A stretch of 35,862 nt of DNA from a virus. A model generated the notes under the pieces. The model searched no databases. It was not told the DNA's origin and saw only the letters and a program-made list of their open reading frames with translations. The position numbers were made by a program, and so were the translations under genes. Location of the stretch: positions 1-35,862 of IMG/VR virus record IMGVR_UViG_3300029260_000303. One strand, written 5' to 3'. This document shows, in pieces, positions 1-35,862 of the stretch (positions are counted from its first letter, which is position 1; each line of letters opens with the position of its first letter).

Positions 1-560
1 AATTGGTAACCCGTTTGGCAACCGTCTGTCACAAATCTACATGTTATTTATTAGATAAACAAATTTGGAAGCAATTAAAAAATAAAAAAGAACAAAAAAA
101 AATTAGTGAAACGCACTAACTTGTTGATAGTCAATGATTAAGAGAGAAATAAAAAAATACAGCATTTTAAAAAGTTTTGGGGAATTGGTGATTTTAGGCA
201 ATAGTTGCGCATCTAAAAGGAATCATTAAGGGGTAAGAACATGTTAGAATAAATCGTAATACAATGATCATATAATGGTACATATAAAAAAAACTAATAC
301 GACAGAACAAGGTAGATGGTTATAGGTATAGGTATAATACCAATATGTATATACTGTATACGTATGGGCGGGAGCGAGAGCGGGAGCGGGCACCGCACAA
401 GAATCGTGCCAAGGTACATCGCACATCGAATGAGGCTATAGGTAGATAGGGGGAGGTGTTGTGCGCATAACGTATAAACCATTGATAATCAACAACAAAA
501 GCCAAAAAAATCAGCCAAAAAAAATCTTTTTTCAACCCCCCCCCTTTCAAAAAAAATTAG

Positions 561-597
561 TTTTTTAAATCAAATTGATTTCAAAAATCAATATTGA
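561..597. repeat. Two adjacent AT-rich palindromes
   Basis: Bases 561-573 and 575-587 are inverted repeats of 13 bases with one mismatch around a single central A; the core is AAATCAA/TTGATTT. Directly next to it, 588-597 is the perfect palindrome TCAATATTGA. They could be dimer-binding operators or hairpins. No T-tract follows, so a terminator is unlikely. Confidence 0.6.
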
Positions 598-636
598 ACC
601 CAAAACCTCTACATATCTAGCTTTTAAAATAGTTCT

Positions 637-806
637 ATGTCGTTTCCATGTTGTCTTATACCTGTTCTATGTCGATGATGTCTTTAACTATCAAGTAGTT
701 GTCGAAAATGTCGATTTCTTATCTTTTTTTTATTCTTTATAAAATAATAAAAGAATAGTATATATATATAGTAAGTATAGTGACCCCCAAAATCGACATT
801 CGACAT
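637..806. repeat. Cluster of six WTGTCGW heptamers
   Basis: The heptamer WTGTCGW occurs on the + strand at 637-643, 669-675, 699-705 and 708-714, and in the reverse orientation at 793-799 and 800-806. The first two lie in an identical 11-mer (GTTCTATGTCG, 632-642 and 664-674). The AATGTCGATTT at 707-717 is the inverse complement of 790-800. Spacings of 32 and 30 bases are about three helical turns. A TA tract lies between the two halves. This looks like iterons or operator sites for a DNA-binding protein. Confidence 0.55.
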
Positions 807-813
807 TTTTTTG

Positions 814-821
814 TATCTTTG
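814..821 (+). promoter_or_regulatory. Bacteroidota-type -7 box upstream of first gene
   Basis: TATCTTTG matches the Bacteroidota -7 consensus TAnnTTTG and is embedded in the same T-rich TTGTATnTTTGT context as the box before groEL. No TTG lies at the expected upstream distance, so the upstream element is weak. It sits 39 bases before the ATG at 861, which supports that start over the longer reading frame. Confidence 0.55.
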
Positions 822-860
822 TATTGTAACTATTTTTTTTCACTGCAAATTTTTTTTGTT

Positions 861-1181
861 ATGCAAAAGTTTTTATCTATTCCTCTTACAGCTACAGGGG
901 AGACAGCACAGTTAGTAGCTATCAATGGGATCATACTAGTAGAGCAGGCATCTACTACTACGGTAACGATTACTTACGGAGGGGCATCTGCCCAGGACGT
1001 TGTGACATTAACCTTTGCGGCAATGGCTGCGAATGATGTGAGTGTACGTGACAAGATACAGGACTCCATTATTGCTGCGTATCAGACCTCTTGGTTAAAC
1101 CCTAAGTATGACGTATCCTTAGTTGGTCTAACGAATGCTGCCGGAGCTGCTGTAACAATTACTGGCATTGCTATTTCGTAA
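861..1181 (+). CDS. Small beta-rich phage protein, probable virion component
   Basis: A 106-residue protein with no recognised domain. It is rich in Thr, Ala and Val with strand-like stretches (residues 5-50, 85-106) and ends in a hydrophobic beta segment, a composition typical of phage capsid decoration or spike proteins. The frame extends upstream to a GTG at 780, but the -7 box at 814-821 falls inside that extension, so ATG 861 is chosen. The gene is a single transcription unit: its own promoter precedes it and a strong terminator follows 23 bases after the stop. That arrangement suits high expression. A virion role is inferred from composition only. Confidence 0.75.
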   Translation: MQKFLSIPLTATGETAQLVAINGIILVEQASTTTVTITYGGASAQDVVTLTFAAMAANDVSVRDKIQDSIIAAYQTSWLNPKYDVSLVGLTNAAGAAVTITGIAIS

Positions 1182-1204
1182 CTTCTTTCTAGGTATTTTT
1201 TTTG

Positions 1205-1236
1205 GTGGCTCACCTTTGGTGGGTCACTTTTTTTTT
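1205..1236 (+). terminator. Rho-independent terminator overlapping groEL promoter
   Basis: GTGGCTCACC (1205-1214) pairs with GGTGGGTCAC (1218-1227) over ten pairs, two of them G-U, with a TTT loop and then nine T (1228-1236). It ends the transcript of the 106-residue gene. The groEL promoter elements begin inside the loop, so the two signals overlap. Confidence 0.85.
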
Positions 1237-1245
1237 GTATGTTTG
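1216..1245 (+). promoter_or_regulatory. groEL promoter, Bacteroidota type
   Basis: TTG at 1216-1218 and TATGTTTG at 1238-1245 match the Bacteroidota consensus TTG-N19-TAnnTTTG with exactly 19 intervening bases. The spacer is the right arm and T-tract of the preceding terminator. Transcription would start near 1252, giving a leader of about 15 bases before the ATG at 1267. Confidence 0.8.
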
Positions 1246-1266
1246 TTTGGAATCAAATATACTAAA

Positions 1267-2862
1267 ATGAAAAACATACTATTCGACAAGGATGCTAGGT
1301 CCCAACTACTTGAGGGTATACGGCTGATGTCAAAAGCTGTGAAGAGTACCCTAGGTCCCTTGGGTGGGACCACCTTAATAGAGTCATCCTCTCACTTGGG
1401 TGGCATAACGGTAACCAAGGATGGTGTTACTGTAGCGAAGTCAATAATTTTTGAGGACAGGGTAATGAACTTGGCGGTACGTATAATGCGAGAGGCTGCG
1501 GAGCGAACGGCCAGTACTGCCGGAGACGGCACGACCACATCGATAGTACTGGCAGAGGCATTATCTACTATGGGCAATGATATTAGTGATGGGTTGAACG
1601 TAACTGAGCTACTGCGGTTATTATCCAAAGAGGAGGCCAATTGCGAGCAAATGTTAGACGATGTTAGTGTTGAGGTGACTGACGATTTACTATACCACGT
1701 AGCTAGGATCAGTGCGAACAATGACGAGAGTATAGGTAGGATCATCGGGGATGTATACAAGGAGGTGGGTAAGAACGGAATTGTTACTGTAGAGAATTCG
1801 AATACGCACGAGACCCACTATGAGGTAACGAAGGGGTTAAAGATAGACAGGGGTTATTCTTCTCCTATGTTCATCAACGACCAACGTAGGGACGAGTGCA
1901 TTATGGAGGACGTAAAGGTATTGGTATGTGATGGTGAGATAGGTAACATCTTGGACATTGAGAACATACTTAGACCAATAATCAGTAAAAGGGAGAAACT
2001 TTTTATACTTGCTCCATGCAGTGTAAATGTAATAAACACGTTGGCGGCCAATGTAATAAAGAATGGGTTGAAGTTGTGTAGTGTACCACCGCCTTCGTTT
2101 GGGTATCGTCAGCATGAGCTGATGCAGGACATAGCAATGAGTGTTGGAGCCACATATTTCTCTGAGAAGACAGGTGATGACCTAAGCCTAATAAAGTACG
2201 AGGACCTAGGTACGATAAAGAAGGTTATCGTTAGCAAAGACAGTACGATACTAGTACGAGACAAGGGTATAACCAATGACATAGAGCATCGTATTGACCA
2301 GTTGTGGGACCAACACAAGCTACTAGACAATGAGAGCGAGAGGGACTTTGTTGTTTCGAGGATAGCGTCCTTGTCGGGGGGCATAGGGGTAATATATGTC
2401 GGTGGGAACACTGACCTGGAGCAGAAGGAGCTATATGACAGGGTCGATGATGCTGTGTGTGCTGTACGTGCTGCATTAAGCGATGGTATACTTCCGGGGG
2501 GCGGTATTGCGTTGCTACAGCTATCTGACTACTACGGTAGTTTGCAGATAGACAACGGCACTAGTGGTGAGTTGGCTGCGGTATATAATCTCCTGCATTT
2601 ATCCTTGCGTGTCCCTATAGAAACGATGCTTAGAAACAGTGGAGTAACTCTCGACTCTTTTGACTTTGAGGAGGGGTGTGGAGTGAACCTAAAGACATCG
2701 GAGGTAGGGAACATGATAGAGATGGGTATAGTTGACCCTGCGTTGGTAACGAAGAGTGCGCTTAGGAACGCAGTGTCGGTTGCTAGTACGATCCTATCTA
2801 CAAAAACAATTATCCATAACTCGGCATCTAGTAATGCCATAGTCAGTGCAAAGAAGCTATGA
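1267..2862 (+). CDS. groEL: Phage-encoded GroEL chaperonin (Cpn60)
   Basis: A 531-residue group I chaperonin; bacterial GroEL is usually about 545. It would form the ATP-driven folding chamber with a GroES lid. Visible hallmarks are TLGP (28-31), TKDGVTVAK (50-58), the ATP-site AGDGTTT (85-91, with Asp87), the RVDDA segment holding the catalytic Asp near 395, the GILPGGGIALL loop (407-417) and DPALVTKSAL (490-499). The apical domain is divergent: the usual RGYxSPYF is RGYSSPMF, and the usual PGFGDRR motif is PSFGYRQ. The C-terminal Gly-Gly-Met tail is absent; it ends SAKKL. The start at 1267 is chosen because the longer frame would include the upstream terminator and promoter. The stop overlaps the groES ATG by four bases, so the two are co-transcribed. 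Likely substrates are phage virion proteins. Confidence 0.97.
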   Translation: MKNILFDKDARSQLLEGIRLMSKAVKSTLGPLGGTTLIESSSHLGGITVTKDGVTVAKSIIFEDRVMNLAVRIMREAAERTASTAGDGTTTSIVLAEALSTMGNDISDGLNVTELLRLLSKEEANCEQMLDDVSVEVTDDLLYHVARISANNDESIGRIIGDVYKEVGKNGIVTVENSNTHETHYEVTKGLKIDRGYSSPMFINDQRRDECIMEDVKVLVCDGEIGNILDIENILRPIISKREKLFILAPCSVNVINTLAANVIKNGLKLCSVPPPSFGYRQHELMQDIAMSVGATYFSEKTGDDLSLIKYEDLGTIKKVIVSKDSTILVRDKGITNDIEHRIDQLWDQHKLLDNESERDFVVSRIASLSGGIGVIYVGGNTDLEQKELYDRVDDAVCAVRAALSDGILPGGGIALLQLSDYYGSLQIDNGTSGELAAVYNLLHLSLRVPIETMLRNSGVTLDSFDFEEGCGVNLKTSEVGNMIEMGIVDPALVTKSALRNAVSVASTILSTKTIIHNSASSNAIVSAKKL

Positions 2863-3116
2863 GGACAATAGGGAAATATATAGCGATACGTAGGATAGAG
2901 GAGCAGGTAAAGACTGCTTCCGGACTTCTGTTATCCAGTAAGGACATGGGAGACATGCGCTACGCCAAGGGGGAGGCAGTAAAGGTCGGTCTTGAGGTGG
3001 TTGGCATAAAAGATGGTGACGTATTGTACTACGACAAGTCACGTAGCTACGTGATGGTTATAGAGGACGAGCCATATACGATTATTTCTGAAAGGGATGT
3101 CGTTGTTGTTTTATAA
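2859..3116 (+). CDS. groES: Phage-encoded GroES-like co-chaperonin (Cpn10)
   Basis: An 85-residue protein, slightly shorter than the usual 95 or so. It begins with a strand like the 'DRVLVKR' start of Cpn10 (GKYIAIRRIE). A mobile-loop-like segment follows (about 17-27, with the hydrophobic GLLL triplet expected to dock on GroEL), then a GEAVKVG strand, a KDGDVLYYDK strand and the C-terminal ISERDVVVVL strand that matches the family's 'ilreDDIlavl' ending. The ATG overlaps the groEL stop as ATGA, which means translational coupling. Gene order is groEL then groES, opposite to bacteria. The 3' end overlaps the convergent winged-helix gene by 35 bases. Confidence 0.88.
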   Translation: MRTIGKYIAIRRIEEQVKTASGLLLSSKDMGDMRYAKGEAVKVGLEVVGIKDGDVLYYDKSRSYVMVIEDEPYTIISERDVVVVL

Positions 3117-3519
3117 TTTTATTTCTTTTTTTTATCATATACCGACATATCCGTTCATTGAATGGAGACTCATCCTTGAAGATGGGGTTGTAGTTCGGGT
3201 TTTCGGTGATCTCCTCTCCTTCGATTATCCCATAGAACTGGCTTATCATCTTCTTAGCCCTATACGACAGAATGTATAGGGCTTTTCTTTTTTTAGTTTT
3301 CTCTCTAAATACATTGATCCATCCTTCTTCGGTTAGTCTTTCTATCCTATCTTTTTCCCAAGGGAACACTTGTTTGTAATCGCTAAAAACTTGTTTAGAG
3401 AAGTACCCCTCTGAAGAAAGGTATAGTAAAATTTCTAAATCCTGTAGTTTTAGCTTATATTTAGATTGGATGAATTTGCGTACTATTTTGAAGTACTTGA
3501 GATAGTCCCTATTTTTCAT
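3082..3519 (-). CDS. Winged-helix (MarR-like) DNA-binding protein
   Basis: The only convincing gene on the - strand: 145 residues, basic. Residues about 20-95 read as a winged helix: a helix with DLEILLYLSSEGYFS, a second helix, a recognition helix around WEKDRIERLTEEGWINVF, then a Lys/Arg-rich wing (EKTKKRKALYILSYRAKK). The C-terminal third is a basic extension with NPIF. The topology is MarR-like, and similar genes occur near structural genes of other Bacteroidota phages (from memory, not searched). It is divergent from the miniprotein operon with only 41 bases between the start codons, so autoregulation and control of that operon is plausible. It overlaps groES by 35 bases, and a + strand terminator lies inside it. 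Confidence 0.85.
   Translation of the reverse strand: MKNRDYLKYFKIVRKFIQSKYKLKLQDLEILLYLSSEGYFSKQVFSDYKQVFPWEKDRIERLTEEGWINVFREKTKKRKALYILSYRAKKMISQFYGIIEGEEITENPNYNPIFKDESPFNERICRYMIKKRNKIIKQQRHPFQK
3256..3294 (+). terminator. Terminator of groEL-groES operon, inside opposing gene
   Basis: AGCCCTATAC (3256-3265) and GTATAGGGCT (3274-3283) form a perfect ten-base-pair stem with an 8-base loop, followed by a T-rich tract (TTTCTTTTTTT, 3284-3294). The polarity fits + strand transcripts from groES, whose stop is about 140 bases upstream. The hairpin lies entirely within the coding sequence of the - strand winged-helix gene, where it encodes part of the wing. Confidence 0.8.
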
Positions 3520-3534
3520 ATCATTTTATTTTAT

Positions 3535-3542
3535 TAACTTTG
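3535..3542 (+). promoter_or_regulatory. Bacteroidota-type -7 box of miniprotein operon
   Basis: TAACTTTG matches TAnnTTTG. The surrounding TTATTAACTTTGT is identical to the box before the scaffold gene (15076-15088). It lies 18 bases before ATG 3561, in the 41-base divergent gap shared with the winged-helix gene. A near match on the opposite strand (TATATTTA) may serve that gene. Confidence 0.65.
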
Positions 3543-3560
3543 TGTATAAATATACAAAAA

Positions 3561-3854
3561 ATGGCAGAGAAGAAAAAATTAACGGATAAAGAGAAGGAGG
3601 ACATAGCATTCAAGAACATGGCTATCGACTACATCGGGCAGTTGCACGGCAAGGTGTCACAGATGCACGGGAAGGTGTCACATATGGAACAGTCACAGAT
3701 GAGGCAAGCGAAGTACCAAGCGAAGCAGGCGAAGACTAAGGTTCGTGCAAAAAAACGTAAATCTGCCAAGAAGATACGTAATTTAACAGGGTTCAAGGAT
3801 AGTCTAGATCGTAAAAAGTGGCTCACCTTTGGCGGCAACCCATTTGACAAGTAG
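3561..3854 (+). CDS. Basic coiled-coil miniprotein with KVSxMHG repeat
   Basis: A 97-residue protein of unknown function. A charged N-terminus is followed by a doubled heptad-like unit (MHGKVSQ/MHGKVSH, about residues 33-45) and a strongly basic stretch (QAKYQAKQAKTKVRAKKRKSAKK, in pieces, about 52-75), then a C-terminal GGNPFDK. A coiled coil and DNA or RNA binding are plausible. ATG 3561 is chosen over an upstream alternative at 3540 because the latter overlaps the -7 box. First gene of an operon of small basic proteins. Confidence 0.8.
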   Translation: MAEKKKLTDKEKEDIAFKNMAIDYIGQLHGKVSQMHGKVSHMEQSQMRQAKYQAKQAKTKVRAKKRKSAKKIRNLTGFKDSLDRKKWLTFGGNPFDK

Positions 3855-3856
3855 AT

Positions 3857-4009
3857 ATGCCTAGAAAGAAAAAGAAGAAGAACAAGATATGCCCTGCCGG
3901 TATCGCCTGGGCGAAGAGAACATTTGACAGATACCCTAGTGCCTATGCGAACATGGCCGCTAGTAAGTACTGTAAGGACCCCAATTATGCTAAAAAATCT
4001 AAGAAGTAA
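3857..4009 (+). CDS. Lys-rich 50-residue protein with two Cys
   Basis: A 50-residue protein starting with a lysine run (PRKKKKKNK), then a compact core with Cys12 and Cys39, aromatic residues (TFDRYPSAYANMAA) and a C-terminal KKSKK. About a quarter of the residues are Lys. It starts two bases after the previous stop, and its TAA shares one A with the next ATG. The function is unknown; charge and context suggest nucleic-acid binding. Confidence 0.75.
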   Translation: MPRKKKKKNKICPAGIAWAKRTFDRYPSAYANMAASKYCKDPNYAKKSKK

Positions 4010-4149
4010 TGGACAAGAAGAAGCTTAAAACAATATCTTCGGAGCTAAAGAAGGCTTCAGCGATGCATAAGTCTCAAGCTCTAAAGATTGACAAGATGCT
4101 AAAGTCAATGCAACCGAAGAAGAAACCAATTCGTAAATCTAAAAAATAA
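4009..4149 (+). CDS. Lys-rich 46-residue amphipathic helix protein
   Basis: A 46-residue protein, about 35% Lys (16 of 46), predicted mostly helical over residues 2-34 with a basic tail (PKKKPIRKSKK). The ATG overlaps the previous stop by one base (TAATG), so translation is probably coupled. No family is recognised. Confidence 0.7.
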   Translation: MDKKKLKTISSELKKASAMHKSQALKIDKMLKSMQPKKKPIRKSKK

Positions 4150-4154
4150 TTATC

Positions 4155-4286
4155 ATGCCAAAAGTAGGGAAAAAGAAATTTGCTTATACAGCAAAAGGTA
4201 AAAAAGCAGCAGCTAATTACGCTAAAAAGACAGGTAAAAAAGTAAAAAATACAGGTAAAAAAGTAAAAAAGAAGAGTAAATACTAA
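4155..4286 (+). CDS. Extremely Lys-rich 43-residue protein
   Basis: A 43-residue protein with 18 lysines (42%). Short tandem units KKTGKKV and KNTGKKV are followed by KKKSKY. The N-terminus (GKKKFAYTAKGKKAA) resembles short basic proteins seen in many aquatic phages (from memory). The Lys/Ala/Gly composition is reminiscent of histone-tail-like DNA-condensing peptides. The stop overlaps the next ATG by one base. Confidence 0.72.
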   Translation: MPKVGKKKFAYTAKGKKAAANYAKKTGKKVKNTGKKVKKKSKY

Positions 4287-4546
4287 TGGGGGACTTAAAA
4301 AAGTGGAGAGACGAGAAATGGGTTCGCATAGGGACAGATGGTTCTATAAAAGGAGCATGTGGTACTAGCAAGAATAAGAAGAACCCTGACCGTTGTCTCC
4401 CTTTAAGTAAGGCCAAGAGTATGAGTAAATCTGAGAGGGCGGCTACTGCAAAGAAAAAGAAGCGTGAGGGTGGTAGTAAGAAGCAGTTTGTCAGCAACAC
4501 GAAGAGAGGGAAAGTAACCAAAAAAAATACTAAGCGTGGCAAGTAA
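4286..4546 (+). CDS. Small basic protein, DUF5872-like
   Basis: An 86-residue protein. The N-terminal half has the pattern WRDEKWVRIG...GACGTSK...PDRCLPLSKA followed by a helix (MSKSERAATAKKKKREGG), the layout of short phage and giant-virus proteins annotated as DUF5872. The tail is Lys/Arg-rich with a repeated KRGK. Two Cys (about 25 and 37) could bind a metal or pair. The function of the family is not known; nucleic-acid binding is inferred from charge. The family assignment is from memory of the motif. Confidence 0.78.
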   Translation: MGDLKKWRDEKWVRIGTDGSIKGACGTSKNKKNPDRCLPLSKAKSMSKSERAATAKKKKREGGSKKQFVSNTKRGKVTKKNTKRGK

Positions 4547-4553
4547 AAGTAAA

Positions 4554-4826
4554 ATGAAGTGCAACAAGGTTGTCTCTTCAGACAGGGCAGGTAAAAAAAA
4601 GATGGTGAAGGCATGCTCCGGAGGTAAGGAGAAGCTCATTCACTTTGGAGCGAAAGGCTATGGCCACAACTACTCTGCTGCGGCTAGGAAGAGTTTCCGT
4701 GCTAGGCACAAGTGTGGCACTGCTACAAATAAGCTAACGGCTAGGTACTGGTCGTGTAAGAAGCTTTGGGCAGGCAAGGGAGGATCGACAAAGAGTTCAC
4801 CAAAAAGTAGACAAGGTAAATACTAG
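4554..4826 (+). CDS. Small basic protein, DUF6321-like
   Basis: A 90-residue protein with the conserved core GGKEKLIHFGAKGYGHNYS...AARKSFRARHKCGTA...LTARYWSCKKLW (pieces, about residues 24-72), as in phage and giant-virus proteins annotated DUF6321. Several Cys residues are present. The function is unknown; the family is often found near virion genes. ATG 4554, seven bases after the previous stop, is preferred; an in-frame GTG at 4536 would add six residues and overlap the preceding gene. Confidence 0.78.
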   Translation: MKCNKVVSSDRAGKKKMVKACSGGKEKLIHFGAKGYGHNYSAAARKSFRARHKCGTATNKLTARYWSCKKLWAGKGGSTKSSPKSRQGKY

Positions 4827-4831
4827 AAGCT

Positions 4832-4999
4832 ATGAAAAAATCTAGAGGGTTCGGTGACACCGTAGAGAAGTTCACAAAAAAGACAGGCATAAAAAGAGTT
4901 GTCAAGGTTGTCACTCAGAAAGCAGGGGTTGAAGACTGTGGATGTGATGACAGAAGAGACACATTAAACCGACTGTTTCCATACAGCAAAAACAAATAA
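4832..4999 (+). CDS. 55-residue protein with CGC motif
   Basis: A 55-residue protein: a basic helix (RGFGDTVEKFTKKTGIKR), then a conserved-looking CGCDDRRDTLNRLFPY end. Short proteins with this 'GFGDT...KxTGI...CGCxxRRxxLN..FPY' layout occur in other phages next to structural genes (from memory). The Cys pair suggests metal or disulfide. Last of the miniprotein operon; the next gene starts one base after its stop. Confidence 0.78.
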   Translation: MKKSRGFGDTVEKFTKKTGIKRVVKVVTQKAGVEDCGCDDRRDTLNRLFPYSKNK

Positions 5000-5000
5000 A

Positions 5001-5477
5001 ATGGCATATCAAAAATTACAAGGGATCATTGGCCTACAGGTTATACCCTCTGACTTTATAAACATTCCTAACGTTTCAGATTTAAAGCTCTCCGGTACTA
5101 CTACCGCTGCTTCGGGTCTTACTGTTGCAGGGTCAACATTTAAAGATGGCAGCGTAAAGATTGGGGACATTGTCTATGACACTACTAACTCTGTAGTAGC
5201 TAGGATTACTGCGATTACTAGTGACACGGTGCTTGCCTTAGATAACGGCAATGGTGTTGCTGTAAATATTGCCAATTCCGCTTCATTTAACATCTACAGC
5301 GACACGAACAAAGCTGCGGTACTATATGTTGGGGTAGCCGGAAATTTAAAGGTAGAGATGGCTTATTCGGGACAGACGTTGACATTTGTTGCTGCTTCGA
5401 ATGGTTATCATCCTATTCAAGTAAACAAGGTGCTATCGACAGGGACTGCTGCGACTAGCATCATAGCCCTTTGGTAG
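5001..5477 (+). CDS. Beta-rich structural protein
   Basis: A 158-residue protein, Thr/Val/Ala/Gly-rich and almost certainly all-beta. Residues about 50-95 contain a module (KIGDIVYDTT...ARITAI...TVLALDNG...FNIYS) that also appears, diverged, in the protein at 27625-28413 and is seen in many phage structural proteins. The N-terminus (YQKLQGIIGLQVIPSDFINIPN) resembles small virion proteins that decorate capsids or tails. No enzymatic motif. Confidence 0.75.
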   Translation: MAYQKLQGIIGLQVIPSDFINIPNVSDLKLSGTTTAASGLTVAGSTFKDGSVKIGDIVYDTTNSVVARITAITSDTVLALDNGNGVAVNIANSASFNIYSDTNKAAVLYVGVAGNLKVEMAYSGQTLTFVAASNGYHPIQVNKVLSTGTAATSIIALW

Positions 5478-5478
5478 T

Positions 5479-6237
5479 ATGAGTATAGGATTGGGTATAG
5501 GAATAGGTCCGGCATTTATTAAAGAGAAGACACTGGCAGTTAGTTGCAAAAGTCTTTCTTTTGATGGGGTAAATGAGTTTATAAACTGTACTAATAATTC
5601 AGCGTTTAACTTTAATGGAGGCAATGCTTTCAGTATTGAAACATGGGTAAAGTTTTCAAACTTAAGCGGTGTTAGGTTTTTAGTATCAAAATGGGCAAGA
5701 CCAACCCCTTCAGATGTACGAGCATATTATTTTGCAACAAAGAACAACAAAATAAGGTTTGTTTTATCTAGTAGCAACACAAAAATAATAATAGTAGAAG
5801 GTAATACTGCAATGAATACGGGTGTATGGTATCACGTAGGGGTAACTTTTGACGGCTCAAGTAATGCAAATGGTGTTACTTTTTACATAAACGGATCAAT
5901 TGAAAACAGCACAATACAAAGTAATACGCTAAGCGGCGTATCAACAAACACAGAACCCCTGCAAATAGGAGGACAAGATACTTTTTTTACTGCGGGACAA
6001 ATAGCAAAATCTCGCGTTTGGTCTGCTGAACTAACAGCGGCAGATATAGCGACACAGTACAACGGCGGCACGATTCAAAACAACCCCGTCAAGTCTTCTA
6101 ACTTAGTGGCAGATACAAATATAAACGACGCTACATTTGGAACGCAGTTTTCTATTCCTGACCTTACAGGGAAAACAGCAGGATATACGTCGGTAAATAT
6201 GGAAGCGGACGATATCAGCGAAACCTGTCCAACTTAA
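5479..6237 (+). CDS. LamG-like lectin domain protein
   Basis: A 252-residue protein. Residues about 25-195 read as a LamG/concanavalin A-like jelly roll: SLSFDGVNEFI, FSIETWVKFSN, the central GVWYHVGVTFDGSS..GVTFYINGS strand pair, then LQIGGQ and GQIAKSRVWSAELTAADIATQYNGG. This fold binds carbohydrates and is common in phage fibre or capsid-attached adhesins. It starts one base after the preceding structural gene. Probable role: binding host glycans. There is no signal peptide; the Gly/Ile-rich N-terminus probably anchors it to the virion. Confidence 0.85.
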   Translation: MSIGLGIGIGPAFIKEKTLAVSCKSLSFDGVNEFINCTNNSAFNFNGGNAFSIETWVKFSNLSGVRFLVSKWARPTPSDVRAYYFATKNNKIRFVLSSSNTKIIIVEGNTAMNTGVWYHVGVTFDGSSNANGVTFYINGSIENSTIQSNTLSGVSTNTEPLQIGGQDTFFTAGQIAKSRVWSAELTAADIATQYNGGTIQNNPVKSSNLVADTNINDATFGTQFSIPDLTGKTAGYTSVNMEADDISETCPT

Positions 6238-6247
6238 AAACATAAAA

Positions 6248-6493
6248 ATGTCACACAATAGGTACTTTATAATAAACGCAGACGATCCAAACAGTCAAGA
6301 AATAAACGCCGTGATTGTTGGCACTCCTGACAGCCAAAGGTACAGCGTTGACCTGTCGCAGATTGTTGTAAAGTTGCACGAAGGCGATCATTCAGAATAT
6401 GAATTCTTAGACCAGTACCAAGAATACAATCATGAAGAAACATTAATAGCATTAGATAACGATGAATGGAGAGTCAATCCATTCTTTGAATAA
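6248..6493 (+). CDS. Small acidic hypothetical protein
   Basis: An 81-residue acidic protein with no recognised domain. It begins with a beta-like segment (NRYFIINADDPNSQEINAVIVG) and ends in an acidic, aromatic tail. It is co-directional with the LamG gene, ten bases downstream, and seven bases before the holin-like gene, so it may be an accessory to the adhesin. Confidence 0.72.
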   Translation: MSHNRYFIINADDPNSQEINAVIVGTPDSQRYSVDLSQIVVKLHEGDHSEYEFLDQYQEYNHEETLIALDNDEWRVNPFFE

Positions 6494-6500
6494 ATATACA

Positions 6501-6836
6501 ATGGATTTTTCACTACTAGTACAAAGGTTTGCGGAACAATCTCCTCTTATTATAGGGTGTGGTATTGCTATTTGGCAATTACAAAAAATGTATAAAGAGG
6601 AGAAATTGTTATTGAGACAAGAAAGGCAGGAAAGACAAGAGGAGGTAAAAGAGATTATAAACAGCTATAATGCTGAGATAAAAGAGATAAACGATAAACA
6701 TACGGCAGAGTTAAAAGAACTCAATAAGTATACAAGAGAACGTGACCTAGAGACCCAAGAATCATTAAACGGAACCGTTGTAGCTGTAGAGGCAATACAT
6801 CAGCTTATAACACAAAAGTTTAGATTGTTAGACTAA
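6501..6836 (+). CDS. Holin-like membrane protein with coiled coil
   Basis: A 111-residue protein. One hydrophobic segment near the N-terminus (about 14-24, SPLIIGCGIAIW) is followed by a long charged coiled coil (28-90) rich in Glu, Lys and Arg. The layout, together with the position just upstream of the amidase, resembles BhlA/UviB-type holin-like proteins. ATG 6501 is preferred over 6462, which overlaps the previous gene. It would let the endolysin reach the cell wall; a membrane-anchored accessory protein is the alternative. Confidence 0.7.
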   Translation: MDFSLLVQRFAEQSPLIIGCGIAIWQLQKMYKEEKLLLRQERQERQEEVKEIINSYNAEIKEINDKHTAELKELNKYTRERDLETQESLNGTVVAVEAIHQLITQKFRLLD

Positions 6837-6848
6837 AAAACTAAAGTT

Positions 6849-6959
6849 ATGATTAAAGAAGAATCGAAGGTAGATCACAATCAAGTACTAGAGGACTATC
6901 TCAAGAAGCAGAAAGACCGTATTAGGAAATTAAAGGAAAAGTGTAAAAAAAACAAATAG
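6849..6959 (+). CDS. 36-residue charged peptide
   Basis: A 36-residue, helix-prone, Lys-rich peptide between the holin-like gene and the amidase, one base before the amidase start. Its tight position between two lysis genes and the absence of another frame covering the gap support it as a real gene. The function is unknown. Confidence 0.55.
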   Translation: MIKEESKVDHNQVLEDYLKKQKDRIRKLKEKCKKNK

Positions 6960-6960
6960 T

Positions 6961-7527
6961 ATGGTAGTATTATTAGATGCAGGTCATGGTGGTGTTATTA
7001 ATGGTGATTATCAGACATCAGGAAAGCGCAGCCCTATATGGGAGGATGGTAGTGTATTGTATGAGGGAGAGTTTAATAGGGGCATAAAGGCTAGGTTGAA
7101 AGAGATGTTACAAATGGCCGGAGTAAAGTATGTGGATATTAATCCTCAAGATACTGACCTTGATTTAGAAGACAGGGTGGACATTGCAAATACTTATGAT
7201 GATTCTATTTACTTTAGTATTCATGCCAACGCAGGAGGAGGAACAGGTTGTGAAATTTTTACTGCCGTAAATTGTAGTAGTAATAGTACTAAGCTTGCTA
7301 AGTGTGTAGAGAAACAATATAGTCCTCATTTTTATGGAGAGAGATGGAGGGGTGTAAAGAAGAAAGACTTTTATGTTGTAAAGCACACTAAGATGCCTGC
7401 TGTATTGGTGGAATGTTTTTTCATGGATACGGAGAAAGATTGTAAAAACTATTTGATGACTAGGCATGGTAGAGAGAAAATAGCTAAGTGGTTGTTTTCT
7501 GCTATCATGGACTATGTTAAATCATAA
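6961..7527 (+). CDS. N-acetylmuramoyl-L-alanine amidase endolysin (Amidase_3)
   Basis: A 188-residue zinc amidase that cuts the bond between N-acetylmuramic acid and L-alanine of peptidoglycan at lysis. Zinc ligands are visible: His9 in DAGHGG, Glu37 in YEGEFN and His88 in SIHANA; the catalytic Glu is Glu151 in VLVECFF. The domain fills the whole protein; there is no signal peptide and no cell-wall-binding domain, so it probably relies on a holin for export. It is short but complete for the family. It starts one base after the 36-residue peptide. Confidence 0.95.
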   Translation: MVVLLDAGHGGVINGDYQTSGKRSPIWEDGSVLYEGEFNRGIKARLKEMLQMAGVKYVDINPQDTDLDLEDRVDIANTYDDSIYFSIHANAGGGTGCEIFTAVNCSSNSTKLAKCVEKQYSPHFYGERWRGVKKKDFYVVKHTKMPAVLVECFFMDTEKDCKNYLMTRHGREKIAKWLFSAIMDYVKS

Positions 7528-7531
7528 AGGT

Positions 7532-7603
7532 AAAAGGGGGGCTTGATAGTATTTTTTAACTTGCTGTTAGATTTTTGACTAAATATCAGCCCTTCTTTTT
7601 TTT
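7532..7603 (+). terminator. Possible long-loop terminator after amidase
   Basis: AAAAGGGGGGC (7532-7542) pairs with GCCCTTCTTTT (7589-7599) including two G-U pairs, and TGATA (7544-7548) with TATCA (7584-7588) after a one-base bulge. The loop is about 35 bases, longer than usual. Eight T (7596-7603) follow directly before the next ATG. It could also be a regulatory hairpin limiting expression of the spanin-like genes. Confidence 0.5.
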
Positions 7604-7606
7604 AAA

Positions 7607-7969
7607 ATGAAACTAACAACTACACATATTGTTTTTATATCTCAATCGGCAATAGTTTTAATATTGTTTTTTATTGTTATATTTAAAAATAATCCGGAGC
7701 CTATTCCTTTTGACTATGACAGGATAAAGGATGATATGCAAAGTTCTATTGAAACTTTGGAAAAAGAATTCTTGCTTTTGAGTGAAGAGAATTTTATTTT
7801 GTATAATAAGATAGATTCTTTGAAGAGTAAGATTCCAAACACAGAGAATAGTTTGCGTAGGATCAATGAAGAAATAAAGAAATTAAATGAAAAATATACT
7901 GTTAGCGATTATAGGGATAGTTCTGATGTTGCCCTTATCCGGAGATTGTCAAGAGGTATTAATCGATAG
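7607..7969 (+). CDS. Rz-like i-spanin candidate
   Basis: A 120-residue protein with an N-terminal transmembrane segment (about 7-27, with SAIVLILFFIVIF), followed by a long charged coiled coil (35-105). This is the topology of Rz-type inner-membrane spanins, which act after the endolysin to disrupt the outer membrane. Its 3' end overlaps the next gene by 83 bases in another frame, as in Rz/Rz1 pairs, and it lies just after the amidase. Assignment is from topology and context only. Confidence 0.7.
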   Translation: MKLTTTHIVFISQSAIVLILFFIVIFKNNPEPIPFDYDRIKDDMQSSIETLEKEFLLLSEENFILYNKIDSLKSKIPNTENSLRRINEEIKKLNEKYTVSDYRDSSDVALIRRLSRGINR

Positions 7970-8315
7970 GGACATATTAGTTCGTGTTGCTTCCCAGTTG
8001 GATAGTTTCGAAGTAATAAAAGACATTGAGAAGAAGTATATTGCTTTTAAGGATTCTTGTGTTATGCTTACGAAGACACAAAGCGATTATATACTAACTC
8101 AAGAAAGTTTAATACAAAACAAATCAAAACAGATTGGTTTGCTAAAACAGGCTGAGGTTGAGTATAAAGATCTTTTAAAAGTAAATGAGAGTATAGTAAA
8201 GATACAGACTAAGAAAATAAAAATAGCAAGGAGGAATACAGTAATAAGCCTAGTTGGGGGAGGAGTTTTCACGGTAGGTTTAACAACAGCTTTATTAATA
8301 ACTATAATACAATAA
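7887..8315 (+). CDS. Spanin-like protein with signal peptide and C-terminal TM
   Basis: A 142-residue protein. Residues 1-20 form a signal peptide ending before Cys21 (LPLSGDC), not a standard lipobox because Asp is at -1. A periplasmic coiled coil follows (about 38-110), and residues about 115-140 (VISLVGGGVFTVGLTTALLI, in part) form a C-terminal transmembrane helix. This fits a unimolecular-spanin-like bridge between the membranes, or an o-spanin partner. It starts inside the preceding gene, overlapping by 83 bases in a different frame. The function is inferred from topology. Confidence 0.65.
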   Translation: MKNILLAIIGIVLMLPLSGDCQEVLIDRDILVRVASQLDSFEVIKDIEKKYIAFKDSCVMLTKTQSDYILTQESLIQNKSKQIGLLKQAEVEYKDLLKVNESIVKIQTKKIKIARRNTVISLVGGGVFTVGLTTALLITIIQ

Positions 8316-8316
8316 A

Positions 8317-8547
8317 ATGGAAAAACTAACAACCGAAGAACTAATGTTTCTTCAAGAATCCACCTCTAAACTAAGTAATGCTAAGACATTTCTAGGGGAC
8401 CTAGAGATTAAGAAGCATGAGATTTTATCAGAGATAGGGACTTTAAAGGTGATGGTTCAATCAAAAGAACAAGAATTAATTAGCAAATATGGGCTAGACT
8501 CGGTCATAAATATAGAAACCGGAGAGGTCAAACAAAAAGAAAAATAA
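8317..8547 (+). CDS. Small coiled-coil protein
   Basis: A 76-residue protein, mostly one amphipathic helix (residues 4-58, Leu/Glu/Lys-rich), ending in YGLDSVINIETGEVKQKEK. Small proteins of this type are common in phages near fibre genes. Starts one base after the spanin-like gene and overlaps the fibre ATG by one base (TAATG). The function is unknown; it might be a fibre assembly chaperone. Confidence 0.75.
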   Translation: MEKLTTEELMFLQESTSKLSNAKTFLGDLEIKKHEILSEIGTLKVMVQSKEQELISKYGLDSVINIETGEVKQKEK

Positions 8548-9353
8548 TGGCAAAGATAAGCACATACGACAATGCTAGTCCTGTAGTTTTAACGGACAAA
8601 GTTATTGGTACTTCAGTAGGAGGGTCTCCAACGGATGCAACAAAGAACTTTTTGTTATCAGATGTATTGACTTTATTTCAAGGGGGAATAACCCTGGCGA
8701 ATGTTTTGACAGCAGGCAATACTGCTACAAACAATATTAATCTAACAGGAACCATTAATGCCACTACCATAGTTGCAAGCAACTCTGTAAGCTCAGGTAC
8801 AATGACCTCTTCCGGGTTAATAACAGCAGGTTCTGTCACCTCCTCTGGGTTAATAACAGGAGGGTCAGGTAGTATTCTAAACACGCTTAGTGCTACTGAC
8901 TTAACAGCAACAGCCGTTGTTACAGGGTATACACTTACTGCTTTGAATAATGTTAATGCAGTAGGCGTTATTGCATCGGGAACAGTAACAGGAGGCACTG
9001 TAACTTCTACAGGTGTTGTAAGTGCAAATAGCGCATCAATAACAACAGGTGTTGTAAGTTCCACAGTAACTGCATCGGGAACAGTAACAGGAGGCACTGT
9101 AACTTCTACAGGTGTTGTAAATGCAAATAGAGCTTCAATTGCTATTAACGTTGATACTCCATCGATAAGTTTAACAAGTATAAATCCACTTTTAAATCAG
9201 AAGATAAGCATATCGGGTATTCGTAGTTTTGCAGATGACGCTACAGCTAAAGCCGCTTCCCCTAATCCACTAGTGGCAGGTGATGTTTACATAACTGATG
9301 GAACAGGTGCTGCTCCTTTGAATATTGCAGGTATCTTAATGGTTGTAGTATAA
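8547..9353 (+). CDS. Tail fibre-like protein with tandem repeats
   Basis: A 268-residue protein. The N-terminus (KISTYDNASPVVLTDKVIGT) and C-terminus (AGDVYITDGTGAAPLNIAGIL) are typical of phage tail fibres, and the middle (about 55-215) is a run of Ser/Thr/Val/Gly-rich beta repeats of the form SGTVTGGTVTSTGVV. At DNA level, a 50-base identical block recurs at a 99-base (33-codon) offset (8972-9021 and 9071-9120). Likely a trimeric beta-helical fibre for host contact. No chaperone or enzymatic domain seen. Confidence 0.82.
   Translation: MAKISTYDNASPVVLTDKVIGTSVGGSPTDATKNFLLSDVLTLFQGGITLANVLTAGNTATNNINLTGTINATTIVASNSVSSGTMTSSGLITAGSVTSSGLITGGSGSILNTLSATDLTATAVVTGYTLTALNNVNAVGVIASGTVTGGTVTSTGVVSANSASITTGVVSSTVTASGTVTGGTVTSTGVVNANRASIAINVDTPSISLTSINPLLNQKISISGIRSFADDATAKAASPNPLVAGDVYITDGTGAAPLNIAGILMVVV
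8972..9139 (+). repeat. In-frame direct repeat in fibre gene
   Basis: 8972-9021 is repeated without change at 9071-9120, and the match continues with three mismatches to about 9139. The 99-base offset is an exact 33 codons, so gain or loss of a unit keeps the frame. Confidence 0.9.
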
Positions 9354-9568
9354 TGGACATAAGAAAAGTATCAATAGGACCCGATTACAAATCTAACATG
9401 AACTATGTTGTAGGCCAAAAGGTATTGGGGGGTAGCTACACGATTCATTTAATTCAAGAGAAAGCCGGAGAGTTAAAAATATGGCTAGAAAAAGATGACT
9501 TAGTAGTTCTTTGGAAATCTTTTAGTACAACGATGCCCTCGTGCATTGAGTACAACATAAACTTTTAG
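9353..9568 (+). CDS. Small hypothetical protein beside fibre gene
   Basis: A 71-residue protein (MDIRKVSIGPDYKSNMNYVV then a beta/alpha mix ending in IEYNINF). Overlaps the fibre stop by one base. No domain is recognised; genes with this start (MDIRxVxIGPDYKsxM) occur in related phages (from memory). Possibly a head or tail accessory protein. Confidence 0.75.
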   Translation: MDIRKVSIGPDYKSNMNYVVGQKVLGGSYTIHLIQEKAGELKIWLEKDDLVVLWKSFSTTMPSCIEYNINF

Positions 9569-9569
9569 T

Positions 9570-10133
9570 ATGAAATCACCTTGGAGCTTTGTAGTAAAAC
9601 CTATTGGAGGCAGTAGATATGTGAACCAAAAAACTATTGGGGACGTAGACTTAATAATAAACGCCTCTGAAGAGAACCATAAAGCATCTAATAGGATGGG
9701 TGTAGTTATTGACTTGCCTATAGGGTATCAAGGAGATATAAGAACAGGAGACATCCTTCTAGTACACCACAATGTATTTAAGTACTACAATGATATGTAT
9801 GGAAAGAAAAAAAGTGGTAAGAGTTTTTTGAAAGACGATTTGTTTTTGGTTGACCAAGAACAGTTCTACATGTATAAAAAAAATAGGCAGTGGGTAGCGC
9901 ACGATAAAAACTGCTTTATTAAGCCAATAAAAAAACTAAATAGGTCTATACATATAAACGACAAAGAAGAGCCTCTTATGGGGCAAATGGTGTACCCTAA
10001 TGGGTATATAAAAACAATGGGCGTTGAGGTTGGAGATATTGTTGGATATAAACCTAAGTGCAACTACGAGTTTAATGTAGATGGGCAGAAGTTGTATCGT
10101 GTATTCGACCATCAGATAACTATGGTTTTATGA
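9570..10133 (+). CDS. Tandem GroES-like (Cpn10-fold) protein
   Basis: A 187-residue protein that appears to hold two Cpn10-like beta barrels. Barrel 1 (about 5-104): WSFVVKPIGG, a loop (20-40) where the mobile loop would lie, MGVVIDLPIG, RTGDILLVHHNVF, then LFLVDQEQFYMY. Barrel 2 (about 114-187): CFIKPI, GQMVYPNG, VEVGDIVGYKP, YEFNVDGQKLYRVFDHQITMVL (in pieces), the last like the 'dgeeylilreddIlavl' end of GroES. There is no clear GLLL-type hydrophobic triplet. Lies in the virion region directly before the terminase genes. It may be an assembly co-chaperone, like T4 gp31 in principle, or a structural protein using the fold. Assignment is by pattern only. Confidence 0.68.
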   Translation: MKSPWSFVVKPIGGSRYVNQKTIGDVDLIINASEENHKASNRMGVVIDLPIGYQGDIRTGDILLVHHNVFKYYNDMYGKKKSGKSFLKDDLFLVDQEQFYMYKKNRQWVAHDKNCFIKPIKKLNRSIHINDKEEPLMGQMVYPNGYIKTMGVEVGDIVGYKPKCNYEFNVDGQKLYRVFDHQITMVL

Positions 10134-10408
10134 TAGACAAGAAGGAAAGAATTATTGTTGCGGCATATAAGGCAGTAGAAGAGCTAATAAAAGTTGCGGA
10201 GGAGAAGATAATTAAGCCGGATCCTGATGATGAGTTAGCAGCAGACAGGTTAAAGAATGCAGCAGCTACAAAAAAGTTGGCCATATTCGATGCATTTGCT
10301 ATTTTAGAAAAGATAGAACAAGAAAAAATAAAAATAGAATCTACCGTATCAAGTAAGAACAAGAGAATAAACAACAAGCAAGGATTTGCAGAAAGAAGAT
10401 CAAAATAA
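10130..10408 (+). CDS. Putative small terminase subunit
   Basis: A 92-residue, mostly helical, charged protein with the stretch KPDPDDELAADRLKNAAATKK (in pieces, about 27-47) and a tail ending GFAERRSK. Its position immediately before the large terminase, a 23-base overlap with it, and the helical charged composition suggest the DNA-recognition (small) terminase subunit or an accessory. No helix-turn-helix is clearly visible. The ATG overlaps the preceding stop (ATGA). Confidence 0.6.
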   Translation: MIDKKERIIVAAYKAVEELIKVAEEKIIKPDPDDELAADRLKNAAATKKLAIFDAFAILEKIEQEKIKIESTVSSKNKRINNKQGFAERRSK

Positions 10409-12632
10409 GCTATATACCTTAATAGAAGGTTACATCGACCCGGCTGTGATTAAAAGAAAAAATCGCAGTCGAGGGTGGGAGTATGGTTACAATAAAGATT
10501 ATGATATTGTAATTATATCTAAAGATGGAACCCTAGGAGAGATATACAACATCAAAGGTCTTCTAGTGGGGCTACCTGCTGAGTCTAGAGACTGCCGATC
10601 TAGGTCAATGCGTAAAGACAGGCAATATTGGGAGAGGGAAGAAGAGCCAAAGCCTCTGCAAAAAATAAAGTCTATATTCCAATGGAATGGTATGCCTAAC
10701 GAGTTTAAAGCTCATTGGGTGGACTACATAGAGAAGGAGTTTGACAACAGAGAATATGGTTTGTGGTTTATGAACAATGGCAAACAGACATACATAACAG
10801 GATCACATTATATGTACATACAGTGGTCAAGTATTGACATTGGATATCCCGACTTTAGAGAGGCCAATAGAATTCTTTACTTGCACTGGGAGGGTTGTAG
10901 GGCTGATAATAGATGCTTTGGTCAAGTATACTTAAAGATTAGGCGGTCAGGATTTTCTTATATGTCATCTTCTGAATGTGTAAATGTAGGGACCTTGGCC
11001 AGGGATGGTAGGATTGGTATCTTATCTAAGACAGGTTCTGATGCTAAAAACATGTTTACCGACAAGGTCGTTCCTATCGCTAAGAAGCTACCGTTCTTTT
11101 TTAAGCCAGTGCAAGATGGTATGGATAGACCTAAGACTGAGCTTGCTTTTAGAGTACCTGCTTCTAAGATCACCAAGAAAAACATGTACGAGGAGAAGAG
11201 TGACGAGATAGAGGGACTAGATACAACTATAGATTGGAAGAACACGGACGATAACAGCTACGATGGGCAGAAGATACTACTACTTGCACATGACGAGAGT
11301 GGTAAGTGGTTGCGACCAAATAATATTCTGAACAACTGGAAAGTTACAAAGACTTGTCTTCGACTAGGTAGAAAGATTATAGGTAAGTGTATGATGGGGT
11401 CTACTTGTAACTCTTTAGATAAAGGGGGTAATAACTTTAAGAAACTGTACCAAGAGTCAACGATATCTAAGCGAAACGGTAACGGTCAGACGAAGACAGG
11501 GCTGTATAGTCTTTTTATTTCTATGGAACAGAATCTAGAAGGATTTATCGATAGGTACGGTATGCCTGTGTTCCGTACTCCGGAGAATCCTGTAATGGGG
11601 GTAGATGGAGAATGGATATATCAAGGAGCCATTGACTATTGGGAAGCAGAGGTAGAGTCGCTAAAGAGTGATGCTGATGCATTAAACGAGTTCTATCGTC
11701 AGTTCCCAAGGACAGAGTCTCATGCATTTAGAGATGAGAGCAAGGCATCTATATTTAATCTTACAAAGATATACCAACAGATAGACTACAATGACTCACA
11801 GATAAAAGGTCATATGCTTACTAGGGGAAGTTTCTATTGGGAGAATGGTATAAAAGACAGTAGGGTAATATGGTCTCCAAAAAAGAATGGTAGGTTTGTT
11901 GTATCTTGGACCCCTAGTGCTAGGCTTCAGAACAATGTAATAACAAAGAATGGATTAAAATTTCCAGGTAATGAGCATATCGGTACGTTTGGATGTGATT
12001 CATATGATATATCCGGAGTAGTCGGGGGCGGTGGGTCTAATGGAGCGTTGCATGGACTTACTAAGTTTCATATGGACGAGGCTCCAACGAATCATTTCTT
12101 TTTGCAGTATGTTGCTAGGCCACAGACTGCTGAGATATTCTTTGAGGAGGTACTGATGGCATGCGTGTTCTACGGAATGCCTATATTGGCCGAGAACAAT
12201 AAACCTAGGTTGCTGTATCATTTAAAGAACAGGGGATACCGAGGGTTTAGTATGAACAGACCCGACAAGGTTTATAATAAGCTATCAAAGACAGAGAAAG
12301 AACTTGGTGGGATACCGAATACATCTGAGGCAGTAAAGCAAGCACATGCATCTGCTATTGAGTCCTACATAGAGAAGTATGTAGGTTTTGATTCTGATGC
12401 TTTCCAAAGACCACCTGATGAGATTGGAGATATGCCATTCAATAGGACATTAGAAGATTGGGCTAGGTTTGACATTAATAATAGGACAAAGTTTGATGCT
12501 ACTATCAGTTCGGGACTAGCTGTAATGGCTAATCAGAAGCATTTGTATACGCCTCAGAAGAAGCAATCAAAAATAAGTATTAACTTTGCAAGATATAACA
12601 ACAAAGGGAACGCAAGTCAAATAATAAGATAA
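10386..12632 (+). CDS. terL: Terminase large subunit
   Basis: A 748-residue packaging motor: an ATPase that pumps DNA into the capsid and a nuclease that cuts it. The ATPase region has a degenerate Walker A-like loop (KIRRSGFS, 184-191) and a clear Walker B (ILLLAHDE, 297-304). The nuclease domain has GCDSYDISG (536-544), AEN (602-604) and FDINNRTKFDA (695-705), consistent with an RNase H-like acid cluster. The start is the TTG at 10386: a stop lies at 10368-10370 and the first in-frame ATG is about 75 residues in. The stop shares a base with the portal ATG. Length is in the range of crAss-like and related podovirus terminases. Confidence 0.9.
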   Translation: MQKEDQNKLYTLIEGYIDPAVIKRKNRSRGWEYGYNKDYDIVIISKDGTLGEIYNIKGLLVGLPAESRDCRSRSMRKDRQYWEREEEPKPLQKIKSIFQWNGMPNEFKAHWVDYIEKEFDNREYGLWFMNNGKQTYITGSHYMYIQWSSIDIGYPDFREANRILYLHWEGCRADNRCFGQVYLKIRRSGFSYMSSSECVNVGTLARDGRIGILSKTGSDAKNMFTDKVVPIAKKLPFFFKPVQDGMDRPKTELAFRVPASKITKKNMYEEKSDEIEGLDTTIDWKNTDDNSYDGQKILLLAHDESGKWLRPNNILNNWKVTKTCLRLGRKIIGKCMMGSTCNSLDKGGNNFKKLYQESTISKRNGNGQTKTGLYSLFISMEQNLEGFIDRYGMPVFRTPENPVMGVDGEWIYQGAIDYWEAEVESLKSDADALNEFYRQFPRTESHAFRDESKASIFNLTKIYQQIDYNDSQIKGHMLTRGSFYWENGIKDSRVIWSPKKNGRFVVSWTPSARLQNNVITKNGLKFPGNEHIGTFGCDSYDISGVVGGGGSNGALHGLTKFHMDEAPTNHFFLQYVARPQTAEIFFEEVLMACVFYGMPILAENNKPRLLYHLKNRGYRGFSMNRPDKVYNKLSKTEKELGGIPNTSEAVKQAHASAIESYIEKYVGFDSDAFQRPPDEIGDMPFNRTLEDWARFDINNRTKFDATISSGLAVMANQKHLYTPQKKQSKISINFARYNNKGNASQIIR

Positions 12633-15067
12633 TGAAAGAGGTAGAAATCGATATAATGCCGGAATCCTTTCCTAGTCAGTTTGTTTCTGATTCAGACAAG
12701 GCTAGAGTAGAGTTTGGTCTTCAAGTAGGTCAAGCTATACAGTACGAATGGTTTAAAAAAGATGGGTCCGGATGTAGATTCTATGACCAATGGAAAAGCT
12801 TTCATAGTTTAAGGTTATACGCTAGAGGGGAACAGTCCTCAAGCAAGTATAAAGATGAACTTGCTGTAGATGGTGACTTGTCGTATTTAAATCTTGATTG
12901 GACTCCAGTACCAATAATCCCTAAGTTTGTAGATATTGTTGTCAACGGTATGTCTAATCGTCTGTTTACAGCAAAAGCACAAGCACAAGATGCTATGTCT
13001 CAATCTAAGAAAAACAAATACCAAGATATGATAGAGGGGCAGATGCTATCAAAAGATATCCTTGGAATAATTAAGCAAGAGTCGGGTGTAGACCCATTTG
13101 TAATGCCTGAGGAGGAGCTACCTAAAAACGATGAGGAGCTTGCTTTGTATATGAATCTAAACTACAAGCCTGCTATAGAGATTGCTGAAGAAGAAGCTAT
13201 CGATACAATATTTGAAGAGAACCACTACTACGACCTAAGAAAAAGGGTAGATTACGACCTTACTGTGTTAGGTATAGGAATTACTAAACATGAGTTTTTG
13301 CAAGGAGCAGGAGTAGAACTTTCTTACGTAGACCCTGCTAATGTAGTATACAGCTACACTGAAGACCCACATTTTAAAGACTGCTTCTATTGGGGAGAAG
13401 TGAAAACGATTCCCATAACGGAGGTTATGAAGATAGATCAGTCTCTTACCAATGATGACTTGCAAAAGATATCGGAGTATAGTCAGAGTTGGTACGACTA
13501 CCACAATGTATCGCAGTTCTACGACAACGATATATTCTACAAAGATACATGCACATTGTTGTATTTCAACTACAAAACAATAAAGAACTTTGTATACAAA
13601 AAGAAGATTCTAGAAGGTGGCGGTTCCAGGGTAATAGAGAAAGATGACCAATTCAATCCTCCTGCGGAGATGATGGAAGAGGGGAACTTTCAGAAGATAT
13701 CTAAGACTATCGATGTATGGTACGAGGGTATTATGGTTATGGGAACCAATATTGTATTAAAGTGGGAGCTTGCTGAGAATATGGTACGTCCCAAGTCATC
13801 GTCACAGCATGCAATGCCAAATTATATAGCGGTGGCTCCAAGAATGTACAAAGGAGTAATTGAGAGTCTAGTACGAAGGATGATAACCTTTGCTGACTTG
13901 ATACAGATAACACATCTAAAGTTGCAGCAAGTTATTGCCAAGGTAGTCCCCGATGGTGTATTTATCGATGCTGATGGATTGAATGAGGTGGACTTAGGTA
14001 CAGGTGCTGCATATAATCCGGAGGATGCCCTTAGGTTGTACTTTCAAACAGGTAGTGTTATTGGTAGGAGCTACACACAAGATGGTGAGTTTAACAACGC
14101 TAGAGTTCCTATCCAACAGTTGAATTCTAATTCGGGAGCAGGCAAGACACAGATGCTTCTATCCAACTATAACCACTACCTAAATCAGATTAGGAATGTT
14201 ACTGGATTAAACGAGGCTAGAGATGGTTCTACTCCCGATCCCAATGCATTGGTCGGTGTTCAAAAGCTTGCAGCATTAAATTCAAATACTGCTACTAGAC
14301 ATATTCTAGATGCTAGTCTTTATATCTATCGTACTTTAGCGGAAGCAGCTTCTTGTAGGATTGCAGACATATTAGAGTATGCAGATTTCAAAGAAGATTT
14401 TGCAAACAAAATAGGGAAATACAACGTAAGTATACTAAATCAAATATCAGATTTGTATATTTATGACTTTGGGATATTTATTGAGGTTTCTCCTGATGAG
14501 GAGCAGAAAGCACAGTTGGAAGCCAATATACAGATGGCTTTATCCAAGGGTGACATAAATCTTGAAGATGCTATTGACATCCGTGAGATAAAGAACATAA
14601 AGTTAGGGAATCAGTTATTAAAAGTTAAGAGGGTAGCGAAGCAAGAAAGAGAACAACAGAATCAGATGCAACAGCAAGCTATGCAGAATCAAATGCAGAT
14701 GCAGTCTCAGCAGATGGCGGCACAAACGGCAATGCAGAAGATAGAGATGGAGGCAAAGGCTAAGATTCAAGTGAAACAAGCGGAGATAGCGTTCTCAATA
14801 GAGAAGATGAAAATTGAGGCAGAGGTAAAAGGTAAACTTATGCAGCAAGAATTTGAGTACAATCAACAGATTCATCAGATGGCTAACAATTCTTTGCAGA
14901 ATAGGGAACAGCAGAGGGAAGACTCAAAATCTAGTCGTATAAGCCAACAGAACTCTGAGCAATCAAAACTTATAAACCAAAGAAAGAATAATCTTCCTCC
15001 ACAGAGGTTTGAATCTAACGAAGATAGTCTAGATGGATTTGATTTAGCGGAGTTTAACCCTAGATAA
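12632..15067 (+). CDS. Portal protein
   Basis: An 811-residue protein in the canonical place after the large terminase. Features typical of large podovirus portals: an aromatic, charged N-terminal region, a helical core (stem and wing, about 180-600) and a C-terminal Gln/Met-rich coiled coil (about 668-730, many QMQ units) matching the barrel above the portal crown. It forms the dodecameric ring through which DNA enters and leaves. No enzymatic motif. Identification rests on size, architecture and gene order. Confidence 0.85.
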   Translation: MKEVEIDIMPESFPSQFVSDSDKARVEFGLQVGQAIQYEWFKKDGSGCRFYDQWKSFHSLRLYARGEQSSSKYKDELAVDGDLSYLNLDWTPVPIIPKFVDIVVNGMSNRLFTAKAQAQDAMSQSKKNKYQDMIEGQMLSKDILGIIKQESGVDPFVMPEEELPKNDEELALYMNLNYKPAIEIAEEEAIDTIFEENHYYDLRKRVDYDLTVLGIGITKHEFLQGAGVELSYVDPANVVYSYTEDPHFKDCFYWGEVKTIPITEVMKIDQSLTNDDLQKISEYSQSWYDYHNVSQFYDNDIFYKDTCTLLYFNYKTIKNFVYKKKILEGGGSRVIEKDDQFNPPAEMMEEGNFQKISKTIDVWYEGIMVMGTNIVLKWELAENMVRPKSSSQHAMPNYIAVAPRMYKGVIESLVRRMITFADLIQITHLKLQQVIAKVVPDGVFIDADGLNEVDLGTGAAYNPEDALRLYFQTGSVIGRSYTQDGEFNNARVPIQQLNSNSGAGKTQMLLSNYNHYLNQIRNVTGLNEARDGSTPDPNALVGVQKLAALNSNTATRHILDASLYIYRTLAEAASCRIADILEYADFKEDFANKIGKYNVSILNQISDLYIYDFGIFIEVSPDEEQKAQLEANIQMALSKGDINLEDAIDIREIKNIKLGNQLLKVKRVAKQEREQQNQMQQQAMQNQMQMQSQQMAAQTAMQKIEMEAKAKIQVKQAEIAFSIEKMKIEAEVKGKLMQQEFEYNQQIHQMANNSLQNREQQREDSKSSRISQQNSEQSKLINQRKNNLPPQRFESNEDSLDGFDLAEFNPR

Positions 15068-15079
15068 AAAAATTTTTAT

Positions 15080-15087
15080 TAACTTTG
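15080..15087 (+). promoter_or_regulatory. Bacteroidota-type -7 box of scaffold-capsid unit
   Basis: TAACTTTG lies 17 bases before ATG 15105 in the only notable gap of the head operon (37 bases). The flanking TTATTAACTTTGT is identical to the box at 3535-3542. It probably gives the scaffold and major capsid protein extra transcription. Confidence 0.65.
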
Positions 15088-15104
15088 TATAAAATTATAA
15101 TATA

Positions 15105-16154
15105 ATGGATTTTGAAGTAAGAGAAGTAGGATCAGTAAAAGAGAAGTCTTTGTCTCAAAAAGAAGAAGAGATATTACAACAAAACGAGGTAGTAGAGGAA
15201 GCTACACAGGAAGAGTCGGTGCAAGAGGTTGAGCTTACCGATGACAAAGTACTTCAGTTCCTTGGCAACAGATACGGAAGAGAGATTAGTTCCTTTGATG
15301 ATCTAATGACACAGAGAGAAGACAAAGAAGAGATGCCTGAGGATGTATCGGCATTTTTGAAATATAAAAAAGACACAGGTAGAGGTATCGAAGACTATGT
15401 CAAGTTGAACAAAGACTTTGGCTCTATGAATGAAGACTCTTTATTAAGAGAGTATTTCAATGCTACAGAAGAAGATTTAGATAAAGAAGATATCGATTTT
15501 CTTATGGAGGATTATCAGTATGACGAGGATTTAGATGATGATTCGGACATCAAGAAGAAAAAGTTAGCAAAGAAAAAGTTATTATCGAAAGCTAAAAAGC
15601 ATTTTGAAAAAGCAAAAGAGTATTACAAACAGCCGCTTGAGTCAAGTGGTAGTTTAACTACGGAGCAAGAAGAAGAGCTTGGACAGTATCGTAAATATAT
15701 AGATTCTGCAAAAACGCAACAGCAGGAAAACGAGAGAAAGCAAACGTGGTTCACGGAAAAAACAAACGAGTTGTTCAATAGCGAGTTCAAAGGTTTTGAA
15801 TTCAAGCTAAACGACAAGAATGTTACTTTCAAGCCAGGAGGAGCTGACGAACTTAAAAAAATGCATTCCAATCCAATGAACTTTGTAATGAAGTACTTGG
15901 ATGATACCGGTCTTATGAAAGACACCGTTGGATATCATAAAGCGTTAGCAGTAGCAATGAATCCCGAAAAGTTTGCTGAGTTCTTTTATGAACAGGGCAA
16001 GTCCGAGGCAACAGAGGATGTTATGCGTAAGACAAAAAATGTTAACATGAGTCAGCGTAGAACACCTGAGGTTACATCGAAGGGAGGTATGAAAATAAAA
16101 GCCGTGAGTGCTACTTCATCTCGTGGTTTAAAAATTAGAAGTAAACGAAAATAA
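15105..16154 (+). CDS. Capsid scaffolding protein
   Basis: A 349-residue, highly charged, mostly helical protein between the portal and the major capsid protein. The N-terminal half is acidic (EEE/EDLD runs, up to about 150), then a Lys-rich helix (KKKKLAKKKLLSKAKKHFEK), a Gln/Glu coiled coil, and a basic C-terminus (GLKIRSKRK). Acidic helical body with a basic C-terminal capsid-binding tail is the classical scaffold design. No protease motif is seen. Confidence 0.85.
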   Translation: MDFEVREVGSVKEKSLSQKEEEILQQNEVVEEATQEESVQEVELTDDKVLQFLGNRYGREISSFDDLMTQREDKEEMPEDVSAFLKYKKDTGRGIEDYVKLNKDFGSMNEDSLLREYFNATEEDLDKEDIDFLMEDYQYDEDLDDDSDIKKKKLAKKKLLSKAKKHFEKAKEYYKQPLESSGSLTTEQEEELGQYRKYIDSAKTQQQENERKQTWFTEKTNELFNSEFKGFEFKLNDKNVTFKPGGADELKKMHSNPMNFVMKYLDDTGLMKDTVGYHKALAVAMNPEKFAEFFYEQGKSEATEDVMRKTKNVNMSQRRTPEVTSKGGMKIKAVSATSSRGLKIRSKRK

Positions 16155-16182
16155 ATTAGAAAAAACTTAAAAACAAATAAAA

Positions 16183-17661
16183 ATGGCCGGTTCATTTAAC
16201 GCATTACCCACATTTGGGTTGCAGCCATCTGCATCGCAGGTTGCATTACAGACAAATTATATCACAAACTTTGACTTTTTAAGTCAGTATTTACCCGACA
16301 CCTACGAAAAGGAATTTGAGCGTTACGGAAACCGTTCTGTATCTTCTTTCTTACGTATGGTAGGTGCAGAGATGCCTTGCGAATCTGATCTTATCAAGTG
16401 GGCAGAACAAGGTAGATTGCATGTGTCTTACACTCAAGTAGGTACGGCTGCTGGTGCTGCTGCTGCAACTGCTGTGTTTCAAGTTAATGACAACCTTACA
16501 GTTCCAGGTGGCTATCCCGCAGGTGTTGTTGCTAACAAAAATATCTCATCTACAGCAGGGTCTTTGGGTGCTGCACAAATTGCAGTTAGAGTAGGACAGA
16601 CAGTACTTATGTCTTTTAACTCAGGAGCAGGTGTAAACAAAGGTATCGTTACTGCTGTAAACGTAGGCGCAAACCAATTTACTGTAGCATTCTACGAAGC
16701 AGGTGGTCTTGCAGCAGCCGGTACAGCTCTTGCTAACTCTGATGTTACTGTATTTGTTTACGGTTCTGAGTTTGCTAAAGGGACAGCAGGTATGCAAGGT
16801 TCTTTAGAGGGTGACTCTACTATCTTTGAGAACAAGCCTATCATCTTGAAAGACAAGTATCAAGTTACTGGGTCAGATATGACACAGATTGGATGGATCG
16901 AAGTAAGCACAGAAAATGGGGCTACAGGATTCCTATGGTATTTGAAGTCTGAGCATGAGACTCGTCTACGTTTCGATGACTACTTAGAGACTGCAATGAT
17001 TGAGGCTGTTCCTGCCGGTGCAGGTTCGGGTGCTGCTGCTGCCGGTTTCTCAGGGTCTGAAGGTATTTTTGATGCTGTACAGACAAGAGGTAACGTATGG
17101 GCAGGTGGTATACCTTCTACACTACAAGATTTTGATACTATCATCTCTCAGCTTGACAACCAAGGAGCTATTGAGGAGAACGTATTGTTTGTAGATAGAG
17201 ATATGACTTTCGCTATCGATGACATGCTTGCTAGTCAAAACTCTTACGGAGCAGGTGGAACTTCTTACGGATTGTTTGACAATGACGAGACAATGGCATT
17301 GAACCTTGGCTTCTCAGGATTCCGTAGAGGATACGATTTTTACAAGACTGACTGGAAATACTTAAACGACCCAACGATGCGTGGTGGTTTAGCAGCAGGT
17401 TCAGGTACAGTAAATGGTTTGTTAGTTCCTGCCGGAACAACTACTGTATACGACCAAGTACTTGGCAAAAATGCTAAGAGACCATTCTTGCACGTTCGTT
17501 ACCGTGCTTCTCAATCTGAAGACAGACGTTACAAGACATGGATCACAGGTTCAGCAGGTGGAGCTATGACTAGCGACCTAGATGCTATGGAGGTACACTT
17601 CTTGTCAGAGAGAGCTGTATGTGTAATGGGAGCTAACAACTTTGTGATTTTTGAAGACTAA
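16183..17661 (+). CDS. Major capsid protein
   Basis: A 492-residue protein after the scaffold and before a strong terminator, size as in crAss-like and related podovirus capsid proteins. N-terminal arm (SFNALPTFGLQPSASQVALQ) is followed by an E-loop-like region (YEKEFERYGNRSVSSFLRM), then an Ala/Gly/Val-rich beta barrel insertion (about 84-205) and the A/P-domain-like C-terminal half (FRRGYDFYKTDWKYL, KRPFLHVRYRASQ). HK97 fold is expected. Ala/Gly-rich stretches and regular codon use suggest high expression. Confidence 0.9.
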   Translation: MAGSFNALPTFGLQPSASQVALQTNYITNFDFLSQYLPDTYEKEFERYGNRSVSSFLRMVGAEMPCESDLIKWAEQGRLHVSYTQVGTAAGAAAATAVFQVNDNLTVPGGYPAGVVANKNISSTAGSLGAAQIAVRVGQTVLMSFNSGAGVNKGIVTAVNVGANQFTVAFYEAGGLAAAGTALANSDVTVFVYGSEFAKGTAGMQGSLEGDSTIFENKPIILKDKYQVTGSDMTQIGWIEVSTENGATGFLWYLKSEHETRLRFDDYLETAMIEAVPAGAGSGAAAAGFSGSEGIFDAVQTRGNVWAGGIPSTLQDFDTIISQLDNQGAIEENVLFVDRDMTFAIDDMLASQNSYGAGGTSYGLFDNDETMALNLGFSGFRRGYDFYKTDWKYLNDPTMRGGLAAGSGTVNGLLVPAGTTTVYDQVLGKNAKRPFLHVRYRASQSEDRRYKTWITGSAGGAMTSDLDAMEVHFLSERAVCVMGANNFVIFED

Positions 17662-17673
17662 TACAATTTAATC

Positions 17674-17703
17674 AAGGAGTGTCTCTAGTAGACACTCCTT
17701 TTT
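17674..17703 (+). terminator. Strong terminator after major capsid gene
   Basis: AAGGAGTGTCT (17674-17684) pairs perfectly with AGACACTCCTT (17690-17700), 11 base pairs with a five-base loop, followed by T residues to 17703. It separates the head operon from the neck and tail genes. Confidence 0.93.
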
Positions 17704-17719
17704 ACTAAAATTTAATCAA

Positions 17720-18469
17720 ATGAAAAAGAAACCTTTGGTCGATAAAATATATCGCCTTAAACGAAACAATGCGCCCTTATCTTATATTATTCCTACTAGA
17801 AGTACATCTAGGTCTCCTTTATTGTATTTCGACGAGGAGAAAGGTATCAATCGTCCTTTACGATATGCAAGGAATCAACGAAGCCCTTTTGAGGACGAGC
17901 AAGATGGTAACGCTATTATAGAGCCTGTTATTTTTGAAGATGGATTCTTACGTGTAGAGAGAACGAATCCTGTGCTTCAAAGTTTTTTGGATTTGCACCC
18001 TATGAACGGTACTAAGTTTGAGGTTGTAGACAACAAGAAAGAAGCTCAAGAAGAACTTGATGATATATTCCTACAGGTAGATGCATTATCAGAGGCCAAG
18101 AACATGTCAATAGAACAGCTTGAGGTAGTGTCTAGGGTATTGTTCAATGTAGATGTATCTAGGGTGTCTACGGCTGAGTTAAGAAGAGATGTAATTGTCT
18201 ATTCTAGAAACTATCCGGAAGACTTTTTAAATATATTTAACGACACTGACCTTGATTTAAAATCTAAATGTCAGCAGTTCATAAGCTCAGGACTTCTTTC
18301 TATAAGAACATCTAGAAATCAAGGTGAAGAGGTTTGGTTTAACACAAAAGGTAACAAGAAAAAACTACTGAATGTGCCGTACGGTGAGGATGTAATCAAC
18401 GTTTTGTTTTCTTATTTTAAAACAGACGAGGGTATACCTGTATTGGAATATTTAGAGAAAAAAATCTAA
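17720..18469 (+). CDS. Putative neck/head completion structural protein
   Basis: A 249-residue protein with no recognised domain, starting 16 bases after the capsid terminator. The N-terminal 75 residues are basic and extended (IYRLKRNNAPLSYIIPTRST), then a helical, acidic core. Location between capsid and connector genes suggests a virion protein. There is no visible enzymatic motif. Ends with an intrinsic terminator downstream. Confidence 0.8.
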   Translation: MKKKPLVDKIYRLKRNNAPLSYIIPTRSTSRSPLLYFDEEKGINRPLRYARNQRSPFEDEQDGNAIIEPVIFEDGFLRVERTNPVLQSFLDLHPMNGTKFEVVDNKKEAQEELDDIFLQVDALSEAKNMSIEQLEVVSRVLFNVDVSRVSTAELRRDVIVYSRNYPEDFLNIFNDTDLDLKSKCQQFISSGLLSIRTSRNQGEEVWFNTKGNKKKLLNVPYGEDVINVLFSYFKTDEGIPVLEYLEKKI

Positions 18470-18493
18470 CTCCATCTTTATTGCATTTTCTAA

Positions 18494-18525
18494 AAAGAGG
18501 GGTATATTCATATCTCTCTTTTTTT
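18494..18525 (+). terminator. Terminator abutting next promoter
   Basis: AAAGAGGGGTAT (18494-18505) pairs with ATATCTCTCTTT (18510-18521), 12 pairs with two G-U, four-base loop, and T residues to 18525. Four bases further downstream the -7 box of the next gene begins. Confidence 0.85.
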
Positions 18526-18528
18526 GTT

Positions 18529-18536
18529 TATATTTG
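18529..18536 (+). promoter_or_regulatory. Bacteroidota-type -7 box of neck/tail unit
   Basis: TATATTTG matches TAnnTTTG, just after the terminator T-tract and 13 bases before ATG 18550. The triplet at the expected -33 distance is TTC (18507-18509), inside the terminator loop, so this is a weaker match than before groEL. Confidence 0.65.
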
Positions 18537-18549
18537 TATAAAAGTAATT

Positions 18550-19281
18550 ATGATAAACCCAGTAAGAAAAACGGTTCTTTCTATTTTGAATAAGAATAAC
18601 TACGGATATATAACGCCTGATGATTTCAATCTTTATGCAAAACAAGCCCAGTTGGATATTTTCGATGATTATTTTTATGACTACAACTATCAGATAAACA
18701 AAGAAAATGCAAGAACCTCAGGGACAGGGTATGCCAACATAAGAAAAGGATACGAAGAAGTAATAGATGGATTATCAGAAACTAAAAATTTAACACAAAA
18801 TGCTACAAATAGTTATTTCCTTCCATCTCAAGTAACTACAGGCGATGATTACTATCTAATTAACAAGGTTCTATGTTTTAATGGGGCTACGTTTTTAGGA
18901 GAGGCTGAGAGGGTAAGTCACAGCAAAGCTACCTATCTAACCACATCTATATTAACTTCTCCTACAGAGATGTTCCCTGCATATGTGCAGAACGGAAGCA
19001 CGATTACGGTATTCCCCGACACTATTAACGGAGCCACGCAGGTGAAGGCACAGTACATAAGATACCCAAAAGACCCTAAATGGACATTTTTAACGTTAAC
19101 CAATGGGGAACCATTGTTTGATGCTTCTCAGCCTGACTACCAAGACTTTGAACTTGCTATAGATGACCAAGTAGACTTGGTGGCAAAAATATTGCAGTAT
19201 GCAGGTATGTCAATAAGAGAGGTGCAAGCAGTACAGTTTGGAAAAGCAGAAGAACAACTTAACACTCAAGAAGAGAAATAA
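18550..19281 (+). CDS. Neck ring / head-tail connector protein
   Basis: A 243-residue protein. Starts with a helical segment (NPVRKTVLSILNKNNYGYITPDDFNLYAKQAQ in pieces, residues 2-34), then a beta-rich part with YFLPSQV and TVFPDT, as in the widespread podovirus neck proteins (from memory). ATG 18550 is chosen since the longer frame (from 18481) covers the terminator and promoter. The stop overlaps the next start by one base (TAATG), so the two are coupled. Likely part of the portal-tail adaptor. Confidence 0.72.
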   Translation: MINPVRKTVLSILNKNNYGYITPDDFNLYAKQAQLDIFDDYFYDYNYQINKENARTSGTGYANIRKGYEEVIDGLSETKNLTQNATNSYFLPSQVTTGDDYYLINKVLCFNGATFLGEAERVSHSKATYLTTSILTSPTEMFPAYVQNGSTITVFPDTINGATQVKAQYIRYPKDPKWTFLTLTNGEPLFDASQPDYQDFELAIDDQVDLVAKILQYAGMSIREVQAVQFGKAEEQLNTQEEK

Positions 19282-20204
19282 TGGCCTACATATCACAATA
19301 CAAATACTACGAAAACGATGGGGTAGCCCCTTTGGATTCTAATTGGGGTTCATATCAGTATGTATCTCTAAAAGATATCGTAAACAACTACATGTTGATG
19401 TATACCGGAAATAATTCTTTGATAAACAATGAGAATCGATACAAGATTCTTTTCCACGCCAAGAGAGCTATCCAAGAGTTAAACTACGATGCGTTTAAGG
19501 AAATGAAAGTATTGGAATTAGATGTGTGCGATAGCCTTAGGTTTGTGTTACCTTCCGACTTTGTAAATTGGGTTAGAGTGTCTATGTTTAAAAACGGTGT
19601 ACTTAGGCCATTGACAGAGAATATTCAGACCACTACAGCAACGTCATATTTGCAAGATAATAACTGCAACATACTATTTGACCACCTAGGTAATGTTTTG
19701 AAGCCTGAGTACTCAAATATTGACTTAGAAAGGATAAAAGGTACTAAAAAAAGTATATATTTAAATCAGAACAGCATGTTCGATGGATACGAGGGCTACT
19801 GCTGTGATGGGGATTGGTACTTTGATTATGGAGTTGGAGCAAGATATGGATTAAATACAGAAACGGCTAATGCCAATCCCACTTTTAATATCGACAGAAA
19901 AAAAGGAGTTATTAACTTTGACTCAAACATGTCCGGAGAGATATGTATTCTAGAGTATGTATCTGATGGTATGGAGAATGGAGATAACAGCGCAATAACT
20001 GTAAATAAGATGTTTGAGGAATTTGTGTATTCGTACATTAGCTACTCAATACTAGATGCAAAAATGGGTGTCCAAGAGTATATAATCCGTAGGGCTATGA
20101 AGAAGAAGACAGCCTTGCTTAGGAACGCTAAGATAAGATTAAGTAATATACATCCAGGCCGATTGTTAATGAATATGAGAGGTCAGGATAAGTGGATCAA
20201 ATAA
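19281..20204 (+). CDS. Tail adaptor / ring structural protein
   Basis: A 307-residue protein. A conserved-looking central segment (HAKRAIQELNYDAFKEMKV ... RFVLPSDFVNWVRVSMF, in pieces, about 57-107) matches head-to-tail adaptor-like proteins of short-tailed phages (from memory). The rest mixes beta strands with a helical C-terminus rich in basic residues (RRAMKKKTALLRN). Lies between the neck protein and the very large muzzle protein, so a place in the tail ring is reasonable. Confidence 0.75.
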   Translation: MAYISQYKYYENDGVAPLDSNWGSYQYVSLKDIVNNYMLMYTGNNSLINNENRYKILFHAKRAIQELNYDAFKEMKVLELDVCDSLRFVLPSDFVNWVRVSMFKNGVLRPLTENIQTTTATSYLQDNNCNILFDHLGNVLKPEYSNIDLERIKGTKKSIYLNQNSMFDGYEGYCCDGDWYFDYGVGARYGLNTETANANPTFNIDRKKGVINFDSNMSGEICILEYVSDGMENGDNSAITVNKMFEEFVYSYISYSILDAKMGVQEYIIRRAMKKKTALLRNAKIRLSNIHPGRLLMNMRGQDKWIK

Positions 20205-20207
20205 AAT

Positions 20208-23200
20208 ATGGCTAAGTTACAGAGGAATTTCATCAAAGGAAGAATGAATAAAGGTCTCGATGAGAGGCTTATACCTAATGGTGAGTATATTGATGCTTTG
20301 AACGTAAGAGTTGGATCAACAGAGCTTTCAGAGATTGGTGTAATTGAGAACAGTAAAGGTAATACTAGACTCACTACCTTGAGCTATGTTTCCGGAACTC
20401 CTCTAGTAAACTACATTCTTAGTGGAAGTGCCAAGTGTATAGGGGCTTATCAAGATAGTGCAAACGAGAGATTGTATTGGTTCATTACTGATCCTGCACA
20501 CACAGGCCCACAGGCAACAGGAAAGCTAGACTTAATTGTATCGTATAACGTTAATGATGATTCAGTAACATATCACGTTACTAGTGTTGACGATGGAGGA
20601 GGGACCAATACTAGTTTAAATTTTGATTCTAAATTTTTAATAACAAGTGTTGACAAAGTTGATGATATGTTGTTTTTTACGGACAACCTAAATCAGCCAA
20701 GGATGATTAATGTCACAAAGGACTACCCCTCTCCGGTATCTAATGTCGATGACCCTATATTAGCAGAACAGCTATTGGTCATAAAAAAACCACCAATAAA
20801 TAGTCCTACCTTTGAGCTTACAAATAGAGGAGTTGAAGAGAATTTTTTAAAAGACAGGTTTATATGTTTTGCCTATCGATACAGGTACGAGGATGACATG
20901 TACTCTGCCACCTCACAATTTACTAATCCTGCGTTTATTCCTAAATCTTTTAACTATGACACTTCTTCATATTTAAACGAGGGTATGGAGAATTTATTTG
21001 ACACTGCTAAGATAACAATCAACACAGGCAGTAGCTTAGTTGTTGGCATTGATTTGTTGTTTAAAGAAGCGAGTAATCCTGTAATTAGGATTATAGAGAA
21101 GTTAAACAAAGAAGAATTAGGAATACCTGATAATGATTTTTTTACTTATGATTTTTCAAATAACAAAATATATACAATTCTTGATGACAATGAGATATTA
21201 AGACTTTATGACAATGTACCATTAAAGGCTAAAGCTCAAACTATAATGGGTAGTCGCTTGGTTTATGGTAATTATTTAGAGGGATATGATGTAGGTAATA
21301 CTAAAATGTTATATACAGTAGACTATGTTTCTAACGAACTAGGGGAAACAATCATACCTGGAGTTTTTAATGATGGTTTTTATAACATAGGCCCTCCTAT
21401 TACTCAAAGTAATTCTATTTTTTCATTTGATTTAAATAATATTAATTTAAAAGCAGGTAGTAGGTTAGATTTTGTAATTGTTTTTCAACATGGTACATTT
21501 AATGGGACAGTACCCTTGGGTGTTTCTACTACATCTTCTATTAATATAGCTTTTTCTTACACATTAAAAAATGATTTTTTAAACGCTTATGATTTATCAG
21601 TAGACCCTGATTTTAATGAAAAAATAGGTACAGATTCAAACATAAAATTAGTTTATAATCCAGGGGGTGAATCTTCCTGTGATGGGCTTACTTTAACTGA
21701 TTTGTTTAACTGTCAAATACCTACTTACCAAATACAAGGGTCAAGTTTTTTTACAAAAATAGCTAGTGGAGAAACGGCAGAAGGACAAAGTATGAAAATA
21801 AAATCAAGTATTTTATCTACATCCATAGGATTTCAATTGCCTTCAATAGTATATGACCCAATACCAGTAAGCCCTTCTTCTAAATTTTACGAATATTATG
21901 AAATAACTGATGGTATTGTTATTGTTGTAGAAAAGTCTAATAACTCTTCTCTTCACAGTGATAGAGATTATGAGGTCGGAATAATATATATGGATATATT
22001 TAACAGATCAACTACAGTATTAGTTAGTCCTAATAATATTGTTAGAATTCAATGTTCTAATAGTATAGATAAAAACAAAATAAAAGTAACTATACCTAAA
22101 AATCAAATACCACCTATTTGGGCTAAAAGGTATAAGTTTGCAATAAAACAAGATAGAGAATTATATGAGACAATATATTCTAATATTTATTTCTTTTATG
22201 ACGAAGATGATTTTAACTATTTTTTACTAGAAGGTGAAAATGCTCAAAAAATACAAGAGGGAGATAGTTTAAAAGTAAAAATAGATGGGGCAGGACCTAA
22301 ATTAGATTGTGTAAATGTTACTGTATTAGAAAAAAAAGCTCAAGAAAGAGGATTTATAAAAGTAATGGAGCCATTTAGTGGTCAAAAGTTTGATGCCCCT
22401 TCAGGTGTTTACATGAAAATAAGAAACTCTAATATAGTTATAAATAATGATTCTGTTTTATATAGGGATTTAGGACTTGCTAGGAGTAATTTAAATTACG
22501 CTTTTAATGGAAGCAATCCATATCCTGTCGCAGGTGGAAATTCTTTTCCTGTATTAAAGTACAATAGATTTACTTACACAACACCTTTTTCAACAATACC
22601 TGTTGACCCTGAAATACCTAAAGGGACTGTTATAAAAATAAGATTGTTTTTGTATTGGCAAAATTGGGGTGCATATAAAAAGTATACATTTGAAAAAGAA
22701 TATACATCTTCTCAAAATCATGCTGATATAATTGATTGGTGGAATGTAGATAATATATTTTCAACTATTTCTACTGGTTTATATGAAGAAGATTGCACTC
22801 CTATTTTAGGTATTACAGCATGTCCTCCTTCTTCCCTTCCTTTAAATAGATTTCAATATATACCCACAACAGGTTCTACTTTAGCTGAAAATATTTATGG
22901 AGGTAGTTTTTTTGGCACTGATACAACTATATGGAACCCAAATGAACCTCAAAAAGTTTTAGTAAGATGGCTTAGAGATCCTTCTGATGGGGCTATTTCT
23001 TTAGCTATAAAAGGTAACAATGCTTTAGCTGTTGGTCCCGAACCATATATAGAATGTAGATTTGAAATATTAAAACCTGGAGCTATTATAGCTTTCGAAA
23101 CACAACCTCAAGATGCTGCACCTGACATATGGTATGAATCTCCTGTGTCCTACCCTATAACAGGAGGGTTCCATACAGGAAACGTTCAGAACCAAACTGC

Positions 23201-25655
23201 TGTTCAACCTGCAATAATAAACACTGAATTCCAAAACTGCTTTTCTTTCGGTAATGGTGTAGAGAGTTACAAAATACGTGACTCAATAACTAGAAGCTCT
23301 TTTGGATTAGGGAATAGAGTATCCGGAGTTTTAAAAGGAGATGAGTTCAAGGAAGTTCGTAGGTTTGCAGATTTAACGTACAGTGGCGTATACAACTACA
23401 ACATAAACAACTTTAACGAGTTTAATCTAGGCCTATTAAACTTTAAAGCATTGGAGCCATCTTTCGGAGTTATACAGAAACTGTTTGCTAGACAGACAGA
23501 TATACTAGTGCTTCAAGAAGATAAAATATCATATGTACTAGCAGGTAAAAATCTACTATCTGATTCCTCAGCAGGTGGAGTAATTACCTCATCTCCCGAT
23601 GTTTTAGGTACTCAGATAGCAAGGATGGAGGAGTATGGCATCGGAAACAACCCGGAGTCATTCGCTGAGTATGGATTTGAGAAATACTTTACTGACTCCA
23701 AAAGAGGAGTGGTAGTCCAACTAAAGGGTAGTGCGTATAGTAATGAACAACTTGCTATTGTGTCGGGATTAGGTATGTCTTCTTGGTTTAGAAGTTTATT
23801 TTTAGATTACCCTAACACTCAGAAGATAGGGGCGTATGATCCCTATTCCAAAGAATATGTACTGGCATCCAATCAGATATTGTTGCCGATAAAGGAACAG
23901 ATTGTAGAAGCAGGTATCAAGAAAACAGTAATTTCAACCGTAGAGAGTCCAGTATCGTATACAGTAGATTTAGGTATATTTGTAGGAGACGTTACATTGA
24001 CATACAATGTAAAAGATATTAGAAACGAGTTCTTGCTTAGGGTAAAATATAATGCAGTAAACTATGACACCTCACTAACAGATATTACAACAGGAACAGC
24101 AACTATACCAAAGACAAGTGTAGACCCACAGACAGCCGTATTGAGTGTAACTAGTGTAACGGCATCTGCTAATGCTAGGATAGAACTAGACGTACAAGTC
24201 AGTAGACCCGACTCGCCTATAGTAAACATTATACAAGTATGTGTTTCTGATAGCAATGAGAGTGCGGAGACGATACACAACGAGTATCAGTGGACATCGG
24301 GTACATTTGTGTCCCCATTGCAATCGCAGTTTGTGTCATTATCGGAGGGTAATGACTCGCCTTTAGTATCTCAATACAATAAAATAACAGGTCCTCAAGG
24401 AGGGGGTATTATACCTATAAATGGGTCTACCGTAGAGATAATAAGTAAAAAGTATCAGAGCGACAATTTTGACTTTGATAACACGGTAAATAACTTTGGA
24501 TATCTAAGAAGCAGTACATTGTACAACAACACGCCAACGGACATAGCAGCTCTTATTGCTGCATCGGCAAACGTAGCTCCTACAGGTAGTAAGGGTGTGT
24601 TCTTAGGATCGTTCACTATGCCCACCTCTGCTGACCGAAATTTGTATTTAATTTACGACTATCGAAAGCCTGTAGCTATAACACTGTGCTACTCAAATAC
24701 TAGTGAAGATGACTCTTGCTGTACATGTGGAACGTCAGCTACATACTACATCGATGCGCCTACTTTTGAGGAAGCTACAGCAGTGTATACAACAACAGCA
24801 CTAACTACAAAAGCTACGGATGGGTGGTATTCATATCAAGGGTTTTTTAGATATCAAAACACTGGAGTTTTACTTAATTATTTACTCTGTTCAGCCTGTA
24901 ATTTGGCTTGTGGTACAACCTTGTCAATGTCTACAAGTAGAGGTTACTACACTATTAATGCTGACCTTGGTGCGACAACAGGAGCGGTAGTTATAGATAT
25001 AGACTTTAAAACGCAGCCTGATGGAGTAAAAGTAGTGTTCAATGGTATTACATACAACGCTGTATATTCGCCTAATTTTGGTTACTTAAACAGCCCAGGA
25101 GTCGAGCCTTTGTATGCAGGTATTACTGCTTTTGATTGCAGTATATCGGGGACAACATATGAAATTTTAGATGAATATAGATTTAATGGTAATGGGTTTA
25201 ATCCTACTGGACAAGTTAAGAGTGTTACTGTTGATCCTGCGTCAGTGTTTTTACAAGCATCAGGACTAGGGACATGTAAGATGATAATACCAAAGATAGC
25301 AGCAAGTCCAAGTATAGCTGAGATAACAATCATTAGCCCTTGTGACAGTGCAGAGATAGACATTGATGTGTTTTGCCCTGTGGCACTTACAGCGTTTACT
25401 ACAACTAGGAACGCTCCGGAAGCCACTAGCGTATCGGGTTTATGTACATCAGTTTCTCCGACATCTTTCTATAATGTACCTGTGGGTGGCACGGCAGGCA
25501 ACCCAGGAGTAGGAGATATTATATACAAAGATGCTAGTGCAGTTATTTTAGCTGAGTCGGGGTTCTATGCCGTAGTTGGCTACCCATCGGGGTCGGGAGT
25601 TATATTTGTAGATACTAATGGTATTGTAACGTCTATTACGGCTTGTGTACCTTAA
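20208..25655 (+). CDS. Giant tail 'muzzle'/stabilization protein with C-terminal adhesin region
   Basis: An 1815-residue protein, the largest complete gene of the window. The N-terminus (FIKGRMNKGLDERLIPNGEY ... ALNVRVG ... GVIENSKGN) resembles podovirus tail-tube, gp10/gp12-type stabilization or crAss-like muzzle proteins. About residues 1140-1230 carry NPESFAEYGFEKYFTDSKRG, MSSWFRSLF and KIGAYDPYSKEYVLAS, a motif set found in these proteins. From about 1300 the protein changes to Ig-like and beta-rich segments with a Cys-rich patch (near 1499, SCCTCG) and a C-terminal module (about 1726-1815) ending GVIFVDTNGIVTSITAC. It would plug the tail nozzle and reach the host surface. The middle part looks more AT-rich than the flanks. 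Confidence 0.85.
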   Translation: MAKLQRNFIKGRMNKGLDERLIPNGEYIDALNVRVGSTELSEIGVIENSKGNTRLTTLSYVSGTPLVNYILSGSAKCIGAYQDSANERLYWFITDPAHTGPQATGKLDLIVSYNVNDDSVTYHVTSVDDGGGTNTSLNFDSKFLITSVDKVDDMLFFTDNLNQPRMINVTKDYPSPVSNVDDPILAEQLLVIKKPPINSPTFELTNRGVEENFLKDRFICFAYRYRYEDDMYSATSQFTNPAFIPKSFNYDTSSYLNEGMENLFDTAKITINTGSSLVVGIDLLFKEASNPVIRIIEKLNKEELGIPDNDFFTYDFSNNKIYTILDDNEILRLYDNVPLKAKAQTIMGSRLVYGNYLEGYDVGNTKMLYTVDYVSNELGETIIPGVFNDGFYNIGPPITQSNSIFSFDLNNINLKAGSRLDFVIVFQHGTFNGTVPLGVSTTSSINIAFSYTLKNDFLNAYDLSVDPDFNEKIGTDSNIKLVYNPGGESSCDGLTLTDLFNCQIPTYQIQGSSFFTKIASGETAEGQSMKIKSSILSTSIGFQLPSIVYDPIPVSPSSKFYEYYEITDGIVIVVEKSNNSSLHSDRDYEVGIIYMDIFNRSTTVLVSPNNIVRIQCSNSIDKNKIKVTIPKNQIPPIWAKRYKFAIKQDRELYETIYSNIYFFYDEDDFNYFLLEGENAQKIQEGDSLKVKIDGAGPKLDCVNVTVLEKKAQERGFIKVMEPFSGQKFDAPSGVYMKIRNSNIVINNDSVLYRDLGLARSNLNYAFNGSNPYPVAGGNSFPVLKYNRFTYTTPFSTIPVDPEIPKGTVIKIRLFLYWQNWGAYKKYTFEKEYTSSQNHADIIDWWNVDNIFSTISTGLYEEDCTPILGITACPPSSLPLNRFQYIPTTGSTLAENIYGGSFFGTDTTIWNPNEPQKVLVRWLRDPSDGAISLAIKGNNALAVGPEPYIECRFEILKPGAIIAFETQPQDAAPDIWYESPVSYPITGGFHTGNVQNQTAVQPAIINTEFQNCFSFGNGVESYKIRDSITRSSFGLGNRVSGVLKGDEFKEVRRFADLTYSGVYNYNINNFNEFNLGLLNFKALEPSFGVIQKLFARQTDILVLQEDKISYVLAGKNLLSDSSAGGVITSSPDVLGTQIARMEEYGIGNNPESFAEYGFEKYFTDSKRGVVVQLKGSAYSNEQLAIVSGLGMSSWFRSLFLDYPNTQKIGAYDPYSKEYVLASNQILLPIKEQIVEAGIKKTVISTVESPVSYTVDLGIFVGDVTLTYNVKDIRNEFLLRVKYNAVNYDTSLTDITTGTATIPKTSVDPQTAVLSVTSVTASANARIELDVQVSRPDSPIVNIIQVCVSDSNESAETIHNEYQWTSGTFVSPLQSQFVSLSEGNDSPLVSQYNKITGPQGGGIIPINGSTVEIISKKYQSDNFDFDNTVNNFGYLRSSTLYNNTPTDIAALIAASANVAPTGSKGVFLGSFTMPTSADRNLYLIYDYRKPVAITLCYSNTSEDDSCCTCGTSATYYIDAPTFEEATAVYTTTALTTKATDGWYSYQGFFRYQNTGVLLNYLLCSACNLACGTTLSMSTSRGYYTINADLGATTGAVVIDIDFKTQPDGVKVVFNGITYNAVYSPNFGYLNSPGVEPLYAGITAFDCSISGTTYEILDEYRFNGNGFNPTGQVKSVTVDPASVFLQASGLGTCKMIIPKIAASPSIAEITIISPCDSAEIDIDVFCPVALTAFTTTRNAPEATSVSGLCTSVSPTSFYNVPVGGTAGNPGVGDIIYKDASAVILAESGFYAVVGYPSGSGVIFVDTNGIVTSITACVP

Positions 25656-25665
25656 AAAATAAAAG

Positions 25666-26448
25666 ATGATAGCAATAGGCATACATAATCTAACAAATAA
25701 TACACTATATATAAAAGAAATTCAAGTTGTAGTATCAGCTTTCGAAATAATTTATATAGGAGAATACGATTATTTTAATTTATCAAAATCTCAATCGCTA
25801 AAAGATTTTATAAGTGCAGGGTCTGCTGTAATATCTGTAGCCAACAAAACACTATCTGCCGCTGCATCTTTAATATATCTTACATCACCTTACGCAGGAC
25901 CCGAAAACAATACTGCTAGTAACCTAGGTACAGGTACAGGAGTATTTGCACAGAAGATAGGTGTTGATTTTCAGTTTAAGACCTTAATAGCCGGCACAAA
26001 CATGACGATAACGTCAACGGCAGATGAGATTACTTTTGGTGCTAGTGGTGGTGGTGCTGCTGCGGAAAGATTTTATTTAGAAAGAACGGAAACTATAAAC
26101 AACGCAACAGCCACAGATGTAGAGTATTTTACCTTTGTTCAAGGAGGTACACAAATAACTAACACTATCAGCGTTACTGGTGGTGCTTACTTTTTTGAGT
26201 TTTCTTTTTTATGCTACAACACATCCAGAAGTGGTAGAGTCGTAATAAATCCTCAAGTCAATTCAACAGATATTTTTAGCCAACCATACAAAAGAGAACC
26301 GAAAGATAGTAGTGAGGTTTTTTATTGCTCAATAAGTAAAAAAGTTTCTTTGTCGGCAGGCACAAACACTATCCAGCTACAGTTACAGAATGAGGGTAAT
26401 GGTACTGCACGTATTTTTGAGGCTAATGTACAAATAACTAAAGTATGA
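25666..26448 (+). CDS. Tail fibre protein
   Basis: A 260-residue protein. The stretch [29 protein letters not shown] (about 85-115) is a recurring phage tail fibre segment; the C-terminal half is beta-rich (about 130-260) and probably forms the receptor-binding knob. N-terminal part resembles that of the next gene in composition. Stop overlaps the next ATG by four bases (ATGA). Confidence 0.78.
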
Positions 26449-27026
26449 TAAATTTAACAGAGTTTAAAATAACCAACATATCTAGTTCGGTAGTAAATAT
26501 ACCAAGTTTAGATAATTTTAGTTTAGCAATAGGTGCGACAGGTGTCGATTTATTTGACGCTTCTAATGGTAATTTTGGACTTGCAGACATAGAAAATAAT
26601 GCAGAGATTGAAGCTTTATTACAAAATGATGCAATAACAGCAGTAGACCAAGATGGTGGAATATTTGAGACTGTTGTGCCTCTTTATGGGTCTATGTACA
26701 CTATAATATCAGACACCCCTTCTGTAGTTACTACGCACAATTATAACCCTACAGGGTGGTATAATGCCAAAATTATACAAGTAGGTGGAACAAATAACAG
26801 ATTTATAACAGGGTTTGTTAAGACCTATGATGGGGATCATAAGATAGTTCGAAACAGCTCCAATAACACCTTAACGTATTTAAGTAACAATTCTAATAGT
26901 GCAGCCGGAAATCGTATTTTAGGAATTGAAAGAACAACAAACAACACTAAAAAATGGTCGGCTGTTGTTATTTACTACGATGGTACATTAGGATTTTGGA
27001 AAATGATAGACGCAGAAAAACCATAA
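26445..27026 (+). CDS. Fibre or host-contact protein
   Basis: A 193-residue, beta-rich protein (Asn, Thr, Ser, Ile-rich) with no recognised domain. N-terminal region ([20 protein letters not shown]) is similar in style to the preceding fibre and could be a shared attachment domain; the C-terminal half is predicted beta. Translationally coupled to the fibre. Its place among fibre genes suggests a tail appendage. Confidence 0.75.
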
Positions 27027-27028
27027 CA

Positions 27029-27622
27029 ATGAATCTATACAGAAAAGAGACAGGAGTACCTTTCATTAACGAGCTAGTTAGTGGGGTATATCCTTACCAA
27101 TATAGTACTATTCCATTAATCGATTGGGTTGATATTACTAGCATAGTGAATAATGACCTATATGGTGGCTATGCTGCGGACTATGTACGAGCTACTAAAG
27201 AGATGGCTATATTGTTTGAGTTATTGCCTGGAGAAACGGAGAAAGACAAGTGGGCAAATTGTACAATAGAGGAGATGTCATGTTTAGCCAAAAGGATGGT
27301 TATAAATAACAACCTTTTAAGATTGCAAATTTTCACAGAAGAAGAAGATGCTTATAATTTTACTCAGCATGCCCAAGCTTCTATAAATTGCAGAGAGTTA
27401 AGAATTGAGTTTGCTAAAATATCGATGGGCTATCAGTTATCTGTGATAGATAGGGTAGAGTTGTTTAACTCCATACAACTTATGATTGATTCCTACGTAA
27501 ATACAAATGACACATCATTAACAACTTGGATGAATTCTGAAGAGGGCTTTAAGTCACAGCCATACTACACTACTGTACTATTGGCTACTTATACAGAAAT
27601 CGTACAAAATGGAATATATTAA
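27029..27622 (+). CDS. Probable tail-associated protein
   Basis: A 197-residue, mostly helical, mildly acidic protein beginning MNLYRKETGVPFINELVSG. No domain is recognised. ATG 27029, two bases after the preceding stop, is preferred to a longer upstream frame that would overlap that gene by 73 bases. It sits between two fibre/tail structural genes. Confidence 0.75.
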   Translation: MNLYRKETGVPFINELVSGVYPYQYSTIPLIDWVDITSIVNNDLYGGYAADYVRATKEMAILFELLPGETEKDKWANCTIEEMSCLAKRMVINNNLLRLQIFTEEEDAYNFTQHAQASINCRELRIEFAKISMGYQLSVIDRVELFNSIQLMIDSYVNTNDTSLTTWMNSEEGFKSQPYYTTVLLATYTEIVQNGIY

Positions 27623-27624
27623 TT

Positions 27625-28413
27625 ATGCCAGTAAACTATACACTTACATACAGCGATGGGTTCCAAGGATGGCCATCTTTCTATAGCTACGAACCCGATT
27701 GGATGATAGGTATGAACAACTATTTTTATACCTTTAAGAATGGAGATATGTATCGGCATAATGTAAATGAGGTTCGTAATAACTTTTATGGCTCTCCATT
27801 TAATACCACTATCACTAGTGTGTTTAATGACTTGCCATTAGAGAACAAGTTATTTAAGACCATAAACCTAGAATCCTCTTTTACCGATGGGACCCATTCG
27901 TGGGGAGGGACTTTTGATACAGACATACAAACCACAGGTTTTATTGATGCTTCTTGGTTCAAGAAAAAAGAAGGGGCATGGTTTGCTTTTATGAGAAATC
28001 AATCTAGTCCTATCGCTGCACCGACAGACCTACAGCTACGATCTGCCAATGGTATCGGTAACTGTTCTACAGTAACTACCGTAGGTGCTGACATAAGAAT
28101 AAATTTCCCTGTAACACTAAGTATAGGATCTACTATAAGTATAGGGGATGTGGTATACTCAACTACTGCATTAACTTTAGTAGGAACGGTTTCTAGTGTT
28201 GTAGTAGACTTGCCTAACTCTATAAACTACATACAGGTAAATACGCCCACTGGGACTCCTAACAATGGAGATTTTATACTTTTTATAAAGAATCAGACAG
28301 CGGAGAGTTATGGGGTACTAGGCCACTACTGTGAGTTCGTATTAACTAATCAAGCGACTACTTCAGTTGAGTTATTTGCTGTGGAGTCGGAGGTAATGAA
28401 ATCATTCCCTTAA
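27625..28413 (+). CDS. Tail structural protein
   Basis: A 262-residue protein with the N-terminal pattern SDGFQGWPSFYSYEPDWMIG, NNYFYTFKNGDMYRHN and NNFYG (about 9-55), seen in tail proteins of other phages (from memory). Residues about 165-215 hold the beta module with IGDVVYSTT also present at 5001-5477. The C-terminus ends LFAVESEVMKSFP. No enzyme motif. Confidence 0.8.
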   Translation: MPVNYTLTYSDGFQGWPSFYSYEPDWMIGMNNYFYTFKNGDMYRHNVNEVRNNFYGSPFNTTITSVFNDLPLENKLFKTINLESSFTDGTHSWGGTFDTDIQTTGFIDASWFKKKEGAWFAFMRNQSSPIAAPTDLQLRSANGIGNCSTVTTVGADIRINFPVTLSIGSTISIGDVVYSTTALTLVGTVSSVVVDLPNSINYIQVNTPTGTPNNGDFILFIKNQTAESYGVLGHYCEFVLTNQATTSVELFAVESEVMKSFP

Positions 28414-28427
28414 AAAATCGTATCTTT

Positions 28428-28835
28428 ATGTTTGATATAAGGCAATTGCAAGAAGGAGATTATGAAAATATTTTAGTAAATTGGTGGAAAGATTGGGGAT
28501 GGGAACCTCCACAAAAGGATTTCCTCCCCGAAGATGGAAAGGGAGGGATGATAATTTACGATGGAGATATACCTGTATGTGCAGGGTTTATTTATGTAAC
28601 CAACTCAAAAGTTGCGTGGGTAGATTGGATAATATCCAATAAGGAGTACCGGAAGAAACCACAACGTAGCAATGCAATCGGTCTATTGATAGAGACACTA
28701 ACAGGTACTTGTAAAAAAATGGAATTTAAATATTCTTATGCGTTGTTAAAGCATAGAGGCTTGATAGACACCTACAAAAAACTAGGGTATATTGCAGCCG
28801 ACAACTATACGCAAGAAATGATAAAAGCATTATAA
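28428..28835 (+). CDS. GNAT-family N-acetyltransferase
   Basis: A 135-residue protein with a GNAT-like layout: N-terminal DIRQLQEGDYENI strand-helix, a central VCAGFIYVT strand, the WVDWIISNKEYRKKPQRSNAIGLLIETL acetyl-CoA pyrophosphate-binding region (about 65-92, in pieces) and the terminal YKKLGYIAADNYTQEMIK strand. The R/Q-xx-G-x-G/A loop is altered (RSNAIG). Its substrate is unknown. It lies between tail and ejection-protein genes, so acetylating a virion or host protein is possible. Related GNAT genes are found at this position in other phages (from memory). Confidence 0.8.
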   Translation: MFDIRQLQEGDYENILVNWWKDWGWEPPQKDFLPEDGKGGMIIYDGDIPVCAGFIYVTNSKVAWVDWIISNKEYRKKPQRSNAIGLLIETLTGTCKKMEFKYSYALLKHRGLIDTYKKLGYIAADNYTQEMIKAL

Positions 28836-28837
28836 CT

Positions 28838-29626
28838 ATGGCAGGATTTACAGCAATAGCAACAGGAGTTGGGTTAGCGGTAACCGCAGCAAGCACAGTA
28901 GGCAGTTTTGCACAAGCAGCAGATCAGAATTCTAAAAAAAAGAAAGCCGAAGAAGCAGCAGCAGCGGCAATGATGGAGGCTAGAAAGAAATTAGAGGTAA
29001 ACTACTACGAGCAGTTAGGTATCCAAAAGGAGCCGTATGAGCTTGCACGTAGGGAGCTATTGTCTCAAGGGGCTTTAGCTACTCAGCAGTTAGCGGAAGG
29101 AGACCCTAGGGCTTTGGCGGCAGGTGTCGGCAGAGTGCAGCTTGCACAGCAGTTAGGACAAGAGAAGGTGGCTACAGCAATGCAACAAGAACAAAGCCAA
29201 CTAGACAAACTAGTAGCAGGCGAGGAATCTAGGCTTAGAGACCTTGGTACTCAGCTAGACTTGCAAGAGGCTCTAGGAGGGCAACAGGCAGCAGCGGATG
29301 CTTCAAAAGCTGAGTCTATGGCAATTCAACAAGGGTTTGCAGGAGTTACAAGTCTAGGAGGACAAGTGGCTTCATTAGCTCCTCTTTATGCTAAAAAACC
29401 TATGCCCCCCGGTACTAAGACTGATATACCAAAAGCAGATGACCCACTTCTTGTTGATCCACTTCAGCCTGTTCCCCCATTGCCTGACGCAAACCCTCCA
29501 GGTTATACACCCCCTACTACTATTAATCCTTTTCCTGGAGAAAGTCTAACAAATCCTTATGACCCTATAACAAATCCTTTTGGAATAATATTTAATCCAT
29601 ACCCTGACTACATTGATAATCAATAA
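28838..29626 (+). CDS. Virion-internal (ejection-like) protein
   Basis: A 262-residue protein. N-terminal Ala/Gly/Val-rich hydrophobic segment (about 3-26, TAIATGVGLAVTAASTVGSF), followed by an Ala/Gln-rich coiled helical region (30-190), then a Pro-rich C-terminal tail (about 190-262, repeated NPF and YDP). This architecture resembles small podovirus internal virion proteins such as T7 gp14. Starts two bases after the GNAT stop and precedes two other large internal proteins. Confidence 0.72.
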   Translation: MAGFTAIATGVGLAVTAASTVGSFAQAADQNSKKKKAEEAAAAAMMEARKKLEVNYYEQLGIQKEPYELARRELLSQGALATQQLAEGDPRALAAGVGRVQLAQQLGQEKVATAMQQEQSQLDKLVAGEESRLRDLGTQLDLQEALGGQQAAADASKAESMAIQQGFAGVTSLGGQVASLAPLYAKKPMPPGTKTDIPKADDPLLVDPLQPVPPLPDANPPGYTPPTTINPFPGESLTNPYDPITNPFGIIFNPYPDYIDNQ

Positions 29627-29638
29627 ACAAAATAACAT

Positions 29639-31822
29639 ATGTCAACATACTACGGATACGCAGAGAGAGAAGCGGAAGACAATATAAATTGGTCGGTCGT
29701 TGGTAGTGACATTACCAAGATGCTTCAAGAGGAGGTTACTCGCAGAGATACCCTTAAAAAGGATTTAGATGATGCATCTAGGGAATATGGTCAAACATTA
29801 TCAGAAGCCCCTACCGGAACTCATAGAGGAGCTAATAACTTTATAACAGGATTTGCAGGTGATCTCTCTCAAGCTAGACTGATGCAGGATAGGCTGCTGA
29901 AGACCGGAAATCTAAAGGTTAAGGACTATCTACTACAGAGAGCTAACTTGACAGATGGTACTAAAGGTATTTTTAATGTTGCTAAAAACTTTCAAAAAGA
30001 GTTTAAAAGAAAGGCTGATAGGATGACTAAAGATGAGTCAGCAAAGCTTGAACAGACGTTATTTAAAATGACAGAAGGTTTTGCAAATTTCAACAACTCC
30101 GGTGCATATATAAATCCTACCGACTTTACAGTTAGTATCGCAATGAAAGAAAGAGTAAAAGGTAAAGATGGTAACTATGTCTATAAGATGAGTAATAAAC
30201 CTCAAAACTTTTTTACTGTAAATGAGCTTAATAATTTTGTAAGTCTAGACATGGATAGGTTTAAAACTTCAGAAGCATTAGATGCCATAGCAAAAAAAGC
30301 AGGGGTAAGAGAACAAACAATAAGATATAAAGACGCTACTGCGGATGAATATAAAACAATTAAAATATCTGATGTAACAGGAGAGTTATTGAAGACCCTT
30401 CCTAAAGATCAACAAAGATTAGTTATGAAATATCAAGAATCTATTGATTCTGAGATAGATGCTATCCTAGCTAATCCATACGATGCAGCATCTATACTTA
30501 CTGACTATATAGGCAAAGGATATGACTTTGAGTTTGACCCTAAAAAAGCAGCTAAAGATGAAAAAATTATTTTGCTAGAGAAAGACCCTAATGGCAGTGG
30601 TATACCTAAAGTTGTTATAAGCCCGGAGCAAGAGGCGGTTATTCGTGAAAATTTAGAAGAAGGTATAAAATTCAGATTAAAGCAAAGTTACACAGAGACA
30701 GGTACTCAAGTAAGAGATTATACCAAAGATAAAAAACCAATGTCAGAAACTGCAAAGAAAAATATAGAAGCTAGAAGACAAGGTCGTTTTGCTACTGCTA
30801 GAATTAAAGACTTTATCATCGGAGGAGATGTATTAAAGAATGAAGACCTTCAATATTTTAATAATAAGGCAACAAGTAATATTTATGGTTTAGGAATAAG
30901 AGAAGATTCTAAAGATGGCAAAGTTGGGTTTTACATAGAAGAGAATAAAGGTGTATTTGTTCCAATTGTAAAAGATATTAATAATAAAACCCCAAGACAA
31001 ATTGCTGACCAAATTTTAAATAGTGGAAAATTTAATTTTTTCGGTAAAGATTTTGTGGGTAGATATAGTATAGTTAATAATCTGTCAAAAACCATAACTA
31101 AGAATTTAAAGCTAAATCCTTTTGTAAAAGATGGTAGTGGAAAATACCCCTATATAAAAAAAGATATAGTTCAATCAGGAGGCCAACAGGCAAATTTGCA
31201 GGGAACTAAACAAACAGCAAGTAAATCATACAAGTCTGTAATTGATATCTCCTCTTCAACCAAAGGGGCTGTAAACCAAACAAGTTCTAATGCTGTAGGT
31301 CAAACATTAGAAAGTTCTTATTTTACAGCAGCAGCCCCCGGTCAGTTAGAAAATATTTTTAATCCTGAAAATGTAATTGTAGAGGTAATATCAGATAAGA
31401 CGTATCTTGCTCAAAACCATGGATTAATGGTTAATGGCGCATTTACAGAAAGTTTAGATGCTACGTATACCAGAATAAATGACCCGGCAGCCGAGTATGA
31501 AGCTATATATATAAAACCTGGCCCTAACCAAAACTTTTTACCAATACTACTTCCTGTAAATACAAAATACAATAAAGATTTTAATCGAGTTATGGATATG
31601 ATCCAAGATCAAATGGAGGGAGGAAAATCATATACCATTAAAGATATTGAAAGATTATTTACAGGTAAAGATAAGTATTTAGAAAGATATTTACAATCCA
31701 GTATTAAGGGTGGGACATCACAAACTAGTGGTGGTACAAAAGCTCCTTTCCGAGCTTATGATAAAAATGAATTTCCATCTTTTCCCGATTATAAAGCTGC
31801 AAAAGATGCTTATGAAAAATAA
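29639..31822 (+). CDS. Large virion-internal protein
   Basis: A 727-residue protein with no recognised enzyme motif, mainly helical, hydrophilic, Lys-rich (short helical repeats and coiled-coil segments). Its position between an ejection-like protein and the giant last protein suggests a packaged protein ejected with DNA. The reading frame stops in TAA at 31820-31822, but the next frame continues directly for 22 sensible codons to a stop at 31885-31887, nine bases before the next ATG. A frameshift or an A-run sequencing error at 31814-31822 may have cut the natural C-terminus short. Confidence 0.78.
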   Translation: MSTYYGYAEREAEDNINWSVVGSDITKMLQEEVTRRDTLKKDLDDASREYGQTLSEAPTGTHRGANNFITGFAGDLSQARLMQDRLLKTGNLKVKDYLLQRANLTDGTKGIFNVAKNFQKEFKRKADRMTKDESAKLEQTLFKMTEGFANFNNSGAYINPTDFTVSIAMKERVKGKDGNYVYKMSNKPQNFFTVNELNNFVSLDMDRFKTSEALDAIAKKAGVREQTIRYKDATADEYKTIKISDVTGELLKTLPKDQQRLVMKYQESIDSEIDAILANPYDAASILTDYIGKGYDFEFDPKKAAKDEKIILLEKDPNGSGIPKVVISPEQEAVIRENLEEGIKFRLKQSYTETGTQVRDYTKDKKPMSETAKKNIEARRQGRFATARIKDFIIGGDVLKNEDLQYFNNKATSNIYGLGIREDSKDGKVGFYIEENKGVFVPIVKDINNKTPRQIADQILNSGKFNFFGKDFVGRYSIVNNLSKTITKNLKLNPFVKDGSGKYPYIKKDIVQSGGQQANLQGTKQTASKSYKSVIDISSSTKGAVNQTSSNAVGQTLESSYFTAAAPGQLENIFNPENVIVEVISDKTYLAQNHGLMVNGAFTESLDATYTRINDPAAEYEAIYIKPGPNQNFLPILLPVNTKYNKDFNRVMDMIQDQMEGGKSYTIKDIERLFTGKDKYLERYLQSSIKGGTSQTSGGTKAPFRAYDKNEFPSFPDYKAAKDAYEK

Positions 31823-31896
31823 CTAAATCAGATCTTGACTTTGCTATAGAAGGATATAATAATAGTCAAAAATTCAGATTACAATAAATATAAAAA

Positions 31897-34800
31897 ATGG
31901 ACGAAAAAGAACTAGAAGCATTATTTTCTATTTTAAAAGAAGATACAGGTATTTCAACTAAAGAAAGTCTTTCTCATATAATATCGAACGATGGTATTGA
32001 GGTTATTTACGACCAAGTACAAGAAGGGATTTTCAATGATATTAAAACATTTGTAGGAGCTTTCAATTCGTTAAAAAAAAAAGAAGAAGGTTCCGTATCG
32101 GAAAGTGGTACATCGGATGGTTCTAGCTATGAGCCATTAAGTATATCTGATTTAGAAGGACTTATTCCGCAGTCTCAACAAGTGCAGAGAGATGCTGTCA
32201 GCACAAATATAGGGAGGAAAGGAGAGGCAGAAATCCAAAGTTCTAAAGACAAAGAAACTGCATTAATTAGAGCTAAATCAGAAGAAAAAAAGAAGATTAT
32301 AGCAAGAGAAAGATATTTAAGAGAGGAAGAAGAAAAAAAGCAGAGGCTTTTAGATGAAGATTTTTTTGGGTCTGATACTGAACAACAAACAGAGGATTTT
32401 ACTCCTACGACCGATGCTCCTGCTCAAGATGATTCACAAGGTATGCTGGCTATGTCTACACCAAAAGAGGAATTTGAAGTAGAAAAAAAAGAAGATGGTT
32501 CAGTATCTCTTGTTACTGTAGAGAAAGATGCAAGAATAAGACAAGAGACAGAGACGATAAGAGAGCAAGAACGTTTAGACCTAGAGGAAGAACAGCAGAA
32601 GATACTAGAAGAAACCAAGCAGTTTGTTCAATCAGAGGATTTTCAGCAGGGGCTTGAGTCTATAGACTTAGAATCAGAGACCGCTATATCCGACCTAGAC
32701 AAAAAGTATGGAATCTACGGTTTTACGTTTTCTAGCATTGGAGGAACAGGACATGGTATGATTGCTCGTTCCAGTAATGGCGATCTAATAAAGATAAATA
32801 AAAATGATACTCAAGAACTAAAAGATTTTATAGTTGCCAATGCTGAAGTATCAAAAGAAGTACAAGACCAAGACTTTTTAAATAAAGCTTTAAAAGTTAG
32901 AAAGTCTAGAAGAGTGGGTATTAGAGGTGAAGATGGTTATATTTCTACTGTTATAATGGCCAGTGCCGACAATATTGCATTCCCTACTATATTTCCTAAA
33001 GACCCAAATAGTAAATCTAAAGACCCTAAAGATTGGCATGTGTTTGACACAAGCACAAGAGAGGGCGTGGAGAAAGCTATTGCTATGGCTAAAGAACGTG
33101 GCGAGATATACGAATTCGAAACAGATGAAGAAGCCAATGATTTTGCTGAGGGGGAATGGAAAGAAAGTTCAATAGAAGATATTGAGGGAGAGAAGTTTTT
33201 TAAGGATAACTATAACCTTGATTATAGGCGTACAATGGGTGCTGACCGAAGGTATAATGAAGTAAATGATGAACTTAAATTCATAAAAGAGCAGTTAGGT
33301 TTGAGTCAACAAGCAGAATGGAACATGTCAGAAAGGAAGTGGGAGGCTACTTATAAACCATCAGCAGAATTCATAAAAGAAAACCCTGATGTATATTTGC
33401 CGAATGGAGATATTAGAAGTGATGTAGGTGAACGTATAGGTGAGCTTGAACAGGAGAAAGAGAAATTAAGACAATTTGTGGTCGGAAATAAGAAGAACCA
33501 AGAGGCTATTGAGGAGTTTAATAGATACTTACAAGGCAAATCAGAAAAGATGGCAGTGTTGTCTGCTAAACATAATAATGAAGCAAAAGAGGAGGAATTT
33601 ATACTTAATGAGAACATGATTAAATCTCTTTCTAAAGCAGGTGTAAAGACAACAGTAGTAGATGCAGAAGGTAACGAAATTCAACGTTCTATTGATAAAA
33701 TTACTAAGGAGGAAATAGCAGAAGCATTAAAAAATAATCCTAAGTTATATGATGACTTGGAAAAATACAACTTGATACTTTCAGGTATTTACGAAAAGAA
33801 AAAAATAGCTTCTGATAACTACTACTTAGGAAGTACCTATTTCGACAGAAAAACAAGGGAGTATATCGAAACGGAATTTGTTGACAATTGGGCTTCTGTA
33901 ACATCACAGTGGGATTCAGGAATGGCTAGAGGTAATGCCGCTGCTATGTTGATGGGCATGTCTTTAGGGATTGAAAATTTAGAAGACTTGGATGTAGAGA
34001 AGCTTAGTGAGTATATGTCTAATCAAAAAGGAGTGCAAGGGAGAGCTTTCTCTAGATTTATGAACGCTAAAGATGGTACTGATAAGTATTACCATGCTCT
34101 TTTAAGTGATCCGGCAGAAATAATATCTAGTCTTATGGCAAACAGTTTAGGAATGTTACTACCTATCGGGGTAGAAATAGTGTCAGACCCTAAGATGATG
34201 AGCTTAGTTGTAGCAAGTGGAGTTGCAAGTGGAGTTGCGGCATCCGGAACCGCTAATCCCTATGCGATAGCAGGAGCAGCAGCTTTTGGTTCACTTAGAA
34301 CTTTACAAGCATCGATTGCTTTCGCAGTAGAGTTAGAAAACTCAATACTAGAAGCAGCAGAAAATGCAGGTTATAACATGTTAGACCCTGAGCAAGCAAA
34401 AAAAGCATTAGCAAATAAAACGGTTTGGGATGAAGGAACGGAGATTGGTGTAAAAAGAGGGTTAACTATAGCAGCCATAGATTATGCTACGGCAGGGTTG
34501 GCAGGTAGAGTTTTTAAAGTAGCAAGGACAGCGACAAGGGCAAAAAGAACTGCTGCGTTTTTAGGAGAAAGGCTTGTGTTTGACCCTATATCTGAGGGTT
34601 TTGGAGAGGCTGCTGCGTTAGTTGTTTCAGGACAAGGGTTTGATGCATTTCAAGTAGCCGATGAAGTTTTGGGAGGATTAGGTAGTCAAGCTACTACAGG
34701 ATCAGTAGCTCTTTATATGGAAACAAATAAGGGGGTTAAAATTGCTACTGCTTTTGAGCTTACAGACAGAGATGCTGTAGCAAAAAGTAATGCTAGTTTT

Positions 34801-35862
34801 GATGAGGTGTCTAAGTTTGCCACCAACATGCACAGACTTGGGCAGATTGACGAGTCTGTTAACAATTCGATCCAAGAGAACTTGGTATTAAGAGAAGATG
34901 CTAAGGAGCTATTAGGCTTATCAAAAAAAGAGAAGAGCAATGATGTAGTGAGCAGGACAATGGACTTATTGAAAGCTCAAGAGACACTAGGAAAGAATGA
35001 CAACTCAAAAAAAATATACAAAGATGAGCTAACTAAGATAGATGAGGAATTGTCGTATATGGTAAAGGAGGGTAAGCTTGCTCCGGATAGTAAAACAGTA
35101 GACATCGGGAATGTAAAAGACCCTGCCGGAGTTGTTATTCCTATGGAAAATACTTCTAAGTCATACAAGATAAATGGCAGAAGATACACAAAAGCACGAT
35201 TCAAAAAGAAGTACGACAGGATGTCTGAGAGGAAAAAGAAGAAGGCCACCTTTGATATAAAGAATGACCCGGATTTTAAATCTCAAATAAATAAAGAGGC
35301 AGGCATTATGCCGAGTACCCCTACCTCAACTACTACTACCCCTACCTCAACTACCCCTACCTCAACTACTACTACCCCTACCCCTACCCCAACTACTACT
35401 CAAGTTACTGATACCGATGTGACAGCAATTGCAGAACAGAGCTTTGGGACCATTGATGAAGTACCCAATGACATCCGTGAGTCGGCTACTGTCATCCAAG
35501 AACAGCAGGATGGTACGTTCCAAGTAAACGATGAGAACTATGCCACTATAGATGCTGTACCCCAGGAGGTAATGGCATCAGATGCTGTGATAACAGAGAA
35601 GAAAGATGGCAGTGTAGATTTGCAGTACAACGAGGACAAGTTCACTATTGAGGCAACTCCTATTACAGACACTTTTGAGTCTATGGACCAGATACCTCAG
35701 AACATAAAAGATGCGGCATCTACGCAGATAGTAGAGAACGACAAAGGGGAGTTTGAGGTGACATACAAGGAGGCTGAGGCGTTGGGTCAACAGATGGGTA
35801 AGAAGAAGTCGGAGCCTAGGTTTAGAGCTAAGGAGAATAAGAAAGCAAAGGCTGACATAGAA
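31897..35862 (+). CDS. Giant virion-internal protein (truncated by window end)
   Basis: At least 1322 residues, open to the last base, so the C-terminus lies outside. N-terminal 250 residues are charged coiled coil (Glu/Lys-rich). Next is a KYGIYGFTF..GGTGHGMIARSSNGD segment (about 270-300), then a segment with FPTIFPKD (about 361) and FETDEEANDFAEG (about 407-419), which recalls the PT...F.T..eA..YA motif of internal virion proteins. A hydrophobic Ala/Gly-rich region (about 739-812) could insert into the host membrane on ejection. A Thr/Pro/Ser linker (1139-1168) precedes three degenerate repeats (1183 onward). Likely role: ejected protein, perhaps DNA-injection conduit or enzyme carrier. 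Confidence 0.8.
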   Translation, partial: MDEKELEALFSILKEDTGISTKESLSHIISNDGIEVIYDQVQEGIFNDIKTFVGAFNSLKKKEEGSVSESGTSDGSSYEPLSISDLEGLIPQSQQVQRDAVSTNIGRKGEAEIQSSKDKETALIRAKSEEKKKIIARERYLREEEEKKQRLLDEDFFGSDTEQQTEDFTPTTDAPAQDDSQGMLAMSTPKEEFEVEKKEDGSVSLVTVEKDARIRQETETIREQERLDLEEEQQKILEETKQFVQSEDFQQGLESIDLESETAISDLDKKYGIYGFTFSSIGGTGHGMIARSSNGDLIKINKNDTQELKDFIVANAEVSKEVQDQDFLNKALKVRKSRRVGIRGEDGYISTVIMASADNIAFPTIFPKDPNSKSKDPKDWHVFDTSTREGVEKAIAMAKERGEIYEFETDEEANDFAEGEWKESSIEDIEGEKFFKDNYNLDYRRTMGADRRYNEVNDELKFIKEQLGLSQQAEWNMSERKWEATYKPSAEFIKENPDVYLPNGDIRSDVGERIGELEQEKEKLRQFVVGNKKNQEAIEEFNRYLQGKSEKMAVLSAKHNNEAKEEEFILNENMIKSLSKAGVKTTVVDAEGNEIQRSIDKITKEEIAEALKNNPKLYDDLEKYNLILSGIYEKKKIASDNYYLGSTYFDRKTREYIETEFVDNWASVTSQWDSGMARGNAAAMLMGMSLGIENLEDLDVEKLSEYMSNQKGVQGRAFSRFMNAKDGTDKYYHALLSDPAEIISSLMANSLGMLLPIGVEIVSDPKMMSLVVASGVASGVAASGTANPYAIAGAAAFGSLRTLQASIAFAVELENSILEAAENAGYNMLDPEQAKKALANKTVWDEGTEIGVKRGLTIAAIDYATAGLAGRVFKVARTATRAKRTAAFLGERLVFDPISEGFGEAAALVVSGQGFDAFQVADEVLGGLGSQATTGSVALYMETNKGVKIATAFELTDRDAVAKSNASFDEVSKFATNMHRLGQIDESVNNSIQENLVLREDAKELLGLSKKEKSNDVVSRTMDLLKAQETLGKNDNSKKIYKDELTKIDEELSYMVKEGKLAPDSKTVDIGNVKDPAGVVIPMENTSKSYKINGRRYTKARFKKKYDRMSERKKKKATFDIKNDPDFKSQINKEAGIMPSTPTSTTTTPTSTTPTSTTTTPTPTPTTTQVTDTDVTAIAEQSFGTIDEVPNDIRESATVIQEQQDGTFQVNDENYATIDAVPQEVMASDAVITEKKDGSVDLQYNEDKFTIEATPITDTFESMDQIPQNIKDAASTQIVENDKGEFEVTYKEAEALGQQMGKKKSEPRFRAKENKKAKADIE
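35311..35400 (+). repeat. Low-complexity Thr-Pro-Ser linker
   Basis: Thirty codons encode a TPTST-type linker; the 15-base unit ACCCCTACCTCAACT occurs three times (35317, 35338, 35353). It joins the main part of the giant protein to its repeat domain and is liable to slippage. Confidence 0.85.
35443..35781 (+). repeat. Three degenerate protein repeats
   Basis: Three units of about 33-36 residues begin at 35443, 35539 and 35674. They share the pattern (F/Y)xxxDxxPxxxxxxAxxxxxxxDGxxxxxY, for example TIDEVPNDI, TIDAVPQEV and SMDQIPQNI. The spacings are 96 and 135 bases, both whole codons. The DNA itself has diverged, so this is an old duplication. Confidence 0.7.

Follow-up and report, generated by a model that had tools for sequence, protein, structure and literature searches.

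The locus analysed here raises the question whether two adjacent viral genes, one resembling groEL and the other groES, specify a working chaperonin, where these genes came from, and whether their products form a chamber specialised for phage proteins, as an initial annotation had proposed. The window, that is, the whole stretch of DNA analysed, comprises 35,862 bases and corresponds to an entire IMG/VR virus record; judged against relatives, it is probably a fragment of a genome of about 60 kb. It also encodes TerL, a portal and a virion structural protein, all recognised by PHROG matches, which provides a phage context. The two genes very probably constitute a phage chaperonin operon, predicted to fold client proteins without host GroE, and an old, fast-evolving and vertically kept trait of one lineage of Bacteroidota phages. 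The following features were found in the chaperonin region:

1204-1228, plus strand: terminator-like hairpin of the upstream gene (terminator scan; RNA fold of -17.3 kcal/mol, z -5.8)
1216-1245, plus strand: promoter of the Bacteroidota type, read from the sequence (TTG at 1216-1218, a spacer of 19 nt, TATGTTTG at 1238-1245)
1267-2862, plus strand: groEL (Cpn60), 531 aa, with the full set of catalytic aspartates, GGM tail absent
2859-3116, plus strand: groES (Cpn10), 85 aa, mobile-loop LLL after Gly22, no roof hairpin of the E. coli type
3082-3519, minus strand: convergent ORF (PHROG 17028, function unassigned), a neighbour outside the chaperonin operon
3256-3283, plus strand: terminator-like hairpin ending the operon (terminator scan; fold of -16.1 kcal/mol, z -6.0)

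The sizes of the two products and their junction had been described before and are exact to the base; the groEL stop codon and the groES start codon overlap in ATGA at 2859-2862. A promoter and terminators of its own had also been ascribed to the operon, and such elements were indeed detected. The first hairpin closes the upstream gene and directly precedes the groEL promoter, the TATGTTTG box of which is placed 29 nt before the groEL ATG. The arrangement TTG-N19-TATGTTTG conforms to the Bacteroidota promoter consensus. Of 77 related loci, 76 carry a TANNTTTG box in the 60 nt preceding groEL, compared to 3.4 expected from shuffled sequences, and a scan for sigma-70 promoters gave no signal above shuffles. 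The second hairpin sits about 140 nt beyond groES, within the convergent ORF, which itself runs 35 bp into the 3' end of groES. This ORF thus holds the terminator hairpin in antisense, and its product is 36% identical to that of an ORF annotated as 'repressor protein' in Podoviridae sp. ctfjg026.

The larger protein matches Pfam Cpn60_TCP1 above the curated cut-off (1.3e-52, residues 22-518) and the PHROG groEL family (2.5e-122). Its AlphaFold model (pLDDT 86.2) could be superimposed on the GroEL structure 8wuw over 514 residues (Z 43.5, rmsd 4.0), indicating the three-domain chaperonin fold. Asp87 in AGDGTTT and the Asp near 395, which had been named as ATPase residues, are both intact; together with D490 they align with D87, D398 and D495 of E. 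coli. The ATP-site residues T28, G30, P31, D52, G53, G86-T91, D395 and D490 are invariant among 22 phage members (the window and 21 relatives), and the same residues, with the central stretch counted from D87 to T91, are also invariant in bacteria. Full-length homology, ATP and catalytic residues, fold and the adjacent groES gene assign the protein to the Group I chaperonins. The absence of the Gly-Gly-Met tail was confirmed by alignment, but it counts for little as a hint at specialisation, since it is family-wide and several bacterial GroELs lack this tail as well.

For the smaller protein, matches to Pfam Cpn10 (2.3e-7, above the curated cut-off) and to the PHROG groES family (2.5e-10) were obtained. 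The model (pLDDT 90.5) resembles Thermus Cpn10 over 83 residues (Z 10.1, rmsd 2.8), and the best viral structure match is an 'uncultured virus' GroES of likewise 85 aa (A0A221S3G2), which is 54% identical. In the mobile loop, G22-L23-L24-L25 corresponds to G24-I25-V26-L27 of E. coli, and T19, G22 and L25 are invariant among 25 phage GroES members. The basic residue R34 of the phage GroES does not vary either. In the alignment, the roof hairpin of E. coli GroES faces a gap of about 10-12 residues. This hairpin is not a defining feature of the Cpn10 family as a whole; some Bacteroidota GroES proteins are shortened too, and the lid of phage DAC19 is equally short.

The invariant ATP site, the good fold matches and the retained mobile-loop tripeptide make an active GroEL-GroES machine the best explanation, and judged from these sequence features the complete operon is probably functional. 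A single transcript would start at the Bacteroidota-type promoter, with groEL translated first and groES following by ATGA coupling. GroEL would assemble into heptameric rings binding non-native protein, GroES would close a ring by means of the hydrophobic tripeptide in its mobile loop, and the folding cycle would be powered by hydrolysis of ATP at D87, D395 and D490. Proteins that the phage synthesises late in infection, especially those of the virion, are the likely clients and would be folded independently of host GroE. From the promoter type and the related phages only, we infer that the host belongs to the Bacteroidota. Phages equipped with such a full set need not depend on the folding machine of the host.

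The pair of genes had been described as uncommon in phages and their order as reversed. To define the distribution, IMG/VR was queried with groEL; 316 stretches encode relatives, and the best 80 of these were analysed. A groES gene was recognised in 77 loci, in each case on the 3' side of groEL and on the same strand, at distances from -4 to about 2,100 nt, and nearly all GroES proteins in these best 80 loci are 85 aa long. No groES was found in the remaining three loci, all of which are incomplete records: one (L052) breaks off inside groES, while the sequences of the other two (L044 and L061) stop about 1.5 kb and 0.5 kb beyond groEL. Among bacteria, groES precedes groEL in 78 of 78 scorable loci. 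The order is therefore reversed when compared to bacteria, but within the phage clade both the pair and its order are the rule. The arrangement is real, fixed in the clade and already on record; annotated phages, namely ctfjg026 (MW202828) and Flavobacterium Elemovirus phages, share the same order, and one paper, with reference to Marine et al. 2017, mentions homologs of both GroEL and GroES in some phages (PMC7185714). Other phages (immuto, Calle_3, cthkR962 and DAC19) show the opposite order, groES before groEL, and no groES was detected near groEL in several Vibrio phages and in phage EL. In Maribacter phage Panino, an ORF annotated as 'hypothetical protein' (7688-7954 in L003) matches the GroES model, so that the order in Panino is groEL-groES as well.

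The space between the two genes appears to be a preferred site for the insertion of small genes. L025 harbours, between groEL and groES, an ORF (5023-5874, about 280 aa) that encodes a class II (D/K/N) aminoacyl-tRNA synthetase domain (PF00152, 1.2e-17), accompanied by two more unassigned ORFs. Similar ORFs are found inside the gap in L038, L042, L046, L048, L050, L060, L062 and L072. Together, these make up the loci in which the two genes lie about 1.5-2.1 kb apart. Another subgroup carries a 2OG-Fe(II) oxygenase; in L029 the protein has 185 aa (2271-2828; PF13640, 7e-14), and similar ORFs are present in L018, L022, L030, L031 and L045.

Since GroEL and GroES are genes of bacterial type, the locus could in principle stem from recent capture of a groE operon from a host or from a mis-joined contig. 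A phylogeny placing both genes inside one host genus had been named as the outcome that would point in this direction. In a maximum-likelihood tree of GroEL (LG+C20 PMSF), which sampled 23 bacterial and 14 other phage GroELs beside the clade, the window sequence and 28 phage sequences formed a single clade (support 100/95) outside all 23 bacterial GroELs. The 14 other phage GroELs also fell outside this clade; those of Elemovirus and Panino are on long branches, and that of phage EL is on a very long branch at the drawn midpoint root. Among the 591 confirmed bacterial matches listed in a pattern scan, which came from Bacteroidota and many other phyla, the best identity was 36-37%. A recent capture was rejected because the clade lies outside every sampled bacterial GroEL and is at most about 37% identical to the bacterial matches listed; the gene order opposite to that of 78/78 bacterial loci argues against it as well. 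The groEL-groES block is, moreover, common to about 80 viral contigs and one complete phage genome. Capture or a mis-join is thus highly improbable.

One record behaved differently. In L166 (CAKLQH020000021, 'Acinetobacter phage MD-2021a'), groES precedes groEL between bmrU and dgkA, and the GroEL is placed on a zero-length branch beside Acinetobacter. This looks like a bacterial chromosome filed as phage, and the short Listeria 'phage' and Enterococcus IME_EF3 records may be similar cases.

The closest annotated system, ctfjg026, shares with the window the groEL-groES order and the convergent neighbour, its genes carrying the labels groEL and chaperonin 10 kd subunit. It is a distant member, in which groES likely starts with an ATG 4 nt after groEL, while the two genes overlap in the window. 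Its TerL, portal and virion proteins are 65-75% identical to those of the window. For TerL and portal the values are 73-75%, but only 52% for GroEL and 51% for GroES, pointing to rapid evolution of a chaperonin that the lineage retains. Bacterial GroEL is among the slowest-evolving proteins. Faster divergence of GroEL would also fit relaxed constraint, of which the ATP site shows none. In the Flavobacterium Elemovirus phages (e.g. NC_055853), groEL and groES are adjacent in the same order as in the window, and the structural genes are 45-49% identical. Their GroEL is different, however, being 33% identical, lying outside the clade and keeping L234 and R231, and their operon is inverted relative to the structural genes. 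These phages have been isolated and are related in their structural genes, albeit with another GroEL branch, which makes it practical to test for clients of a phage chaperonin. A second Elemovirus protein, gp30 (12744-13286 in L002; NC_055853), which adjoins TerL, is also labelled co-chaperonin GroES; this label may be wrong, since the GroES search of the NC_055853 locus did not report gp30.

The proposal of a specialised chamber had been based on divergent apical motifs. Of these, RGYSSPMF differs only mildly from E. coli RGYLSPYF. PSFGYRQ aligns with E. coli PGFGDRR, and its two main changes, D283Y and R285Q, are fixed across the clade. The apical domain has kept 25/69 of the bacterially conserved residues, proportionally fewer than the equatorial domain with 49/84 (p 0.009). 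Among the divergent phage GroELs tested, however, the apical domain is almost always the least conserved one, and for this reason apical divergence alone is no pointer to a special chamber. Moreover, the groove is not enriched among the lost apical positions, 3/7 bacterially conserved groove positions and 39/89 other apical positions being kept. Apical divergence was consequently discarded as evidence for a dedicated chamber. Compared to bacteria, the groove changes R231L, L234E, V263A (S in one member), V264A and Y203L/M are found in essentially every member of the clade, while Y199 (W in one member), F204 and L237 are retained. In E. coli GroEL, L234, L237 and V264 are contacts to GroES (PMC5653362). 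With a glutamate at the contact position 234, binding of the lid must differ or be weak. Taken together, the idea of a specialised chamber is partly supported: the groove changes fixed in the clade, the roofless lid and the lost ring contacts are in its favour, the generality of apical divergence and the missing enrichment in the groove are not. In the operon proposed here, the groove for lid and substrate may have been re-tuned to the phage's own GroES.

The same groove residues bear on the possibility that the phage proteins are not autonomous but mix with or modify host GroE, by forming hetero-oligomers or by inhibition. Phage subunits would be produced amid abundant host GroEL, and T4 gp31 acts by joining host GroEL (PMC6318259). 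In the clade, a complete GroEL with intact ATPase residues is always accompanied by its own GroES, and the differences at the bacterially near-invariant positions L234, V263 and V264 argue for a private match between GroEL and GroES. Mixing with host GroE is therefore considered improbable. Gp31 resembles the window GroES in having no GroES roof loops (PMC6318259) and in sharing the Cpn10 fold (Z 7.8). Gp31 caps the GroEL of the host, whereas the window phage supplies its own, and the window lid is, at 85 aa, shorter than gp31 and more similar to bacterial Cpn10 (Z 10.1).

An autonomous chaperonin could work with two rings or with one. The alignment revealed that the residues providing contacts between the two rings in bacteria are not conserved in the phage clade. 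In bacteria, K105 is found in 57 of 62 sequences (R in the rest), A109 in 61/62 and R452 in 59/62 (K in the rest), while position 461 is E or D and position 464 V, I or L. In the clade, the residues are mostly E/D at 105, P/D/E at 109, mixed at 452 and 461, and D/E at 464. The window has D105, D108, E452, T461, D463 and S464 at the places of bacterial K105, A109, R452, E461, S463 and V464. The single-ring mutant SR1 carries R452E/E461A/S463A/V464A (PMC5653362), and all four of these sites are changed in the window GroEL, R452E included. An ancestral GroEL that was resurrected and bears S463A/V464E forms a single ring (PMC12696368), and weaker binding of GroES renders single-ring GroEL functional (PMC5575113). 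From the changes at the SR1 sites, the often acidic residues at ring contacts in the clade, the ancestral V464E protein and the effect of lid affinity, it was suggested that the clade, devoid of the bacterial interface between rings, may use one heptameric ring with its own GroES, weak lid binding allowing release. Such a variant is compatible with the operon explanation as a sub-mechanism. On the other hand, the loss of inter-ring residues is not significant compared to other equatorial sites (0/3 versus 68/113 kept at the level of identity, p 0.07), and it was not accepted as statistical proof of a single ring. Eight equatorial positions lose hydrophobicity in a similar way, only two of which are inter-ring, and residues 460-467 align beside gaps. 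A double ring using different contacts is also conceivable. Because of the p value, the general apical loss and the missing enrichment in the groove, the single ring is regarded as a tentative reading with the chances somewhat against it. The more specific version, a single-ring Group I chaperonin that keeps a roofless GroES and in which L234E, V264A and other changes weaken the lid for release from one ring, is considered less likely than not. If true, it would be a natural counterpart of engineered functional single-ring GroEL-GroES systems.

Phages EL, OBP and AR9 also encode their own GroEL-like ATPases, and the chaperonins of OBP and AR9 are single rings (PMC9598537, PMC5934643). If the clade does combine one ring with a dedicated lid, it would stand apart from OBP and AR9. 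EL, OBP and AR9 chaperonins act without a co-chaperonin, while groES is always present in the window clade; given this partner and the remote position of EL in the tree, the window chaperonin does not belong to this type. The virioplankton chaperonins of Marine et al. 2017, as described in PMC7185714, resemble the pair in the window in that both homologs occur in phages. Bacterial groESL operons, as in E. coli and Bacteroidota, have in common with the window two adjacent gene families on one strand and a conserved ATP site; they differ in groES being first (78/78), in a GroEL that is 34-38% identical, and in the inter-ring and groove residues. What makes the locus interesting are the changes in groove and ring interface throughout the clade, and not that the genes are present or how they are ordered; the pair itself is not new. 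A large clade with uniform gene order has diverged at the residues holding lid, substrate and second ring, and thus offers natural material on whether the release of lid and client needs a second ring.

Two further regions of the window contain ORFs of unusual composition. The ORF at 8547-9353 (268 aa) has a repetitive middle part rich in Thr, Ser, Gly and Val (TSSGLITAGSVTSSG-like) and is possibly tail-fibre or adhesion-like. At 4286-4826, two adjacent short ORFs (86 and 96 aa) specify proteins very rich in Lys and Ser with basic tails.
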